This document shows, piece by piece, positions 1-64,000 of a stretch of 64,000 nt of DNA (its first letter is position 1; the number at the start of each line of letters is the position of its first letter). Under the pieces are notes generated by a model. It worked only from the letters and a program-made list of their open reading frames with translations. It ran no database searches and was not told the origin of the DNA. Both the position numbers and the translations under genes were made by a program. The stretch covers positions 1,364,001-1,428,000 of the forward strand of contig NZ_CP141615.1 of NCBI RefSeq assembly GCF_035593305.1, in the 5' to 3' direction. The stretch is from Limnochorda sp. L945t (GTDB lineage: Bacteria > Bacillota > Limnochordia > Limnochordales > Geochordaceae).

Positions 1-2
1 CC

Positions 3-224
3 GAAGTCGGCGCCATGCTGGACGAGTTGCGGGCCCGAGCGCTTTTCGAAGGGTTCCGGGGGCGCAAGGTGAGCCGGGAAGCCCTCGTTCGTCTGGTCGT
101 GGCCGTCAGCCGGTGGGTCGAGGAGATGGGGCGCGAGTTCGGCCAGATGGACCTCAACCCGGTCTTCGTGCGCGAGCACGACGCCGTGGTCATCGACGCC
201 AAGCTGATGGGCCAGGATGGATAA
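3..224 (+). CDS. C-terminal end of an acyl-CoA/acetate-CoA ligase (ADP-forming) beta-type ATP-grasp protein, partial
   Basis: The reading frame is open from the left edge and ends at TAA 222-224, so only about 73 C-terminal residues are visible. The segment FGQMDLNPVFV followed by a hydrophobic strand and VIDAKL resembles the last part of the ATP-grasp domain of ADP-forming acetate-CoA ligases, where an acidic-N-P motif precedes a conserved D-A-R/K. That family makes acetate and ATP from acetyl-CoA or runs in reverse. The call rests on this short tail. No downstream gene on this strand follows; the next gene is rnpB on the other strand. Confidence 0.6.
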   Translation, partial: EVGAMLDELRARALFEGFRGRKVSREALVRLVVAVSRWVEEMGREFGQMDLNPVFVREHDAVVIDAKLMGQDG

Positions 225-225
225 C

Positions 226-252
226 GGGGGGCGACCTCGTCGGCCGCCCCCC
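226..252. terminator. GC-rich hairpin between the acyl-CoA ligase and rnpB
   Basis: GGGGGGCG (226-233) pairs perfectly with CGCCCCCC (245-252) around an 11-nt loop, starting one base after the stop codon of the upstream gene. Neither strand has a good T-tract after the stem, so it may be a terminator for either converging transcript or only an mRNA end structure. Confidence 0.4.
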
Positions 253-351
253 AAACGTCCCTGCTCCGTCAGGCCGTGGCGGGAAACCCAGGCACTCTCC
301 GCTCCGCTACGCATCCGATCGGCAGGGACTCAGGCACCTGCAACGACGATA

Positions 352-731
352 GCCAGTGGACCTGTAAGCCGGATTCTGTCGAGGGAGGCCATCCCTCTAG
401 GACGAGCGTTACCGCCCGTCTCCAGCGACCAACCCGAGGGGCATCGAGGCGGGCCACCTCCTGGCCCCTCCTACTCGGTCTTGCTCCGGGTGGGGTTTAC
501 CCGGCCGACCAGTTACCTGGCCGCCGGTGAGCTCTTACCTCACCATTTCACCCTTGCCGGCTCGCTCCGCCCTTGCTCGAGGGACCGTGGCCGGCGGTAT
601 GTTTCTGTGGCACTTTCCCTGGGGTCGCCCCCGCCGGGCGTTACCCGGCACCCTGCCCTATGGAGTCCGGACTTTCCTCGAGCCGGCCCGGCCATCCGGG
701 CTGCGGCTCGCGGCCTCCCGGCCCACTGGCC
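352..731 (-). ncRNA. rnpB: RNase P RNA, bacterial type A-like
   Basis: Read on the minus strand, this stretch contains the RNase P landmarks: the GAGGAAAGTCCGGACTCC block near the 5' end (about 665-685), the GGGTAAACCCCACCCGG block followed by AGCAAGACC in the middle (about 475-505), and GAATCCGGCTTACAGGTC near the 3' end. The ends are set by the P1 helix: GCCAGTGG at 730-723 pairs with CCACTGGC at 359-352. The length of about 380 nt and these elements fit the ancestral (A) class. The RNA is the catalytic subunit that matures tRNA 5' ends. The gene has its own promoter just upstream. Confidence 0.93.
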
Positions 732-738
732 GGCGTTT

Positions 739-767
739 ATTCTACCGTGCTATCCCGGTTGCTTCAA
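739..767 (-). promoter_or_regulatory. Promoter of rnpB
   Basis: On the minus strand a -35 box TTGAAG (767-762) and a -10 box TAGAAT (744-739) are separated by exactly 17 bp. The predicted start near 732 coincides with the first base of the P1 helix. The -35 box overlaps the stop codon of the upstream zinc-ribbon gene. Confidence 0.75.
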
Positions 768-1552
768 GCCCTATCCGCGAATACCTGCGCCTTGCCCGTG
801 CCGCCCGGCGGCGGCCAGTACAGGATGCGCCCGCACACTTCGCACAGCATCATGCGTCCCTTGCGGCGCGTCTCGATCCGGTAGTAGTTGGACAGGGGTA
901 CGCCGCAACCGCCGCACCGGTCGTCCTGCACGACCGCGATGGCATGCCCGCCCTTGGCGCTGGCCAGCCGTTCGTAGCGGGAAAGGTACGTGGGATCGGT
1001 GACACGGCTCGCCAGATCGGCGCGTTCTTGCTCCAGCCTTGCGAGTTCGCGCTCGAGGGCCTGCCGGGTCGCCTCCCACCGGCTGCTCGCCTCCTGCAGC
1101 CGCTCGCCCGTTGCCTGCCGTTCCCCCCGGAGGGCCTGGCCGCGCTTTTCGGTCTCTTCCAGCTCGATCATGCGGGAGATGACGGTCTCCTGCAGGCGGT
1201 CGATGCGCGTGCGAAACGTCTCCAGGCGCTGCTGCAAGGACTCGAGTTCCTTGGGGTTGGCCACCGCCCCCGAGTAAAGCCTCGCCTCGATCTGCCGCGC
1301 CTCGTCCTCGGCCGACTTCAACTCCAGCTCGGCGCTGCGGACGGTCCGCCGGAGCGACTTGATGCTCTCGTGGGTGTCCACGTCGGCCCGCTCGAGCGCT
1401 TCGAGCTGCGATCGTAGGGACTCGGCCTCCTTTCGGTGCGGGTGCTCCTGCAACGCCTCTCTCGCCGCCCGGATGGCTCCGTCGAGCAGCTGTAGCTTGA
1501 ACAGCCGGTCGAGATCCGTCTCGAGCACCGTGCGGGCCTCCGACTCTTCCAC
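764..1552 (-). CDS. Coiled-coil protein with C-terminal C4 zinc ribbon
   Basis: The 262-residue product has a long charged helical region (about residues 10-195) rich in E, R, L and Q heptads, typical of a coiled coil. It ends in a zinc ribbon with RCGGCG and LCEVCG cysteine pairs, followed by ILYWPP. This matches the C4-type zinc-ribbon family (zf-RING_7/COG1579), a probable nucleic-acid binding protein of unknown precise role that is widespread in Gram-positive bacteria. It is transcribed toward rnpB and diverges from the suf operon. No signal peptide or membrane segment is seen. Family assignment is firm; function is not known. Confidence 0.85.
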   Translation of the reverse strand: MEESEARTVLETDLDRLFKLQLLDGAIRAAREALQEHPHRKEAESLRSQLEALERADVDTHESIKSLRRTVRSAELELKSAEDEARQIEARLYSGAVANPKELESLQQRLETFRTRIDRLQETVISRMIELEETEKRGQALRGERQATGERLQEASSRWEATRQALERELARLEQERADLASRVTDPTYLSRYERLASAKGGHAIAVVQDDRCGGCGVPLSNYYRIETRRKGRMMLCEVCGRILYWPPPGGTGKAQVFADRA

Positions 1553-1677
1553 CGCCGGACACCCCTCTCCCCCTGGGTCCCTGCCTCTCGCCCCGGAGCT
1601 CGCAGGGGGGAACCTTCTTCGCCGTACCGGCCGGCTCCCCTATCCTTCGCGATAGTTAAGCAGGTTAATTGCAGGTA

Positions 1678-1686
1678 TGGTATACT
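1678..1686 (+). promoter_or_regulatory. Extended -10 promoter of the suf operon
   Basis: TGG-TATACT at 1678-1686 is an extended -10 element. No strong -35 box lies 17 bp upstream. A start near 1693 would give a 60-nt leader before the sufC ATG at 1753, and excludes the upstream ATG at 1669. The surrounding 1650-1690 is unusually AT-rich for this window. Confidence 0.55.
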
Positions 1687-1752
1687 GCGATGGCGGTAGG
1701 GGCGCGTTCGCAGCGCCCTCATTTCTCAGCGACGAGGGGGCCCGGGTTGCGG

Positions 1753-2550
1753 ATGGCGAGCACGGAGCAAACGGCGCAGCACGAACTGCGCATCCAGGAT
1801 CTGCATGTAAGCGTAGACGGCAAGCCCATCGTGAAAGGGCTCGATTTGACCATTCGGTCGGGGGAAATCCATGGGCTCATGGGCCCCAACGGGTCGGGCA
1901 AGACCACCCTGGCCTTCGCCCTGATGGGCCACCCCCGTTACAGCGTGGAGCGCGGGCAGGTGCTGCTGGACGGAGAAGACGTCCTGTCCATGTCGCCGGA
2001 CGAACGAGCCCGGCGGGGACTCTTCCTGGCGTTCCAGTATCCGGCTGAGGTACAGGGCGTCACGGTGGCCAACTTCCTGCGCACGGCCGTCAATTCGGTG
2101 CACGGCGCGCTGACCGGAAAAGACATGCCCATCGCCCAGTTCCAGAAGCTCCTGCAGGAGAAGATGCAGCTGCTGGAGATGGACCGGTCGTTTGCCGCGC
2201 GCTACCTCAACGAAGGGTTTTCCGGCGGCGAGAAGAAGCGCAACGAGATGCTGCAGATGGCCATGCTCCGGCCCAAGATCGCGGTGCTCGACGAGACGGA
2301 CTCGGGGCTCGACATCGACGCCATCAAGGTCGTCGCCCGAGCCGTCAACAGCCTGCGGGGGCCCGATTTCGGAGCGCTGGTCATCACCCACTACCAGCGG
2401 ATCTTGCGGTACATCGTGCCCGACGTGGTGCACGTGATGGTCGACGGCCAGATCGTCCGGTCGGGCGGCAAGGAGCTGGCGGAGCTCCTCGAGCAAAAGG
2501 GCTACGACTGGATCCGCCAGGAGGTCGCCGCCCAGCGCGGCGCTCGATGA
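1753..2550 (+). CDS. sufC: Fe-S cluster assembly ATPase SufC
   Basis: A 265-residue ABC ATPase without membrane domain. Walker A GPNGSGKTT is at about 44-52, Q-loop FQYP at 94-97, signature FSGGEKKR at 156-163, Walker B with IAVLDETDSGLD at 176-187 and the switch His at 213. The E-T-D-S-G-L-D Walker B and FSGGEKKR signature are typical of SufC, which powers the SufBCD scaffold in Fe-S cluster assembly in the cytosol. I chose ATG 1753 because the usual SufC start is there and an extended -10 lies downstream of the earlier ATG at 1669. It is the first gene of sufC-sufD-sufS-sufU; its stop sits in the ribosome site of sufD. Confidence 0.95.
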   Translation: MASTEQTAQHELRIQDLHVSVDGKPIVKGLDLTIRSGEIHGLMGPNGSGKTTLAFALMGHPRYSVERGQVLLDGEDVLSMSPDERARRGLFLAFQYPAEVQGVTVANFLRTAVNSVHGALTGKDMPIAQFQKLLQEKMQLLEMDRSFAARYLNEGFSGGEKKRNEMLQMAMLRPKIAVLDETDSGLDIDAIKVVARAVNSLRGPDFGALVITHYQRILRYIVPDVVHVMVDGQIVRSGGKELAELLEQKGYDWIRQEVAAQRGAR

Positions 2551-2563
2551 GGAGGCTCTTCGC

Positions 2564-4018
2564 GTGCACGTTCAAACCGACACCGCCCGCATCGACCGCT
2601 CGGTCGTCGAGCGGTACAGCAGCCGCCGCCAGGAGCCGGCGTGGATGGCCGGACGCCGGATCGACGCACTGGAGCGCTTCGAGGCGACGGACTGGCCCAA
2701 GTGGGATCGGACGGATATCTCGGCCATCGACTTCGGCGCCTACCTGGCGGCCCTTCGCAGGGCCATGGAGGTAGCGCCGCCCCCCGCGCCCCCCGTGGAG
2801 CTGCAGGGCCGGCCGCTATCCCAGGCGAGGAGCGCCCTGGGCGTGGAGCGCCTCCCGGTGCCGGTGGCGGAGGCCCTGGAAGAGGCGGAAGAGCAAGGGG
2901 CGGTCCTCGCCCACCTCCTTCCCTCGGATCCGTCCGAGCCGGTGCGGACCGTGCGCCGGATAAGCCACGACTGGCAGCGCCGGGGGATACGGCTGCTCAG
3001 TATGGCCGAGGCCCTCGCCGAGATGCCGGAGCTGGTCCAGCGGCACTTCATGACCGCTGCTCTGACCGCCGCGCAAGGCAAGTTCCAGGCATGGCAAGGC
3101 TTCGGATGGGACGCCGGCACGCTCTTGTGGGTGCCGCAAGGCGTTCAGCTGGAAGACCGGCCCGTCCACGTCGTGTATTGGGCCGATCCGGGCAGGCTTC
3201 TCACGCTGCCCCACACGCTCATCGTCACCGGGCCGGAATCCCGCCTCCAGCTGGTCGAGTCGTGGGTCTCTCCCGACGCAGCTCCCGAGGCGCCCGGCAC
3301 GCCGGAGGCGAACGGCACCCCGTACGCGGGGCTCGCCCCCCTGGTAGTGGGCGGCGTCGAGATCGCGGCGGGCGCGGCTTCCCGCATCGACTACGTCTCG
3401 CTGCAGACGATGGGGCGGCACGTCCTGGGCTTCGTCCATCGCCAGGCCGTGACCGAGCGCGACGCGCAGGTCGAGTGGGTGCTGGGAGAGTTCGGATGCC
3501 GGTTGACCCGGGGGGAGTTCGCGACCTCCCTGCAGGCACCGGGCAGCCGTTCGCACAGCGTCCTCGTCTTCTTCGGCGACGGCGACCAGCACCTGGATCT
3601 GCGCAACGACATGGAGCACCGGGGCACCCACAGCGAGTCCGACATCGTGGCGCGCGGCGTCTTGGCCGGGAGCGCCCGGGGCGTTTACCGCGCCGTTTCC
3701 CACATCTACCGGGGGGCTCGTGAGGCAAGCTCCTACCAGCGAGGCAACATCCTGGTGCTCAGCAAGGCTGCTCGCGCGGACGCCAACCCCAGCGTGCTGG
3801 TGGAGGAGAGCGAGGTCCGCCAGGCAGGGCACGCGGCCACGGTCGGGCAGGTCGATCGGGAGCAGCTGTTTTACTTGATGAGCCGGGGCCTTCCCGAGAA
3901 GGTGGCGACCCGGCTCATCGTCGAAGGCTTCCTGCAGCCGGTCCTGGACCGGATCCCGCTGGAGGCCATCCGGTCCCGGATTCGCAAGCTGGTGGCCGCC
4001 AAGCTGGAAGGAGTCTGA
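2564..4018 (+). CDS. sufD: Fe-S cluster assembly protein SufD (the only SufBD-family protein here)
   Basis: The 484-residue product carries the SufBD beta-helix region and the C-terminal block GHAATVG (422-428) followed by FYLMSRGL and a helical tail. GHAA is the SufD form of the motif that holds the functional His of E. coli SufD; SufB proteins differ there. SufD with SufB and SufC forms the scaffold. The GTG start lies 9 nt after AGGAGG at 2549-2554. Unusually, no sufB is present between sufU and the next gene, although Bacillota normally have sufCDSUB. sufB may be elsewhere in the genome, or this protein may act as a homodimer with SufC. Confidence 0.88.
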   Translation: MHVQTDTARIDRSVVERYSSRRQEPAWMAGRRIDALERFEATDWPKWDRTDISAIDFGAYLAALRRAMEVAPPPAPPVELQGRPLSQARSALGVERLPVPVAEALEEAEEQGAVLAHLLPSDPSEPVRTVRRISHDWQRRGIRLLSMAEALAEMPELVQRHFMTAALTAAQGKFQAWQGFGWDAGTLLWVPQGVQLEDRPVHVVYWADPGRLLTLPHTLIVTGPESRLQLVESWVSPDAAPEAPGTPEANGTPYAGLAPLVVGGVEIAAGAASRIDYVSLQTMGRHVLGFVHRQAVTERDAQVEWVLGEFGCRLTRGEFATSLQAPGSRSHSVLVFFGDGDQHLDLRNDMEHRGTHSESDIVARGVLAGSARGVYRAVSHIYRGAREASSYQRGNILVLSKAARADANPSVLVEESEVRQAGHAATVGQVDREQLFYLMSRGLPEKVATRLIVEGFLQPVLDRIPLEAIRSRIRKLVAAKLEGV

Positions 4019-4027
4019 CAGCCGCAG

Positions 4028-5266
4028 GTGCGGACCATCGCCACGTGCCGGGACGACTTCCCGGTACTCGACCAGACGGCGTCCAGCGGCCGGCCGCTGG
4101 TCTATCTCGATTCGGCCGCGACCTCGCACAAACCGTTGCCGGTCGTCGAGGCAGAGCGCCGCTTCTACCTGCACGACAACGCCAACGTGCACCGGGCCGT
4201 CCATACGCTGGCCGCTCGGGCCACCGACGCGTACGAACAGGCACGCCGGGCGGTGGCCCGGTTCATCGGGGCGCCTCAGCCCGAGAGCGTGGTCTTCGTG
4301 CGCAGCACGACCGAGGCGATCAACGTGGCGGCGCGCAGCCTCGGGCAGATGCTGCTGCGGGAGGGCGACGAGGTGCTCCTGACGGTCATGGAGCACCACT
4401 CCAACCTCGTGCCGTGGCAGCTGGTCGCCCGCGCGAGCGGCGCCCGGCTGCGCTACGCTCGTCTCTTGGAGGACGGCACGCTCGACCTCGACAGCGTGCG
4501 GGAGATCCTGGCCGGCGGCAAGGTCCGCATCGTCGCGGTGACGCACCAGTCCAATGTGCTGGGCACCGTCAACCCGGTGGCGGAGCTGGCGGCCATGGCC
4601 CACGAGGCAGGTGCCGTCATCCTCGTCGACGGGGCGCAGAGCGTACCCCACATGCCCGTGGACGTGCAGGCCCTCGGCTGCGACCTCCTGGCCTTTTCGG
4701 GCCACAAGATGCTCGGGCCGACGGGGATCGGCGTGCTGTGGGGCAGGATCGAGCTCCTGGAGCGGATGGAGCCCGTCTTCGGCGGGGGCGAGATGATCCG
4801 CGAAGTCGAGCTCGACCATGCGACCTGGAACGACGTCCCCTACAAGTTCGAGGCGGGCACCCCGCCCATCGCCCAGGCGGTCGGCCTGGGCGCCGCCGTC
4901 GAGTACCTGGAGTCGCTCGGCATGGCCAACGTGCATGCCCACGAGGCGACCCTCGCCCGCTATGCGGTGCGGCGGCTGCAGGAGCTTCGCAACATCCGGA
5001 TCTACGGGCCGCTCGACGACAGGCGCGGGGGGCTGGTCGCCTTCAACGTCGACGGCGTGCATCCCCACGACGTGGCCACGATCCTCGACCACGAAGGCGT
5101 GGCCGTGCGGGCGGGCCACCACTGCGCGCAGCCGCTCATGCGCTGGCTGGACGTGCCTGCGACGGTCCGGGCCAGCTTTTACGTGTACAACACGGAGGCG
5201 GACATCGACGCACTGGTCGAGGCGCTCCTGGCGGTGGAGAGGGTGTTCGGCAAGGGCCGGCGCTGA
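4028..5266 (+). CDS. sufS: Cysteine desulfurase SufS
   Basis: A 412-residue fold-type I PLP enzyme of the group II cysteine desulfurases. The PLP lysine is K227 in SGHKMLGPTG, with H124 (MEHHSN) stacking on the cofactor and D201 in VDGAQ. The catalytic cysteine is C366 in RAGHHCAQPLM, on the short loop typical of SufS rather than IscS. It takes sulfur from L-cysteine and passes it to SufU, which follows immediately. It starts with GTG 10 bp after sufD; the nearest AGGAG lies rather far upstream, so translational coupling to sufD is likely. Confidence 0.95.
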   Translation: MRTIATCRDDFPVLDQTASSGRPLVYLDSAATSHKPLPVVEAERRFYLHDNANVHRAVHTLAARATDAYEQARRAVARFIGAPQPESVVFVRSTTEAINVAARSLGQMLLREGDEVLLTVMEHHSNLVPWQLVARASGARLRYARLLEDGTLDLDSVREILAGGKVRIVAVTHQSNVLGTVNPVAELAAMAHEAGAVILVDGAQSVPHMPVDVQALGCDLLAFSGHKMLGPTGIGVLWGRIELLERMEPVFGGGEMIREVELDHATWNDVPYKFEAGTPPIAQAVGLGAAVEYLESLGMANVHAHEATLARYAVRRLQELRNIRIYGPLDDRRGGLVAFNVDGVHPHDVATILDHEGVAVRAGHHCAQPLMRWLDVPATVRASFYVYNTEADIDALVEALLAVERVFGKGRR

Positions 5267-5301
5267 CGCCGGCGGCCTCAGGGCGAAGGGTCGTGGACGT
5301 C

Positions 5302-5751
5302 ATGAACACGGGGATGGAAGACCTTTACCGCGAGGTGATCCTGGACCACTACCGCGCGCCGCGCAACAAGGGTTCCCTGGAACACGCCGACGCGAGCTGC
5401 CACCTGCACAACCCGCTGTGCGGGGACGACATCACCCTGGCGCTGGCGGTCGAGGGCGACGTCATTCGGGACGCGCGGTTCGTGGGACAGGGATGCTCGA
5501 TCAGCCAGGCCTCCGCCTCCATGATGACCGAGGCGATCAAGGGCAAGACGGTGGCCGAGGCCCGGGAGCTGATCGACCGTTTCTCCCGCCTGATGCGGGG
5601 AGAGATCGCCCCCGGCGAGGCCGACCTCGGCGATCTCGAGGCGCTTTCCGGCGTCAGCCGCTTTCCCGTGCGGGTCAAGTGCGCGCTCCTGGCCTGGGAG
5701 GCTCTGGACAAGGATCTGGCCCAGCTCACAAGACCGGCACCTGGAGGATGA
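5302..5751 (+). CDS. sufU: SufU sulfurtransferase / Fe-S assembly protein
   Basis: A 149-residue protein of the IscU/SufU fold. The zinc ligands of SufU are present: C40 and D42 in LCGDD, C65 in GQGCSIS and C127 in RVKCALLAW. The insert between GKTV and the last cysteine, about 20 residues longer than in IscU, marks it as SufU. In Bacillota, SufU binds zinc and accepts the persulfide from SufS. I chose ATG 5302, 11 nt after GAAGGG; GTG 5293 and ATG 5314 are alternatives. It ends just before the tRNA gene on the other strand and is the last gene of the suf operon. Confidence 0.92.
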   Translation: MNTGMEDLYREVILDHYRAPRNKGSLEHADASCHLHNPLCGDDITLALAVEGDVIRDARFVGQGCSISQASASMMTEAIKGKTVAEARELIDRFSRLMRGEIAPGEADLGDLEALSGVSRFPVRVKCALLAWEALDKDLAQLTRPAPGG

Positions 5752-5753
5752 TC

Positions 5754-5828
5754 TGGTGGAGCGTGCAGGATTCGAACCTGCGACCGAGGGATTATGAGTC
5801 CCCTGCTCTGCCGCTGAGCTAACGCTCC
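5754..5828 (-). tRNA. tRNA with CAU anticodon (Ile2 or elongator Met), CCA encoded
   Basis: On the minus strand a 7-bp acceptor stem GGAGCGT/ACGCTCC (5828-5822 with 5764-5758), D arm with AGCTCAGCGG, anticodon loop CTCATAA and T arm GGTTCGAATCC form a complete tRNA, with discriminator A and CCA (5756-5754) encoded. The anticodon is CAU. The GACTCATAATC stem-loop is seen both in lysidine-modified tRNA-Ile2 and in elongator tRNA-Met. It is not the initiator, since the GGG/CCC anticodon stem is absent. Identity between Ile2 and Met is left open. Confidence 0.9.
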
Positions 5829-5908
5829 ACCGCCGCCGGCCGCCCGTGACACGCACGGCAAACCCGAAGCGCACGCGAACCACCCGGCGCGCGCATGCGG
5901 CCCCTATC

Positions 5909-5937
5909 AATCTAGCGCATCGGGATGGCTCCATCAA
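5909..5937 (-). promoter_or_regulatory. Probable promoter of the CAU tRNA
   Basis: On the minus strand TTGATG (5937-5932) and TAGATT (5914-5909) are separated by 17 bp. Transcription would begin near 5902, about 75 nt before the tRNA 5' end, leaving a leader to be removed by RNase P. Confidence 0.5.
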
Positions 5938-6002
5938 GCAAGACGACGGCGGGACGGCACGTGCGCGGGCATCGGCCCCGGGACGCGGCGCCCTTGCCCT
6001 CC

Positions 6003-6020
6003 GCCGGCCACCGCGGCCGG

Positions 6021-6021
<1 letters not shown>
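6003..6021 (-). terminator. Weak hairpin at the end of rpoD
   Basis: GCCGGCC (6003-6009) pairs with GGCCGGC (6015-6021) and overlaps the rpoD stop codon. There is no T-tract after it, so a terminator role is doubtful. Nothing else is recognised between rpoD and the tRNA apart from the tRNA promoter. Confidence 0.3.
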
Positions 6022-7136
<1,115 letters not shown>

Positions 7137-7169
7137 CTCGCTTCCCCCCTTTCCCGGCGCCCACTGCCC

Positions 7170-9017
7170 TCACAGGGCTCCTTCGGAACGTAGCCTCTCC
7201 CACACCTCCCGGTATGATACGGCAAGCTCGGCTAGCAATGCCAGTCGCTCGCCCGGCGACCCCGCCCTCTTGGTCACCGCTTCTATCTTCGCCTCGATCG
7301 CCGTCAATTCCCGCTGCTCGCGCGCGACCCGTAGCCCCTGCACGTAACTCTCCACGGCTTGCGGTCGGATGGCGAGTTCGGAGGATGCCACGATGGATCC
7401 GGCGAGGGCAGCCAGCTCCGGATCGGCCAGCGCCGCCTCCCCTCGCTCCACGAGGGCGTCGAACAGCGCCGCATACCCGGGGCCGGTGAAATCGGCGCCG
7501 GTCAGCCGGCCCCTCAACCTCGGGCCGACTTCCGGCATCTCGATGAGCAGACGCAAGAGCTCGCGCTCGATGACGTTCGCCTGGTGGGGCGCACTCTCGA
7601 GCCTGCTTGCCGAAGCGCGTACTCCCGCCACATTATACGCGGATCCTACCCCGGTATGCGTCTGGCGGGCGCCCGGTCCCCCTCCCCGGCGGCTTCGCAT
7701 GGCCGCCTCCAGGTCCCGCCGGATGGCATGGGGCGCTATGTCCAGCCGGCTCGCCACGGCCTGCACCAGTGCCTCTTGCTCCACGGCACTGGGGACAGCC
7801 GCGAGAATGGGGAGCAGCTTCGCTACGGCCGCAGCCTTTCCTGCCGGCGACCCCGGGTCCGCGCCCTTCAAGGCCTGCTCCACAGAGAATTCGTAGACGC
7901 CACGGCTTTCCGCGAGCACGCGCTCCATCGCCGGCCGGCCTTCGCTCTTCAACAGTGAGTCGGGGTCGTGCGGCGCCGGGATCACCGCAACCCGCACGTC
8001 GAGCCCCGCTGCTCGCAGCTGCTCGAGGCCTCGAAGCGCCCCCGACTGCCCGGCCGCGTCGGAGTCGAAGGCCACCACCACCTGCGGCGCAAGGCGGGCC
8101 AGCATCCGGCCGTGGTCGCCCGTGAGGCTGGTGCCGCACGTCGCGACCGCCTCGGCCAGCCCGAACTGGTGCATGGCCAGGACGTCCATGTATCCCTCCA
8201 CCACTACGACGCGGCCGCCCTTGCGGATCGCCGGAGCCGCCCGATCGAGCCCGTACAGGATACGGCTCTTCTGGTAGACCGGCGACTCCGGAGAGTTGAG
8301 GTATTTCGGCTCCTGGTCGGCCGACAGCGCTCTTCCGCCAAAACCCACCACTCGCCCCCTCGCATCGGCGATCGGAAACAATAGCCGGCCCCTGAAGCGG
8401 TCGTAGCGCAAGCCGTCCTCCCGCTCCACGATGAGCCCGGCCTGCCGCAGCAGCTCCAGCGTTTCCCGGCTGCGCCCCAGGGCCTTTTCCAGCGCGTGCC
8501 ACTCCTGTGGCGCATATCCCAGGCGAAAGGCCTGGGCCACCTCCCGGCTGACGCCTCGCCGCGCCAGGTAGTTGCGGGCCATCTCCCCCTCGGGGCTGTG
8601 CCACAGCTGCCGGCTGAACCACTCGGCCGCCTGCTCCTGCAGGGTGACCAGGCGCTCGCGCACTTCCGCGAAGCGGTCGCGGGCCCCCCCGTGCAGCACC
8701 CGCTCGACCTCGGCCGCCATACCCACCCGCTCGGCCACCCGCAGCAAGGCGTCCGTGAAGCCGATGCCCTGCAGCTTCATCAGGAACGTGAAGACGTTGC
8801 CTCCGGCCCCGCAGCCGAAGCAATAGAAAAGCTGCCGGTCGGGGCTCACGGTGAACGAAGGGGTCTTTTCCGAGTGAAACGGGCACAGCCCCTTGTAGGA
8901 TCTCCCGGCCGGCCGCAGGGCGACGAACTCCGAGACGATCTCGACGATGTCCGCGCGGCTGCGCACCTGGTCGGCGACCAGGCCGAGCGGGCTCGTCCCC
9001 GGCGCAAGCCTGTCCAT
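7170..9017 (-). CDS. dnaG: DNA primase
   Basis: A 615-residue primase. The N-terminal CHC2 zinc finger has C45, H48, C66 and C69 (LCPFH and YCFGCG). The catalytic core with Toprim fold follows, with the conserved E274 in VVVEGYMD and DSD at 318-320. The C-terminal part (about 460-615) is helical and would bind the replicative helicase. It makes RNA primers at the replication fork. The ATG at 9017 is chosen because family similarity begins there; an upstream extension to 9122 has no similarity and no ribosome site. It is cotranscribed with rpoD. Confidence 0.96.
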   Translation of the reverse strand: MDRLAPGTSPLGLVADQVRSRADIVEIVSEFVALRPAGRSYKGLCPFHSEKTPSFTVSPDRQLFYCFGCGAGGNVFTFLMKLQGIGFTDALLRVAERVGMAAEVERVLHGGARDRFAEVRERLVTLQEQAAEWFSRQLWHSPEGEMARNYLARRGVSREVAQAFRLGYAPQEWHALEKALGRSRETLELLRQAGLIVEREDGLRYDRFRGRLLFPIADARGRVVGFGGRALSADQEPKYLNSPESPVYQKSRILYGLDRAAPAIRKGGRVVVVEGYMDVLAMHQFGLAEAVATCGTSLTGDHGRMLARLAPQVVVAFDSDAAGQSGALRGLEQLRAAGLDVRVAVIPAPHDPDSLLKSEGRPAMERVLAESRGVYEFSVEQALKGADPGSPAGKAAAVAKLLPILAAVPSAVEQEALVQAVASRLDIAPHAIRRDLEAAMRSRRGGGPGARQTHTGVGSAYNVAGVRASASRLESAPHQANVIERELLRLLIEMPEVGPRLRGRLTGADFTGPGYAALFDALVERGEAALADPELAALAGSIVASSELAIRPQAVESYVQGLRVAREQRELTAIEAKIEAVTKRAGSPGERLALLAELAVSYREVWERLRSEGAL

Positions 9018-9125
9018 TTGACCCACGTCCCGAAAGGACCTTGTCGTCGGTCGGCACCCCGTCCTCGAGGTCTGTTTCGTCCTCCGCGCGCATCCCCCCT
9101 TGGCCGCTCTCCAGCCCCGCACGAA

Positions 9126-9156
9126 AGAGGGCCCCGGGTCCTACCCGGAGCCCTCT
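9126..9156. terminator. Hairpin terminator between ppdK and dnaG
   Basis: AGAGGGCCCCGGGT (9126-9139) pairs with ACCCGGAGCCCTCT (9143-9156) with one mismatch and a 3-nt loop. On the minus strand it lies 30 nt after the ppdK stop; only TT follows the stem. It separates ppdK from dnaG-rpoD. Confidence 0.55.
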
Positions 9157-9185
9157 TCGGTCGTGGCCGCCCCTGGCAGGTGGCT

Positions 9186-11870
9186 TCAGTCGGCAGCGTG
9201 CGCCTCCACTGCCCGCGCCTTCTGGCCGGCCCGCGGCCTGCTCAAATTGGCATGCGCCGCGGCCAGCCGGGCGATAGGCACCCGGTACGGAGAGCAACTC
9301 ACGTAGTCCAGGCCGGCATCGTGGAAGAACTGGATGGAGGCCGGGTCGCCGCCGTGCTCGCCGCAAATCCCGACGACGAGGCTGGGATTGCCCTTCTTGC
9401 CCCGTTCGACGCCCATGGCGACCAGCTGTCCCACGCCCTCGGTGTCCAGCGTCTGGAACGGATCGGCCTTGAGCAGCCCCATCTCGATGTAGCGGGGCAC
9501 GTACTTGCCGACGTCGTCCCGGCTGAACCCCAGGGTCATTTGCGTCATGTCGTTGGTGCCGAAGGAGAAGAAGTCGGCCTGCTTGGCGATCTCCTCGGCC
9601 ACGAGCGCCGCCCTGGGCACCTCGATCATGGTGCCGATGAGGTACTTGAGCTGCACCCCGGCGCCGCGCATGACCTCCTCGGCCACCTTCCGGCACCGCT
9701 CTCTCAGGAAGGCCAGCTCGCCCGGCGTGCTCACCAGGGGGATCATCACCTCCGGCTCGATCTCGTGGCCCTCCTTCGCCACCTGCACGGCCGCCTCGAA
9801 GATGGCCCGGGTCTGCATCTCGTAGATCTCCGGGAAGACGATGCCCAGCCGGCAGCCCCGCAATCCCAGCATGGGGTTGGCTTCCGCCAGCGCCCGCACC
9901 CGGCTCTCCACGACCTCCGGGCTCACGCCGAGCTCCCTGGCCACGTCGCGGATGGCCGCCGGCTCCTTCGGCAGGAACTCGTGAAGCGGCGGGTCGAGCA
10001 ACCGGATGACCACCGGCTTGCCCAGCATCTCCTTGAAGATCTCGTAGAAGTCGCCCCGCTGGAGCGGAAGCAGCTTGGCCAGGGCCTTCTCCCGCTCCTC
10101 GGTGGTATCGGACAGGATCATCTGGCGCATGGCCAGGATGCGGTTCTCACCGAAGAACATGTGCTCGGTGCGGCACAGCCCGATGCCCTGGGCGCCGAAC
10201 TCCCGGGCGACGCGGGCGTCCTTCGGCGTATCGGCGTTGGCCCGGACCCCGAGGGCCCGGAACTCGTCCGCCCACTCGAGCAGCGTGGTGAAGACGCCGC
10301 TCAGCTCCGGGCGCACCAGCGGCACCTGGCCCACGTAGACGTTGCCCGTCGAGCCGTCGATGGTGATCCAGTCGCCCTCGTGCAACACGTGGCCGTTGAC
10401 CCGGGCCACCTTCTGGCGCTCGTCGATGTCAATGGCGCCGCAGCCCACGACGCACGACTTGCCCATGCCCCGGGCGACCACGGCGGCGTGGGAGGTCATG
10501 CCGCCCCGGCTGGTGAGGATCCCCTGGGCCTTGAACATGCCGCCGATATCCTCCGGCGACGTCTCGGCCCGGATCAGGATGACCGCCTTGCCGTCGTTGG
10601 CCATCCGCTCGGCATCTTCGGCATGGAAGGCGAGCTGGCCCACGGCCGCTCCCGGCGAGGCCGGCAAGCCCTTGGCCACCGGCTCGACTTTGGCGTTGGG
10701 GTCGATGGTCGGGTGCAGCAGCTGGTCGAGCTGCTCGGGCGCCACGCGCAGGACGGCCGTCGCCCGATCGATGAGCCCTTCCTGGGCCATCTCCACCGCC
10801 ATGCGCACCGCGGCCTGCGCCGTGCGCTTGCCCACGCGGCACTGCAGCATGTAGAGCTTGCCCTGCTGCACGGTGAACTCGATGTCCATCATGTCCTTGT
10901 AGTTGGCCTCGAGCCGGCGGTTGATCTCCTCGAGCTGGGCGTAGACGTCCGGCATCTCTTCCTTGAGCCGGGAGATCGGCAGGGGCGTGCGGATCCCGGC
11001 CACCACGTCCTCGCCCTGGGCGTTGATGAGGAACTCCCCGAAGAAGACCTTTTCCCCGGTGGAGGGGTTTCGGGTGAAGGCGACGCCCGTACCGGAGTCG
11101 TTGCCCATGTTGCCGAAGACCATCGCCTGGACGTTGACCGCGGTGCCCCAGTCGCCGGGGATCTTGTGGATCTCCCTGTACTTGATGGCCCTCGGGTTGT
11201 TCCACGAGTCGAACACCGCGTTGATCGCGCCGCGGAGCTGATCCCGCGGGTTCTCAGGGAACGGCTTACCCGTCTGCTCCCGGACGATCTGCTTGAACTC
11301 GGCGACCAGTTCCTTGAGGTCCTCGGCGTTGAGGCCCGTGTCCTCGGTGACCCCGCGGGCTTGTTTCTTGGCCGTGAGCCGGTCCTCGAAGAGGTGGCGC
11401 GGCACGCCCAGCACGACGTCCCCGTACATCTGGATGAACCGGCGGTACGAGTCGTACGCGAACCGCTCGTTGTTGGACTGGCGGGCCAGCCCCCGCACCG
11501 TCTCGTCGTTGAGCCCGAGGTTGAGGACGGTGTCCATCATCCCCGGCATCGAAACCCGAGCCCCGGACCGCACCGAGACCAGGAGCGGGTTGGCGGGGTC
11601 GCCGAACTTGCGCCCCATCGCCTGCTCCAGCCGTGCCAGGCTGGCCGAGACCTGCTCTTCCAGGCCCTCCGGCCACCTCTTCTCGCGGCGGTAAAACTCG
11701 ATGCACGCCTCGGTGGCGATGGTGAAGCCCGGCGGCACCAAGATGCCGAGGTTGGCCATCTCCGCCAGGTTGGCACCCTTGCCGCCCAGGAGGTTTTTCA
11801 TGTCCGCGCGGCCTTCGGTCTGGTTTGCCCCGAAGAAGTACACCCACTTCTTGCGCCCGTCCACTGACAT
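9186..11870 (-). CDS. ppdK: Pyruvate, phosphate dikinase
   Basis: An 894-residue enzyme, the usual PPDK length. The N-terminal ATP-grasp domain starts with the family pattern WVYFFG and GGKGANLAEM (29-38). The phosphohistidine is H461 in GGMTSHAAVVARG, and the C-terminal TIM-barrel has the catalytic C836 in ICGEHGGDP. It interconverts pyruvate, ATP and phosphate with PEP, AMP and pyrophosphate, for glycolysis or gluconeogenesis. ATG 11870 is preceded by AGGAGGAGG at good spacing; the open frame upstream of it is spurious. It occupies the place of yqfL between glyS and dnaG in Bacillus; no DUF299 regulatory protein is next to it. Confidence 0.97.
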   Translation of the reverse strand: MSVDGRKKWVYFFGANQTEGRADMKNLLGGKGANLAEMANLGILVPPGFTIATEACIEFYRREKRWPEGLEEQVSASLARLEQAMGRKFGDPANPLLVSVRSGARVSMPGMMDTVLNLGLNDETVRGLARQSNNERFAYDSYRRFIQMYGDVVLGVPRHLFEDRLTAKKQARGVTEDTGLNAEDLKELVAEFKQIVREQTGKPFPENPRDQLRGAINAVFDSWNNPRAIKYREIHKIPGDWGTAVNVQAMVFGNMGNDSGTGVAFTRNPSTGEKVFFGEFLINAQGEDVVAGIRTPLPISRLKEEMPDVYAQLEEINRRLEANYKDMMDIEFTVQQGKLYMLQCRVGKRTAQAAVRMAVEMAQEGLIDRATAVLRVAPEQLDQLLHPTIDPNAKVEPVAKGLPASPGAAVGQLAFHAEDAERMANDGKAVILIRAETSPEDIGGMFKAQGILTSRGGMTSHAAVVARGMGKSCVVGCGAIDIDERQKVARVNGHVLHEGDWITIDGSTGNVYVGQVPLVRPELSGVFTTLLEWADEFRALGVRANADTPKDARVAREFGAQGIGLCRTEHMFFGENRILAMRQMILSDTTEEREKALAKLLPLQRGDFYEIFKEMLGKPVVIRLLDPPLHEFLPKEPAAIRDVARELGVSPEVVESRVRALAEANPMLGLRGCRLGIVFPEIYEMQTRAIFEAAVQVAKEGHEIEPEVMIPLVSTPGELAFLRERCRKVAEEVMRGAGVQLKYLIGTMIEVPRAALVAEEIAKQADFFSFGTNDMTQMTLGFSRDDVGKYVPRYIEMGLLKADPFQTLDTEGVGQLVAMGVERGKKGNPSLVVGICGEHGGDPASIQFFHDAGLDYVSCSPYRVPIARLAAAHANLSRPRAGQKARAVEAHAAD

Positions 11871-11935
11871 AAAGCCGGCCTCCTCCTGTTCGAGTCTGGC
11901 TCCCGCCATATCCCGCCGCCGTACTCGACCCGGCG

Positions 11936-14020
11936 TCACGAGACGAGTGCGGCGAAATCGGCCACTTCCCCGAATGCCCGCACGATGCGGGAGAGCATCT
12001 GCAGGCGGTTGCGCCTCAATCGCTCGTCCTCGGCCATCACCAGCACTTCGTCGAAGAATCGGTCCACCGCCGGCCGCAACCGGGCCAGCTGCCGCACCGC
12101 CTCCTCGTACCGGCCGGCCCGGACCGCCTCGTGGGCAGCGGGCAGGATGGCGTCGATGGCCTCGGCGAGCACGCGCTCCGCCGGTTCGTGCAGCAGCGCG
12201 CCGTCGAGCGGGCCGTCCACCAGGCGCCCGCGCGCGAGGTTGTGTGCTCGCTGGAACGCCACCGCCGCGTCGGCGAAGTACGGCGCCTCCCTCGCCGCCC
12301 CCAGCGCCCGGGCCCGTGCGGCCAGGTCGACCAGGTCGTCGGCGCCGGCCCCGAGGGCGGCGTCGATCACGCCGGGGGCCAGGTCTTGCTCCGCGAGCAG
12401 GCCCCGCAAGCGCTGCAGCACGAACGCCCGCACGTCCTCCCCGACTTGTTCGGGGCTCTTGTCGAGCCTGCCCGCCGGGTACGCCCGAGCCGCCTCGGCG
12501 ATCGTCTCCCGCAGAGGCCAGCGCCACCCTCTGGCCAGCGTGATGCGCACCAGGCCCAGCGCATGGCGCCTCAAAGCGAACGGGTCCTCGGAGCCCGTCG
12601 GAGCCAGCCCCACGCCGAAAAAGCCGGCCAGCGCGTCCAGGCGGTCGGCCAGGCCCAGCACCGCGCCCGCATCCGTGGCCGGCAACTCGGCGCCTGAGCC
12701 GCGCGGCAGGTACTGATCGGCCAGGGCCTGCGCGACCGCGGGGTCCTCGCCTCCGATCCGGGCGTACTCCCGGCCCATGATCCCCTGTAGCTCCGGAAAC
12801 TCCACGACCATGTGGGTGAGCAGGTCGGTCTTGGACAGCCACGCCGCCCGCTCGACCCGGCGGAGTTCGTCGCCATCCAGGCCCAACCGCCGCCCCAGGC
12901 TCAGCGCCAGGCGCACCAGGCGTTCCGTTCTTTCGTAAAGGGTGCCCAGCCGCTCGTGGAAAACCACGCCCTTGAGGCCGTCGAGCCGGCTTTCCAGAGG
13001 TTGCTTGCGGTCCTCGTCGTAAAAGAAGCGGGCATCGGCCAGGCGCGCCGCCAGCACCCGTTCGTTGCCCTCGCGCACCAGCGCCTCGTCGATGTGCGGC
13101 CCGTTGGCCACCACCACGAACATGGGCAAGAGACGCTGCGGATGCGCGGGATCGCTGAGGGCGACGTATCGCTGGTGCGCTGCCATGGTCGTCAGCAGCA
13201 CTTCCCGGGGCAGATCCAGGTAGCGGGGGTCGAACCTCCCGGTCAGCGCCACCGGGTACTCCACCAGGTTGGTGATCTCGTCGACGAGCGCCTCGTCGGC
13301 CACCGGTGCTCCGCCGTTGCGCAGCGCCGCGCCCCGGATCTCGTCGAGGGTCATCCGGCGCCGCCGCTCCGGGTCGGCGATGACCTTCGCCTCTTCCAGC
13401 GCCCGCTCGTAGTCGTCGGGCGACGAGAGGAGCACCGGCCGGGGGTGAGCCAGGCGGTGGCCCCGGGTGCGGCGGCCCGCCACCACGGCCCCGTCGAGCC
13501 TGACCGGGAGCTCCTGCTCACCCAGCAAACAGACCATCCAACGGATGGGCCGGCTGAAGCGCAGCTCCCCGGCCGTCCAACGCATGCTCTTGGGGAAAGA
13601 GATGGATCGCACCACGCCGGGGATGAGCTCGACCAGCACCTCGGCAGCCGGGCGCGCCGGCTCCCTTTTGACCGCGTAAACGTACGAGCCCTCCGGCCCC
13701 GACCTCACCACCAGATCTTCCGGCCGCACCCCTTGCGCCCGGGCGAACCCGAGGGCCGCCTGGGTCGGCCGGCCCTGGGCGTCGAACGCCACGCGCTGGG
13801 ACGGCCCCCGGACCAGGCTCTCTTGCTCGCTCTGCCTCTCGGGCACCCCTCGCGCGAGCGCGGCAAGGCGGCGAGGCGTGGCATATCCCCGGCACTCGGC
13901 GCACCCCAGCCGGGCCTGCTCGAGCGATCGCTTCAGGGCCTCCACCAGCTGGCGGCGGCCGATCTCCACGAAGCGAGCCGGCAACTCCTCGACGCCGAGC
14001 TCGACGAGCAGGTCTTTCAT
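11936..14020 (-). CDS. glyS: Glycyl-tRNA synthetase beta subunit
   Basis: A 694-residue protein with the GlyS beginning [15 protein letters not shown], the HD-like central region ([35 protein letters not shown]) and a C-terminal anticodon-binding region ending [15 protein letters not shown]. The beta subunit supplies tRNA recognition for the alpha2beta2 glycyl-tRNA synthetase. It overlaps the alpha-subunit gene by 4 bp (ATGA), so the two are translationally coupled. The next gene downstream is ppdK after 65 bp. Confidence 0.97.
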
Positions 14021-14943
14021 GCCTCACCGCCTCGCCCGGCGCCCGCCTGCGCGACTGCCGGCGCAGCCTGGGCCGAACGGCGCAGCAACGGAAAGCCCAT
14101 GGCCTCCCGCTGGGCCACGTATGCCTCCGCGCACTGCCTCGCCAGCTGGCGCACCCTCCCGATGAACGCGGTACGATCGGCCACGCTGATGGCGCCCCGG
14201 GCATCCAACAGGTTGAAGGTGTGCGAGCACTTCAACACGTGCTCGTATGCGGGCATGACCAGTCCCAGCTCGACCAGCCTGCGGGCCTGGCTTTCATAAA
14301 GCTCGAACAGCTGCAACAGCACGCTCGGGTCGCTGCGTTCGAAGTTGAAGCGAGATTGCTCCACCTCGTTTTGATGGTAGACGTCGCCCCACCGTACGCC
14401 GTCGACCCACTCCAGGTCGAAGACGGAGGACTTCTTCTGGATGTAAAGGGCCAGCCGCTCCAGACCGTACGTGATCTCGGCCGGGATCACCGGAAGCTCC
14501 AGGCCGCCGACCTGCTGGAAGTATGTGAACTGCGTGACCTCCATGCCGTCGACCCAGACCTCCCACCCCAGGCCCCACGCCCCCAGGGTCGGCTGTTCCC
14601 AGTCGTCCTCCACGAAGCGCACGTCGTGCTGGTCCGGGCGGATGCCGATGGCACGGAGGCTATCGAGGTAGAGGTCCAGCACGTCGTCGGGCGCCGGCTT
14701 CAAGATGACCTGGTACTGGTAGTAGCGCTGCAACCGGTTAGGGTTTTCACCGTAGCGACCGTCGGTAGGCCGGCGAGAGGGTTGGACGTATCCTGCCCGC
14801 CAGGGTTCCGGTCCGAGCGCCCGCAGGAACGTGGCCGGATGCATGGTCCCCGCGCCCACTTCCATGTCGTAAGGCTGCAGGATGATGCATTGCTGGTCGG
14901 CCCAAAAGCGCTCGAGCCGAAAGATGAGCTCCTGGTAGTTCAC
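14017..14943 (-). CDS. glyQ: Glycyl-tRNA synthetase alpha subunit
   Basis: A 308-residue class II synthetase catalytic subunit with the hallmarks [23 protein letters not shown], split here as LERFWADQ and [21 protein letters not shown], and [15 protein letters not shown]. It activates glycine. The start is GTG 14943, with GGGGGA just upstream. A promoter lies at 15111-15082, giving a leader of about 130 nt. I looked for a T-box in that leader, as found on many Bacillota glyQS operons, and did not find its conserved sequence. Confidence 0.97.
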
Positions 14944-15081
14944 CCCGGGTCCCCCATCTACCGGGTGTCGCAGGGCGTAGCGCGTGGAGCGGCCCGGATC
15001 GGGACGGGTATCTCGAAGGCTTGTCCCGGCAGGACAGACATTGTCCCGCCTGCCCTACGCCTTTCTTCCAGCCACCGCGGC

Positions 15082-15111
15082 ACTATACCAGACCGTTTCC
15101 CGCACTGTCAA
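15082..15111 (-). promoter_or_regulatory. Promoter of glyQ-glyS
   Basis: On the minus strand a consensus -35 TTGACA (15111-15106) and -10 TATAGT (15087-15082) are 18 bp apart, the -10 being extended by TGG. Transcription would begin near 15075. The leader to 14943 contains a short hairpin around GGACA/TGTCC but no clear regulatory RNA. Confidence 0.8.
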
Positions 15112-15137
15112 CCTTGGAGCCGCCGGCCGCGGCGCGC

Positions 15138-15563
15138 TCACGCAGGCGTCGTGCCGTCCGCCGTCCGGCTATCGGGCGTCGACCCGGCCCCCTCCCGGCC
15201 GGCACCCTTCTCCTGTACCCTGACGCTGCAACCCGCCAGCACGCAGGCTGCCGCGCCGGCCACGGCCAGGTGCGGGGCCAACGCCGCCGCCATTACGCCC
15301 ACGGTAACCGGGATCTCCAGGTAGGTCTGGTCGCCCCGGGAGACGCGGACCATGGTGCGGTTGCCCCTCTGCACCACTTCACGCAGCCGTTCGACCACCT
15401 CTCCCGCTCCCCGGCCCGCTCCCGTCTCCCCGCCCCGCCGCTCCCACAGGATGAGGGCCGCGACCACGTCGCCCCCGGCCTCCTGCAGCAGCGCCCGGGC
15501 TCTTTCGTAGCTCAGACGGGTCCGCTCCCGGATCAGGTCGATCTTGCGCAGTTCATCCTCCAT
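15138..15563 (-). CDS. DUF4342 domain protein with N-terminal UBA-like helix bundle
   Basis: A 141-residue protein. Residues 1-45 form a helical region (ERTRLSYERARALLQEAGGD) like the UBA/TS-N fold that DUF4342 proteins carry. The middle shows the DUF4342 beta segments (TMVRVSRGDQTYLEIPVTVG) and a hydrophobic stretch at about 87-112 that may be a membrane segment. Function is unknown. It overlaps the end of recO by 11 bp and is the last gene of the yebC-ruv-recO run. Confidence 0.75.
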   Translation of the reverse strand: MEDELRKIDLIRERTRLSYERARALLQEAGGDVVAALILWERRGGETGAGRGAGEVVERLREVVQRGNRTMVRVSRGDQTYLEIPVTVGVMAAALAPHLAVAGAAACVLAGCSVRVQEKGAGREGAGSTPDSRTADGTTPA

Positions 15564-16356
15564 GGACTCCCACGCTTCCTTTCAGCGAGCCTTGCTGACC
15601 GCCCGCGATCTCCCGCCACATGGTCCAGGCCCGCGGCGGGGTGCTCAGCCGGTACTCCACGAACGCTCGCAGGCTTTCGTCGATCTGGGCCGACGCGGCC
15701 GCCGAACTGGCGACGCGCATGGCGGATGCTGCGTCGCTGCCCTGCAACCGCCGGAGAATGGCACGCGCCTCCCCGCCGATGAACGGCGCCCCGGGATCGC
15801 GGCTCTGGCACCTTTCACACAGCAGGCCGCCTTCCCGCGCGGAGAACCGGGCCATGGCCGCCCCCTCGACGACCTGCCCGCAGGCCGTGCACCGCTGCAC
15901 CTGGGGAGCGTATCCGAGCAGGCCCATCAAGCCCATGACGAACCACCACACCAGCGCATCCAGGCGCTCGACCGGCGCCCGCGCCAGCGCCGTCCAGGCC
16001 TGGAGCGTCAGCGCGAACAGGGGCTCCGAGGGCTCGCCCTCCTCGACCAGAAGGTCGACCAGTTGCGCCGTCACGCTGGCGGCCGCCATCCGGGGTAAGT
16101 CTTCCCTCAGCGTACGCAAGCCATGACCCATCAGTTCAGCTTGTTGCACGCTTTCGAGCTCCCGGCCGCTCATGAGCAGGTAGCGCCCATAGCTCAGGGG
16201 CTCTACCGCTCCGGCCAGCCGGTTACGGGGGCGGCGGCTGCCCCGGGCAACGGCGCGCACCTTACCTTCGGACCGGGTCAACAGCGTGAGGACCCGGTCC
16301 GCTTCGCCCAGGTTGCGGCTCCGCAACACCAGCGCTTCGACCCGGTACAGAGCCAA
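15553..16356 (-). CDS. recO: DNA repair protein RecO
   Basis: A 267-residue protein with the N-terminal OB-fold (VEALVLRSRNLGEADRVLTLLT), a helical middle and a C-terminal zinc-binding pair CTACG and CERCQ typical of Gram-positive RecO. RecO helps load RecA on SSB-coated DNA. In Bacillota it usually sits upstream of glyQ, as it does here with the small DUF4342 gene between them. Confidence 0.95.
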   Translation of the reverse strand: MALYRVEALVLRSRNLGEADRVLTLLTRSEGKVRAVARGSRRPRNRLAGAVEPLSYGRYLLMSGRELESVQQAELMGHGLRTLREDLPRMAAASVTAQLVDLLVEEGEPSEPLFALTLQAWTALARAPVERLDALVWWFVMGLMGLLGYAPQVQRCTACGQVVEGAAMARFSAREGGLLCERCQSRDPGAPFIGGEARAILRRLQGSDAASAMRVASSAAASAQIDESLRAFVEYRLSTPPRAWTMWREIAGGQQGSLKGSVGVHGG

Positions 16357-16360
16357 GGGC

Positions 16361-16588
16361 CTATCGCCTCATGAGGCCCAGGATCAGGGTGAGGATCAGG
16401 CTGATGAGAAGCGACGTGGTGATGGGCAGGTAGAAGCGAAAGTGGCCGCGCTGGATGTAAATGTCGCCGGGCAGCCTTCCGAGGCCCGGAATGACGCCGC
16501 GACCCACCAGCTCGAGCAACAGGCCCAGGCCGGCGATCGCCAGGCCGGTGATGATGAGCACCCGGCCAAACCCTGAAAGCTCCGCCAC
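16361..16588 (-). CDS. DUF2905 small membrane protein
   Basis: A 75-residue protein with two predicted membrane helices (about residues 8-28 and 52-72) joined by a loop with GLGRLPGDIYIQRG, the signature of DUF2905. Members are found next to ruvAB in many bacteria but have no known function. The gene begins 2 bp after the ruvB stop and ends 4 bp before the recO start. Confidence 0.88.
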   Translation of the reverse strand: MAELSGFGRVLIITGLAIAGLGLLLELVGRGVIPGLGRLPGDIYIQRGHFRFYLPITTSLLISLILTLILGLMRR

Positions 16589-16590
16589 TC

Positions 16591-17670
16591 TCAGCTCACC
16601 TCTCCGGCGTTTCCAGGAAAGAGTCCTCCCTGCTGGGGCCAGTTACCGGCCCGCGCCCGCTCGGGCATGACCAGCTCCGCCGCAAGCCGGGTCGCCACCC
16701 TCCCTCTCGGCGTGCGCTGCAAGTAGCCCTGCTGCATGAGGAACGGCTCGTACACGTCCTCGATGGTCTCGGGCTCCTCTCCGATGGCCGCCGCCAGCGT
16801 CTCCACCCCGACGGGGCCCCCGTCGAACTTCTGTAAGATGGCGGCGAGCAGCTGCCGATCCACCGCATCCAGGCCCCGTTCGTCCACGTCCAATAGCTCC
16901 AGCGCCCGTCTGGCCACCTCTTTCGTCACCATGCCGGCCGCCCGCACCTGGGCATAGTCCCTCACCCGTCGCAGCAAGCGGTTGGCGGTGCGAGGCGTGC
17001 CCCTCGAGCGGCGGGCGATCTCCTCGGCACCTGCGTCGTCGATGGGCACGCCCAGCAGCCGGGCAGAGCGCCGCACGATGGCGGCCAGCTCCTCGGTCGA
17101 GTAGAAGTCCAGACGCAAGATCACCCCGAAACGGTCCCGCAGCGGGGAAGTCAGCATCCCCGCTCGGGTCGTCGCACCGATCAGCGTGAACGGGGCGAGC
17201 TCCAGCCGGACCGACCGGGCGCCCGGGCCCTTGCCGATCACGATGTCGACGGCGTGGTCCTCCATGGCAGGGTACAGGACCTCTTCCACCACCCGGCTCA
17301 GGCGGTGGATCTCGTCGATGAACAACACGTCCCTCGGCTGCAGGTGGGTCAAGAGTGCCACCAGGTCGCCCTGTCGCTCGATGGCGGGGCCCGACGTCAT
17401 GCGCATCTCGACGCCGAGCTCGTGGGCGATGCAGCCGGCCAGCGTCGTCTTGCCCAGGCCCGGAGGGCCGTAGAGGAGGACGTGATCGAGCGGCTCCTGG
17501 CGCCGGCGGGCCGCCTCGATGAAGAGGGCGAGGCTCTCCTTGGCGTGGGACTGGCCGACGTACTCCTCGAGCGTACGAGGCCGAAGCGTGCGATCGAGCT
17601 CGACGTCCTCGTCCTTGCGCCTCGGGGAGACCAGCCTATCTTCTCCCTCCGGTTGTGCCCGTCGCGGCAA
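16591..17670 (-). CDS. ruvB: Holliday junction branch migration ATPase RuvB
   Basis: A 359-residue AAA+ ATPase with Walker [10 protein letters not shown] (68-76), Walker B FIDEIH (117-122), the sensor region GATTRAGM and a C-terminal winged-helix domain with the family pattern [10 protein letters not shown]. It drives branch migration with RuvA. The start is TTG 17670, 7 nt after AGGAGGG. It belongs to yebC-ruvC-ruvA-ruvB. Confidence 0.97.
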
Positions 17671-17726
17671 CTTGCACCCTCCTGACGCCCCATCCCGGCA
17701 GGCCGGACACCGGCGGCGCTTTCACC

Positions 17727-18362
17727 TCAGCGGCCTCCGGCCACCACGGCGAGCGACGCCTTGACCAGCTCCTCGAGCGGCTCTTCCGCGCCGACCCGCC
17801 TGGAGGCTGCCCGGACGGCGCGCCCGGCCTCCTGCCGGGAGTACCCGAGGGCCACCAGGGCCTCCACCGCGTCCCGCCAGCCCGGGTGGCGCGCTCCGTC
17901 GCCGAGCGCCGTACCGGCGGGCTCAGGCACCTCGTCGCTGCCCGGGCCCAGCAGATCCCGCGCCTTTTGCCGCAGCTCGACACACAGCCGTTCGGCGGTA
18001 CGCCGGCCGATCCCTGGCGCCCGCTGCAACACTTCGACGTCGCCCCGGGCAAGCGCCTCGAGCAGCCTGTCCGGCTCGAGCGTAGACAGCGCGGACAGCG
18101 CCGTCCGGGGCCCCACGCCGGAGGCCTGGAGCAACAGCTCGAAGGCGCGCAGCTCCGCCTCGGTGGCGAACCCGAACAGCGTGATGCCGTCCTCCCGCAC
18201 GCGGGTGTGTACCCACAAGGCGACCGGGCTGCCCGGGCGCGCCGCTCCCAGCGCCTGGCGAGTGGAGAGCGGGATGAACACCTGGTAGCCGACGCCGCCG
18301 GCGTCGACGACGGCATCGGTCCAGCCGAGGGTATCGAGCACGCCCCGTAGCTTCCGAATCAT
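17727..18362 (-). CDS. ruvA: Holliday junction DNA helicase subunit RuvA
   Basis: A 211-residue RuvA. The N-terminal OB-fold begins MIRKLRGVL, two helix-hairpin-helix motifs follow (LLQASGVGPRTALSAL and LQRAPGIGRRTAERL), and a C-terminal UBA-like domain (DAVEALVALGYSRQEA) binds RuvB. It recognises four-way junctions. The ATG at 18362 overlaps the ruvC stop as ATGA; a longer reading frame upstream is not used. Confidence 0.96.
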   Translation of the reverse strand: MIRKLRGVLDTLGWTDAVVDAGGVGYQVFIPLSTRQALGAARPGSPVALWVHTRVREDGITLFGFATEAELRAFELLLQASGVGPRTALSALSTLEPDRLLEALARGDVEVLQRAPGIGRRTAERLCVELRQKARDLLGPGSDEVPEPAGTALGDGARHPGWRDAVEALVALGYSRQEAGRAVRAASRRVGAEEPLEELVKASLAVVAGGR

Positions 18363-18913
18363 GGCCCGCCGGACGCCTCCTCCCGGGCAGGCCGGGCGGA
18401 AGAGCCGCCTGACGCCGTCCCTTCTGTCTCCATCCACGCCCCGCACAGGGCCACCGCCAGCGCGTCCGCCTCGTCGGGGCCCAGCGGAGCCTGGACGTGC
18501 AAGAGTGCCCGGACCATGTACCCCACCTGGCTCTTCTCCCCACGGCCCGCTCCGGTCATCATGAGCTTGACCTGCTGCGGGGTGAGCTCGACGATCCGCG
18601 CGCCCGCCTGGGCTGCCGCCAGCATCGCAACGCCCCGCGCCTCCCCGACGGCCATGGCCGACGTGCGATTGCGCCCGAGGAAAAGGCGCTCGACGACCAC
18701 CAGCGGCGGCCGCCACTCCGCCAGCACGTCCTGCAGCTGCCGGTACAGTTCCAGCAGCCGGCGGTGGGCCGGCATGTGCGCCCTCGTCACGATGGTGCCG
18801 GAGGCGAGGAGCCGGCCGGTGCGCCCCTGGATCGCCACGACGCCGTAGCCCGTCCGGGCCAGCCCCGGGTCGATGCCGGCGACCACCAGGGGGCCGGCCG
18901 GCGACCCGCTCAA
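18359..18913 (-). CDS. ruvC: Crossover junction endodeoxyribonuclease RuvC
   Basis: A 184-residue nuclease of the RNase H fold. The first catalytic aspartate is in GIDPGLARTGYG (D15), the glutamate in VVVERLFLGRNRTSA and the last acidic pair in PDEADALAVALCG. It resolves Holliday junctions. It overlaps yebC by 4 bp upstream and ruvA by 4 bp downstream, so the three are translationally coupled. Confidence 0.96.
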   Translation of the reverse strand: MSGSPAGPLVVAGIDPGLARTGYGVVAIQGRTGRLLASGTIVTRAHMPAHRRLLELYRQLQDVLAEWRPPLVVVERLFLGRNRTSAMAVGEARGVAMLAAAQAGARIVELTPQQVKLMMTGAGRGEKSQVGYMVRALLHVQAPLGPDEADALAVALCGAWMETEGTASGGSSARPAREEASGGP

Positions 18914-19674
18914 AGCTGCAGGGCCTCCATCACCTGGTCGGGGATGTCGAAGTTGGCGTGCACTTCCTGCACGTCGTCGTGGTTTTCCAGCGCGTCCACG
19001 AGCCTGAGCAGCCGCTCGGCGTCAGACCCCTCGACGGTCACCGTGGTCTTGGGCACCATGGTGAGCGCCGCTTCCCGCACCGTGTAGCCGCGCTCGGCGA
19101 GCCGCTCGCGCACCTGGTGAAGCGCCGCCGGGGTGCAGATGACCTCGTACCCCTCGCCCTCGTCGTTGGGGCGCACGTCGTCGCCGCCCGCGTCGGCGGT
19201 GTCCAGGATGAGCTGCTCCTCGTCCAGTCTTCCCCCGGGCCCGCCCGTGACCACCAGCCGCCCCTTGGGCTCGAACTGCCAGGCCACCGCCCCGCTCTCG
19301 GCGAGGCTCCCGCCGTGGCGCGTGAAGAGATAGCGCATCTCCCCCGACGTGCGGTTGCGGTTGTCCGTCATCGCCACGACCAGGATGGCGACGCCACCGG
19401 GCCCGTATCCCTCGTAGATGGCCTCCTCGTACGCCTCGGCTGCCTCGGCGCCGGATCCCTTGCGGATGGCCCGCTGGATGTTTTCGCCGGGCATGTTGGC
19501 CTCCCGGGCCTTGTCGATCGCCAGGCGCAGTTTGAAGTTGTGCTCCGGATCGGGGCCTCCCTGCCGGGCCGCCACCATGATCTGGCGAGCGAGCTTGGTG
19601 AACACCTGACCCCGGCGGGCGTCCTCTTTCATCTTCTGATGCTTGATATTGGCCCACTTGGAATGTCCGGACAC
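18910..19674 (-). CDS. YebC/PmpR family protein
   Basis: A 254-residue protein beginning SGHSKWANIKHQK with the GRIFT-like segment KLARQIMVAARQGG, the block MPGENIQRAIRKG and the acidic domain with EAIYEGYGPGGVAI. Members act as transcriptional regulators or, as shown for some, help ribosomes at proline stretches. The start is GTG. It is the first gene of the ruv operon and has its own promoter about 90 nt upstream. Confidence 0.95.
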   Translation of the reverse strand: MSGHSKWANIKHQKMKEDARRGQVFTKLARQIMVAARQGGPDPEHNFKLRLAIDKAREANMPGENIQRAIRKGSGAEAAEAYEEAIYEGYGPGGVAILVVAMTDNRNRTSGEMRYLFTRHGGSLAESGAVAWQFEPKGRLVVTGGPGGRLDEEQLILDTADAGGDDVRPNDEGEGYEVICTPAALHQVRERLAERGYTVREAALTMVPKTTVTVEGSDAERLLRLVDALENHDDVQEVHANFDIPDQVMEALQL

Positions 19675-19764
19675 AGCGACTCACCCGCCCCTCTACGCAG
19701 AACCCTGCCCCCGCAGGTCGGTCCCCCAGCCCGCAAGGGCGCGCACATGTTTGCCGTCGGCGCC

Positions 19765-19793
19765 ATTCTAGCACGTCGCGATACGCCCGCCAA
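19765..19793 (-). promoter_or_regulatory. Promoter of the yebC-ruvCAB-recO operon
   Basis: On the minus strand TTGGCG (19793-19788) and TAGAAT (19770-19765) are 17 bp apart, with a TGC extension before the -10. A start near 19758 gives a leader of about 84 nt. No LexA-type site is apparent. Confidence 0.65.
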
Positions 19794-19875
19794 TTGCCTC
19801 GCTGCATGCAGGGAACGGCCCCTCCACCCGGAATAGCTGTTCGACGCCCCACGAGGAGGCGGCGGGTGGGCATGA

Positions 19876-20874
19876 ATGACGACCCAGGTGTACCTGACCC
19901 GAGACGGCCGGCTCGGCCGGACCGACGACCTCTCCGCCCGCAACTCGTGGGTGGTGCTGACGGCGCCTGCGCCCGAGGAGCTCGAGCGGGTGGAGCGGGA
20001 GCTGGACATTCCGCCCGACTTCCTGCGGGCCGCCCTCGACGAAGAGGAGCAGCCGCGCGTGGAGGTGGACGGGCAGCGGGTGCTGGTACTCTTGCGTGGC
20101 CCCGTGTTGCGCGGCGACCCGGCGTTCCCTCGCTATGAGACCCTCCCCCTGGCCGTGATCGTCACCCCGGCCCATCTCGTCACGGTCTGCCTGGAGCCGA
20201 TGGAGATCGTCGAGTCGCTCGCCCAGCAGGGCCGGGTGCATACGGCCAAGCGTACGCAGTTCCTGATGCACGTGATGTACAGGACGGCGACGCTCTTCCT
20301 GCGCTACCTGCGCCTCATCGACCGCCGGAGCGACGAGCTGGAGCGCTCGCTCCAGCACGCCATGAAAAACGTCGAGTTGATCCGGCTGCTCGAGCTCGAG
20401 AAGAGCCTGGTTTACTTCTCCACGTCCCTGCGGGCCAACCAGATCGTCATGGACAAGCTGCTTCGCCTGCACCTCAAGCCCGGTGAGGGAGCGGTCAACG
20501 GCGAGCAGGCGTCGGCGGCGGTGACGACGGAGCCGGGGGTCTTGCGGCTGTACGACGAGGACCGGGAGTTCCTCGAGGACGTCATCACCGAAAACCGCCA
20601 GGCGCTGGAGATGGCCGACGTTTACAGCAACATCCTGAGCAGCACCATGGACGCGTTCGCCTCGATCATCGCCAACAACCTCAACGTCGTGATGAAGTTC
20701 CTGACCTCGGTCACCATCGTGCTGGCCGTGCCGACCATCGTCGCCAGCACCTTCGGCATGAACGTGACGCTGCCGCTGCAGGATCATCCCCTTGCCTTCT
20801 GGTTCGTCGTCGGGCTCACGGTGGTGCTGAGCGGGGGCGCCGCGTGGTGGCTGGGGCGGCGCGGGATGTTTTGA
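19876..20874 (+). CDS. CorA-family magnesium/divalent cation transporter
   Basis: A 332-residue protein. A soluble, charged N-terminal domain (1-265) with long helices is followed by two C-terminal membrane helices (about 273-292 and 305-325) flanking the CorA signature GMN (294-296, TFGMNVTLPL). That motif forms the pore entry of Mg2+ channels. The loop after GMN lacks the acidic residues common in E. coli CorA, as in many Gram-positive paralogues that may carry other cations. ATG 19876 has GGTGGG upstream. The gene stands alone; a Mg2+ riboswitch was not seen. Confidence 0.88.
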   Translation: MTTQVYLTRDGRLGRTDDLSARNSWVVLTAPAPEELERVERELDIPPDFLRAALDEEEQPRVEVDGQRVLVLLRGPVLRGDPAFPRYETLPLAVIVTPAHLVTVCLEPMEIVESLAQQGRVHTAKRTQFLMHVMYRTATLFLRYLRLIDRRSDELERSLQHAMKNVELIRLLELEKSLVYFSTSLRANQIVMDKLLRLHLKPGEGAVNGEQASAAVTTEPGVLRLYDEDREFLEDVITENRQALEMADVYSNILSSTMDAFASIIANNLNVVMKFLTSVTIVLAVPTIVASTFGMNVTLPLQDHPLAFWFVVGLTVVLSGGAAWWLGRRGMF

Positions 20875-20979
20875 CGGGGTGGCGCCGGCGGCTTACCTGC
20901 CGCCCACCGGCCATCGTTGCGGCCGGTGCGGGCGTCGGTTATACCGTAGGGAAAGACGTCCTCAGGGAGGCACTCGAAA

Positions 20980-21180
20980 GTGGCAAGCTACACGACCGAA
21001 GAGCGCAACGGGCACCCCCGCACGACGGTCAAGCTCGAGCCGGGCGAACGGGTGGCGCTGTGCCGGTGCTTCCAGTCCAAGAAATTCCCGCTTTGCGACG
21101 GCACCCACCGTGACGTCCCGGGCAAGGGCCCGGTCATCGTGGAGGCGCCAGGAGAGCCGCCGGCGGCCAAGGAGGGCTGA
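20980..21180 (+). CDS. CDGSH-type iron-sulfur protein
   Basis: A 66-residue protein with one complete CDGSH motif: C28, C30, C39 and H43 in LCRCFQSKKFPLCDGTH. This three-Cys, one-His set binds a 2Fe-2S cluster. The N-terminal half holds the strand pattern RTTVKLEPGERVALC of the family. Roles in redox signalling or electron transfer are proposed for the family, none specific. GTG start with AGGGAGG upstream. It lies between a CorA-like gene and an MreB-like gene without obvious link. Confidence 0.92.
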   Translation: MASYTTEERNGHPRTTVKLEPGERVALCRCFQSKKFPLCDGTHRDVPGKGPVIVEAPGEPPAAKEG

Positions 21181-21199
21181 AGGGGTTCCCGGAGACCTC

Positions 21200-21251
21200 G
21201 CCGGTATCACGGTGGGCCGGCCCGGGCCAAGGTCGCTGCGGCGATACCGGC
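21200..21251. repeat. Inverted repeat GCCGGTATC/GATACCGGC upstream of the MreB-like gene
   Basis: A perfect 9-bp inverted repeat (21200-21208 and 21243-21251) encloses 34 bp that is itself rich in GGCCGG/CCGGCC. It lies between the CDGSH gene and the MreB-like gene and could be a terminator for the former or a regulatory structure for the latter. Confidence 0.3.
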
Positions 21252-21339
21252 TCGGGCCGTTTCGCGTCTTTGGGTGCCGACCGGCGGGTGGCCGTCGCCC
21301 GTCGATGGCCTCTTTTGGGCGCGCATGGGCGAGAGTACA

Positions 21340-22413
21340 ATGAGCTTCTGGTTGGGAACGCATCCACGAGAGAGGCCGGTGCATGGGATGCTCGCAAGCG
21401 ACGTGGCCGTCGACCTCGGGACTGCCACCGTCCTGGTCTACGTTCGGGGCCGGGGCATCGTCCTCCACGAGCCGTCGGTCGTCGCCGTGGACGCCGAGCA
21501 AGGGGAGGTCCTGGCAGTCGGCCAGGCCGCCAGGGAGATGGGCGGGCGGGCCCCCGACTCGGTGAGCGTCGTCCGCCCCTTGCGCGGCGGGGTCGTGGCT
21601 TCGTACGAGATGACCCGGATCATGCTGCGCTATTTCCTCCAGAAGGCCCTGGGCAAGCTCCCCTGGGTGCGGCCCAGGGTCGTGGTGGGTATCCCGCCGT
21701 CGATCACGCAGGTGGAGCGGAGGGCCCTGGTCGACGCCTGCATCCAGGCGGGGGCCCGGGAGGTCCATCTCGTCTCCCAGCCGCTCGCCGCCGCGCTGGG
21801 AGCCGGCATCGAGGTGGACAGGCCCCAGGGCCACCTCGTCGTCGACATCGGCGGCGGCACCACCGACGTGGCGGTGCTGTCGGCAGGCGGCGAGGCCGTG
21901 GTGGGTTCCGTCCGGGTCGCCGGCGACCAGATGGACGAGGCGGTCATGCGCCTGCTGCGCCGGCGCCACAACCTGCTCATCGGCGAGCGCACGGCCGAGG
22001 AGCTCAAGATCAGGGCCGGCACCGTGGAGCCCCACCTCCCGGCGAGCGACGCGGGGGTGGCCGTGTGGGGCCAGGACGGCGTCACGTCCATGCCGCGCGT
22101 CGCCACGGTCACTGCCCCCGAGCTACGGGAAGCCCTGATGGAGCCGGTCCGTCTCATTGCGGACGCCGTGCGCGAAGTCCTCGAACGGACGCCCCCGGAG
22201 CTGGCCGGGGACATAGCCGACCACGGGGTGGTGCTGGCCGGCGGCGGGGCGCTGCTCAAGGGCATCGACGAGGCCATGGTCCGGCGACTCGGGCTGCCGG
22301 TTACCATCGCGGACGACCCGATCGGGTGCGTGGTGCGTGGGCTGGGACGGGTCCTCGACGAGATGCACCACGCCCCGCGCAACTCTCCGGCGCGGGCTCG
22401 CCAGGCCGCCTGA
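21340..22413 (+). CDS. MreB-like actin-family cell shape protein
   Basis: Actin-fold ATPase of about 357 residues with the MreB phosphate-binding loops DLGTATVLVYVRG and VVDIGGGTTDVAV, the SQPLAAALGAG segment, GDQMDEA and the late GVVLAGGGALLKG. MreB filaments guide cell-wall synthesis at the membrane. No mreC or mreD follows, so this is a solitary copy like Mbl or MreBH rather than the main mreBCD locus. The start is uncertain: ATG 21340 is used, while 21325 and 21388 are possible; only about 10 residues before DLGTA are needed. Confidence 0.85.
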   Translation: MSFWLGTHPRERPVHGMLASDVAVDLGTATVLVYVRGRGIVLHEPSVVAVDAEQGEVLAVGQAAREMGGRAPDSVSVVRPLRGGVVASYEMTRIMLRYFLQKALGKLPWVRPRVVVGIPPSITQVERRALVDACIQAGAREVHLVSQPLAAALGAGIEVDRPQGHLVVDIGGGTTDVAVLSAGGEAVVGSVRVAGDQMDEAVMRLLRRRHNLLIGERTAEELKIRAGTVEPHLPASDAGVAVWGQDGVTSMPRVATVTAPELREALMEPVRLIADAVREVLERTPPELAGDIADHGVVLAGGGALLKGIDEAMVRRLGLPVTIADDPIGCVVRGLGRVLDEMHHAPRNSPARARQAA

Positions 22414-22438
22414 GCGGCTCGCCCCGCCGGGGCTCGCC

Positions 22439-23164
22439 TCAGGACGGCGCGCCGGCGCCGCCCGCCGCCTCGGAGCCGGTTTCGGCCGGCTCCACCAACC
22501 GGTAGCCGACGCCCGGTTCGGTCCGGATGAAGCGGGGCCGCATCCGATCCGGCTCCAGCTTGCGGCGGAGCTGCGCGACGTGTACCCGTACCAGATGGGC
22601 GTCGTCGTAGCCGGCGCCCCATACCTCCCGCAGGATCTGGTGGTGCGTGAGGACTTTGCCGGCGTGGCGGGCGAGCAGCTTGAGGATGTCGTACTCGGTG
22701 GGGGTCAGGCGGATCTCCCGACCGCCCAGCGTCACCATCCGCCGCGGCAGGTCGATGACCAGTTCGCCGAAGCGAAGCACCGGCGAGCTCGCCTCCCCGG
22801 CGGCGTGGCGCAAGGCGACGCGCAGCCGGGCCAGCAGCTCCCCCATGGCGAAGGGCTTGGTCACGTAATCGTCGGCGCCGGCATCGAGCGCAGCGACCTT
22901 CTCCTCTTCCCGGCCGTGCACCGAGAGGATGACGACGGGCACCCTCGACCAGCCGCGCACCTCCCGCAGCACGTCGAGGCCGGACATGTCGGGCAACCCC
23001 AGGTCGAGGATGACGAGGTCCGGCCGCTGGGTGGCCGCGGCCGCGATCCCGTCTCGTCCCGTCTCGGCCGTGACGACCGCGTAACCGTGGGCCGACAGCG
23101 CCACCTGCAGCAGCCGGCGGATCTGGGGTTCGTCGTCGATGACCAGGATCCGGGCGCCGCTCAT
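22439..23164 (-). CDS. kdpE: KdpE-type response regulator
   Basis: A 241-residue OmpR-family regulator. The receiver domain has D10-D11, phosphoacceptor D54 in VILDLGLPDM and K103 in VTKPF. The C-terminal winged-helix domain shows RLTPTEYDILKLLARHAGKVLTH and VRVHVAQLRRKLEPD. It controls kdpFABC with KdpD in response to low potassium or osmotic stress. Its ATG overlaps the kdpD stop by 4 bp. It converges with the MreB-like gene across a 25-bp gap holding a short GCCCC/GGGGC hairpin. Confidence 0.94.
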   Translation of the reverse strand: MSGARILVIDDEPQIRRLLQVALSAHGYAVVTAETGRDGIAAAATQRPDLVILDLGLPDMSGLDVLREVRGWSRVPVVILSVHGREEEKVAALDAGADDYVTKPFAMGELLARLRVALRHAAGEASSPVLRFGELVIDLPRRMVTLGGREIRLTPTEYDILKLLARHAGKVLTHHQILREVWGAGYDDAHLVRVHVAQLRRKLEPDRMRPRFIRTEPGVGYRLVEPAETGSEAAGGAGAPS

Positions 23165-25944
23165 GCCCCTGATCCGCCGTTCACCCCTCCGGGGCCGCCC
23201 TCGGGCCGCCCCGCGCCCGGCGCGGCCGGGAATCGCAGGCGCACCACGCACCCTCCGCCGGGGTTGTCCCTCACCTGGATGGAGCCACCATGGGCCGTCA
23301 CGATGGCCCGGGTGATCTGCAGCCCGATGCCGAGCCCGGCCCCGGGAGCCGAGGGCCGGGCGGGAGTCTCCCCCAGCAGGGCCTGCCGCGCCTCCGGCCG
23401 CAGGCCCGGGCCTCGATCGGCGACGTCGATCCAGACTGCCTCGTCGCCCGGAGCCACCCCGGCTCGCACCTCGACGGGCGTTCCGGGCGGAGAGTAGCGC
23501 AGCGCGTTGTCCAGCACGTTGGCGATGGCCTGTGAGGCCAGCACCCCGTCGACCTGCACCAGGGGAAGCCCGTCGGGCAGCTGCACGGCGATCCGATCGA
23601 CGCCCGACCCGGACCCCAGACGCTGCAACGCGCCGCCCACCAGCTCGTCGACGTCGTACCACTCCCGGTGCAGCCGGACGAGCCCGCCTTCCAGCCGGGA
23701 CATGTCCAGGAACCCTTCCACCATCCGGTTGAGCCGCATCGCCTCGTCCTGAATGCTGGCCAAGAGCTCCTTACGCAACGGCGGGCGGATCTCCCCGCCT
23801 CCGTTCTCGCTCAGGGTGGTCGCCGCCCCGATGATGAACGCCAGCGGCGTCCTCAACTCATGCGAGATCGCGTTGAGAAGGGCGGTGCGCACGCGCTCCG
23901 ACTCGGCGGCGAGCCGGGCCTCGTTTTCCGCCTCCGCCAAACGGGTCCGCTCGATCGCCACCGCGGTCAAGGATGCCAGCGCCTCGAGCATGCGGCGCTG
24001 CTCCGGCAGGAGGTCCTGCTCCCCCTCCCCCGTCTTCACCCGCATGACGCCTGCGACGCCCCGGGCCGTCTGCAGCGGCACGTACCAGGCGGGGGCATCC
24101 GGGAAGGTTCCCGTCCCCGGCCCCGCGGGCAGCCCGTGCTGCAGCACCCACTCGACCATGGCCCGCTCCTTGGGGTCGGCGAGCCACGGCCCATCCCCGC
24201 CATCGCCCGCCGCACCGGCGGCCGGCGGTGGGCTGGCGCTGGGTCCCCCCAGGTTGACACCCGGGACGAAGATCTCCACCACGGCCCCCAGGATCTCGCC
24301 GATCCGCTGGGACGCCGTGCGCACCACGTCTTTGACGCCTCGCAGCGCCGTGATCTCCCGGCTGAGGTCGAGCAGGGCAGCCGTCCGCCGTTCCCTGCGG
24401 CGGGCGTTTTCGGCCTGGCCGCGCAACCGGGCCGACAGGGACGAGATGAGCACCGACACCATGAGGAACATGGCGAGGCTCACGGCGTACTGCAGGTGCC
24501 CCACCCACAACGTCGACAGCGGTTCGATGAACAAGAGATCGAACAGCGCAGCCGCCAGCACCGCGGCGAAGATCGCCGATCCGAACGAGAGCCTCCACGC
24601 GCTCAGGATGACCGGCAGGAGGTAGAGCAGGGCGACGTTGACGATGTGCAGCGCCGGTCGGAGCGACAGCACCACCGCCGTCAGCCCGCCCACCATCGCG
24701 GCCGGAAGGCCGTACTCGAGGGCCAGCCGGCGAGCCTGCCCACCGGTCCGCGCCGTCGCGGGCGGCACTGCTCGGCTGGCCGGCCCTTCTTCCGCCTCGC
24801 CCGGCACCACGTGGACGATGATCCCGGCGCTCTGCCGGATCACCCGGTCGACCAGCGAGCGCCGGAAGAGTTCGGCCCAGCGGGGTCGGAGCGGCCGGCC
24901 GATGATGAGGTGGCCCACGTTACGCTCCCGGGCGAGCCGCACGATCTCGCCGGCCACGTCCTCGCCGCTGAGCACGACGACCTGCGCCCCCAAAGTCTCC
25001 GCCAGGCGCAGGTGGGAGGCGAGCCGGCTGCGGGCCGCCTCGTCGGGCGCCTGTGTCCTGGGCACGTCGACGTAGGCGACCAGCCAGTCCGAGTCGTGCA
25101 CCTGGGCGAAGCGGTACCCCACCCGGATGAGATGGGAGGCGAACGGGCTCGGGCTCACGCAGACCAGCACCCGGTCGCCGACCGGCCACGGCCCCCGGAT
25201 TGCCTTGCGCTGCATGTAGCGGGCCAGCTGCTCGTCGATCCGCTCCGCTGCCCTGCGCAGTGTCAGCTCCCGCAGCGCGTTGATGTTGCCGGGGCGGAAG
25301 AAGTGGTGCAGGGCCGCCTCGATCTTCTCCGGGAAGTACACCTTGCCTTCGCGCAGGCGCTGGATGAGCTCTTCGACCGGGACGTCCACCACCTGGATCT
25401 GGTCGGCCTGGTCGACGATCCGGTCCGGCACGGTCTCCCGTACCGGCACCCCGGTGATGCGGGTGACCAGGTCGTTGAGGCTCTCCAGGTGCTGGACGTT
25501 GAGGGTGGTGTAGACGTCGATCCCCGCGTCGAGCAGCTCTTCGACGTCCTGGTAGCGCTTGGGGTGGCGCGACCCCGGCACGTTGGTGTGGGCCAGTTCG
25601 TCGACCAGGGCGAGCTGGGGCCGCCGGGCCAGCAGCGCGTCGAGATCCATCTCCTCGAAGCGGTGCCCCCGGTACTCCACCGTCCGGGGCGGGATCCGCT
25701 CGAGCCCCTCGAGCAGCGCCTCGGTCTCGGCCCTCCCGTGGGTCTGGACCCACCCGGCCACGACGTCGACGCCCTCCGCCTTGCGCTCGCGGGCCGCCTC
25801 CAGCATCGAGTAAGTCTTGCCCACGCCGGGGGCGGCTCCGAGGAAGACGACGAGCTTCCCCCGCCGCTCCTGCCGGCTCTCCTCCAGCAGGCTCTCGGGA
25901 TCCGGCCGCCGCTCGTCGTCCGTCGCCGGATCTGGCCGCGCCAC
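23161..25944 (-). CDS. kdpD: KdpD sensor histidine kinase
   Basis: A 927-residue kinase with full KdpD architecture. The N-terminal KdpD domain carries a Walker A-like GAAPGVGKT (36-44), a Usp-like domain follows (about 250-375), then four closely spaced membrane helices (about 405-505), a GAF-like domain and the kinase core. The phosphorylated histidine is H695 in NAISHELRTP, and the N box (NVLDNALRYS) and G boxes (DRGPGL, GLGIGL) are intact. It senses potassium limitation and phosphorylates KdpE. Confidence 0.96.
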   Translation of the reverse strand: MARPDPATDDERRPDPESLLEESRQERRGKLVVFLGAAPGVGKTYSMLEAARERKAEGVDVVAGWVQTHGRAETEALLEGLERIPPRTVEYRGHRFEEMDLDALLARRPQLALVDELAHTNVPGSRHPKRYQDVEELLDAGIDVYTTLNVQHLESLNDLVTRITGVPVRETVPDRIVDQADQIQVVDVPVEELIQRLREGKVYFPEKIEAALHHFFRPGNINALRELTLRRAAERIDEQLARYMQRKAIRGPWPVGDRVLVCVSPSPFASHLIRVGYRFAQVHDSDWLVAYVDVPRTQAPDEAARSRLASHLRLAETLGAQVVVLSGEDVAGEIVRLARERNVGHLIIGRPLRPRWAELFRRSLVDRVIRQSAGIIVHVVPGEAEEGPASRAVPPATARTGGQARRLALEYGLPAAMVGGLTAVVLSLRPALHIVNVALLYLLPVILSAWRLSFGSAIFAAVLAAALFDLLFIEPLSTLWVGHLQYAVSLAMFLMVSVLISSLSARLRGQAENARRRERRTAALLDLSREITALRGVKDVVRTASQRIGEILGAVVEIFVPGVNLGGPSASPPPAAGAAGDGGDGPWLADPKERAMVEWVLQHGLPAGPGTGTFPDAPAWYVPLQTARGVAGVMRVKTGEGEQDLLPEQRRMLEALASLTAVAIERTRLAEAENEARLAAESERVRTALLNAISHELRTPLAFIIGAATTLSENGGGEIRPPLRKELLASIQDEAMRLNRMVEGFLDMSRLEGGLVRLHREWYDVDELVGGALQRLGSGSGVDRIAVQLPDGLPLVQVDGVLASQAIANVLDNALRYSPPGTPVEVRAGVAPGDEAVWIDVADRGPGLRPEARQALLGETPARPSAPGAGLGIGLQITRAIVTAHGGSIQVRDNPGGGCVVRLRFPAAPGAGRPEGGPGGVNGGSGA

Positions 25945-25973
25945 CGCGCACCCCGCCCCTTCCCGACCCGAGC

Positions 25974-26576
25974 CTACCGCCGGCCGGCCCGTGCCGCAAG
26001 CTCGTCGAGGGCGAGGTTGAGCTTCAGCACGTTGACCCTCGGCTCACCCAGGATGCCCCACTGCCGCCCCTCCGTGTAGCGGGCCACGAGTTCCCTTACC
26101 CGCTGCTGGCTCAAACCTCTGGCCCTGGCCACCCTGGGCACCTGGTAGGCGGCCGCCGCCGGGCTGATGTGCGGGTCGAGCCCCGATCCCGACGCCGTCA
26201 CCAGGTCGGCCGGCACAGGGCCGGCCGCCGATGGGTCCGCCTCCTCGAGCGCCCGCAGCCGCTCCTCGACGGCCGCCCGCAGCCTCGGGTTGAGCGGCCC
26301 GAGGTTGGAGCCGGACGAGGCGCCGGCGTTGTATGGCAACGGGCTCGTGGCCGACGGCCGGCTCCAGAAGTACTTCGGGTCGGAAAACGCCTGCCCGATC
26401 AAGGCGGAGCCCACGACTTTGCCGTTGTGGCGGATCAGGCTGCCGTTCGCCTGCCACGGGAACACGACCTGGGCGATCCCGGTCATGGCGAGCGGATACA
26501 CCACTCCGAGCAGCACCGTCAACGCCACCAGCAGCACCGCCGCGCTCCGGACCTGCTCCTTCACCACCGCACGCAC
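25974..26576 (-). CDS. kdpC: Potassium-transporting ATPase KdpC subunit
   Basis: A 200-residue protein with one N-terminal membrane helix (about 10-33) and an extracytoplasmic domain with the KdpC blocks [39 protein letters not shown] and [15 protein letters not shown]. KdpC stabilises the KdpFABC complex. It starts with GTG after GGGAG, 33 bp downstream of kdpB. Confidence 0.96.
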
Positions 26577-26609
26577 GCTCCCATCTCTCTCGGCCCGCCT
26601 GCAGCCCTG

Positions 26610-28688
26610 TCAGACCAGCCCCAGCGCCACGAGCACGAGATCGATCAGCTTGATCCCGACGAAGGGCGCCACGAGCCCGCCCAGCCCGTACACCAGCAGG
26701 TAGTCGCGCAAGAGCCTGGCCGCCCCCACCGCCCGGTACTGCACGCCTCGCAGTGCCAGGGGTACGAGCGCCAGGATGACGAGGGCGTTGAAGATGACGG
26801 CCGAGAGCACCGCGCTCTCGGGCGTCGCCAGGTGCATGACGTTGAGCGCTCCGAGCTCTGGGTACACCGTGGCGAAGGCGGCCGGCACGATGGCGAAGTA
26901 CTTGGCCACGTCGTTGGCGATGCTGAACGTCGTGAGCGCCCCGCGGGTCATCAGCATCTGCTTGCCGATCTCGACGATGTCGAGGAGCTTGGTCGGGTTG
27001 GAGTCGAGGTCGACCATGTTGGCCGCCTCTCGGGCCGCCTGGGTGCCGGTGTTCATGGCCACCGCCACGTCCGCCTGCGCGAGCGCCGGGGCGTCGTTGG
27101 TACCGTCGCCCGTCATGGCCACCATGTGCCCGGCCGCCTGCTCCTTGCGGATGAGCTCCAGCTTCGCCTCCGGGGTCGCCTCGGCCAGGAAGTCGTCGAC
27201 CCCGGCCTCGGCGGCGATGGCGGCTGCGGTCACCGGGTTGTCGCCCGTGATCATGATGGTTCGGATGCCCATGCGCCGCAGGTGCGTGAAGCGCTCCCGG
27301 ATGCCGCCCTTCACGATGTCTTTCAGGTGCACGACGGCCACCACCGTGCTGTCCTTCGCGACCACGAGCGGAGTCCCGCCCGCCCGCGCGATGCGGTCGA
27401 CGGCCGCCTTCGCCTCCGCCGGCATCTCGCCCCCGCGTTCTACCACCCACCGCTCCAGGGCGTCGGGGGCGCCCTTGCGCACGGCGACGCCGTCCAGGTC
27501 GACCCCGCTCATGCGGGTCTGTGCCGTGAAAGGCACCACCTTCGCGCCGGCCGGGAGCGCCTCCCGGAGGTTGTGCAGGCGCTTGGCCAGCACCACGATG
27601 CTGCGCCCCTCGGGCGTCTCGTCGCCCAGCGACGAGAGCTGGGCCAGCCTGGCCGCCTCCTGCGGGGCCACCCCGTTGACGGGGATGATCTCCGCCGCCT
27701 GGCGGTTACCCAGCGTAATGGTGCCGGTCTTGTCGAGCAGCAGCACGTCGACGTCGCCGGCCGCCTCGACGGCCCTGCCGGAAGTGGCGATCACGTTGCG
27801 CCGGATGAGCCGGTCCATGCCGGCGATCCCGATGGCGCTCAAGAGCCCTCCGATGGTGGTCGGGATCAGGCAGACGAAGAGGGCCACCAGCACCGTCAGC
27901 GTCACGGGGCTCCCTCGCCCTGCCGCCTGGACGCTGTACAGCGAAAACGGCAGCAGCGTCGCCACCACGAGCAAGAAGATGATCGTGAAGCCGGCCAGCA
28001 GGGTGCTGAGCGCGATCTCGTTGGGCGTCCGCCGGCGCTTCGCTCCCTCCACCAGCGCGATCATGCGGTCGAGAAACGTCTCTCCGGGGTTGGCCGTGAC
28101 GCGCACGATGAGCCAGTCGGAGAGCACCTTCGTGCCGCCTGTCACGGCGCTGCGATCACCGCCGGCTTCACGGATGACCGGGGCGCTCTCGCCGGTGATG
28201 ACGCTCTCGTCGACGGAGGCGATCCCCTGGACGACCTCTCCGTCCGCGGGGATGAGCTCACCGGCCGGCACCAGGACCAGGTCGCCCTTACGGAGCGCGC
28301 TGGCCGGCACCCGCTCCGTGTGCGCCGCCGGGTCGGGTGCCGCCAGGCGCAGAGCGTACGTCTTGTGCCGAGTACGCCGCAGCGCGTCGGCCTGCGCCTT
28401 GCCCCGTCCCTCCGCCACGGCCTCGGCGAAGTTCGCGAACACAACCGTGAACCAAAGCCAAAACGCCACGGCCCCGATGAACGCCGCCGGCGCCTCCCCG
28501 CGCCCGGCAAGCGCCTGCCCAAACAGGACGGTCGTCAGCACGCTGCCGATCTCCACCGTGAACATGACCGGGTTCTTGATCTGCACGCGCGGGTCGAGCT
28601 TGCGGAAAGCGTCAGCTACCGCCCGCCGCAGGATACTGCGCTGATCCACGGCAACGCGTCCCCGCGGACCCATCGCCACCACCGCCAT
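26610..28688 (-). CDS. kdpB: Potassium-transporting P-type ATPase KdpB subunit
   Basis: A 692-residue P-type ATPase. The phosphorylated aspartate is D319 in LLLDKTGT, the actuator motif is TGES (165-168), and the hinge motif is [15 protein letters not shown]. Membrane helices lie at about 40-90, 228-285 and 580-690. KdpB hydrolyses ATP to drive potassium uptake through KdpA. ATG 28688 follows GGAGGAG. Family length is about 680. Confidence 0.97.
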
Positions 28689-28726
28689 CGTCCGCGACTC
28701 CTCCCCTCCGCACCGGGCGCCGGGCG

Positions 28727-30463
28727 TCAGGACCCGGCCATGATCAAGTGCTCCACGATGGGTCCCAGGGCCAGCGCCGGGAAGAAGTTGAGCCCGCCCA
28801 CCACGATGACGACCGCCACGAGCCACGCCACGAACAGGGGCGACGCCGTCGGCAAGGTCCCCGGGCCCGGCGGCACGATCTTCTTGCGGGCAAGCGAACC
28901 GGCCAAAGCCAGGGCCGGCACCACGGCCCAATACCGCGCCATCAGCATGGCGAGCGACCCGAGCACGTTGTACACGGGCGTGTTGACCCCGAGCCCCCCG
29001 AACGCGCTCCCGTTGTTGTTGCCCATGGAGGCGAACGCGTACAGCACCTCGCTGAACCCGTGCGGTCCCGGATTGAAGACCGCAGCCCGCCCGGACGGCG
29101 TCATCAGCGCGATGGCGGTGGGGACCAACACCGCCAGCGGTACCACCAGGATGATGAGGGCCGCCATCTTCATCTCGAAGATCTCGATCTTCTTGCCCAG
29201 GTACTCCGGGGTGCGGCCGACCATGAGCCCGGCGACGAAGACCGCGGCGATGACGAAGGCGAGCATCCCGTACAGCCCCGACCCGACGCCGCCGAAGACC
29301 ACCTCGCCGAGCATCATGAGGAACATGGGTACGAACCCGCCCAACGGCACGTACGAGTCGTGCATGGAGTTGACCGAACCGTTGGAGGCGGCCGTGGTTG
29401 CTGTCGCCCATAGCGCCGATCCGGCAACGCCGAAGCGGACCTCTTTGCCCTCCATGTTGCCACCGGCTGTCGCCTGATCGACGCCCAGCCTAGCAAGCGC
29501 GGGGTTGCCGGCCGACTCCTGCCAGTAGACCACCCCCAGCATCGCGACGAAGATGACCGTCATGGCAGCGAAGATGGCCCACCCCTGCCGGGTGTCGCCG
29601 ACCATCTTCCCGAACGTGTACGTGAGCGCCGCCGGGATGAGCAGGAGCGACAGCATCTCGACGAAGTTGCTGAGCGGCGTCGGGTTCTCCAGCGGGTGTG
29701 CGGAGTTGGCGTTGAAAAAGCCGCCGCCGTTGGTGCCGAGCTGCTTGATGATGACCTGGGACGCGACCGGCCCCACCGCGATGGCCTGTTCCCGGACGAG
29801 ATGCCCTTCACTGTCCCGCACCGGTTCCACCAGACTCGCCTTCTGGTAGGGCGCCAGCGTCTGCGGCACGCCCTGCCAGACGAGCAGCAGCGCCCCGATG
29901 ACGGCCAGCGGCAAGAGGATGTAAAGGTTGCTGCGCACCAGATCGACCCAGAAGTTGCCGATGCGCTCGGACGACTTGCGACGAAAGCCCCGGATGAGGG
30001 CGACGAGCGCTGCCATGCCGGTGCCGGCGGAGACGAAGTTCTGCACCGTGAGACCCGCCATCTGGGTGAAATAGCTCAGCGTCGTCTCGCCGCCGTAGGC
30101 TTGCCAGTTGGTGTTGGTGCCAAACGAGACCGCCGTGTTGAGCGCCAGGTCGGGCGGGCCAACGGCGCCCACGTGCTCCGGGTTGAGCGGGAGCCACTGC
30201 TGCACTCGCTCTAGCCCGTACAGCAGCAGGATCCCGAAGAGGTTGAAGAGCAGCAGCGCCCCGGCGTATTGCTTCCACGTCATCTCGCGCTCGGGCAAGG
30301 TCCCCGCCAACCGGTACAGCCACCGCTCCAACGGCCCCAGCACGGGCGAGAGCAGGGTGCGCTCCCCCTCGTACACCCTCGCCATGTAGATGCCGAGGGG
30401 TTTCGTGAAGGCGATCAACACCAGCAAGTAGAGGAGGATCTGCAACCACCCCGAGGGGCTCAT
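28727..30463 (-). CDS. kdpA: Potassium-transporting ATPase KdpA subunit
   Basis: A 578-residue channel-like subunit with about ten membrane helices. Selectivity-filter loops are visible: [31 protein letters not shown] and [13 protein letters not shown]. KdpA binds and conducts K+. Its ATG overlaps the kdpF stop by 4 bp (ATGA). It is 20 residues longer than the E. coli protein, with the extra residues in loops. Confidence 0.97.
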
Positions 30464-30543
30464 TCGAACACCTCCGGCTTCAAGAGCGCCACGACCAGGT
30501 AGACGAACATCCCGACGGCCACGATCAGCCCGACGACCTGCAC
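30460..30543 (-). CDS. kdpF: KdpF small membrane subunit
   Basis: A 27-residue reading frame on the minus strand, GTG 30543 to TGA 30460-30462. It begins [10 protein letters not shown], is a single membrane helix and ends ALLKPEVFE. The helix followed by a short polar end with EXF matches KdpF, which is 29 residues in E. coli and sits between KdpA and KdpB. The 4-bp ATGA overlap with kdpA supports it. GTG start; the upstream ATG is out of frame. Confidence 0.85.
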
Positions 30544-30562
30544 CGTTCCATCCGCCCTTTCC

Positions 30563-30649
30563 TCAGCGCACCCGGTCCAGCACCTCGACCATGCCCCACG
30601 TCGCGACGAAGAACAGGGCGACCAGCGCGATGCTCAGGAGATCCCCCAT
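30563..30649 (-). CDS. Single-span microprotein leading the kdp operon
   Basis: A 28-residue reading frame, ATG 30649 to TGA 30563-30565, lying 19 bp upstream of kdpF. It begins [10 protein letters not shown], contains FFVATWG within a single hydrophobic helix, and ends VEVLDRVR, a charged tail expected to face the cytoplasm. I recall short proteins of this form (membrane helix, a Trp, then a Glu/Asp-Arg end) before kdpF in other bacteria, but no function is known. It is unrelated in sequence to KdpF. Could be a second accessory peptide of the pump or a leader peptide. Confidence 0.55.
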
Positions 30650-30939
30650 GGCCCTTCGTTGGACCGTCCCTTCCCTTCTCCAGCATGCCCGCCCCGGCGG
30701 CCCACACGCCCATGACCGGGAACGGGCTCCCTTCCATCTTGCAGCCGCTGCCCGTCAACCGATCGGCAAAGCCACGGCGCCGTCCATCAAGGATGTGTCA
30801 AGACGACCGCCACGGAGATGGAGTCCCCCTCGGCCCGGCACCACACGGCCGGGCGGCAGGAGAACCGGCAGCTTCGGCCCGAATGGGTAAAGCGTACCGG
30901 CAACCCTGGGCACGAACCTCTCGAGGGGGTGCAGGCGCC
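30650..30939. other. Intergenic region between kdp and the chemoreceptor gene
   Basis: About 290 bp separates the two divergent genes. The minus strand has TTGACA at about 30799-30794 and TTGACG near 30762 but neither has a good -10 at proper distance. No KdpE site could be assigned. A GGCAAAGCCACGG block on the plus strand (30765-30777) is discussed under rejected items. Confidence 0.4.
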
Positions 30940-32214
30940 GTGCGCTCGTTGGCCGTCCTCGTCTGGCTGCGCCTTCTTCTCGCCGCCCTGGGGGTGGCGC
31001 TCCTGGCGGCAGCGGCGGCCGGGGCGATGGGCCTGCCTTTGCCCGCCGGGCCGTACGGGTGGGTGCTCGGGCTCGGCGCCGTCGTAGCGGCAGCCGTGGC
31101 CGCGGCGGTGGGGACCGCCTTCGTGCATCCTCTTTTCCACGCGCCCATCGTCCATGCCATCACGGGCCTCACGGCGATGAGCGACCGGCTCGACCTGACC
31201 TACCGGATCCCCTTCCGCGCCCCTGACGAGCGAGGCGAGCTCGTCCACCAGGTCAACCGGGTGATCAAGGGCTTCCACACCGTCCTCGCGCAGATCGTGG
31301 AGCAGGCCAGGGTCCTGACCGAGGTGGGCCAACGGCTGGCGGGGGTGACCCACAAGACCGCGGAGTGGTCGCAACAGATCGCGACCGCGGTCGCGCAACT
31401 GGCGTCCACGGCTGAGGCGCAGGCTCGCCAGACCCAGGAGGTGTCCGAGTCCGTGGCCCGGCTCATGGCCCAGGCGCGCCGGCTCGCAGAGGAGACCGCC
31501 GAGGCGGCGGGCCAGGCAGCCATCGCCGGGGAAGCGTCGGGCGAGTCGGATCGCCTGGCCACCCAGGCAGCGGCGCTGGCCGACGCCGCGCTCCGGGCCG
31601 CCCGGCAAAGCCGGGAGCTGGCCGGCCGGCTCCTCGAGGCGGTAACCCAGGTGGAGCAGGTCCTCCGGCTCGTCGACGAGGTGGCCCAGCAGACCAACTT
31701 GCTGGCCCTCAACGCCGCCATCGAGGCCGCCCGGGCCGGAGAGCAGGGCCGGGGCTTCGCGGTGGTGGCTCAGGAGGTACGCCGGCTGGCCGGGCGCTCG
31801 TCGGAGGCGGTCGCCCAGGCGTCCCGGTGGTTTTCCGCCATCCGCGAGGCGGTCGACGCCGCCGGCAAGGCGGCCGGAGAGGCCGACGAGGCGGCCTCCC
31901 GGCAGGCGGAGCAGATGCAGGAGCTGGCGGCGGCTCACCGCCGCATCCACGAGGCCGTGGAGCGCATCGCCGCGTTCACGCGCCGCACGGCCGACAGGGC
32001 GGAGGCCCTGGCCACGAACGGCGACGCGATTCAAAAGGCGGCGGCCGCCATGACCGCCCACTCGCAGGAGCTGGCCGCCGGGGTGCAGCAGGTGTCGAGC
32101 GCCGTCCAGCAGCAGGCCTCCACCGCCCAGGAGACCTCGGCGCAGTCCGACGCCGTGGCCCGATCCGCGGAGGGGCTGCGGGCCCTGGCGGCCCGGTTCA
32201 AGACGGAGTCCTGA
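30940..32214 (+). CDS. Methyl-accepting chemotaxis-type receptor without sensor domain
   Basis: A 424-residue protein from GTG 30940, which has GAGGGGG 10 nt upstream; ATG 30883 is an alternative without ribosome site. Two membrane helices (about 5-30 and 37-62) are separated by only a few residues, so there is no extracellular ligand domain. A linker (about 75-130) is followed by an Ala-rich coiled coil containing the conserved hairpin tip [20 protein letters not shown]. The tip is what binds CheA/CheW. No che genes are nearby. It may sense membrane or internal state. It converges on modB with a 17-bp overlap of ends. Confidence 0.85.
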
Positions 32215-32923
32215 CCGGCTCCGCCACGGCGCCGCGCGCGGGGGCGCCGGCCGTTCGCCGGGCAGGGGACCACCCGGGTACCCGGCGGCCCCACCGCATG
32301 CCCGCCCACATCACCACGCCGACCAGCGCCACCAGCATCGCCGACAGCTGCCCGGCCTCGTTCATGTGGCCCGCCTGCACGGCCGCGTAAATGGCCACCG
32401 GCATGGTCTGCGTACGCCCCGGAATGTTACCGGCGACCATCAGCGTTGCGCCGAACTCTCCCATGGCCCTGGCAAAGGCCAACAGCACGCCGACGGCCAC
32501 GCCGGGCCAGGCAAGGGGCAGCAGCATGTGGCGCAGGATGGCGAGCCGCCCGGCTCCGTCCACCTGGGCCGCCTCCACCACCTCCGCAGGGACGTCCTCC
32601 AGGGCGATGCGGGCGGCTTGCACCAGCAGCGGCAGCGATACGATGGCCGAGGCCATCATGGCGGCGTAGGGGGTGAAGATGAGCGAGCCCCACCCCAGCG
32701 CGCGCATGAGCCCGCCAACCGGCCCGCTGCGCCCGACCAGGAGCAGGAGGCCGTAGCCCACCACGGTCGGGGGCAGCACGATCGGCAAGTTGACCACCAC
32801 GTCCAGGAGCTGGCGGCCCCGGAAGCGTCCGTAAGCCAGCAGCCAGGCCAGCAACACTCCGGCCACCAGGTTGGCTCCGGTGGCCATCGAGGCCACCCAG
32901 AGGGAGATCGCGATGCTGCTCAT
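32198..32923 (-). CDS. modB: Molybdate ABC transporter permease
   Basis: A 241-residue permease with about five membrane helices and the EAA loop [20 protein letters not shown] placed in the cytoplasm. The start [11 protein letters not shown]-like helix and the segment [17 protein letters not shown] are typical of ModB/CysW proteins. It lies 13 bp after modA. No ModC ATPase is in the window, so the ATPase must be elsewhere. Confidence 0.9.
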
Positions 32924-32936
32924 ATGGGCGCGCCGC

Positions 32937-33719
32937 TCACGAACCCGGGAGGAAACCGTACTTCTCCAACATCGCCCGGACCTCGTCGCTCAGCAGCCAC
33001 TCGACGAACGCCCGCGCCTCTTGCGGATGAGGGGCATCCCGCAGCACGGCCACGGGGTAGACCACCGGGCGGTGACTGCCCTCGGGGGCCGTCGCTACGA
33101 CCTGCACCTTCCCCCCGGCGATGGCTGCGTCGGTGGCGTAGACGATGCCCGCGTCCACCTCGCCTGCTTGCACGTAAGCGAGCGTTTGCCGGACGTCCTC
33201 CCCCAATACGAGCTTGGGCTGCACCGCCTCCCACAGGCCCAGGGACTCCAGCACCTCCTCGCCGTACTGCCCCGCCGGCACGTGGGCCGGGTTACCCAGG
33301 GCGATCCGCCGGACCTGCGGGGCCCGCAGGTCTTGCCATCCCCGCAGCGTCCCGCCGGGCCCTCCGCCCGCCGGCCGCACCAGCACCACCACGTTGCGCG
33401 CCATGACCCGCACACTCTTGCCGTCGATGAAACCTTGCTTCACGAGCGAGTCGGTCACGGCCTGGCTCACGCTGATGAACACGTCCACGGGGGCCCCCTG
33501 TTCGATCTGCCGCTGGAGGCTGCCGGACGAACCCATGTTGAGCTGGACGTTGACGTCCGGATGGCGGGCCTCGAAGCTCGTCTTCGCCTCCCGGAGCAAA
33601 TCCGTGAGGCTCGCCGCGGCCGACACGAGGAGATCGGTGCGCCTGGCTCCCGCCGCAGGGCCGCCCCAGACCACCACCACGGCCAGGGCGAGCACCCCGA
33701 TCATCCTGCGCATCTGCAT
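32937..33719 (-). CDS. modA: Molybdate ABC transporter substrate-binding protein
   Basis: A 260-residue periplasmic-type binding protein. An N-terminal hydrophobic signal (MRRMIGVLALAVVVVWGG) ends at an Ala-Gly-Ala site without a lipobox cysteine. The ModA pattern follows: LLVSAAASLTDLLREA, NMGSSGSLQRQIEQGAPVDV and IALGNPAHVPAGQYGEE. It binds molybdate or tungstate outside the membrane. ATG 33719 has GGGGGG about 8 nt upstream. It is the first gene of modA-modB. Confidence 0.92.
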   Translation of the reverse strand: MQMRRMIGVLALAVVVVWGGPAAGARRTDLLVSAAASLTDLLREAKTSFEARHPDVNVQLNMGSSGSLQRQIEQGAPVDVFISVSQAVTDSLVKQGFIDGKSVRVMARNVVVLVRPAGGGPGGTLRGWQDLRAPQVRRIALGNPAHVPAGQYGEEVLESLGLWEAVQPKLVLGEDVRQTLAYVQAGEVDAGIVYATDAAIAGGKVQVVATAPEGSHRPVVYPVAVLRDAPHPQEARAFVEWLLSDEVRAMLEKYGFLPGS

Positions 33720-33822
33720 GGCTTGAGCCCCCCGTCTGCGATAGTCCTCGTTCCCCTGCCGGGACGCAAGCGACACCTGCTGGACGCACGTATATTTGTC
33801 GTGCCGCGGGAGATTCCTTCCC

Positions 33823-33888
33823 GAGCCGCCCCGTCCTCTCTCCCGACCCACCCCGTCCTCTCTCCCGAGCCACCCCGTCCTCTCTTGC
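33823..33888. repeat. Three tandem 22-bp repeats between modA and the MFS gene
   Basis: Three direct copies at 33823-33844, 33845-33866 and 33867-33888 share the core CCCGTCCTCTCT and differ at two or three positions. They lie in the divergent intergenic region, next to an AT-rich CGTATATTTG stretch (33789-33798). Possible multi-copy operator or plain slippage repeat. Confidence 0.7.
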
Positions 33889-33944
33889 GCAGGACGGTCG
33901 GACAGCGTGTCGAAGGTCAACGCCCGTGTGCAGGCGACGCCGGC

Positions 33945-35165
33945 ATGCGTGAGCTTCACCTCCTCGGGGTACTGCGTCACCGGGACTTCCGGCTGCTGTG
34001 GAGCGGCCAGCTCGTGAGCAACCTGGGTGACGCCGCCTCCGCATTGGCCCTGGCATGGCTGGTTCAAGAGGAGACCCACTCCGCGTTGATGGTCGGCGCG
34101 GTCATGGTGGCGTTCGCGGCCCCTCTGGTGGTGGCCGCCCCCGTGGCCGGGCTCGTGGTCGACCGGGTCGACAAGCGGGGGCTCATGGTGTGGTGCGACG
34201 CGATCCGGTTCGGCCTCATCGCGCTGCTGGCAGCGCTGTACGCCTCGGGGCGGTTGAGCATCGCCGCGGTGCCCGTCTTCGCTCTCGCCGTCGGAACGGC
34301 CACCGCTTTTTTCGAGCCGGCGCGCCAGTCGAGCCTGATCCACCTCGTCGACCCCGGCGAACTCTCCCAGGCCAACGCCGTCAGCATGCTCACCCGCCAG
34401 ATTGCCCAGCTGGTCGGCCCCACCGCGGCGGGGCTGGTGGTCGCCCGGTGGGGGATCGCTTCGGCGCTGTGGTTCCACGCCGCATCCTACGGCGTGTCGG
34501 CCCTCGCCGTGGGGAGCATGCGCTGGCGTTCGGAGCCGGGCCTGACCGCGCCGGGACGCTGGCCAGGGGTCATCGACGACCTGAAGGCTGGCCTGCGGAT
34601 GATCGGGGCCCACCCGCTGCTCCGGATCGTCTTTGCCCTGGCCGTGGTCGTCAACTTCGCGATGGCGCCCGTCCCGGTCGTGCTCCCGCTTTACGTGGCG
34701 ACCGTGACGCACCAGGGACCGGTGGGGCTCGGGCTGGTGCAGGGCACCATGGGCATGGGGATGCTGGCCGGGTCTCTCCTCATGAGCGCCGTCGGCGGGC
34801 GGTGGGCCAAAGGGCCGACCGGGATCGGCGGCCTGTGGACCATGGCCTCGAGCATGTTGCTCGCGGGATGGAGCCGCACGCCGCTAGGGGCCGGACTTGC
34901 CTTTGCCGTATGGGGGGCGGCCGGCCCTCTGGTCAACGTCCCCGTGGTCACCCTGGTACAGCAACAAGTGCCGCCGGAGCGGCAGGGTCAGGCTTTCGCG
35001 GCGTTCATGGCGGCCACGGTGGCCGCACAGCCCGTGGGCATGCTCCTGGCAGGTCTGGTGGGTGACCGCTGGGGCGCCCCGGCGGTCTTTCTCGCGGTCT
35101 CTTTGCTGCTGGCCGCGGTCAGCCTGGCGGCCACGGCAGCCCGGCCGCTCCGCTTCGCCCGGTGA
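33945..35165 (+). CDS. MFS transporter (MdtG/enterobactin-exporter-like)
   Basis: A 406-residue protein of about 12 membrane helices, beginning RHRDFRLLWSGQLVSNLGD, the usual N-terminus of this MFS exporter group, and with the loop-2/3 motif GLVVDRVDKRGLMVW. A second half after a loop at about 195-215 repeats the fold. Members export drugs or small metabolites; the substrate cannot be told. Its ATG is at 33945, with only a weak ribosome site. Stands alone before ctaA. Confidence 0.85.
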   Translation: MRELHLLGVLRHRDFRLLWSGQLVSNLGDAASALALAWLVQEETHSALMVGAVMVAFAAPLVVAAPVAGLVVDRVDKRGLMVWCDAIRFGLIALLAALYASGRLSIAAVPVFALAVGTATAFFEPARQSSLIHLVDPGELSQANAVSMLTRQIAQLVGPTAAGLVVARWGIASALWFHAASYGVSALAVGSMRWRSEPGLTAPGRWPGVIDDLKAGLRMIGAHPLLRIVFALAVVVNFAMAPVPVVLPLYVATVTHQGPVGLGLVQGTMGMGMLAGSLLMSAVGGRWAKGPTGIGGLWTMASSMLLAGWSRTPLGAGLAFAVWGAAGPLVNVPVVTLVQQQVPPERQGQAFAAFMAATVAAQPVGMLLAGLVGDRWGAPAVFLAVSLLLAAVSLAATAARPLRFAR

Positions 35166-35233
35166 CGGAGCCCGGACAAGGGGAATGAGACGCCTTATCG
35201 AAGCTCTTCTCCGGCTCGAGGGGGGCGCCCTTC

Positions 35234-36160
35234 ATGCTGAAGCGCTACGCCGCCGCCACGTCGCTCGGGATGTTGCTGCTCCTGGTGTCCGGGGTCCTGG
35301 TGACGACGACGGGATCCGCCGCCGGGTGCGGTAACGCCTGGCCTTTTTGCGACGGTGACTGGTCGTCGCTTGCCACCTGGATCGAGGTCAATCACCGGCT
35401 CGTGACCGGCGTACTGGGCCTCATGGTGGCCAGCCTGTCCATCCTGGCCTGGAGAGCCCACCGGGAGGACCGCGACGTGCGGTGGATGGCGGGGGCCTCC
35501 GTCTTCCTGCTGCTGCTCCAGTCATGGTTGGGGGCGGCTGCGGTCATGTGGGGTTCGACGCCGGCGGTGCTGGCCACGCACTTCGGGGTCTCGCTGGCCG
35601 CCTTCGGGGCCGTCTTCCTGCTCGGCGTTCGCCTGGACCAGCTCGAGGGCCGCCACGCTTGCCTGCGGGGCCCGGTGTCGCCGGCGTTCCACCGGGCCGT
35701 ATGGGGAGCGCTGGCGCTGACGATGCTGGTCGTGTACGCAGGCGCGTACCTGCGCCACACTCATACCGGCCTGGCCTGCCTTGGATGGCCCCTGTGCGGA
35801 GAGACCCCGATCCCGCCGCCCGGCACGCCCGCCTTCTTGGGGCTCGTGCACCGCCTGCTCGCCGGTCTGTTGCTCCTCGTCGTGGCCTACGCCGGGCACC
35901 TGGCCCGGCGCTTGCGCCACGAGCGGCCCGACCTGTTCGCGGGGAGCGTGACGGCGCTGGGGTTGCTGGTGGCCCAGGCGCTCAGCGGCGCGCTGGTCAT
36001 CGCCACGCGCAGTTCCATCGCCGCCAATGTGCTGCACTCTGCCTTGTTGATCGGGTTCGCGGCCAGCTTGCTCTACCTGGGGTTGCAGATCACGCCACTG
36101 CCCGCTCCCCGGCGCCAGGAGGCCCCGCAGGTGGGGCCCGCGGCCCCCTCCCAGCACTGA
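35234..36160 (+). CDS. ctaA: Haem A synthase-like protein (CtaA/COX15)
   Basis: A 308-residue membrane protein with eight helices in two similar halves. Haem-binding E51 and H54 lie in WIEVNHRL; further histidines are in ATHFG, GLVHRLLAG and NVLHSALL. The cysteine pairs CGNAWPFC (32-39) and CLGWPLC match the disulfide loops of Bacillus CtaA. It converts haem O to haem A for cytochrome oxidases. No ctaB or oxidase genes adjoin it here. Good ribosome site GAGGGGGG. Confidence 0.9.
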   Translation: MLKRYAAATSLGMLLLLVSGVLVTTTGSAAGCGNAWPFCDGDWSSLATWIEVNHRLVTGVLGLMVASLSILAWRAHREDRDVRWMAGASVFLLLLQSWLGAAAVMWGSTPAVLATHFGVSLAAFGAVFLLGVRLDQLEGRHACLRGPVSPAFHRAVWGALALTMLVVYAGAYLRHTHTGLACLGWPLCGETPIPPPGTPAFLGLVHRLLAGLLLLVVAYAGHLARRLRHERPDLFAGSVTALGLLVAQALSGALVIATRSSIAANVLHSALLIGFAASLLYLGLQITPLPAPRRQEAPQVGPAAPSQH

Positions 36161-36172
36161 GCGGGCCAGTTC

Positions 36173-37630
36173 TCAGTAGGCTCCTTCGCCTCGCACCACG
36201 GCAGGGACGGTGACACCCAGCAGGTAGACGTCGAGCCAGACGGACCAGTTGCGGACGTAGTACGCGTCCATCCGGGCCCGATCCTCGAAGGTCGCGTCGG
36301 CCCGGCCCGACACCTGCCACAGCCCCGTCAGCCCGGGCCTCACCTGCACGTATAGCTGCAGCCCCTCCCCGTACTCCGGCACTTCGTCGGGCAGGAGGGG
36401 CCGCGGCCCGACCAGGCTCATCTCGCCCCGCAGCACGTTCCACAGCTGCGGGAGCTCGTCCAGGCTCGTCCGCCGCAGCCACTTCCCCACCCGGGTCACC
36501 CGGGGGTCGTCCGGCAGCTTGCGATGGCGCGCCCAGTGCGCCCGGGCCCGGGGATGGCTCGCCAGGTACGCCTCGAGCATGGCCTCGGCCCCGACCACCA
36601 TGGTCCGAAACTTCCACGCCCGAAACACTCGCCCGCCGCGCCCGACTCGCGGCTGGGCAAACAGGACGGGCCCGCGGGAGTCCAGCACGATCGCCAGGGC
36701 GACGAGCGCAAGCAGCGGAGCCGTCACCGCCAGCCCCACCAGGGCGAGGCCCACGTCGATCAGCCGTTTGACGTAGCGCGGTATGGGCTGGAGCAGGTTG
36801 CGCCGGATCTCGAGCGCCAGGATACCCTGCAGGTCTCGCGCCGCCATGCCCAGGCTCGGGACCCCGAACAGGTCCGGCACGATGCTGACCCGGGGAAACC
36901 CCTGGAGGTCCTTCTCCAGGATCTCGGTCAGCCGCTGGCGGGTCACCCCGGGCATGCAGACCACGGCGTGGCGGGCCCGGCCGTAGCTGGCGAAGCTCGG
37001 GGCGAGCTCCAGCCCCCCTACCGCGGCTACCCCGTCGTGGCGGGCGTCTGCCCTCCCGGGGTCGTCGTCGAGGATGGCGACGGGTTTGAGCCCCAGATCC
37101 GGCCGGCTCACGAGCCCCCGGACCAGCAACCGGCCGGTCTCCCCGGCCCCCAGGATGACCACCCGCTCCCCCCACCACGGCATGGAGGCCAGCATGCTGC
37201 GCACGCAGGCCCGCATCACCGGCAGGGCCACCACGCAGAGCCCCCACGAGATGAGCAGCACCAGGCGGGAGTAGGCGGCCCCGCCTCGAAACAGGAACGT
37301 GGCCGCCGCCAGAGTCAGGTAGACGAGCGTGGTGCCCCCCGCGTAGCGCCGGAGCTCTTCGACCGGCCCCAGCCCGTAGCCCGGGTAGAGCCCCACCGCC
37401 GCATAGACCGCCACCAACAACCCCAGCGCCGGCGCCAGCTGCAGATAGTCGGCGCGGTCGAGGTACCCTTCCATGGTGGCCCGGATCCCGACCGCCGCGG
37501 CCACGCTCGCGGCGACCACGAGAGCGTCGATGAGGATCAGGAGCGGTACGGGAAGCAGACGCAAGACCTCGGCCCGCACCCCTCCGGCCACCCGGAGGGC
37601 CGTGCGGGCTGCTTGAGCGGCGGGCTTCAA
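36173..37630 (-). CDS. Exopolysaccharide polyprenyl glycosylphosphotransferase
   Basis: A 485-residue membrane enzyme. Four N-terminal helices (about 25-125) are followed by a nucleotide-binding-like domain (about 140-270, VVILGAGETGRLL) and the C-terminal bacterial sugar transferase domain with KRLIDVGLALVGL, FRAWKFRTMV, KLPDDPRVTRVGKWLRRTSLDELPQ split around RRTSLDELPQLWNVLRG, and SLVGPRP. It transfers a sugar phosphate to undecaprenyl phosphate, starting polysaccharide units. The start is TTG 37630 with GAGAGGGG 7 nt upstream. A GT4 gene precedes it, but no flippase or polymerase genes are seen. Confidence 0.93.
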   Translation of the reverse strand: MKPAAQAARTALRVAGGVRAEVLRLLPVPLLILIDALVVAASVAAAVGIRATMEGYLDRADYLQLAPALGLLVAVYAAVGLYPGYGLGPVEELRRYAGGTTLVYLTLAAATFLFRGGAAYSRLVLLISWGLCVVALPVMRACVRSMLASMPWWGERVVILGAGETGRLLVRGLVSRPDLGLKPVAILDDDPGRADARHDGVAAVGGLELAPSFASYGRARHAVVCMPGVTRQRLTEILEKDLQGFPRVSIVPDLFGVPSLGMAARDLQGILALEIRRNLLQPIPRYVKRLIDVGLALVGLAVTAPLLALVALAIVLDSRGPVLFAQPRVGRGGRVFRAWKFRTMVVGAEAMLEAYLASHPRARAHWARHRKLPDDPRVTRVGKWLRRTSLDELPQLWNVLRGEMSLVGPRPLLPDEVPEYGEGLQLYVQVRPGLTGLWQVSGRADATFEDRARMDAYYVRNWSVWLDVYLLGVTVPAVVRGEGAY

Positions 37631-37843
37631 TCGCGAACCCCTCTCTGTTCAGGCCCCGCGGGCCTGTCGCCGCCTCCCTCCCGCCTTGCTCCCAGGTCGA
37701 AAGCATCGCCTCGCGCCCGGTACAACCTGTTCGACGCCGTGGCACGCCTTTTGGAGGTCGTGGAGGCCGGGCTGGATGGTAGGTTCCTCCGGAAAAGGCG
37801 CGCGATGGGTACTCCGGCTTGCGACGAGAGACCTCGAGGAGCG
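37631..37843. other. Gap between the GT4 gene and the sugar transferase gene
   Basis: About 210 bp with no recognised gene, promoter or RNA structure. It probably belongs to one minus-strand transcript running through both glycosyltransferase genes. Confidence 0.4.
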
Positions 37844-39028
37844 TCACACGGGCCTGCGGCGCCTGTTCGCCCCCGACACGGCCGCTCGCAGGAGCGCGGC
37901 AAACTCCCGCTCGAACCGTTCCCCGGCAAACTGCCTCGCGTGCCCGGCAATCCGGCTCGCTTCGAACGCCGCCTCGCCCGCCTCGAACCGCCGGACGGCG
38001 TCGACGAGCGCCGGTACCGACTGCTCGAAGAACAGCACACCCGTCTGCCCGTCTATCACAGTCTCCGAGGCTCCCCCCCGCCCGAACGCGATGACCGGGA
38101 GCCCCGCCGCCTGCGCCTCCACCGGGGCCATGCCGAAATCCTCCTCGGCGGCGAACACGTAGGCCCTGGCGCCCCGTAGACGCTCGACCACGGCGGCATC
38201 GTCCAGCCAACCGGCGAAGTGCACCTGAGGGCCGGCCATCGCCTCGAGCCGCCGCCGCTCCGGGCCGTCGCCGATCACCAGCAGGGGCCGGCCGATCTCC
38301 GTCAACGCCCGGACGATGAGATCCACCCTTTTGTAGTCGACCAGGCGCCCGTGAGTGACGTAGTACGCCCGGTCGTTTGAGCCGCGGCGGCCCGCAGTGC
38401 CCTGCGGCGCCTGGAACCGGGAGACGTCGACCGGCGGGTAGATCACCCGGGCCTTCCGGCGGTACGTTTTCCAGATGCGGCGGGCCACGTGGTGCGAGTT
38501 GGCGACCAGCACGTCCGGCCGTGCCGCGCTCGCCAGATCCCACAGCCGCAAGTAGTGCAGGACCCCGGCCGCCACCAGCCGGCGGACGGATGCTCCCGGC
38601 CCCTTCGTCAACGAGGGGCTGGCCATGTACTGAGGGTACAGGTCCCACGCGTAGCGCACCGGCGTGTGCACGTAGCTCACATGCACCTGACCGCTCCTCG
38701 TGAGGACGCCCTTGGCCACCGCATGGCTGCTGGAGACGACCACGTCGTACGCCGAGAGATCCCACTGTTCCACGGCCGACGGCATCAAAGGAAGCAACCA
38801 CGGATGGTGGCGCGTCGCCCCGGGCAAGCGCTGTAGCCACGAGGTGTGGATCCGGCAGCAGGCGATGGGCGATCCCACGAACGCCTCCGGCCGGTGCAAG
38901 AGCGTATAGATGGGCGGATAGCCCAGGAGCTCCACCAGCGCCTCCAGGACCCGCTCCGCTCCGCCGCGGGTGACGAGCCAATCGTGGACGAGAGCGACTC
39001 GCCCGATGCCCTCGACGCCGCCCGGCAT
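37844..39028 (-). CDS. GT4 family glycosyltransferase
   Basis: A 394-residue GT-B enzyme. The N-terminal half begins VALVHDWLVTRGGAERVL, typical of GT4 proteins of polysaccharide clusters. The C-terminal half has LLVIGDGPERRRLEAM, the EX7E-type block AAEEDFGMAPVEAQAAGLP and GGASETVIDGQTGVLF. It would add a sugar from a nucleotide donor to a polysaccharide or lipid intermediate, on the cytoplasmic side. Donor and acceptor are unknown. It is upstream of the sugar transferase on the same strand. Confidence 0.92.
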   Translation of the reverse strand: MPGGVEGIGRVALVHDWLVTRGGAERVLEALVELLGYPPIYTLLHRPEAFVGSPIACCRIHTSWLQRLPGATRHHPWLLPLMPSAVEQWDLSAYDVVVSSSHAVAKGVLTRSGQVHVSYVHTPVRYAWDLYPQYMASPSLTKGPGASVRRLVAAGVLHYLRLWDLASAARPDVLVANSHHVARRIWKTYRRKARVIYPPVDVSRFQAPQGTAGRRGSNDRAYYVTHGRLVDYKRVDLIVRALTEIGRPLLVIGDGPERRRLEAMAGPQVHFAGWLDDAAVVERLRGARAYVFAAEEDFGMAPVEAQAAGLPVIAFGRGGASETVIDGQTGVLFFEQSVPALVDAVRRFEAGEAAFEASRIAGHARQFAGERFEREFAALLRAAVSGANRRRRPV

Positions 39029-39088
39029 GCGTCCCCTCCCGGGATAGCTCTTCGGGGCTGCCCCACTTCTACGGGGCGACGTTGAGCC

Positions 39089-40153
<1,065 letters not shown>

Positions 40154-40216
40154 CGGATGTCCTTCCCTCTTCCATGGCCGGGCATCAGACGGGCCGGGGG
40201 GGGGCCGACCCCGTGG

Positions 40217-40606
40217 TCAGCCCCCCAGGCTCAGCGGCCAGGGCTGCGGTAGAAGGGTCATCATCAGCGCCGCACCCGCGAGCGCCAGATTCTTGAAGAA
40301 GTTGGTCTGCTCGCCCATGCGGGCCATGGGGTCCGGCACAGCCCAGTAGCTGTGCATCCAGAAGGCCACCACCACCAGGAAGATCACGATGAGGCCGAGG
40401 CCCACCGTGGGCAAGTAACCCAAGAGCACACTCAGCCCGCCGGCAAGCAGCATGAGCCCTGTACCGATCACGGCGGCCTCGGGTGCCGCCACTCCTTTGG
40501 ATCGCGCGTAGCCGGCCATGGACGAGACGTTGCGGAAGTGGTTGAACGCGTTCAGGATGAAAAAGCCACCGTAGATGATCCGGCCGATGAGGAACACGAT
40601 GTCCAC
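40217..40606 (-). CDS. DoxX-family membrane protein (CatD-like)
   Basis: A 129-residue protein with four membrane helices and the DoxX pattern FLIGRIIYGGFFILNAFNHF. I chose GTG 40606, 7 nt after GGAGGG. In B. subtilis the DoxX protein CatD is cotranscribed with the VOC dioxygenase CatE and helps against quinones and catechols. Here a CatE-like VOC gene and an HxlR regulator with the redox Cys are close by, which suggests a similar role. Confidence 0.85.
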   Translation of the reverse strand: MDIVFLIGRIIYGGFFILNAFNHFRNVSSMAGYARSKGVAAPEAAVIGTGLMLLAGGLSVLLGYLPTVGLGLIVIFLVVVAFWMHSYWAVPDPMARMGEQTNFFKNLALAGAALMMTLLPQPWPLSLGG

Positions 40607-40764
40607 CGATGCACCCTCCTCGTTGGGACCCGACCTGCTCCATAGGGTTCCATGCAATCACCCGACTCGCTTTGCCGGGTATCCACTGAGAACCATCCCA
40701 CCGTCCAGGCTGGCTTTCCCCCGTTCATCACCTCCCCATGGAGGCCGTTGCTGCATCGACGGCA

Positions 40765-40788
40765 GCCCCGGCCTATCTGGGCCGGGGC
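40765..40788 (-). terminator. Hairpin after the HxlR gene
   Basis: GCCCCGGCC (40765-40773) and GGCCGGGGC (40780-40788) form a perfect 9-bp stem with a 6-nt loop, 10 bp beyond the stop of the HxlR gene. No T-tract follows. Confidence 0.45.
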
Positions 40789-40798
40789 CACTGGCCCC

Positions 40799-41257
40799 TC
40801 ATCGCGCAGCGCCTCGCCGCTCCCGCCGAACCCGGCCTCGCGGTTCGCTCGACCGGCGCGCCACTCGCGCGCCCGGCGGGCCGGTCCCGGGGGTCGTCGC
40901 AGGTGCGGTCACAGAGGCAGCCTCGAGCCAGCGCTGCGCCCACCGATGCACTTCGGCCACTACGGAGCGCAGGTCCTCGCCCTTGGGCGTCAGGGCATAC
41001 TCGACCAGCACGGGCCGGCTGGGCACGACCCGTCGCTCGACGATGCCCTGCTGCTCCAGCTCCCGAAGCCGCCGGGCCAGCTGCGGGTCCTTGAGACCCG
41101 GCACGGCTGCCCGGATCTCACAAAACCGCCGGGCGCCTGCCATCAGCGCCTCTATGATGGCCCCGTTCCAGCGCCGGCCGATGAGCTCGACGGCCTGGTG
41201 GTACAGGGAGCACACCCGAAAGGTAGATGGCGAAGACCGACTTCTGACCGGTGCCAC
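40799..41257 (-). CDS. HxlR/DUF24-family transcriptional regulator with YodB-type cysteine
   Basis: A 152-residue winged-helix regulator: VELIGRRWNGAIIEALMAG, CEIRAAVPGLKDPQLARRLRELEQQGIVER and EYALTPKGEDL are classic HxlR features. Cys16 precedes GRRW by 11 residues, exactly as the sensing Cys6 of B. subtilis YodB precedes its GKRW. This suggests thiol-based sensing of quinones or diamide. The start is the second GTG (41257), spaced 8 nt from GGAG. C-terminal about 25 residues are Arg-rich and not conserved. It is divergent from nothing; an inverted repeat sits just upstream of it. Confidence 0.9.
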   Translation of the reverse strand: MAPVRSRSSPSTFRVCSLYHQAVELIGRRWNGAIIEALMAGARRFCEIRAAVPGLKDPQLARRLRELEQQGIVERRVVPSRPVLVEYALTPKGEDLRSVVAEVHRWAQRWLEAASVTAPATTPGTGPPGARVARRSSEPRGRVRRERRGAAR

Positions 41258-41280
41258 GCTCACTTCTCCTTGAAAACATA

Positions 41281-41297
41281 CTAACACAAACTTAGCA
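41281..41297 (-). promoter_or_regulatory. Candidate operator upstream of the HxlR gene
   Basis: CTAA-N7-TTAG on the minus strand within an AT-rich stretch just before the ribosome site. YodB/CatR operators have a similar form with short arms and a 7-nt spacer, so this may be an autoregulatory site. The TAGTAT next to it could be a -10 box. Confidence 0.4.
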
Positions 41298-41328
41298 CCA
41301 TGGCCACCACCGCACACCCTGGTTGCTT

Positions 41329-41386
41329 GTCGCTCCGTCCCCCGAGAGCCTCCGGCGGGGCCGGGAGCCCGCTACCGAGGAGCGAC
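41329..41386 (-). terminator. Long GC-rich stem downstream of the flavin reductase gene
   Basis: GTCGCTCC (41329-41336) pairs with GGAGCGAC (41379-41386), enclosing a second possible GGC/GCC-rich stem. It lies about 50 bp after the stop of the minus-strand flavin reductase gene. No T-tract. Confidence 0.3.
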
Positions 41387-41435
41387 CACGGACGCGGGCG
41401 CCTCATCCTCGACGGTTGCCGAGCCTTTCGGCGCT

Positions 41436-41909
41436 TCATGCCAGGAGCTCCCGGTATCGGCCGCCGAAGAAGACCAGCGGCGCACCGTCCCCGTGGGTCT
41501 GCGCCTCCTCGACGCGGGCCACGAAGATGGTGTGATCGCCGCCGGGATAGGCTGCCAAGACCGAGCACTCGAAGTGGGCCAGCGCCCCCTCGATGAGCGG
41601 CACCCCGGTCTTGCCCGCCCGCAGCTGCACCGCCCCGTCGGGCAAGCGGTCGAGCCGGCCGGCGAAAAACTCCGAGACGGCCTGCTGCCGTGCGCTCAGG
41701 ACGCTCACGCCGAACTGCCCCTCGCGGGCGATGCGATCATGGGTCTCCCTCTGCGTGCCGACGCAGACGAGTACCAGAGGCGGCTCCAGGGAGACCGAGG
41801 TGAACGAATTGGCCGTCATGCCGTGCGGCCGATCGACCGATCCTGTCGTGACCACCGTGACCCCGGTGGCGAAACGCCCCGCCGCTTGCCGAAACGAGCT
41901 GGAGTCCAA
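41436..41909 (-). CDS. Flavin reductase domain protein
   Basis: A 157-residue FMN-binding split-barrel protein: FRQAAGRFATGVTVVTT, GMTANSFTSVSLEPPLVLVCV and AHFECSVLAAYPGGDHTIFVARV are the family blocks. It reduces FMN with NAD(P)H, usually for a partner monooxygenase. The start is TTG 41909 with GAGGGGG 7 nt upstream; the frame further upstream has no similarity. It diverges from the VOC gene, sharing the AT-rich region with the 42030-42050 inverted repeat. Confidence 0.88.
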   Translation of the reverse strand: MDSSSFRQAAGRFATGVTVVTTGSVDRPHGMTANSFTSVSLEPPLVLVCVGTQRETHDRIAREGQFGVSVLSARQQAVSEFFAGRLDRLPDGAVQLRAGKTGVPLIEGALAHFECSVLAAYPGGDHTIFVARVEEAQTHGDGAPLVFFGGRYRELLA

Positions 41910-42029
41910 GTCCGGTCCCCCTCGGCTCGCCACGAGTCCTGGACGGTGTACCCGCGTGCCGGGGCGGTTTGCCACCCGAACCGTCGAGCACCCGGTTTGC
42001 GAGGCTCGCAGGACCCATGTAGCGATTGC

Positions 42030-42050
42030 TTATCATATGTTATATGCTAA
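42030..42050. promoter_or_regulatory. AT-rich inverted repeat in the divergent promoter region
   Basis: Arms TTATCATAT (42030-42038) and ATATGCTAA (42042-42050) around GTT match at 8 of 9 positions; the inner CATAT/ATATG is perfect. It is an island of AT in GC-rich DNA, 52 bp before the VOC start and 120 bp before the flavin reductase start. It has the size of a MarR or HxlR operator and could control both genes. Confidence 0.5.
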
Positions 42051-42102
42051 CTCAGAGCTAGCCGGCGCACCAGTCGACCGGTGCGCGTGGAGGAGGATGG
42101 CG

Positions 42103-43095
42103 ATGCATCCCCATACCCGCCTGGGCTGGGTACACCTGAGCGTGGCGGACCTGGACCGCTCGCGGGCGTTCTACGAAGGTGTCCTGGGCCTTCAGGTACT
42201 GCGCGTCGCACCGGGCTTTGCGGCCATGGGGGTGCGGGCAGGTGACGGCGCGGAGGTGCCCATCGTCCTTCTCTCGCACCAGCCGCATGCGCGGCCCAAG
42301 CCACCCCGCTGCCGGGGGCTGTACCACCTGGCCCTGCGGCTCCCGTCCCGGCAAGCACTTGCCCGCGCCGTGATGCGGCTGGCCCACGACGGGTATGCCA
42401 TCGACGGAGCCGCCGACCACTGGGTGAGCGAGGCGGTCTACCTGTCGGATCCCGACGGCCACGGCATCGAGCTGTACGCAGACCGGCCCCGTGAGCAGTG
42501 GCCCCGGCAGGGTGACCGCATCCTGATGGGCACCCAACCGCTCGACTGGGACGGCCTCGTCGCCGAGCTTCCGCCCGAGGAGCGCCGGCCGGCGGCAGAC
42601 GACGGTCTTGCCCCACGCACCTTCCCGGGCCCCCATGGCGACGGGATGCCGCCCGGCACCCGGCTGGGGCACATCCATCTGCATGTCTCGCGCCTGGAGC
42701 GGGCCGAGCGGTTTTATCGGGACGTCCTGGGCCTTGACCTGGTGCTGCGCTACGGTGGCAGCGCCCTGTTCTTCTCTGCCGGCGGCTACCACCACCACGT
42801 GGGGGCCAACATCTGGGCCGGCCGCGAGGCACCGCCTCCGCCCCCGGACTCCGTGCAGCTTCTCCACTTCGCCTTCGTGGTACCGTCCGTGCAGGACGTG
42901 GCGGCCCTGGCTCGGCGCCTCGAGCAGGCGGGAGTGCCGCATGGCTCGCTGGCGGACCTGGGGCCGGAGGCCCTCGCGTCGGTGGCGCCGGCGGGGCCGT
43001 CGACCGGCGGATTCGTCACCCACGACGAGGACGGCGTGGCCGTCGCCGTGCTGGGCGGCGAAGGCCACTTCGGCGAAGGGAGCGAAGGCAGATGA
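42103..43095 (+). CDS. Two-domain VOC protein, catechol-2,3-dioxygenase-like (CatE-like)
   Basis: A 330-residue protein with two VOC (glyoxalase/extradiol dioxygenase) domains, about 5-125 and 180-325. The first has LGWVHLSVADLDRSRAFYEGVLGL, LYHLALRLP and YLSDPDGHGIELYADRP; the second LGHIHLHVSRLERAERFYRDVLGL and LLHFAFVVP. His and Glu metal ligands are present in the pattern. The layout is that of B. subtilis CatE. ATG 42103 is 6 nt after AGGAGG. It overlaps the next gene by ATGA. Confidence 0.88.
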   Translation: MHPHTRLGWVHLSVADLDRSRAFYEGVLGLQVLRVAPGFAAMGVRAGDGAEVPIVLLSHQPHARPKPPRCRGLYHLALRLPSRQALARAVMRLAHDGYAIDGAADHWVSEAVYLSDPDGHGIELYADRPREQWPRQGDRILMGTQPLDWDGLVAELPPEERRPAADDGLAPRTFPGPHGDGMPPGTRLGHIHLHVSRLERAERFYRDVLGLDLVLRYGGSALFFSAGGYHHHVGANIWAGREAPPPPPDSVQLLHFAFVVPSVQDVAALARRLEQAGVPHGSLADLGPEALASVAPAGPSTGGFVTHDEDGVAVAVLGGEGHFGEGSEGR

Positions 43096-43760
43096 CGGGC
43101 ACCGAGAGGGTAGAGTTGGAGTTCTTCCATGACGTGCTGTGTGCGTGGTGCTACGCGCTGGCGCCTCGGGTGCGCCGGCTGGCCGAGCAATACCCCCAGG
43201 TACGGGTCGTTCACCGGGCCTTCGCCCTGGCACCCACGCCCGAGAGCATCCCGGCCATGTTCGGTTCCAAGGAGGCGGGCAAGCAGGAGATCCTGTCCCA
43301 CTGGCGGGCTGCCAACCGCAACGACGACGAGCATCGCATCAACGCCGACCTGATGGCCTCCCGCCCCTTCGACTACCCCTACTCGATGCCAGGGCTCGTG
43401 GCCTGCAAGGCCGCCGAGCTGCAGGGCGGGCAGGAGGCGCATGGGGCCATGTTCGACCGGGTGCAGCGCGCGCACCTCACCGAATGCCTCGACATCACCG
43501 ACTTCGAGGTGCTGCGCCAGTGCGCACAGGACGTAGGACTGGACGTGGCCCGCTGGGAGCAGGATTTTCACGCACCGGGTACCCGGGACGAGGTGGCGCG
43601 GGACCTAGGCCGGGCACGGCTTTACGGCATCACCGGCGTGCCCACGCTGGTCGTGGACCACACGTACGGACTGACGGGAGCTCAAAGCTACGAGCGCCTC
43701 GAGGCCTGGCTGGAAGGCGTACTGCAGCAGCGGGCATCCCGCAGATCGGCACCGATGTAA
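43092..43760 (+). CDS. DsbA/FrnE-family oxidoreductase
   Basis: A 222-residue thioredoxin-fold protein of the DsbA/2-hydroxychromene isomerase group. The active site is CAWC (C17, C20) in HDVLCAWCYALAPRV, and the cis-proline is in GITGVPTLVVD. No signal peptide is seen, so it acts in the cytoplasm like FrnE of Deinococcus. It may repair or reduce thiols modified by electrophiles. Cotranscribed with the VOC gene (4-bp overlap) and the following unknown gene (15 bp). Confidence 0.9.
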   Translation: MTGTERVELEFFHDVLCAWCYALAPRVRRLAEQYPQVRVVHRAFALAPTPESIPAMFGSKEAGKQEILSHWRAANRNDDEHRINADLMASRPFDYPYSMPGLVACKAAELQGGQEAHGAMFDRVQRAHLTECLDITDFEVLRQCAQDVGLDVARWEQDFHAPGTRDEVARDLGRARLYGITGVPTLVVDHTYGLTGAQSYERLEAWLEGVLQQRASRRSAPM

Positions 43761-43775
43761 ACAGGAGGGGAGACC

Positions 43776-44192
43776 ATGGCCTTTTACGTGGTGCGAGCCC
43801 GACCCGACCCGCAGCGCCTCGCAGAGCTTCGCGCCAGGCTGGATTCGGGAGCCTTCGTAAAGTTGCGGCCCTTCGGCGAGGCGCTGACCGCATCCCTCGA
43901 GGGGGCCCGACGCGATCCGCAAACCGGCGAGGCGGTCTGGGAGGAAGAGGACTACTGCTCGCCGCCGCTGGCCATGGAGCGCGAGGCGGTGCTGGACCGA
44001 TACTTCACGAATATGGTGGCGGAGCCGGTGAAGCAAGGTGAGGGCTGGGCCCGCATCGCACACCTGCCCTCGCTGTGGGCACAGGCCCCTCTGCGACCGG
44101 AGGCGCCCGTTTCGTCCGGAGAGTCTCTCGGGCTGATCATGGCCGAGGACGCCGGGCTGGTCTGCGACTGGCAGACACGGAATTGCGGCTGA
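43776..44192 (+). CDS. Unknown protein cotranscribed with the VOC and DsbA-like genes
   Basis: A 138-residue soluble protein that I do not recognise. It begins MAFYVVRARPDPQRLAELRA, has an acidic middle (EEEDYCSPPLAMEREAVLD) and ends with two cysteines (DAGLVCDWQTRNCG). It has a strong ribosome site (AGGAGGGGAG) and follows the DsbA-like gene by 15 bp, so it is a real gene of the same operon. Amino acid composition is normal for a folded alpha/beta protein. The cysteines could be substrates of the DsbA-like partner. No function is proposed. Confidence 0.75.
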   Translation: MAFYVVRARPDPQRLAELRARLDSGAFVKLRPFGEALTASLEGARRDPQTGEAVWEEEDYCSPPLAMEREAVLDRYFTNMVAEPVKQGEGWARIAHLPSLWAQAPLRPEAPVSSGESLGLIMAEDAGLVCDWQTRNCG

Positions 44193-44318
44193 AGCGCGCA
44201 GCACGACCGCCCCGGCTGCATCGCCGAACAGGATGGCCGTGCTCCCATCCTGACCGCCCACCACCAGTACCCGACGGTAGGCTCCCGTCCGGATGAACCG
44301 CGCGAGGGCCCGGGAAAG
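44190..44318 (-). pseudogene. Fragment of 3-oxoacyl-ACP synthase III (FabH)
   Basis: On the minus strand an uninterrupted frame reads ARFIRTGAYRRVLVVGG followed by STAILFGDAAGAVVL. These are two neighbouring blocks of ketoacyl synthase III, normally separated by about ten further residues. No start, catalytic Cys or C-terminal region is present. It is a relic between the unknown gene and the terminator of the radical SAM gene. Confidence 0.6.
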
Positions 44319-44346
44319 GCGCCTGGGAGCTACGATCCCAGGCGCC
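44318..44346. terminator. Strong hairpin terminator after the radical SAM gene
   Basis: GGCGCCTGGGA (44318-44328) and TCCCAGGCGCC (44336-44346) form a perfect 11-bp stem with 7-nt loop. On the minus strand it follows the radical SAM stop by 15 bp and is followed by TTT; on the plus strand it ends in CCCTTTC. It may serve both converging operons. Confidence 0.75.
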
Positions 44347-44360
44347 CCCTTTCGTGCCGA

Positions 44361-45755
44361 TCAGGAACGCTCCGATGCGGTCACATGGGTCTCTCGTTCG
44401 AGGGCGTCGGCCACCTCGTGCCACCGGGCCGAAAGATCGTCGAGAAACCGGGCCCGGTCGGCTGCGAGAACGGCCTCCGCCCCTGGGTGCGTGGGCCGGG
44501 CGCCGGACTCGGCCACCATCTCCCGCAGCGCGGCCGGGTTGTCGATGATGGGGCACGGCGCGTAGTGGTTGGAGGAAAACGGGATGCGCCGCTGGTACGC
44601 CGCGAAGAGGGGACTCTTGAGGGCATCGACGAGCGAGACCTCGTTGATGTTGTGCGTCGCGAAGTGCGCAAACGCGCAGGGTTCCGCGTCGCCGTTCGGC
44701 GTGATGTGCAAGTACAGGCGGGCCCCGGCGATGCACCCTTGCGTGAAGTGCCCATCGTTCCAGAAGTCCGCGATGAAGATGGGCCGCGTGGCACGAAGCT
44801 CGTTGACCCGCCGGACGAGCCAGGCCCGCTGGTGCGGTTTGACCATGAGGTCGAGATCGGCCTCCGGGCCGACGGGCACGTAGTGGAAGCTCCACAAGTA
44901 CGCGACGCCCTTGTCGATGAGAAAGTCGATGAAGGCATCGGAGAAGAGCGTCTCGGCGTTGCGGCTCGTCACCGTGACCGACGCGCCGAAGATGACGCCC
45001 CGCTCCCGCAGCCGATCCATCGCGGCCATGACCTTGTCGAACACGCCGGCGCCCCGTCGCTCGTCGGTCTCCTCTTTCCACCCCTCCAGGCTGATGGCCG
45101 GCGAGAAGTTGCCCAGCTCGGCCAGCCGGTCGGCCACCTGGTCGGTGATCAGGGTACCGTTGGTATACGCCATGAAGGTCGCGTCGGTGTGGCGAGCCAC
45201 CACGTCGAGCAGTGGCTTGTAAGCGAAAGGCTCGCCTCCCGACAGCACGAACCAGTAGATTCCGAGCTCCTTGGCCTCTCGCAGAAGGCTGTCGAAGCGC
45301 TCCCGGGAAAGACTCGGGCCTCTGTCGTACCCCGCGGCCCAGCAGCCTTTGCAGCGCAGGTTGCAGGCAGACGTGGGGTCGATGAGCAAAAACGTCGGAA
45401 CGTGCACTCCATGGCGCTGCTCTGCGTGCCGCCTCTCCGAGGGTGCCAGCAGCAGCTGCTGGATTCCCCAGTTGACCGCCAGCCGTTTCACCATGGTCCG
45501 GTTGCTCAGCAACTGCCGGGCCCTTGCCCGGATGGCCGGATCACCGGTCACCCGCCGGCGAAAGGCCAGGTACTTCTCCCGATCCCCCGGATCCCGCACA
45601 AAGTGCCCGACGGCGTCCAGGAGCCGGTCCAATCTCGCCGCAGGATCGGGCATCAGGTAGGCCACGGCGGCGTCGACGGCCGCCTCTGCCGCCCGCCGGG
45701 CGACGGCAAGTTGCACCTCACTCCACCACGACGACCCGTTGACGGTACCTGCCAT
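44361..45755 (-). CDS. Radical SAM protein with SPASM-like C-terminal cysteines
   Basis: A 464-residue protein. After a helical N-terminal extension of about 115 residues comes the radical SAM motif C131-NLR-C135-KG-C138, then FVLSGGEPF and AYTNGTLIT. The C-terminal part has GCIAGARLYLHITPNGDAEPCAF and PCPIIDN, cysteines that could hold an auxiliary cluster as in SPASM/HpnH-like proteins. Substrate unknown. It follows a GT4 gene by 39 bp, so the pair may modify a glycolipid or cell-envelope compound. ATG with GGGG upstream. Confidence 0.87.
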   Translation of the reverse strand: MAGTVNGSSWWSEVQLAVARRAAEAAVDAAVAYLMPDPAARLDRLLDAVGHFVRDPGDREKYLAFRRRVTGDPAIRARARQLLSNRTMVKRLAVNWGIQQLLLAPSERRHAEQRHGVHVPTFLLIDPTSACNLRCKGCWAAGYDRGPSLSRERFDSLLREAKELGIYWFVLSGGEPFAYKPLLDVVARHTDATFMAYTNGTLITDQVADRLAELGNFSPAISLEGWKEETDERRGAGVFDKVMAAMDRLRERGVIFGASVTVTSRNAETLFSDAFIDFLIDKGVAYLWSFHYVPVGPEADLDLMVKPHQRAWLVRRVNELRATRPIFIADFWNDGHFTQGCIAGARLYLHITPNGDAEPCAFAHFATHNINEVSLVDALKSPLFAAYQRRIPFSSNHYAPCPIIDNPAALREMVAESGARPTHPGAEAVLAADRARFLDDLSARWHEVADALERETHVTASERS

Positions 45756-45794
45756 CGGAGCCCATCCCCTTTCCAGGCCAGTTTGTGGTGTCAG

Positions 45795-47069
45795 TCAGAC
45801 GACCGTACGATGAAGCCCAGAACGCGGCTCCCATCCCCCGGCACGGCTGCCCGTCACGCGCACCGTGCAGGAAGACCTCCTCCTCTGGGCTGACACCCGA
45901 GCTTCGATCACCGATTCGTAGACCCGTTGGAGCAAAGCGATGGCCGCCTCCGTTCGGTGGCGTACCGCCATCTCCCGCGCCTGATGGGCCATGGCCAGTC
46001 GCAGGCCATCGTCCTGGAGCAGCCGGAGAGCCGTGTCCGCCAGCGCCCGCCCGTCACCGGGCGACACCAGGAAGCCGGTCTTCCCGTCCTCGACCAGTTC
46101 CGGCACCGCGCCCCCCTTCACGCCGACGACCGGGAGCCCGCTGGCCATCGCCTCGAGCACCGCCAGCCCCTGGGTCTCGACGGCCGAGGGGAAGACGAAC
46201 ACGTCGGCATCCCGGTAGAGCTGAGGTAGCCTTTCCCAGGCCACGTATCCGGCGATCTCGAGCTGGCCCGAGCGCGCCCACGGCTCGAGCTCACGTAGCA
46301 GCCGGCCGCGCCACGGCCCGTCGCCGACCACCCGGAAGCGGGCGGAAGGGTGCCTCTCGAGGAGGCGGCGGATGGCCAGGGCCAGGTCGGCCATGCCCTT
46401 TTCCACGCTGAGGCGGCCGACGTAGAGCGCGGTGGGCGGCCGGTCGCGCCGGACCGGGGTCACTCCGGATCCGGGCTCCGCCTTCCAGGGGGGCCTGAAT
46501 CTGGCGACGTCGACGCCATTGGAGAGCACGACGACCGGTGCCCGCAGCCCCCGTTCGAGGAGCTGCGAAGCCGCCGCCTCGCTGGGTGCCGTCACGACAT
46601 GGGCCGAGCTGTAGAAAGCGACCTCGGCCTTTCCAATGAAACCAAGCAGGCGATCGCCCCCGAGCCGAAACATCCGGCGGGCATAGGCCTGGGCGGATCC
46701 CACTACGTTGGCGTGGTAGGTCGCGACCACCGGAAAAGAGAGCCTGCGTGCCGCCCGCATGCCGAGCCAGCTCACCGGGAACGGTGTATGCAGGTGCACG
46801 ACGTCTGGGGCCCAGGCCTCGAGCTCCCGGAGAACGAAGGGGTAGCCGTAGGCGAGCCAGGTGTCGGGCGCCAGCGACCCGACGCCGGGCAGCGGCAAGG
46901 CGGGCACGAACACATGGTCACCCGGGTGCAGGGCGCCGCCTCGTTGGGCCAACGTGAAGACGCGTACCCGGTGACCCCGACCTGCGAGGCCGTCATGGAA
47001 CTGGATGACGGCCCGGGTGAGGCCCCCCATGTTCTCCCGGAACGATTCGGCGAAGAAGGCGATACGCAA
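45795..47069 (-). CDS. GT4 family glycosyltransferase (partner of the radical SAM gene)
   Basis: A 424-residue GT-B glycosyltransferase: LRIAFFAESFRENMGGLTRAV at the N-terminus (GG loop binding the acceptor side), DVVHLHTPFPVSWLG, YVGRLSVEKGMADL, RVVGDGPWRGRL and the EX7E-like block VFPSAVETQGLAVLEAMASGLP. It resembles mannosyltransferases that act on phosphatidylinositol or diacylglycerol. I chose TTG 47069, which has AAGGA 8 nt upstream. The last about 30 residues are basic and not conserved. First gene of an operon with the radical SAM gene. Confidence 0.9.
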   Translation of the reverse strand: MRIAFFAESFRENMGGLTRAVIQFHDGLAGRGHRVRVFTLAQRGGALHPGDHVFVPALPLPGVGSLAPDTWLAYGYPFVLRELEAWAPDVVHLHTPFPVSWLGMRAARRLSFPVVATYHANVVGSAQAYARRMFRLGGDRLLGFIGKAEVAFYSSAHVVTAPSEAAASQLLERGLRAPVVVLSNGVDVARFRPPWKAEPGSGVTPVRRDRPPTALYVGRLSVEKGMADLALAIRRLLERHPSARFRVVGDGPWRGRLLRELEPWARSGQLEIAGYVAWERLPQLYRDADVFVFPSAVETQGLAVLEAMASGLPVVGVKGGAVPELVEDGKTGFLVSPGDGRALADTALRLLQDDGLRLAMAHQAREMAVRHRTEAAIALLQRVYESVIEARVSAQRRRSSCTVRVTGSRAGGWEPRSGLHRTVV

Positions 47070-47118
47070 GCTGGCCGTCCTTTCCAGATCCCATTCCTTG
47101 CGCGCCCCGAGCGTCCCC

Positions 47119-47147
47119 ATTATAGTCCAAGTCGGTCGTCCGACCAA
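47119..47147 (-). promoter_or_regulatory. Promoter with overlapping inverted repeat, GT4-radical SAM operon
   Basis: On the minus strand TTGGTC (47147-47142) and a consensus TATAAT (47124-47119) are 17 bp apart. A perfect inverted repeat GGTCG-TC-CGACC (47134-47145) overlaps the -35 and spacer, where a repressor would block RNA polymerase. The start near 47112 gives a 43-nt leader. Confidence 0.75.
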
Positions 47148-47512
47148 GAGGCGGCAAGAACCTCCACGCTTACTACGGTAGGTCACCTTGCGACCTAGCG
47201 CCTCAGGAGCCGACAAGCGGCGGAGTAGCCCTCCGGTTCGGGCCTCGCTCCTCGCCAAGCAGGAGACTGTGCTGGCCGGAGCGATGTTGGATCATGCGCA
47301 ACGGCCGTTCGATGTAAATACCGCTTCGTGCGCGCTCGAACGTACTCAGTTCCTCCAAGGACAGTCGCCGACTGGGAAAGAAGCTCACGCTGCAGCGGCC
47401 CTGGTAGCTATAGCGGGGGTCGGGGTTGGAGACCCGTCTGGAGTCTGTCGGTCGTTCGAGGATAGCGTCCCCGCAAGTGGCGTAAATCGGGTTCCCACCC
47501 CAATGCCACCTG
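47148..47512. other. Gap between the GT4 promoter and the IS256 remnant
   Basis: About 365 bp of lower GC than its surroundings. A minus-strand open frame of 117 codons (47203-47556) has unusually balanced composition but no recognisable domain and overlaps the transposase end. It may be IS-associated sequence. No IS terminal repeat was recognised. Confidence 0.35.
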
Positions 47513-48199
47513 TTATGCCGCGATTTCCGGTAGTGGCGGCGTTCTCTCGCTCTCACTCCCCGTGTTTTCTCGTCGCGCGGCGTAGGGCTTGGCCATCGAC
47601 CCCTGGCTGAAGTAAAGCCGAGCGGCCATCCACTCCTCGTGCTGCTCCTGGAGGACCGCCCCGATCAGGCGCAGCGCTGCCTCGGCGTTCGGCAAGATGC
47701 CGACCACGTCGGTGCGCCGCCCGATCTCCCGGTTGAGTCGCTCCAGCGGGTTGGTCGAGTGAATCTGCCGCCAGTGCTCCGGGGGAAAGGCCATGTAGGC
47801 CAGCACGTCGTCCGCGGCCTCGAGCAGCCACTCGGCCGCCTTGGGAAACCGTCGGCCGATGTTGTCGACCACTGTCTCCAGCTGCTCCCGGGCCAGCGCG
47901 CCGTCCGGCTGTACGAAGATAGTGCGCACCAGAGCCCGCACCATGGCCTGGGCCTGCTTGGGCGCTTGGGCCAGGATGTTGCGCATCAAGTGCACCCGGC
48001 ACCGCTGCCAGCTGGCCCCGGCCAGGATCTCTTGGATGGCCCGCTTGAGGCCTTCGTGGGCATCCGAGATGACCAACTGCACCCCTTTCAGCCCACGGTG
48101 CACCAGATGGCGCAGGAACTCGCTCCAGAACTCGTAGCTCTCCGTCTAGCCAATGGCGTAGCCCAGCACCTCCCGCTCGCCCGTCTCCCGTACCCCGAT
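47513..48199 (-). pseudogene. Remnant of an IS256-family transposase
   Basis: The C-terminal half of a Mutator/IS256 transposase is intact: GLKGVQLVISDAHEGLKRAI, WQRCRVHLMRNILAQ, STNPLERLNREIGRRTDVVG and GAVLQEQHEEWM. Upstream the frame continues as GVRETGEREVLGYAIG, then a TAG stop (48148-48146), then TESYEFWSEFLRHL. The N-terminal half, with the DNA-binding region and first catalytic Asp, is missing beyond about 48199. The element is therefore dead. Confidence 0.85.
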
Positions 48200-48312
48200 G
48201 CCAGACGCTGGCCAGGGACCTGGGCGCCACGGCGGGCACCGCGGACAACCACCTGCAGGCGCTGGAGCTGGCCCATCTGCTCGTATCGTCGATCCCCAGG
48301 CAGGAATCCTGA
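48200..48312 (+). pseudogene. Possible HTH fragment of an ATPase gene next to the IS remnant
   Basis: The plus strand reads LARDLGATAGTADNHLQALE in the frame ending at TGA 48310-48312, resembling the winged-helix part of DUF4143/AAA ATPases (ARDLG-TVxxYLxxLE). Only about 35 codons remain, beginning where the transposase similarity stops. It may be what is left of the gene the element hit. Confidence 0.3.
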
Positions 48313-48564
48313 GGCTCCCCGCGTTCGCTTACCTGTACGCCCTCGGTGCGCTGGGCGCTTGAGCCATCCCACCCGCCCCTCGAGCTGCGCGAGGGCGGTT
48401 TCTGCAACTGGTAGCACGTCCTCGTAACCCGAGAGAAACTCCTGCGCTCGCGAGAAGGATTGCAGGCTGCCGCGGCGAACGTACCGGTTGCGAGGCAAAT
48501 GTAACTTACATTTGTTTACCATCCTATACCAGCACCAGTCCGGTAGGGGGCGGGGGCACCGTTC
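48313..48564. other. Region upstream of the sugar operon
   Basis: About 250 bp without a convincing gene. It holds the palindrome at 48496-48514 and a TATACC box at 48525-48530 that could be the -10 of the operon; a -35 cannot be fixed. Confidence 0.4.
48496..48514. promoter_or_regulatory. Perfect 19-bp palindrome, probable SorC-family operator
   Basis: CAAATGTAA-C-TTACATTTG is a perfect palindrome with 9-bp arms and a one-base centre. It lies 50 bp before the regulator start and overlaps the expected -35 of a TATACC promoter. AT-rich operators of this type upstream of their own gene are typical of SorC-family regulators. Confidence 0.75.
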
Positions 48565-49605
48565 GTGAAGCGAACGCGACCGGCTCGCGGCAGCGACGAC
48601 GAGGTCCACCTCATGGTTCGTTGTGCGGAGCTTTACTATTACGGCCAACGAACCCAGGCCGAGGTGGCACTCGAGCTCGGCATCACCCGACTGCGTGTCA
48701 ACCAGCTCCTGCGCCGGGCACGCGACGAGGGCATCGTTCGTATCGCGGTCGTCGACCCGCGCCGCACCACCGCCGATGTCGCCACGGCCCTGGCGACGCG
48801 ATTCGGCCTCCGGGAGGCGGTGGTCGTGCGGTCAAGCGCGATGGATGCCAACGCCGTCGCGATCGACCTCGCACGTGCTGCTGCCGAGTGGCTCCGTGGG
48901 CGCCTCTCCGGCCCCTCGGTGGTGGGAATCGGATGGGGTCAGGCAGTGGCCACGACCGTGCGCCACCTGGCTGTCAATCCTCAGCCATCGCGCCACGCCG
49001 AGGCTTGGGCGGTACCCCTGCTCGGCGCCCTGGGCGATTCCCGACCGGAGTTTCGTTCCAATGACCTGGCCCGTGACTTTGCCGCAGCCTTCTTGGGCCA
49101 ATGGCAGCCCCTGGACTTGCCGTTCCTGGTGGAGCGCCCCGAGGTCAGGGAGGCGCTCCTGCGCGACCGCGTCATGCAACCCGTGATGGCGCTGTGGGAA
49201 CGGCTTGACCTGGCCATCGTCGGCATCGGGTACAGCATCGCGCGCTCGCCGCTGCTGCGCACGCCGTACTTCGACAAGAGCGACATCATGGAGATGGAAC
49301 GGCTCGGCATCGTGGGCGACGTCCTCTCCCGGTTCTTCGACGCCCAGGGGGCTGTGCCCCCGTTGCCCTTCTACAGCCGCCTCATCGGGATCGACCTCTC
49401 TCTCCTGAGGCGAGGTCCGGTCGTGGTGGGCATCGCAGGCGGGCTTGAGAAGACGGCTTCCATCCTGGGGGCGCTTAGAGGCCGCCACGTGGACGTCCTG
49501 GTGACAGACGAACGCACCGCACGCGCCATCCTCGAAGAGCCGGGTGTCCTGCCTGCGACTTCGCCAAATCGGCCGGCAGGAACCTCTGCGGTGGATGGAA
49601 GGTGA
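48565..49605 (+). CDS. SorC-family sugar-responsive transcriptional regulator
   Basis: A 346-residue regulator. The N-terminal helix-turn-helix (about 15-55) reads CAELYYYGQRTQAEVALELG and ITRLRVNQLLRRARDEGIVR. The C-terminal sugar-phosphate domain has VVGIGWGQAV, the block DLARDFAAAFLG, DLAIVGIG and VVVGIAGGLEKTASILGAL. It would sense a phosphorylated sugar made by the operon and act at the palindrome upstream. GTG start after GGGGGCGGGGG. The kinase gene overlaps its end. Confidence 0.9.
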   Translation: MKRTRPARGSDDEVHLMVRCAELYYYGQRTQAEVALELGITRLRVNQLLRRARDEGIVRIAVVDPRRTTADVATALATRFGLREAVVVRSSAMDANAVAIDLARAAAEWLRGRLSGPSVVGIGWGQAVATTVRHLAVNPQPSRHAEAWAVPLLGALGDSRPEFRSNDLARDFAAAFLGQWQPLDLPFLVERPEVREALLRDRVMQPVMALWERLDLAIVGIGYSIARSPLLRTPYFDKSDIMEMERLGIVGDVLSRFFDAQGAVPPLPFYSRLIGIDLSLLRRGPVVVGIAGGLEKTASILGALRGRHVDVLVTDERTARAILEEPGVLPATSPNRPAGTSAVDGR

Positions 49606-51124
49606 GCCCTTGCCGCTGCTGATCGGCATCGACCTCGGCACGACACATCTCAAGGCGCTCGCTATCGACGAGGAAGGCCACCCGAGAGCCTCGGCATCCA
49701 TCCCCACGCCTGCCACCGATGAGGGGGACGGCAGGGTCGTCTATGACCCGGAAGCGGTATGGCAGTCTGTCTGCCAGGTCCTGGACGCAGTCCTACGGGG
49801 CACCGATCAACGCGTGGCAGGCATTGCGTGTGCCAGCATGGGTGAGGCCGGCTTCCTCCTGGATGAGGGAGGAACGCCTCTCTGGCCGGCCATCGCGTGG
49901 TTCGACCCCCGTACTCGGCCACTGGAGCAGTGGTGGCAAGACCACGTCGGACGCGCCCGGATTCGCTCGATCACGGGCCTCAGCATGGACTTCACGTACT
50001 CCCTCAACAAGATCCTCTGGTACCGAGACGCCGATCCCGATCGATTCGCCAGGGCCCGGCACTGGCTTGGCATGGCGGAGTGGGTGGCCTTCAAACTGAG
50101 CGGGCACATGGCCACCAACTACAGCCTCGCCAGTCGTACGATGGCCTTCGACTTGCTCCGAGAAGAGTGGGCTGACGAACTCTTGGAGGCGGCGTCCCTT
50201 CCACGATCCCTGCTTCCTCCCGTGTTACCAGCCGGCACCCCGCTAGGTCCGGTGACGGCCGGGGCCGCCGGGGAGACAGGTCTTCCTGCCGGGACGGTGG
50301 TGTGTGTCGGCGCCCACGACCACATCTGCGCCGCGCTCGCGGCCGGAGCCATCACACCGGGTGTCATCCTCAACTCCTGTGGCACGGCCGAGACCATGCT
50401 GACCACGCTGGACCGTGCGTCAGCCAGCGAGGCGATGCCAGACGAGCGAGTCGTCGTCGGGCACCACCTGTTTCCGAACCTCTATTACGTCATGACCAGC
50501 TTTCGGACTTCGGGGCTCAGTGCCGATTGGTTCGTACACCACCTCCTCACCGGCGGCTCTCCCAGCCATGAGGCCTTCGCAGGCCGAGCAGCCGAGTCTG
50601 CGGTGGGGGCACGTGGCCTGCTCTTCTACCCGTACCTGCGGGACGCGTCGGACCAGCGGCATGGGGCGGGGTCGTCGGGGCTGCTGGTAGGACTACGCGA
50701 CTTCCACACCAACGCGGACGTGGCTCGAGCGCTGATCGAGGGGCTGGCGTTCGAAGCCAGGCGGATGTTCGACCGGCTCCAGGCCGTGATGCAGCAACCT
50801 GCGCAGGTCGTTCGGGCCGTCGGCGGAAGCACTGCCAACCCGGTGTGGATGCAGGTGAAGGCTGACGTCCTCGGCATCGTCGTGGATGTGCTCGAGATGA
50901 AGGAGGCCACTGCGTACGGAGCGGCCCTCCTGGCCGGGCTGGGGACCGGTACCTTCAGCGACGTTCGGCGAATGCCGGAGGACTCCACGCGGGTCAGGGG
51001 ACGGTACGTACCCGACCCGACCCGGCACCAGGCTTACGACGGGTTGTATCGCCGCTACCTCTCCCTGCTGCCGTCGGTCATCGAGGTCGGCGCCCGGCTG
51101 CAGGGAAGCAGCCAGAGGAGGTGA
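49595..51124 (+). CDS. FGGY-family carbohydrate kinase
   Basis: A 509-residue kinase of the hexokinase/actin fold. It shows the phosphate-binding LLIGIDLGTTHLKALAID at the start, the GEAGFLLDEGG strand, WFDPRT with the catalytic-base region, CVGAHDHICAALAAG (adenosine side) and VRAVGGSTANPVWMQ. FGGY members phosphorylate ketoses, pentuloses or polyols; no subfamily motif fixes the sugar. ATG 49595 overlaps the regulator by 11 bp; TTG 49610, 7 nt after GGAAGG, is an alternative. A second kinase lies downstream in the operon. Confidence 0.9.
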   Translation: MEGEPLPLLIGIDLGTTHLKALAIDEEGHPRASASIPTPATDEGDGRVVYDPEAVWQSVCQVLDAVLRGTDQRVAGIACASMGEAGFLLDEGGTPLWPAIAWFDPRTRPLEQWWQDHVGRARIRSITGLSMDFTYSLNKILWYRDADPDRFARARHWLGMAEWVAFKLSGHMATNYSLASRTMAFDLLREEWADELLEAASLPRSLLPPVLPAGTPLGPVTAGAAGETGLPAGTVVCVGAHDHICAALAAGAITPGVILNSCGTAETMLTTLDRASASEAMPDERVVVGHHLFPNLYYVMTSFRTSGLSADWFVHHLLTGGSPSHEAFAGRAAESAVGARGLLFYPYLRDASDQRHGAGSSGLLVGLRDFHTNADVARALIEGLAFEARRMFDRLQAVMQQPAQVVRAVGGSTANPVWMQVKADVLGIVVDVLEMKEATAYGAALLAGLGTGTFSDVRRMPEDSTRVRGRYVPDPTRHQAYDGLYRRYLSLLPSVIEVGARLQGSSQRR

Positions 51125-51224
51125 TTCGGAAAGCGTTTCTTGGCGTGGTGATCCGTGGAACGAGCTTTGGTGGCAGGACGTGCTTCGCGACAGTGTCGGG
51201 CCATGGGAAGGGCGGATTTCAAGC

Positions 51225-52481
51225 ATGCAACGGCGTCTGGTCTTCGTGGGCGCATTGCTGAGTCTGTTGCTGCTGGTGGCCTCGGTCGCAGCGGCTGCCC
51301 CGTCCATCACGGTCTGGATCGGTGGACACGTGGTGGAGCAGGAGAAGACGTGGGCAGAAATCGTACGCAACTTCGAGAAAGAGACGGGGATCAAGGTCAA
51401 CTACCAGCTCATCGGGTTCGACGTGTACTATGACAAGCTCGTGACCGCCTTTACGGCGGGCGAAGGCCCTGATGTGACGTTCGCCGATCTCGGCGGTTGG
51501 GTGCCCACCTTCGCATCCAAGGGATGGCTGGAGCCCCTCGACGCATACCTGGCGAAGAGCTCTGTGACCTCGCAGATCTGGCCGAACATCTGGGGTACCG
51601 TCGAGTACAAGGGTGTCCGATACGGGCTCCCCTGGTACACCGACGACCGCGTGCTGCTGTACAACACGCGCATGTTCAAGGAGGCGGGGCTGGACCCGTC
51701 CAAGCCGCCGCAGACGTGGAACGATCTCATCTCCTACGCGAAGAAGCTGACGAATCCCCAGAAGCGGACCTACGGTTACGGCGTGTCGGGCAAGAAGAGC
51801 GAGGTCACCACGCTCGGCTACATGATGTTCCTGCTGAGCAACGGCGGCCAGGTGCTGACGCCCGACTATGCCCGGGCAGCCTTCAACTCGCCGGCGGGCG
51901 TCGAGGCCCTGAAGGTCTATACCGACCTCTACACGGTCCATCAAGTGTCGCCGCCTGGCACCCTCTCGTACGGCGAAGACGACTACCGCACGATGATGGC
52001 GCAAAACCGGGTCGCCATGGCGATCGGCGGGCCGTGGTCATTCCCGCTGATCGAGATGGCCAACCCCGCGATCAAGGGCAACTACATGGCAGCCGTCCAC
52101 CCGTACGGGAAGCAGCCCGCGTCCGTGCTGGGCGGATGGGCTTCTGTCATCTCGAAGACCTCGAAGAACAAGGACGCATCATGGAAGTTCATCGAGTACG
52201 TCACGAGCTACGAAGTCTGGCGGGAGTGGCTCCGGCGCCACGGTGGCCCGATGCCGACTCGGCAGGACGTGGCCAAGGACGCGCCTGAGTTGAAGGATCC
52301 CAAGTGGCGCGTCATCCTCGACATCTTCCCCAAGGCCGGCTTCCGACCGCCGATTCCAGAGTGGCCGGAGGTATCCGACCGGATCCAGACCATGGTTCAG
52401 AACGTACTCGCCGGCAAGATGACGCCTCAAGAGGCCGCCAACTGGGCCGAGCGGGAGATCGACTCCATCCTGAACCGATAA
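51225..52481 (+). CDS. Sugar ABC transporter substrate-binding protein
   Basis: A 418-residue extracellular binding protein of family 1. The signal peptide (MQRRLVFVGALLSLLLLVAS) ends in VAAAAPS with no lipobox cysteine, so it is not a lipoprotein of the usual kind. The mature part has ITVWIGGH, FEKETGIKVNYQ, GPDVTFADLGGWVPTFASKG, GLPWYTDDRVLLYN and GPWSFPLIEMANP, all typical of oligosaccharide/sugar binders. A retained membrane anchor is possible. It is followed by a strong hairpin before the permease genes. Confidence 0.92.
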   Translation: MQRRLVFVGALLSLLLLVASVAAAAPSITVWIGGHVVEQEKTWAEIVRNFEKETGIKVNYQLIGFDVYYDKLVTAFTAGEGPDVTFADLGGWVPTFASKGWLEPLDAYLAKSSVTSQIWPNIWGTVEYKGVRYGLPWYTDDRVLLYNTRMFKEAGLDPSKPPQTWNDLISYAKKLTNPQKRTYGYGVSGKKSEVTTLGYMMFLLSNGGQVLTPDYARAAFNSPAGVEALKVYTDLYTVHQVSPPGTLSYGEDDYRTMMAQNRVAMAIGGPWSFPLIEMANPAIKGNYMAAVHPYGKQPASVLGGWASVISKTSKNKDASWKFIEYVTSYEVWREWLRRHGGPMPTRQDVAKDAPELKDPKWRVILDIFPKAGFRPPIPEWPEVSDRIQTMVQNVLAGKMTPQEAANWAEREIDSILNR

Positions 52482-52497
52482 GGCAACCATGAGAGAC

Positions 52498-52534
52498 CGG
52501 GGTGGGAGCGCCCGAGGATGGTGCTCCCACCCCG
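52498..52534 (+). terminator. Intercistronic hairpin between binding-protein and permease genes
   Basis: A perfect 12-bp stem, CGGGGTGGGAGC (52498-52509) with GCTCCCACCCCG (52523-52534), starts 17 bp after the binding-protein stop. No T-tract follows, so it is more likely an mRNA stabiliser or partial attenuator giving excess binding protein over permease, as in malE-malF. Confidence 0.6.
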
Positions 52535-52559
52535 TCACGGGAGAACAGGATTGGTACGC

Positions 52560-53456
52560 GTGGAAACGTTGGGCGTCCCTCCTCGCATGACGCAGCGCAA
52601 GCGCCGACAGGAATCCCTGGCGTACCGTCTAATCCTGCCGTACGTCGGGGTCCTCGTCTTGCTCATGTTCTACCCGATTACGTACAACATCGTCCGATCG
52701 CTGGTCGTCGACGGGCGGCTCTCGCTTGCCAACTACACGTCCGTGCTTTCGGAAGGCTCTTTCGCCCGCCTCTCCCTCAACACGGCGATCTGGGTGGTTG
52801 GCAGCGTCACCTTCCAGTTCGCCCTGGGGCTCGGCATCGCGTTGCTCCTCAACCAGCGTCTGCGCCTTCGCGGCCTGTGGCGCGTACTCATCCTGGTCAT
52901 CCCCTGGGCGACTCCTGACATCGTGGCTGGCGTCGCCTGGCAGTGGATGCTCAACGACATGTACGGTGTGTTCAACGACGTACTGGTCAAGCTAGGCATC
53001 CTCAATGCCTACCTGCCCTGGTTGGGTGAACCGGCGCTGGCACGATGGAGCGTCATCATCGCCAACACGTGGAAGGGCTTCGCGTTGTCGGCCATGTTCT
53101 ACCTCGCGGCGCTCCAAACCGTGCCGACCGAGCTTCACGAAGCGGCATTCGTAGACGGGGCCAACATCATCCAACGCTTCCTCTACGTGACGTGGCCACA
53201 TATCCGGCCCTTCGTGGCGACTACAGTGATGTTGACGGTGATCTGGACCTTCAACTACTTCCCGCTCATCTACACCATGACGGGCGGCGGGCCTGCGGGG
53301 GCCACTGATACGTACGTCACCCATGCCTACCGGCTGGCCTTTCGTTTCACAGACTTCGGGCGCTCATCGGCGCTGTCGACCCTCACGTTCGCCTTCGTGA
53401 TGCTGTTCGCTGCGATCTACTCGTCGATCCTCCTCCTGCGGGAGGAAGCGGCATGA
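52560..53456 (+). CDS. Sugar ABC transporter permease (MalF/UgpA type)
   Basis: A permease of about 298 residues with six membrane helices. It starts with AYRLILPYVGVLVLLMFYPI and has the EAA loop HEAAFVDGANIIQRFLYVTWP, followed by TGGGPAGATDTYVT, the usual block of sugar permeases of this type. GTG 52560 has AGGA 9 nt upstream; ATG 52587 is an alternative without ribosome site. It pairs with the next permease. No ATPase gene is in the operon; a shared MsmX-like ATPase elsewhere is expected. Confidence 0.92.
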   Translation: METLGVPPRMTQRKRRQESLAYRLILPYVGVLVLLMFYPITYNIVRSLVVDGRLSLANYTSVLSEGSFARLSLNTAIWVVGSVTFQFALGLGIALLLNQRLRLRGLWRVLILVIPWATPDIVAGVAWQWMLNDMYGVFNDVLVKLGILNAYLPWLGEPALARWSVIIANTWKGFALSAMFYLAALQTVPTELHEAAFVDGANIIQRFLYVTWPHIRPFVATTVMLTVIWTFNYFPLIYTMTGGGPAGATDTYVTHAYRLAFRFTDFGRSSALSTLTFAFVMLFAAIYSSILLLREEAA

Positions 53457-54280
53457 GGACACCCCGTTACCTGGTGGCTCTGGCGTACCTGGGTGTGACA
53501 GCGGCCGCCATCGTCATCGCCTTTCCGTTCGTGTGGCTCGTGCTGACCGCGCTCAAGCCATACTCGGAGATTTACGCCTATCCGCTGCTATACGTGCCGC
53601 GCCAGGTCACCTTTGAACACTTCCAGTACGTCCTGGGACTCAACTTCCCTCGGTATTTCGCAAACAGCGTGATCATCGGGTCGGGCACGGCCCTGGCCAC
53701 CGTGGCCGTAGCCATGCTGCCGGCATACGCGACGACCCGTTTTCGCTTTCCTGGGCGGCACGGATTGCTGTTGTCGATCTTGATCTCCCAGATGTTTCCG
53801 CAAATCGTCTTCGTCGTACCGCTGCTCCTGACGCTCCGACGCCTGGACCTCATGAACACCTATCTCGGCGTCATCGTCTCGTACTTGCCGTTCACGACCC
53901 CCATCGCCGTGTGGCTGACGCGTAACTTCTTCGCGGAGGTACCCCAAGAGATCGAGGAAGCCGCCGCCATCGACGGATACAGCCGCATGCAGGCGTTCTT
54001 CAAGGTGGTGTTGCCACTGACGCTGCCCGGCATCGCCTCGGTAGGGATCTATGCGTTCCTGTGGTCCTGGAGCGAGCTCATGTTCGCGCTTTCCTTCCTG
54101 ACCTCTTCCGACATGCAGACCGTCCCCGTCTTCTTGACGCTGTTCGTCGGGCAGTACCAGACGAGGTGGGGGCCCCTGTTTGCAGGCAGTGTGCTCGCCT
54201 CTGTCCCTCCCATCATCGTCTTCGGATTGCTGCAGCGGCAGTTCATCCGGGGTCTGACGACGGGCTCCGTCAAGGGGTGA
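53453..54280 (+). CDS. Sugar ABC transporter permease (MalG/UgpE type)
   Basis: A 275-residue permease with six membrane helices, VWLVLTALKPYSEIYAYP early and the EAA loop EEAAAIDGYSRMQAFFKVVL. Its ATG overlaps the stop of the first permease (ATGA). Together with the binding protein it forms the importer of the operon's sugar. Confidence 0.93.
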   Translation: MRTPRYLVALAYLGVTAAAIVIAFPFVWLVLTALKPYSEIYAYPLLYVPRQVTFEHFQYVLGLNFPRYFANSVIIGSGTALATVAVAMLPAYATTRFRFPGRHGLLLSILISQMFPQIVFVVPLLLTLRRLDLMNTYLGVIVSYLPFTTPIAVWLTRNFFAEVPQEIEEAAAIDGYSRMQAFFKVVLPLTLPGIASVGIYAFLWSWSELMFALSFLTSSDMQTVPVFLTLFVGQYQTRWGPLFAGSVLASVPPIIVFGLLQRQFIRGLTTGSVKG

Positions 54281-54335
54281 GGGATGACGGCAGGCAACTC
54301 GTTCCAAGCTGCAATTGGGGGCAAGTGAGGGATAC

Positions 54336-55307
54336 GTGATCGTCACCGTCACACTGAACCCGTCGCTTGACCGAACCCTGCGCTTCGTCCGGGTGGAGAG
54401 GGGGCAGCTCAACCGGGCGGAAGAAGTGCGGGAAGATGCCAGCGGAAAGGGCATCAACGTCAGCCTGGCGCTCAGGCAGCTCGGCCAGGAGTCCCTGGTC
54501 GTGGCGCTGGTCGCCGGGCGCATCGGGCAGCGCGTCGTGGACGGGCTCTCACAGCATGGGCTCGAGTGTCGCTTCGTGTGGCTGGAGGCCGGGGAGACCC
54601 GCGTCAGCACCAAGGTATACGAACAGGAATTCGGGATGCTGACCGAGCTCAACGAGCCGGGCCCCACCGTCACCCCCGACGACCTGGAGGCCGTCCGACG
54701 CGTCATCCTGCAGGCTGTGTCCCCCGGCGATGTCGTCATCTTCTCGGGCAGCATCCCGCCGGGCTGCCCTCCCAACTACTACGCCGCCGTCGGGAGGAAC
54801 TTGCGGGAGCGGGGCGTCTCCGTCGTGATCGACACGTCCGGTCAGGCGCTGAGGGAAAGCCTCACCTTGCCGCCACAGATCGCCAAACCTAACCGGGACG
54901 AGTTGAGTCAGCTCGTGGGCGTGCCGCTGCCCGACAGCGAGACGGCGGCCGAAGCCGGCAGGGCGGTGTGGGAGAAGCTGTCGTCTGGCAGACCGGGGGA
55001 CAGTGAGGCCCTGATCCTGACCCTCGGGGCCGAGGGGGCTGTCTTCTTCACGGCCCAGGGTATGTTTCGTGCCATCGCCCCTGTGGAGACTGGCGGCACC
55101 ACAGCCGGGTGTGGGGATGCACTGCTGGCCGCCACCGTCCACGGGCTCCAGTCGGGGTGGTCATGGGAGACCATCGCGCGGTTCGCCACAGCTACCGCGG
55201 CAGCCACGGCAGCCATCGTGGGGACCCGCTTCCCCGCCCGGGCGGAAGTCGAACGGCGCCTGAGTGGCGTCGAGGTGCGGCGCTTGCCCGAGCGGCGGTC
55301 GTACTAG
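54336..55307 (+). CDS. PfkB-family 1-phosphofructokinase/tagatose-6-phosphate kinase-like enzyme
   Basis: A 323-residue ribokinase-fold enzyme. It begins VIVTVTLNPSLDRTL, as in FruK and LacC, with SGKGINVSLALRQLG and the catalytic block TTAGCGDALLA in which the Asp is the base. The N-terminal TLNPSLD motif places it with kinases of phosphorylated hexoses rather than of free sugars. It probably makes a ketose 1,6-bisphosphate from the product of the FGGY kinase. GTG 54336 follows GAGGG. It is upstream of the aldolase. Confidence 0.92.
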   Translation: MIVTVTLNPSLDRTLRFVRVERGQLNRAEEVREDASGKGINVSLALRQLGQESLVVALVAGRIGQRVVDGLSQHGLECRFVWLEAGETRVSTKVYEQEFGMLTELNEPGPTVTPDDLEAVRRVILQAVSPGDVVIFSGSIPPGCPPNYYAAVGRNLRERGVSVVIDTSGQALRESLTLPPQIAKPNRDELSQLVGVPLPDSETAAEAGRAVWEKLSSGRPGDSEALILTLGAEGAVFFTAQGMFRAIAPVETGGTTAGCGDALLAATVHGLQSGWSWETIARFATATAAATAAIVGTRFPARAEVERRLSGVEVRRLPERRSY

Positions 55308-55339
55308 TGCAACAACTGGGATCCAGGAAAGAGGGAACG

Positions 55340-56203
55340 ATGCCCATGCCTCTTGTCGGATTGTCGGAACTGCTCCGGCCCGCCCGGGAGGCGGGATACG
55401 GAATCGCTGCGTTCAACGTCTTCAACGTCGAGAGCGTCCGTGCAGTCATCGACGCGGCCGAGGCAGAGGAGGCCCCGGTCATCCTGATGACCGGCGCCAA
55501 CGATCTGGCTGCAACAGGCGAGGCCTATCTGGGTGAACTCGCCGTACGAGCCGCCGAGCGAGCCAGGGTACCGGTCTGTGTGCATCTGGACCACAGCAAG
55601 TCGTTCGACCTCGTCATGCGATGCATCCGGATGGGCTACACCTCCGTCATGATCGACGGGTCCCACCTGCCCTTCGACGAGAACGTCGCGCTCACCCGCA
55701 GGGTGGTCGAGGCAGCGCATGCCGCCGGCGTGGATGTCGAAGCCGAACTCGGTCAGGTCCTTCGGGGAAAGCACACCATGGTTGACCGGCAAAGCCAGCT
55801 CACAGACCCCGATGCAGCCGCCCAGCTCGTGAGGCAAACCGGCGTGGACGCCCTGGCCGTAGCCATCGGAACGGCCCACGGCCTCTACGACATACCTCCG
55901 CAGCTCGACTTCGCACGCCTGGAGAGAATCGCAGCGCTCTGCGACGTGCCGCTCGTCATGCACGGGGGCACCGGCACCCCTGATGACGCGATCCAGCGGG
56001 CCATCGCCCTTGGCATGGTCAAGGTCAACGTGGGAACGCAATTGCGCAAGGACTTCATCGAGGCGTTCGTCAGCGCAGCGGGCTCTTCGGGCGTCGACGT
56101 CCGCAAGCCGCTGGCCGCCGCCCGCGAGGCCATGCAGCGGACGGCCGCCGACCGGATGAGGGTCTTCGGCGCCGCGGGCCGCGCGGTCCGCCCTCGGGGA
56201 TAG
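55340..56203 (+). CDS. Class II fructose/tagatose-bisphosphate aldolase
   Basis: A 287-residue zinc aldolase of the FbaA/GatY family. VHLDHSKSFD holds the catalytic Asp and zinc His; further ligands are in AIGTAHGLY and VMHGGTGTPDD, and the phosphate-binding NVGTQLRKDF follows. It cleaves a ketohexose 1,6-bisphosphate to dihydroxyacetone phosphate and glyceraldehyde 3-phosphate. ATG 55340 has AGAGGG upstream. Last gene of the sugar operon. Whether it prefers fructose or tagatose stereochemistry cannot be told. Confidence 0.94.
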   Translation: MPMPLVGLSELLRPAREAGYGIAAFNVFNVESVRAVIDAAEAEEAPVILMTGANDLAATGEAYLGELAVRAAERARVPVCVHLDHSKSFDLVMRCIRMGYTSVMIDGSHLPFDENVALTRRVVEAAHAAGVDVEAELGQVLRGKHTMVDRQSQLTDPDAAAQLVRQTGVDALAVAIGTAHGLYDIPPQLDFARLERIAALCDVPLVMHGGTGTPDDAIQRAIALGMVKVNVGTQLRKDFIEAFVSAAGSSGVDVRKPLAAAREAMQRTAADRMRVFGAAGRAVRPRG

Positions 56204-56284
56204 CACTCCCCGGGCTTTGGGGCTCCGGCGCTCGCCGACCCCATCGCACGCGGGCAGTCTGGCAGGATGAGCAGTTTCCTGCTC

Positions 56285-57427
56285 TTACGAATAGAGGAGG
56301 TAGAGCGTCCGCCCGCGGGCGAAGGCGTCGGCGCCGACGGCCATGCGCGCCACGAGTTCGTCGAGCGGGGCGCCGCGGTCGATCATGGTGCGCAGGGCGT
56401 CCGTCGCGGCCAGCCGGTCGATCGCATAGGCGCCGTCGTCAAACCGGCGCCATTGGAATGCTTCCGGGTGCAGGTCCCTCAACGTCTTGAGGAAGACCAC
56501 GCCGGCCTTCACCGGCTCATAGGCGCTCCGGTCCACCACGTGGACTTGGACGCCCCGGCAGACCTCTCCCTGGTACTTGTCGAACGTCGGGATGAAGTAC
56601 GCCTCCCGGATCAACGCGCCCCGCACCCCGGCGGCCTCCATGTTCTCATACAGTGCGTCGACCAACCGCGCCGACGACACCCAGGGCGCCCCGATGAGCT
56701 CGAAGGGCCGACACGTGCCCCGCCCTTCGGACAAGTTGGTCCCCTCGAAGAGCACGGTCCCCGGATACACCGTCGCCGTCTCCAGCGTGGGCATGTTGGG
56801 CGAGGGCATGACCCAGGGGAGCCCCGTCTCGTCGAACCACATGCTTCGCCGCCACCCGTCCATCGTGACGACCTCGAGGGCAGCCCTCCACCCTCTCGTC
56901 CCGTTGAGGTACCGAGCCAGCTCGCCCACGGTGAGGCCATAGCGGAACGGCAGCTCGTAGTCTCCCACGAAGGAGGCGAACGCCGGGTCGAGCGTGGCCC
57001 CCTCCACGATCACCCCGTTGAGGGGGTTGGGACGGTCAAGGACGATGAACTTGAGACCTTCGCTTGCGGCCGCCTCCAGCGCGTACGCCATGGTGTAGAT
57101 GTAGGTGTAGAACCGCACGCCCACGTCCTGGATGTCGAACACCAGCACGTCGAGGCCCCTCAGCATGGCAGGCGTGGGGCGCTGCGTCTTGCCGTAGAGG
57201 CTATGGACGCGCACGCCGGTGCGCGGGTCGACGAAGTCCTCGACGGGAATGGCATCCTGAACCGCTCCGCGGGCCCCGTGCTCCGGGCCGAACAATGCCT
57301 TCAGCTTCACGCCGGCTTGCAGCAGTACGTCGGCGGTGCTCTTGAGTTCCCTCGTCAGGCCCGTGGGGTTGGTGATCAGCCCCACGCGCAGGTCGCGCAG
57401 GTTCGCTGCGCCACGTTCCACCAGCAC
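56285..57427 (-). CDS. NamZ-like (DUF1343) exo-beta-N-acetylmuramidase, apparent 5' frameshift
   Basis: A 380-residue protein of the DUF1343 family, of which YbbC/NamZ of B. subtilis is an exo-N-acetylmuramidase. Motifs: VGLITNPTG, LFGPEHGARG, VHSLYGKTQRPT, LVFDIQDVGVRFYTYI, VLDRPNPLNG, PSPNMPTLETATVYPG and FEGTNLSEGRGT. The frame opens at GTG 57427 directly after a TGA. If one C were removed from the C5 run at 57433-57437 the frame would extend to VKAGVDVLVERG, the normal family beginning. No signal peptide is visible in either version. Confidence 0.88.
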   Translation of the reverse strand: MLVERGAANLRDLRVGLITNPTGLTRELKSTADVLLQAGVKLKALFGPEHGARGAVQDAIPVEDFVDPRTGVRVHSLYGKTQRPTPAMLRGLDVLVFDIQDVGVRFYTYIYTMAYALEAAASEGLKFIVLDRPNPLNGVIVEGATLDPAFASFVGDYELPFRYGLTVGELARYLNGTRGWRAALEVVTMDGWRRSMWFDETGLPWVMPSPNMPTLETATVYPGTVLFEGTNLSEGRGTCRPFELIGAPWVSSARLVDALYENMEAAGVRGALIREAYFIPTFDKYQGEVCRGVQVHVVDRSAYEPVKAGVVFLKTLRDLHPEAFQWRRFDDGAYAIDRLAATDALRTMIDRGAPLDELVARMAVGADAFARGRTLYLLYS

Positions 57428-57544
57428 GTCGACCCCCGGCCTTCACCGCGCCTGCTCCCATCGAGACCTTGCCTCCTCTTCTCACGAGTGGCCGAATGCG
57501 TGACCACGGTGGGGGCGGTCGATAGCAGGCCCCCCTCCCAGGCG

Positions 57545-57775
57545 TCACCGGGCACCGACGGAGTCGCGCAGGTGCTCCAGCAAGCCCTGCAACGCCGCGC
57601 CCACCTCGTCGGGACGGCTGTCGAGGTCGTCGGCCAGCTCACGCAAGGCCCGTTCCAGCAAGAAGAAGTCGAGCAGCGCCGCCGAGCGCTCCCGCTCCCG
57701 GGGCACAAGCGGTCTCGACCCGGCCGTCCGAAGGTACTCGCCCAAGAACGCCCCGACACGTACGCCGTCCAGCAG
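57545..57775 (-). pseudogene. C-terminal fragment of a maltokinase/trehalose synthase-type protein
   Basis: The minus-strand frame ends VGAFLGEYLRTAG, then LLDFFLLERALRELADDLD and SRPDEVGAALQGLLEHL. This is the closing helix set of maltokinases (normally FLLEKALYELGYELNNRPDW). The kinase core is absent and several normally invariant residues are changed. It is a relic. Confidence 0.55.
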
Positions 57776-57984
57776 CGGGCGCCACGATCGAGGGCCGGGA
57801 GGTCTCCCTGCCTGCCCGCGCCGGTTGAAAGCCGGGCCCGAAGCGCACGGCGCCAGGGCGGGGTTTGGGTTCACGCTCGTCGTCGGGGCGGAGTCGGGCA
57901 TCGGCCCCATCCGCTGAAGGGCGGTGTACTCGAGGGGTCGAATATGGGGCCGTCCCGGGAACTTAGGGGGGAGACCATCACCCG

Positions 57985-59061
57985 GTGGACGGTGCTGCGC
58001 AAGTCACCGAAGCGAGGATGAGTGGGGTCTGGAAGGCTCTAGCAGCCGCCGTCCTGTTCGGGCTCAGCACGCCGCTGGCCAAGGGGCTGCTCGGGTCGAC
58101 GTCGCCTCAGGTACTCGCCGGCCTCTTCTACCTCAGCTCGGGGATCGGGTTGCGCCTGATGGGGCTGGTGCCGCGCCTTCGCCCCTTCTTGAGAGCGGAG
58201 GCCCCGCTGCGGCGGGAAGACCAGCCGTGGCTGGCGGGGGCCGTCGTGTTCGGTGGCATCCTGGGCCCGCTCCTCCTGCTGGTCGGCCTGCAGCGGACGA
58301 CCGGTTCGGCGGCCTCTCTGCTCCTGAACCTGGAAGGCGTCTTCACCGCGCTGTTGGCCTGGTTCGTGTTCAAGGAGAACGTCGACCGCCGCATCGCCCT
58401 CGGCATGGCCCTCATCGTCGCCGGCGGGACGGTCCTCTCGTGGCAGGGCGGCCCGGAGTGGGGAGAACTGGCCGGCCCCCTGGCGGTCGGCGCCGCGTGC
58501 TTGTGCTGGGCCATTGACAACAACCTCACCCAGAAGGTGTCCGCCGGGGATCCGGTCCAAATCGCGGCCATCAAAGGCCTGGTCGCGGGAAGCGTCAACG
58601 TCGGCATCGCGCTCGCGCTGGGCGCCGCGCCACCGCCGCCTTCCCTCGTGGCGGGTGCGGCGGCCGTCGGCTTTGCCTGCTTTCGCGTGAGCCTCATGCT
58701 CTACGTGTTGGGGCTACGGGAACTGGGGACCGCCCGCACTGGTGCTTACTTCTCCTTCGCGCCCTTCGTGGGGGCCGTGGCTTCACTGCTGCTGTGGCGA
58801 GAACCCGTGACGCCCTCCCTGGTGGCCGCCGGGGCGCTGATGGCCGCGGGCCTGTGGCTGCATCTCACGGAGCGGCACGACCACTGGCACGTCCATGAGC
58901 CGCTGGAGCACGTCCACCGCCACGTGCACGACGAACACCACCGGCACGAACACGCCCCCGACGACCCGACAGGCGAGCCTCACACCCACCTACACCGTCA
59001 CGAGCTGCTCGCCCATCGCCACGCGCACTTCCCCGACATCCACCACCGGCACCCCCACTGA
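57985..59061 (+). CDS. EamA/DMT-family transporter with a His-rich C-terminal tail
   Basis: A 358-residue protein with ten membrane helices in two EamA halves (about 15-150 and 170-295), e.g. LFGLSTPLAKGLLG and AAVGFACFRVSLMLYVLGL. The last about 65 residues form a cytoplasmic tail with 24 histidines, spaced as H-x-H and HH pairs. Such tails bind Zn, Ni or Co in metal carriers, so a metal-linked export role is plausible. GTG 57985 has GGGGGGAG upstream; ATG 58018 is an alternative start. The gene lies among decayed genes but is intact. Confidence 0.87.
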   Translation: MDGAAQVTEARMSGVWKALAAAVLFGLSTPLAKGLLGSTSPQVLAGLFYLSSGIGLRLMGLVPRLRPFLRAEAPLRREDQPWLAGAVVFGGILGPLLLLVGLQRTTGSAASLLLNLEGVFTALLAWFVFKENVDRRIALGMALIVAGGTVLSWQGGPEWGELAGPLAVGAACLCWAIDNNLTQKVSAGDPVQIAAIKGLVAGSVNVGIALALGAAPPPPSLVAGAAAVGFACFRVSLMLYVLGLRELGTARTGAYFSFAPFVGAVASLLLWREPVTPSLVAAGALMAAGLWLHLTERHDHWHVHEPLEHVHRHVHDEHHRHEHAPDDPTGEPHTHLHRHELLAHRHAHFPDIHHRHPH

Positions 59062-59196
59062 GCCCACGACTCTCGGCCGGGAGCGCGCCGGGCAGGTGCG
59101 TCCTCTTTGCCGCTGCGAATGGTGATAGCCGAGGAGCCCCTTCGCCACCGGCCGGGCACTCCACCGGTCCCACATGGAGCAAAACGGGTAGACCAC

Positions 59197-59398
59197 TTAC
59201 ATTAGAACCGGCTGCGGCTGCTGCAGCACCGCCACTCGCCGCGCCATGTGCCGGGTCCGCACATCGCCCGGCTTGACCAGGTGGCAGGCCACGTAGTGCC
59301 CGCCTCCCACGTCGATGAACGGCGGCTCGTGCACCTTGCAGATCTCCTCCGCCAGCGGGCAGCGCGTGTGGATCCTGAAAAAGCCGCGGCCTTCTTGG
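59197..59398 (-). pseudogene. C-terminal fragment of an oligopeptide/dipeptide ABC ATPase
   Basis: The minus strand reads RIHTRCPLAEEICKVHEPPF followed by GGHYVACHL, the cysteine-containing tail of OppD/DppD/F-type ATPases. Walker motifs and the rest of the protein are missing; sequence upstream belongs to the IS3 remnant. The insertion or a later deletion removed the main body. Confidence 0.75.
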
Positions 59399-59420
59399 CT
59401 CGGGAGACCGACCGGACCCG

Positions 59421-60121
59421 GTAGCCGCGTTCCGGTTCGTGGAGCACCCGAAGGCCCAGCACGCCGTCGCCATGCTGGGCCGGGTGCTGGAGGTCTCCAC
59501 CAGCGGGTATTCCGCATGGCGCCGCCGCCCGCCCTCCCGGCGGGCCCAGCAAGACCGGGAGCTCATGGATCGCATCCGGGCGTGCCACGCGCCTTCACCG
59601 CCGATGCGCCCAGCCGCCTCTGGGTGGCCGACCTGACCCAGCACCCCACCGACGAGGGGTGGCTGTACCTGGCGACCGTCCTCGACGCCTTCTCCCGCCG
59701 GGTCGTGGGCTGGGCCATGGCGGAGCGGGCCACGGCCGAGCTGGTCATCGACGCCCTGGACATGGCCGTCTGGAATCGACGGCCCCGTGGCGAGCTGGTC
59801 CATCACTCCGACCACGGCGCCCGGTACCCCTCCCTGGCCTTCAGCCGCCGCCTGGAGGCGGCCGGGATCCTGGACTCCATGGGCTCGGTGGGCGACGCCC
59901 TGGACAACGCGGTGGCGGAGAGCTTCTTTGCCACGCTGCAGACCGAGTTGCTGAATCGCGCGCCCTGGCCGACCCGTCAGGCCCTGAAGACGGCCGTCTT
60001 CGAGTACATCGAGGCCTTCTACAACCGTCGTCGACGCCACTCGGCCCTGGGATACCTGAGTCCGGAAGACTTCGAGAGGAGGTGGCACCTCCACCACGAA
60101 GTCCCCGCTACGGCTGCTTAG
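59421..60121 (+). mobile_element. Degenerate IS3-family element, transposase with internal deletion
   Basis: The first part (59421-59590) reads MLGRVLEVSTSGYSAWRRRP and RELMDRIRACHA, the start of IS3 OrfB. After a deletion of roughly 70 codons the frame shifts, and 59591-60121 encodes the integrase core: FTADAPSRLWVADLT, VLDAFSRRVVGWAMA, HHSDHGARYPSLAF, GDALDNAVAESFFATLQ and YNRRRRHSALGYLSPEDF. TGTCCACGGGATCGGATCAA downstream (60130-60149) looks like the right terminal repeat. OrfA and the left end are gone. Confidence 0.85.
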
Positions 60122-60341
60122 CCACAGGCTGTCCACGGGATCGGATCAACCCCAGTATGGGCAGACCCAGTTTGTTGTTCACGACGGTCACGGAGACTTA
60201 CGAACGGGTGAGTATGCACGGGGTTTCCTTCGAGGCAGGCCGCGAAGACGCGCGTACGCGACGTCCACCCACCGAGCTTTCGGCGTGCACCAGATGCGGG
60301 CGGACGCGCACCCTGGCCGCTCAGGCCACGCGGTTACCCGC
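60122..60341. other. Gap after the IS3 remnant
   Basis: About 220 bp with the probable right end of the IS at 60130-60149 and otherwise nothing recognised. Confidence 0.4.
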
Positions 60342-60638
60342 TCAAAACCAGGCTCGGCGGAATCCCCGGCTTCCGTGGATGATGGCCAGCACTTCGACCC
60401 GTTGTTCCGCTACTCGGTAAACGAGTCGATACGGCCTTACGACAAGCTCCCGAATCGAAGGTTCGCCCAACTCGGGAACCACTCATCCCCGCTCACTTGT
60501 CTCGCCCAAGGAGCGGGCTGCGTGCAACAGGCGGGCGATGAGCGAGGCCGCGTAGCCCGGCGAGTCTCTGGCGACGTAGTCGGCGATGGCGTCCACATCC
60601 TGCAAGGCACGAAGGGTTCAGACTACTTCTCGAGCCAT
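60342..60638 (-). pseudogene. RelE/ParE-family toxin gene with two in-frame TGA codons
   Basis: Starting at ATG 60638 the frame reads MAREVV, TGA (60620-60618), TLRALQDVDAIADYVARDSP and AASLIARLLHAARSLGE, a second TGA (60485-60483), VVPELGEPSIRELVVRPYRL and VYRVAEQRVEVLAIIHG, ending at TGA 60344-60342. This is a complete 98-codon RelE/ParE-type toxin except for the two stops, which sit where Trp (TGG) and Arg (CGA) are normally found; each needs one transition. It overlaps the antitoxin by 16 bp. The toxin is inactive unless read through. Confidence 0.85.
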
Positions 60639-60811
60639 CGAGCAAGCCGTCGCTCTGCTTCCTCCTGGGCCACCACGTACCCCTGGCGGGCGTCTGAAAG
60701 GCTAAGCTCGATCTTCTGGCGAACGTACAGGTGGTATTGCACATCCCCCAGCGAGCAGTCGTCCGGCAACTGCTCCAGAAGGCGCCGGATCTCTTCTTTC
60801 ACCGAGGCCAC
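60623..60811 (-). CDS. Antitoxin of a RelE/ParE-type module
   Basis: A 62-residue acidic helical protein: VKEEIRRLLEQLPDDCSLGD and VQYHLYVRQKIELSLSDAR, then EEAERRLARWLEK. It matches small antitoxins that precede RelE/ParE toxins. GTG 60811 or the second GTG four codons on is the start. It is intact although its toxin is broken, and it has a promoter with TATGAT at 60859-60854. Confidence 0.8.
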   Translation of the reverse strand: MASVKEEIRRLLEQLPDDCSLGDVQYHLYVRQKIELSLSDARQGYVVAQEEAERRLARWLEK

Positions 60812-60853
60812 CGCACTAACCCCCTCTGCGCAGCAGCATGCAGGTGCACCCGA

Positions 60854-60862
60854 ATCATACCA
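60854..60862 (-). promoter_or_regulatory. Extended -10 promoter of the antitoxin gene
   Basis: TGG-TATGAT on the minus strand, with a weak TCGACG 17 bp further upstream. The start near 60847 gives a leader of about 35 nt. Confidence 0.5.
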
Positions 60863-61466
60863 TCCGGGCCGGGACCCGTCGAGTTGTCGCAGCCACGCCC
60901 GGCCGCAGCCCCAAAACTCTCATACGGGTCATCCAGAGCCACGGTACGAGGATCTCGGCAGCGAGCGCCCGCTGACCTCGAAGCGCGGCACGGCAACGGG
61001 TCACCCGGGGCGCCCCCGAGTCACCTTCCCGTCGTTGCCGGGCGGCCGGCCTTCGCATCGCAGCGAAGAGCGCAACGACGAGCCAACCCAGCGAGAGCTG
61101 CAGCACCACGTGGTTCGCATCGGGAACCGGGTGGTCGGCAATCGGCGGCAGGAACTTGTACGTGCGTCCGAAGAACCGCAGGTAGGCTTCCCCCGCCCCG
61201 TTACCCGTGCCGAAGAAGTACGGCGGCCACCAGCTTGCGACCTGAAGCGCCAGCCACAGCCCGTAGAACGCCCCGGCGACGCGTAGAGCAACCCGGCTAC
61301 CTCTCGATGTCCATGCCATCAGGGCGAGTTGGAACCCGCCCAACGCTATATCGAGAGGTTGTTGCGGGTTGCCGCCGGCGAGGTCGTTCCAGGGGAACAG
61401 GTCGATCCACTCGACGGATTGAAAGTAAAGGAAAAGCACCATCTGCGGCACCAGTGCGTTGGCCAT
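60855..61466 (-). CDS. Unknown four-helix membrane protein
   Basis: About 203 residues from ATG 61466, which has GGAGGCAGG upstream. Four hydrophobic stretches are seen: ALVPQMVLFLYFQSVEWIDL, PLDIALGGFQLALMAW, RVAGAFYGLWLALQVASWW and HVVLQLSLGWLVVALFAAM. Loops contain PPYFFGTGNG and FGRTYKFLPP. I do not recognise the family. The C-terminal 60 residues are Arg-rich and may not be part of the folded protein. Its end overlaps the antitoxin promoter. Confidence 0.6.
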   Translation of the reverse strand: MANALVPQMVLFLYFQSVEWIDLFPWNDLAGGNPQQPLDIALGGFQLALMAWTSRGSRVALRVAGAFYGLWLALQVASWWPPYFFGTGNGAGEAYLRFFGRTYKFLPPIADHPVPDANHVVLQLSLGWLVVALFAAMRRPAARQRREGDSGAPRVTRCRAALRGQRALAAEILVPWLWMTRMRVLGLRPGVAATTRRVPARMV

Positions 61467-61582
61467 CGGCCTGCCTCCCCCGATCCGGGCGGCGCACCCC
61501 GTTTGTTCCATCCGCGTCCCGTTCGTCCGTCCGCACAATACCCTGCCGCTGGAGGTCGCGCTCGTGGGTCTACCACCCGTGG

Positions 61583-62064
61583 CTACGGCCCAAGGTACGC
61601 CAGGCTCCTTCGAAGCTTCCGCTCGTGCTGGCGTACGTGGGCTTCCATGCGAAGCAGGGTGGCACGCAGGTCGCGGGGTTTCGCTCCGGCTTTGGCACGG
61701 ATGCCGGGCAGATCCCGCCCGCCGGCTTCGACGACCAGTTGCTCGAGTCGGCGTTGCGCCGCCCTAAGGCGGCGGATGAGCCCGGCCACGGGCTCATCCG
61801 CGTTAGCTCGAACGGTCGGGCGTTGAGCTGAGCGAAGGTGCCCACCGGCAGCACCGGTTCCTCGCCCCGGAGCAAGGCGCCGATGGTGCCGGCGTGCGTC
61901 TCGTGCCAGAAAACGAGGTGGACGAGCACCTCTCTTGGGCCCCACTCGCCAGGATGGAGCCACGCCTCGGGGAGCCTCGCAATATACGCCGTGAACGACT
62001 CCACGGCAGCCCGCAGCCGCAAGGCTGCTTCGCTTGCCGTCGCCGGGCTCGCTGAGCGCGCCAC
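61583..62064 (-). pseudogene. DinB-like four-helix protein split by a frameshift
   Basis: From GTG 62064 the frame encodes LRAAVESFTAYIARLPEAWL, WGPREVLVHLVFWHETHAGT and GTFAQLNAR; from about 61822 the similarity continues one frame over as VRANADEPVAGLIRRLRAAQ and AHVRQHERKLRRSLAYLG, ending at 61583. Together they make a normal DinB/DfsB-type bundle of about 160 residues with its metal His residues. A single missing base near 61813-61822 explains the break. Confidence 0.7.
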
Positions 62065-62085
62065 CTGCCGTTTCCCTTCGATCGT

Positions 62086-62565
62086 TCACCCGACCGGGAA
62101 TTCAACGCGCGTGACGTGCTGCGACGGGTCCGGTGTCGAAGCCGGATCCGTGAGGTACCACTCCCGCGGCGGCCCCGTCACCCGCAGCCCGCTCGCCTTG
62201 ATGTGGTCGAGCAGCGCCCGGTACGCATCGCCGAGTTCGCCGTACGGCCCCACGTGCTTCACCCAGGCCACTCGCTTGCCCGGAAGGGTCAGGACTTCGA
62301 CCGGCCCTGCCGGCGAGTCGCCCCTGGGAAGGGGCTGGCCGACCGGCCATCCGGCAGCAAAGTCGGTTCGCTCGGGGTCGAACTCTTCATCGAAGTAGAC
62401 GGCTACCGGCGGGCCGTCCGGCCGGCGCCCCTGTTGCACCAGGTACGCCATGACCGCCGCGACCCGGGGGCCAGCCTCTCGCACGGCCCCCACCTTGCGC
62501 ACCATCATGGCCGTCACCGGCCGTACCTCTTCCACCTGGACGTCGTACTGCTGGATCGATCCGAC
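62086..62565 (-). CDS. GyrI-like small-molecule-binding domain protein, 5' end unclear
   Basis: About 155 residues of the GyrI/AraC effector-binding fold: YDVQVEEVRPVTAMMVRKVG, PVAVYFDEEFDP, TLPGKRVAWVKHVGPYGELG and YRALLDHIKASGLRV, ending REWYLTDP and RVEFPVG. Such domains bind drugs or cofactors, alone or behind a MerR/AraC DNA-binding domain. No HTH is present. No good start codon or ribosome site is seen; upstream sequence is a P-type ATPase relic in the same frame. Probably a truncated regulator or stand-alone domain. Confidence 0.6.
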   Translation of the reverse strand, partial: VGSIQQYDVQVEEVRPVTAMMVRKVGAVREAGPRVAAVMAYLVQQGRRPDGPPVAVYFDEEFDPERTDFAAGWPVGQPLPRGDSPAGPVEVLTLPGKRVAWVKHVGPYGELGDAYRALLDHIKASGLRVTGPPREWYLTDPASTPDPSQHVTRVEFPVG

Positions 62566-62615
62566 CGGCGGAGCGCATCCGGCCCGGCGCGACAAGGATG
62601 CCAAGGACGACGTCC

Positions 62616-62730
62616 GTCGGTCATGAGGCCTAAGTCGGCGGCCTCGAGGGCGGCTCGAGTTCCCAGTGACCCCCAGAGCGATGCCCACGTCAGCCTGCGC
62701 CAGGGCGGGAGCGTCGTTGACTCCTGTGCC
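62616..62730 (-). pseudogene. Fragment of a P1B-type (metal) ATPase
   Basis: [20 protein letters not shown] (62730-62671) is the hinge motif of P-type ATPases with the first Asp changed to Thr. In the next frame LGTRAALEAADLGLMTD (62666-62616) continues the same protein. So a frameshift and large deletions left about 38 codons of a heavy-metal pump. It has nothing to do with kdpB by position. Confidence 0.75.
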
Positions 62731-62861
62731 CGGCGACCCCAACGGCTCATCCCCGCCCGGGGGATCATTGCATCTCGCAACGGTGTGAGGGCCGGCGCTT
62801 GCCACTGTTGTACGCTATCGGGCCAGCCCCCGGGGAATCGCGGCAAAGTCAGGAGGGATGG

Positions 62862-63107
62862 TCAGCGTGAGGGGTCGTTGTTGAGCAGTCGGCGCAGCTC
62901 TTCGACCGTCAACCCGGCCTGGTCCAGGATGGACATCAGCAGCCGCGGGTAGATGATCTCCCCGCGATGAACCGGAACGGTGACCAACGAGCTCCCTTCT
63001 CGCCTCAGGTGATGATGACTGCCCTTGATCCGGACGACCCGAAAACCCGCTCGCTGGAGTGCGCGCACGAGTTCCGCCCCCGTCACCCGGGGTGCCCGAG
63101 GGCTCAC
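62862..63107 (-). CDS. hicA: HicA-family mRNA interferase toxin
   Basis: An 81-residue double-stranded RNA-binding-like protein. VTGAELVRALQRAGFRVVRI and the catalytic GSHHHLRR are the HicA signature, followed by VPVHRGEI. HicA cuts mRNA when freed from HicB. GTG start overlapping the hicB stop by 4 bp. The active-site His is intact. Confidence 0.92.
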   Translation of the reverse strand: MSPRAPRVTGAELVRALQRAGFRVVRIKGSHHHLRREGSSLVTVPVHRGEIIYPRLLMSILDQAGLTVEELRRLLNNDPSR

Positions 63108-63334
63108 ACAGGCACCTCGACTTCCTCGATGGAGACGTCCACATCGCCCTCTGGGATCGGTTCACCGTTCGCTGCGAGGGCCTGCAGATGCCCCTCGATG
63201 GCCTCCCGGACCCTTTCCAGCGCCTGCTGGCGGGTGCTGCCCTGGGTGAAGCAACCGGGCAAGGCTGGCACACGGACCACGTAGCCGGGCCCATCCTCGT
63301 CCCACTCTAAAACGACCTTGAAGCGCCGCACCAC
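63104..63334 (-). CDS. hicB: HicB-family antitoxin
   Basis: A 76-residue protein with the partial RNase H fold of HicB: FKVVLEWDEDGPGYVVRVPA, LPGCFTQGSTRQQALERV and REAIEGHLQAL. It lacks the C-terminal DNA-binding domain of longer HicB proteins. GTG start with GGAAGG upstream; TGC-TATCAT at 63366-63358 could be its extended -10. Antitoxin-first order, coupled to hicA. Confidence 0.9.
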   Translation of the reverse strand: MVRRFKVVLEWDEDGPGYVVRVPALPGCFTQGSTRQQALERVREAIEGHLQALAANGEPIPEGDVDVSIEEVEVPV

Positions 63335-63357
63335 GGCATCTTCCTTCCCCGACCCTC

Positions 63358-63366
63358 ATGATAGCA
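63358..63366 (-). promoter_or_regulatory. Probable extended -10 of hicBA
   Basis: TGC-TATCAT on the minus strand, 24 bp before the hicB start; no clear -35. Confidence 0.4.
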
Positions 63367-63442
63367 CGCCAAGAGGCCAGTAGGACGCCACGCGGGGCAC
63401 AATCCGCTCGCGGGCACAGCAGCTTCTGCTGCCGTGGGTGAA

Positions 63443-63682
63443 ATGCCTGAACTCACGGTCGTCTTGCCCGACCATGTTTCGAGGGATGAGGCCCTTCTTT
63501 ACCTCGCGATGAAACTTTACGAGGCACGTAAGCTTTCACTGGGCAAGGCCGCCGAGCTGGCCGGTTATTCCGTCCGGGCGTTCGCAGAGATCCTCAACAA
63601 GCAAGGGATCTCGGTATTCCGTTACCCGCCTGACGAGCTCGACAAGGACGTGCAGCATGCCCTCGATCCTCATCGTGGATAG
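63443..63682 (+). CDS. UPF0175-family antitoxin
   Basis: A 79-residue protein: ELTVVLPDHVSRDEALLYLA, MKLYEARKLSLGKAAELAGY and FAEILNKQGISVFRYPPDEL. The middle is a ribbon/helix DNA-binding segment of the UPF0175 family, which pairs with PIN-type toxins. ATG 63443 follows GGTGAA; GTG 63434 is possible. The next gene overlaps it by 26 bp. Confidence 0.88.
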   Translation: MPELTVVLPDHVSRDEALLYLAMKLYEARKLSLGKAAELAGYSVRAFAEILNKQGISVFRYPPDELDKDVQHALDPHRG

Positions 63683-63932
63683 CACGGTCTGCATCGCCCT
63701 CGAGCGGATAGGGAGGCTGGAGTTGCTGCGTCAGTCCGCGTCCGAGGTGTGGATGCCGCCTGCGGTGCAGGAGGAGATTGGGCCGTCCGTTCCAGCCTGG
63801 GCGAGGGTCGTACGGGTCACCGACCAAGCACGAGTTCGGGTGCTGGAGGCCTTTCTGGGAAAGCGCGGCGAAGCGCTGCCATGGGTCGAGCACGTCCAGG
63901 CCGATGCCATGTCTCCGGACGCCCTGCGGCGC
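63657..63932 (+). pseudogene. PIN-domain (DUF3368) toxin, C-terminally truncated
   Basis: From ATG 63657 the frame reads ILIVDSTVCIALERIGRLEL and VWMPPAVQEEIG, then ARVVRVTDQARVRVLEAFLG and GKRGEA, the first two-thirds of a DUF3368 PIN protein with its first catalytic Asp (D8). After about 63875 the family's acidic C-terminal half is replaced by unrelated sequence and the frame stays open to the window edge. It is probably inactive. Confidence 0.65.
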
Positions 63933-63933
63933 C

Positions 63934-64000
63934 AGGCTCGTGGTCATGGACAACCTGTACATGTACGGCCCGCCCGAAGGCCCCATGACCGAGGAGACGC
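63934..64000 (+). pseudogene. Fragment of an NAD-dependent epimerase/dehydratase gene, cut by the window edge
   Basis: In a frame different from the PIN gene, RLVVMDNLYMYGPP and GPMTEET match the middle of extended SDR epimerases (normally after LIxAAxxxGAR). The 5' part is missing, replaced by the PIN gene, so the junction near 63930 is a recombination scar. Whether the rest is present lies beyond the window. Confidence 0.6.

Follow-up and report, generated by a model that had tools for sequence, protein, structure and literature searches.

The closest described systems are catDE of Bacillus subtilis, with its regulators YodB and CatR, and the QsrR regulon of Staphylococcus aureus, which the locus described here resembles in having a DUF24/HxlR regulator with a YodB-spaced cysteine, a DoxX-like protein and a two-domain CatE-like protein. 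In YodB, Cys101/Cys108 provide the C-terminal partner cysteine for an intersubunit disulfide. Thiol-dependent ring-cleavage dioxygenases and the YodB/CatR/QsrR regulons have been documented (PMC6798810, PMC6212828), and the QsrR regulon also contains an FMN-linked monooxygenase and flavin enzymes (PMC6798810). Because QsrR is reported to sense via S-alkylation of Cys5 (PMC6798810), a C-terminal cysteine does not define the whole YodB/CatR/QsrR group.

The window (the whole 64,000-nucleotide stretch of Limnochorda sp. L945t DNA that was analysed) contains the following features.

39089-40153, minus strand: LLM-class flavin monooxygenase (TIGR03858, 519 bits, cut-off 462)
40217-40606, minus strand: DoxX-family membrane protein, CatD-like (PF07681, E=6e-9)
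40799-41257, minus strand: HxlR/DUF24 regulator, YodB subtype (PF01638, E=3e-27)
41281-41295, minus strand: candidate operator A, CTAAGTTTGTGTTAG, immediately upstream of hxlR, matched by a 15-mer from the related genome G402
41436-41975, minus strand: flavin reductase (PF01613, Flavin_Reduct, E=1.5e-45)
42047-42061, minus strand: candidate operator B, CTAGCTCTGAGTTAG, in the gap between the flavin reductase gene and the VOC-DsbA-unannotated protein operon
42097-43095, plus strand: two-domain VOC protein of the CatE-like ring-cleavage dioxygenase type (two PF00903 modules, E=6e-30)
43092-43760, plus strand: predicted cytoplasmic FrnE/DsbA-like thiol oxidoreductase (DSBA, PF01323, E=1.5e-24)
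43776-44192, plus strand: 138-residue protein of an unannotated family with a C-terminal CX6CG tail (alignment; 58 loci in GTDB genomes)

The sequence-only reading had placed six genes, from doxX to that of the 138-residue protein, between positions 40217 and 44192; all six are found there, but the unit probably extends further, to the LLM monooxygenase gene that this interval omits. Because the VOC and DsbA genes share an ATGA overlap (43092-43095) and the last gene begins 15 bases past the DsbA stop codon with an AGGAGGG motif before its start, these three genes very probably form one operon. The LLM monooxygenase gene, located 63 bases after doxX on the same strand, probably ends the transcription unit of hxlR and doxX, a qualification that is needed because the gene is absent from the G402 locus. 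The start codon of the flavin reductase gene is uncertain, with the PF01613 domain starting near 41912. A scan for promoter and terminator consensus sequences gave no signal above shuffles, and Rfam and tRNA searches gave no match within the locus. Compared with catDE and the QsrR regulon, the locus has its doxX on one strand and its VOC gene on the other, with hxlR between them, adds the FrnE-like DsbA and the unannotated protein, lacks an azoreductase or nitroreductase, has a regulator without a C-terminal cysteine, and has a candidate operator of the form CTAR-N7-TTAG.

The regulator is the sole PF01638 protein of the genome, and its nearest solved structure is YodB (5hs7, E=7e-24). Cys16 (codon at 41210-41212) had been singled out for its YodB Cys6 spacing; the distance of 11 residues to the G of GRRW is correct, and the two cysteines align, but Cys16 is less special than this implied. 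We tried 36 loci, in 15 of which the search pattern matched nothing readable, and in 19 of the 21 HxlR proteins that could be read an N-terminal cysteine occupies the equivalent position, at a distance of 13 or 14 residues from the tryptophan that follows. Cys16 alone was therefore dropped as the mark of a quinone sensor. The YodB-like subtype combines a 14-residue Cys-to-Trp spacing with G[KR][KR]W[NT]G, the HxlR/HypR-like subtype has a spacing of 13, and the window protein has 14. Cys16 proved to be conserved in orthologues, and the G402 orthologue has both Cys16 and Cys46. Cys46 (RRFCEIR) is the only other cysteine of the window protein, none follows residue 46, and the absence of a YodB-type C-terminal partner from its sequence counts against the quinone/electrophile reading.

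Site A precedes hxlR, and site B lies where the flavin reductase and VOC genes diverge. A palindromic operator-like site also precedes hxlR in G402, and this site recovers both A and B in the window, matching A with three mismatches, where 0.07 matches per window are expected in shuffles. The exact combined pattern, which was built from these sites, occurs only at A and B in the 3.3-Mb genome. With three mismatches allowed, it gave 54 matches genome-wide versus 136 for the reversed control, and so matches carry weight only if they are exact or were obtained with the G402 site. From the two candidate sites, we infer that doxX would be co-regulated with the dioxygenase gene.

How far is this arrangement conserved? 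In G402, which belongs to another family of the same order, a contiguous group consists of DsbA (76% identity) and VOC (68%) genes divergent from HxlR (64%) and DoxX (74%) genes, with doxX again beside hxlR, and it is located elsewhere on the chromosome, beside nusG/rplK. This comparison supports the interpretation that these genes form one functional unit. A copy in G398 was set aside as further evidence of conservation; its DoxX is 94% identical, but its HxlR gene is truncated, with integrase-like sequence after it. It had been expected that the trio of VOC, DsbA and unannotated protein would accompany DoxX/HxlR genes elsewhere: the exact trio turned up in this species alone, but pairs of its members are found elsewhere, and two of the three kinds of pair occur with DoxX or HxlR.

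The VOC protein is of the full-length two-domain CatE type, and its relatives, mostly 38-50% identical, are paired with DoxX or HxlR/MarR in several genomes. An HxlR gene is divergent from a CatE-like VOC gene in three other members of the phylum (L073, L086 and L088), and plasmids of Deinococcus and Paenibacillus carry MarR-DoxX-VOC or DoxX-VOC groups. Residues H77, H108, E125, H192, H194 and H232-234 are conserved in 98-100% of 46 aligned sequences, and from among these we infer the iron ligands. An operon of Thermoflexus encodes an MhqE-like VOC protein, a PF17648 protein, a CatE-like VOC protein (46% identical to that of the window), DoxX (50%) and a tailed form of the unannotated protein (about 60%); it lacks HxlR and a FrnE-like DsbA, and its MhqE-like and PF17648 genes are additional.

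The DsbA-like protein has the active site C17-A-W-C20 and, in the alignment, the cis-Pro loop GVPTL, with no signal peptide seen. Its best solved relatives are FrnE (5cnw, E=2e-16) and the UPF0413 protein GK0824 (E=2e-13; SpxH/YjbH comparison). It shares the DsbA fold, CXXC, cis-Pro loop and a link to thiol stress with Deinococcus radiodurans FrnE and the FrnE-like DsbA of allicin-resistance islands. In contrast to the aligned FrnE-like proteins of Enterobacter, Streptomyces and G135, which carry a C-terminal CX4C tail (CGxDGC), it and its clade lack this tail, and it is closer to proteins of Vibrio and roseobacters (35-42% identity). The genes for these relatives follow that of a reductase for quinones or hydroquinone adducts (WrbA, FMN_red or YqjG-type glutathionyl-hydroquinone reductase), either immediately or one gene further on, and the reductase itself lies behind a LysR regulator. 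Compared with the window locus, these groups have LysR in place of HxlR, include a glutathione-based partner enzyme in some cases, and lack CatE, DoxX and the unannotated protein. More distant FrnE proteins adjoin HxlR and flavodoxin-fold reductases. Two relatives of about 41% identity (G431 and G436) have no adjoining quinone reductase, a point against a quinone-related role. In the library that we searched, neither these LysR-reductase-DsbA groups nor any link between the DsbA family and glutathionyl-hydroquinone or quinone reductase operons was described. The gene neighborhoods suggest that some cytoplasmic DsbA proteins form a group of their own, which recurs as a partner of quinone/hydroquinone-adduct reductases under different regulators. 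By analogy with FrnE-type proteins, the DsbA-like protein may repair modified thiols, as the sequence-only reading proposed.

We consider it fairly likely, on the basis of sequence comparison, that the locus is an autoregulated quinone/electrophile detoxification system of the YodB/CatR-CatDE type, because its regulator is of the YodB subtype, the DsbA-VOC-HxlR-DoxX unit and the operator-like site recur in G402, Thermoflexus has related operons, and relatives in the DsbA clade neighbor quinone reductases. The electrophile-stress role first proposed for these genes thus gained support. Quinones or similar thiol-reactive compounds would modify Cys16 of the HxlR repressor, and the modified repressor would leave the two palindromic candidate operators, releasing hxlR, doxX and the LLM monooxygenase gene in one direction, together with the flavin reductase gene and the VOC-DsbA-unannotated protein operon. 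Judging from its family and its conserved residues of the metal-ligand type, the CatE-like protein may cleave the ring in catechols or in adducts of quinones with thiols, putatively assisted at the membrane by DoxX, and the cytoplasmic FrnE-like protein might reduce the disulfides or mixed disulfides that the same chemicals produce. More speculatively, the small unannotated protein could be a stress-linked accessory, its conserved cysteine and two-cysteine tail being suggestive of a redox or adduct-handling partner. Such a system would extend CatDE-type quinone-sensing detoxification to Limnochordia; its core is known, and the accessory thiol proteins (the FrnE-like DsbA and the unannotated family) are the new part.

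Might the locus instead answer mainly thiosulfinate, disulfide or general thiol stress of the allicin/diamide type, with the VOC protein being a transferase that acts on thiol adducts or depends on bacillithiol, and not a ring-cleavage dioxygenase? There are precedents in a FrnE-type DsbA that confers protection from allicin and a member of the DsbA family that does so for diamide (PMC7119367, PMC10715225), and an Enterobacter plasmid has the order OYE-DsbA-SDR, resembling allicin-resistance islands. VOC proteins are also functionally diverse, and one module has a FosA fosfomycin thiol transferase as its nearest solved sequence, which weighs against ring cleavage. Nevertheless, the full-length CatE architecture, the relatives paired with DoxX or HxlR/MarR, and the pairing of a CatE-like VOC with an MhqE-like dioxygenase in Thermoflexus make this alternative improbable. 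Aldehyde stress is a further candidate, since B. subtilis HxlR itself senses formaldehyde and not quinones (PMC7835342), a family precedent that also counts against our preferred reading; glyoxalases occur among VOC proteins, and SDR and aldo-keto reductase genes lie near relatives of the unannotated gene. The YodB-like spacing of the cysteine, as opposed to the HxlR/HypR-like one, and the lack of formaldehyde-fixing genes of the hxlAB type in the locus render an aldehyde sensor very improbable.

A different question is whether all the genes belong to the quinone/electrophile system. The flavin reductase, LLM monooxygenase and unannotated protein genes are all missing from the G402 copy and may therefore be neighbors only, the core of DoxX, HxlR, VOC and DsbA being real. 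Moreover, none of the other 397 genomes in the phylum sample has a member of the unannotated family, and elsewhere its genes have varied neighbors (MsrA, aldo-keto reductase and SDR); the homologue in Thermus thermophilus HB27, TT_RS10605, adjoins msrA. On the other hand, the gene follows so closely upon that of DsbA, and in RBS10-35 it is joined to a 75% identical DsbA; the two-cysteine-tailed form is found near CatE/DoxX or DsbA genes in five of five loci, versus none of 50 for the untailed form; and candidate operator B lies within the flavin reductase/VOC gap. We regard a chance association of these three genes as rather unlikely.

The unannotated protein had no match in Pfam, NCBIfam or solved-structure (PDB) sequence searches. 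Its structure model (pLDDT 84) gave weak, mixed ferredoxin-like matches (best Foldseek E=0.015, to ClcF; VIA Z <5), which were not used as a clue to function. The family is highly conserved and widespread in bacteria and archaea, from Thermus and Chloroflexota through to haloarchaea, and the locus offers a testable functional context for it. It is conceivable, albeit doubtful, that the family represents undescribed electrophile-stress proteins, whose tailed form would serve either the CatE-like enzyme or the tail-less FrnE-like DsbA as its dedicated redox partner, giving in trans the thiol pair of FrnE C-terminal tails. In the window member, the tail cysteines are Cys130 and Cys137, and Cys61 belongs to the family motif VWEEEDYCxPPLAxER, of which VWEEEDYCxPPL is invariant.

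We regard this locus as a YodB/CatR-CatDE-like electrophile locus carrying two additions that recur elsewhere, a DsbA-like protein and a 138-residue protein of an unannotated family. The genes listed in the sequence-only reading are all present in the genome (3.31 Mb, one contig), with families and strands verified, and all seven genes of the locus also occur at 98-100% identity in the MAG Limnochordaceae bacterium Bu05. Because the VOC and DsbA genes overlap by 4 bases and the 138-residue gene begins 15 bases downstream of the DsbA gene, these three very probably constitute a single operon. On the opposite strand, hxlR, doxX and an LLM-class monooxygenase gene (TIGR03858 match exceeding the cut-off) are co-directional; the flavin reductase gene is located between hxlR and the VOC gene. 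The window also contains the following features.

349-729, minus strand, bacterial class A RNase P RNA (Rfam RF00010, 289 bits)
44361-45755, radical-SAM-type protein (CNLRCKGC motif), oriented toward the end of the 138-residue gene
47513-48103, apparent IS256-type transposase fragment, ~3 kb away from the locus

Which of these genes belong together? In G402, a genome of the same order but a different family, DsbA (76%) and VOC (68%) are followed by divergent HxlR (64%) and DoxX (74%), adjoining nusG and rplK; the flavin reductase, LLM and 138-residue genes were not found at that locus. Therefore, DoxX, HxlR, VOC and DsbA move as one set. HxlR is also divergent from a CatE-like VOC gene in three further members of the phylum (L073, L086, L088), and plasmids of Deinococcus and Paenibacillus carry MarR-DoxX-VOC or DoxX-VOC. 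In G398 (L109:1745-2900), from the same family as the window species, a DoxX gene 94% identical to ours is accompanied by a cut-off hxlR and then integrase-like sequence, and VOC, DsbA and the 138-residue gene are absent there.

The sequence upstream of the G402 hxlR is CTAGCTTTATGTTAG. This sequence alone, with at most 3 mismatches, has 4 matches in the 64-kb window versus 0.07 expected from shuffles, and none of 100 shuffles contained four. Two of the four fall inside the locus, as candidate operators matching the G402 site:

41281-41295, directly before hxlR
42047-42061, in the gap between the flavin reductase and VOC genes

Both are near-palindromic (CTAR-N7-TTAG). The combined three-site pattern matches the genome exactly only at the two locus sites, from which it was itself derived. 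The shared sites are good, if not final, evidence for a single regulon.

The genome encodes no PF01638 protein other than this HxlR regulator, whose top solved relative is YodB (E=7e-24). It had been proposed that Cys16 is a thiol sensor. The residue stands, aligned to YodB Cys6, but it is a family trait and no proof of quinone sensing, because 19 of the 21 HxlR proteins read, inside the phylum and outside it, carry a cysteine 13 or 14 residues ahead of the conserved Trp. A spacing of 14 with G[KR][KR]W[NT]G marks the YodB-like class, into which our protein falls. YodB forms its disulfide using C-terminal cysteines (PMC6798810), and the sequence of our protein lacks these; its sole other cysteine, Cys46, is also present in the G402 orthologue. 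In QsrR, sensing is reported to occur via alkylation of the N-terminal Cys5 (PMC6798810). We infer that a quinone would inactivate the HxlR repressor at Cys16, permitting derepression from the two candidate operators. In the VOC protein, His77, His108, Glu125, His192, His194 and His232-234 are kept in 98-100% of 46 aligned sequences, as expected of a working metal-dependent CatE-type enzyme; its presumed substrates would be catechols or quinone-thiol adducts, whose rings it would open. The DsbA-like protein may repair disulfides, and the role of the 138-residue protein is speculative.

Two points are of greatest interest: the pairing of DsbA with quinone reductases, which did not turn up in literature searches, and the unannotated family, whose cysteine tail is linked to gene context. 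FrnE is the top solved relative of the DsbA-like protein, which carries CAWC and a cis-Pro loop; the CGxDGC C-terminal end of three of the more distant FrnE-like proteins is missing from this protein and its nearest relatives in the same alignment. Its neighbourhoods are small counts, listed here case by case. The closest plasmid relatives are placed behind LysR genes. In Vibrio coralliilyticus the relative immediately follows a glutathionyl-hydroquinone reductase of the YqjG type, and in Ruegeria it is one gene downstream of such a reductase (E=2e-65 and 4e-107 versus 3r3e). Three Vibrio records, two of which share the same proteins, place it after an FMN_red-type reductase; in Roseovarius it follows WrbA, and in Methylobacterium it stands alone behind LysR. 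More distant FrnE-like proteins in Streptomyces and the compared genome G135 have HxlR and a flavodoxin-fold reductase as neighbours (the G135 reductase being identified by reading its sequence), and one in Enterobacter adjoins OYE and SDR, a gene order resembling allicin-resistance islands, whose DsbA confers resistance by itself (PMC7119367). Exceptions are the relatives in two compared genomes (G431, G436), a Pontibacter protein beside Mn-catalase and a Haloarcula protein.

Searches of Pfam, NCBIfam and PDB sequences gave no hit for the 138-residue protein. It was not found in the remaining 397 genomes sampled from the phylum; nor was its gene in G402, G398, G353 and four others. We identified 58 loci encoding it in Chloroflexota, Deinococcota, Armatimonadota, Acidobacteria, Gemmatimonadetes, Proteobacteria and Archaea; Thermus thermophilus and haloarchaeal plasmids also encode it. 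Conservation across its core of ~100 residues is striking, and VWEEEDYCxPPL is invariant among 45 aligned members. Neighbours vary, tending to redox enzymes (MsrA, aldo-keto reductase with MerR, SDR). On Thermus thermophilus megaplasmids (L002, L065), the homologue adjoins msrA, near cytochrome P460 and MarR genes, and L065 additionally has a radical SAM gene (TIGR04053) close by. The domain occurs in two fusions:

L046:8001-8798, with a PF17648 'Luciferase' domain (archaeal MAG)
L056:8001-8825, with a cupin (Lujinxingiaceae MAG)

A PF17648 gene directly adjoins the gene in Halocatena and also lies within the Thermoflexus operon. That operon reads VOC, PF17648 protein, CatE-like VOC, DoxX, 138-residue protein; the first VOC we take to be MhqE-like from sequence resemblance, its Pfam label being Glyoxalase only. 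The AlphaFold model (overall pLDDT 84) has a confident core and a loose tail. Structures matching it in fold searches do so weakly and belong to the common ferredoxin-like type; several are small aromatic-ring-breakdown enzymes, a resemblance that may serve as a hint only.

A C-terminal CDxxxxxCG tail is found in seven members, from the window species, RBS10-35 and five Thermoflexus-type genomes, in one of which the first tail cysteine is lost. Where 1.5 kb or more of upstream sequence was available, the gene had a VOC, DoxX or DsbA relative within 2.5 kb (E no higher than 1e-8) at 5 of 5 tailed versus 0 of 50 untailed loci (Fisher p=3e-7, the true weight being lower with only three lineages); at L041, a VOC match of E=1e-6 was too weak for this cut. 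In RBS10-35 (L013:7370-8330), the DsbA gene enters the 138-residue gene out of frame. The DsbA end and the N-terminal 30 residues of the following protein are missing, reflecting either a deletion or an assembly error.
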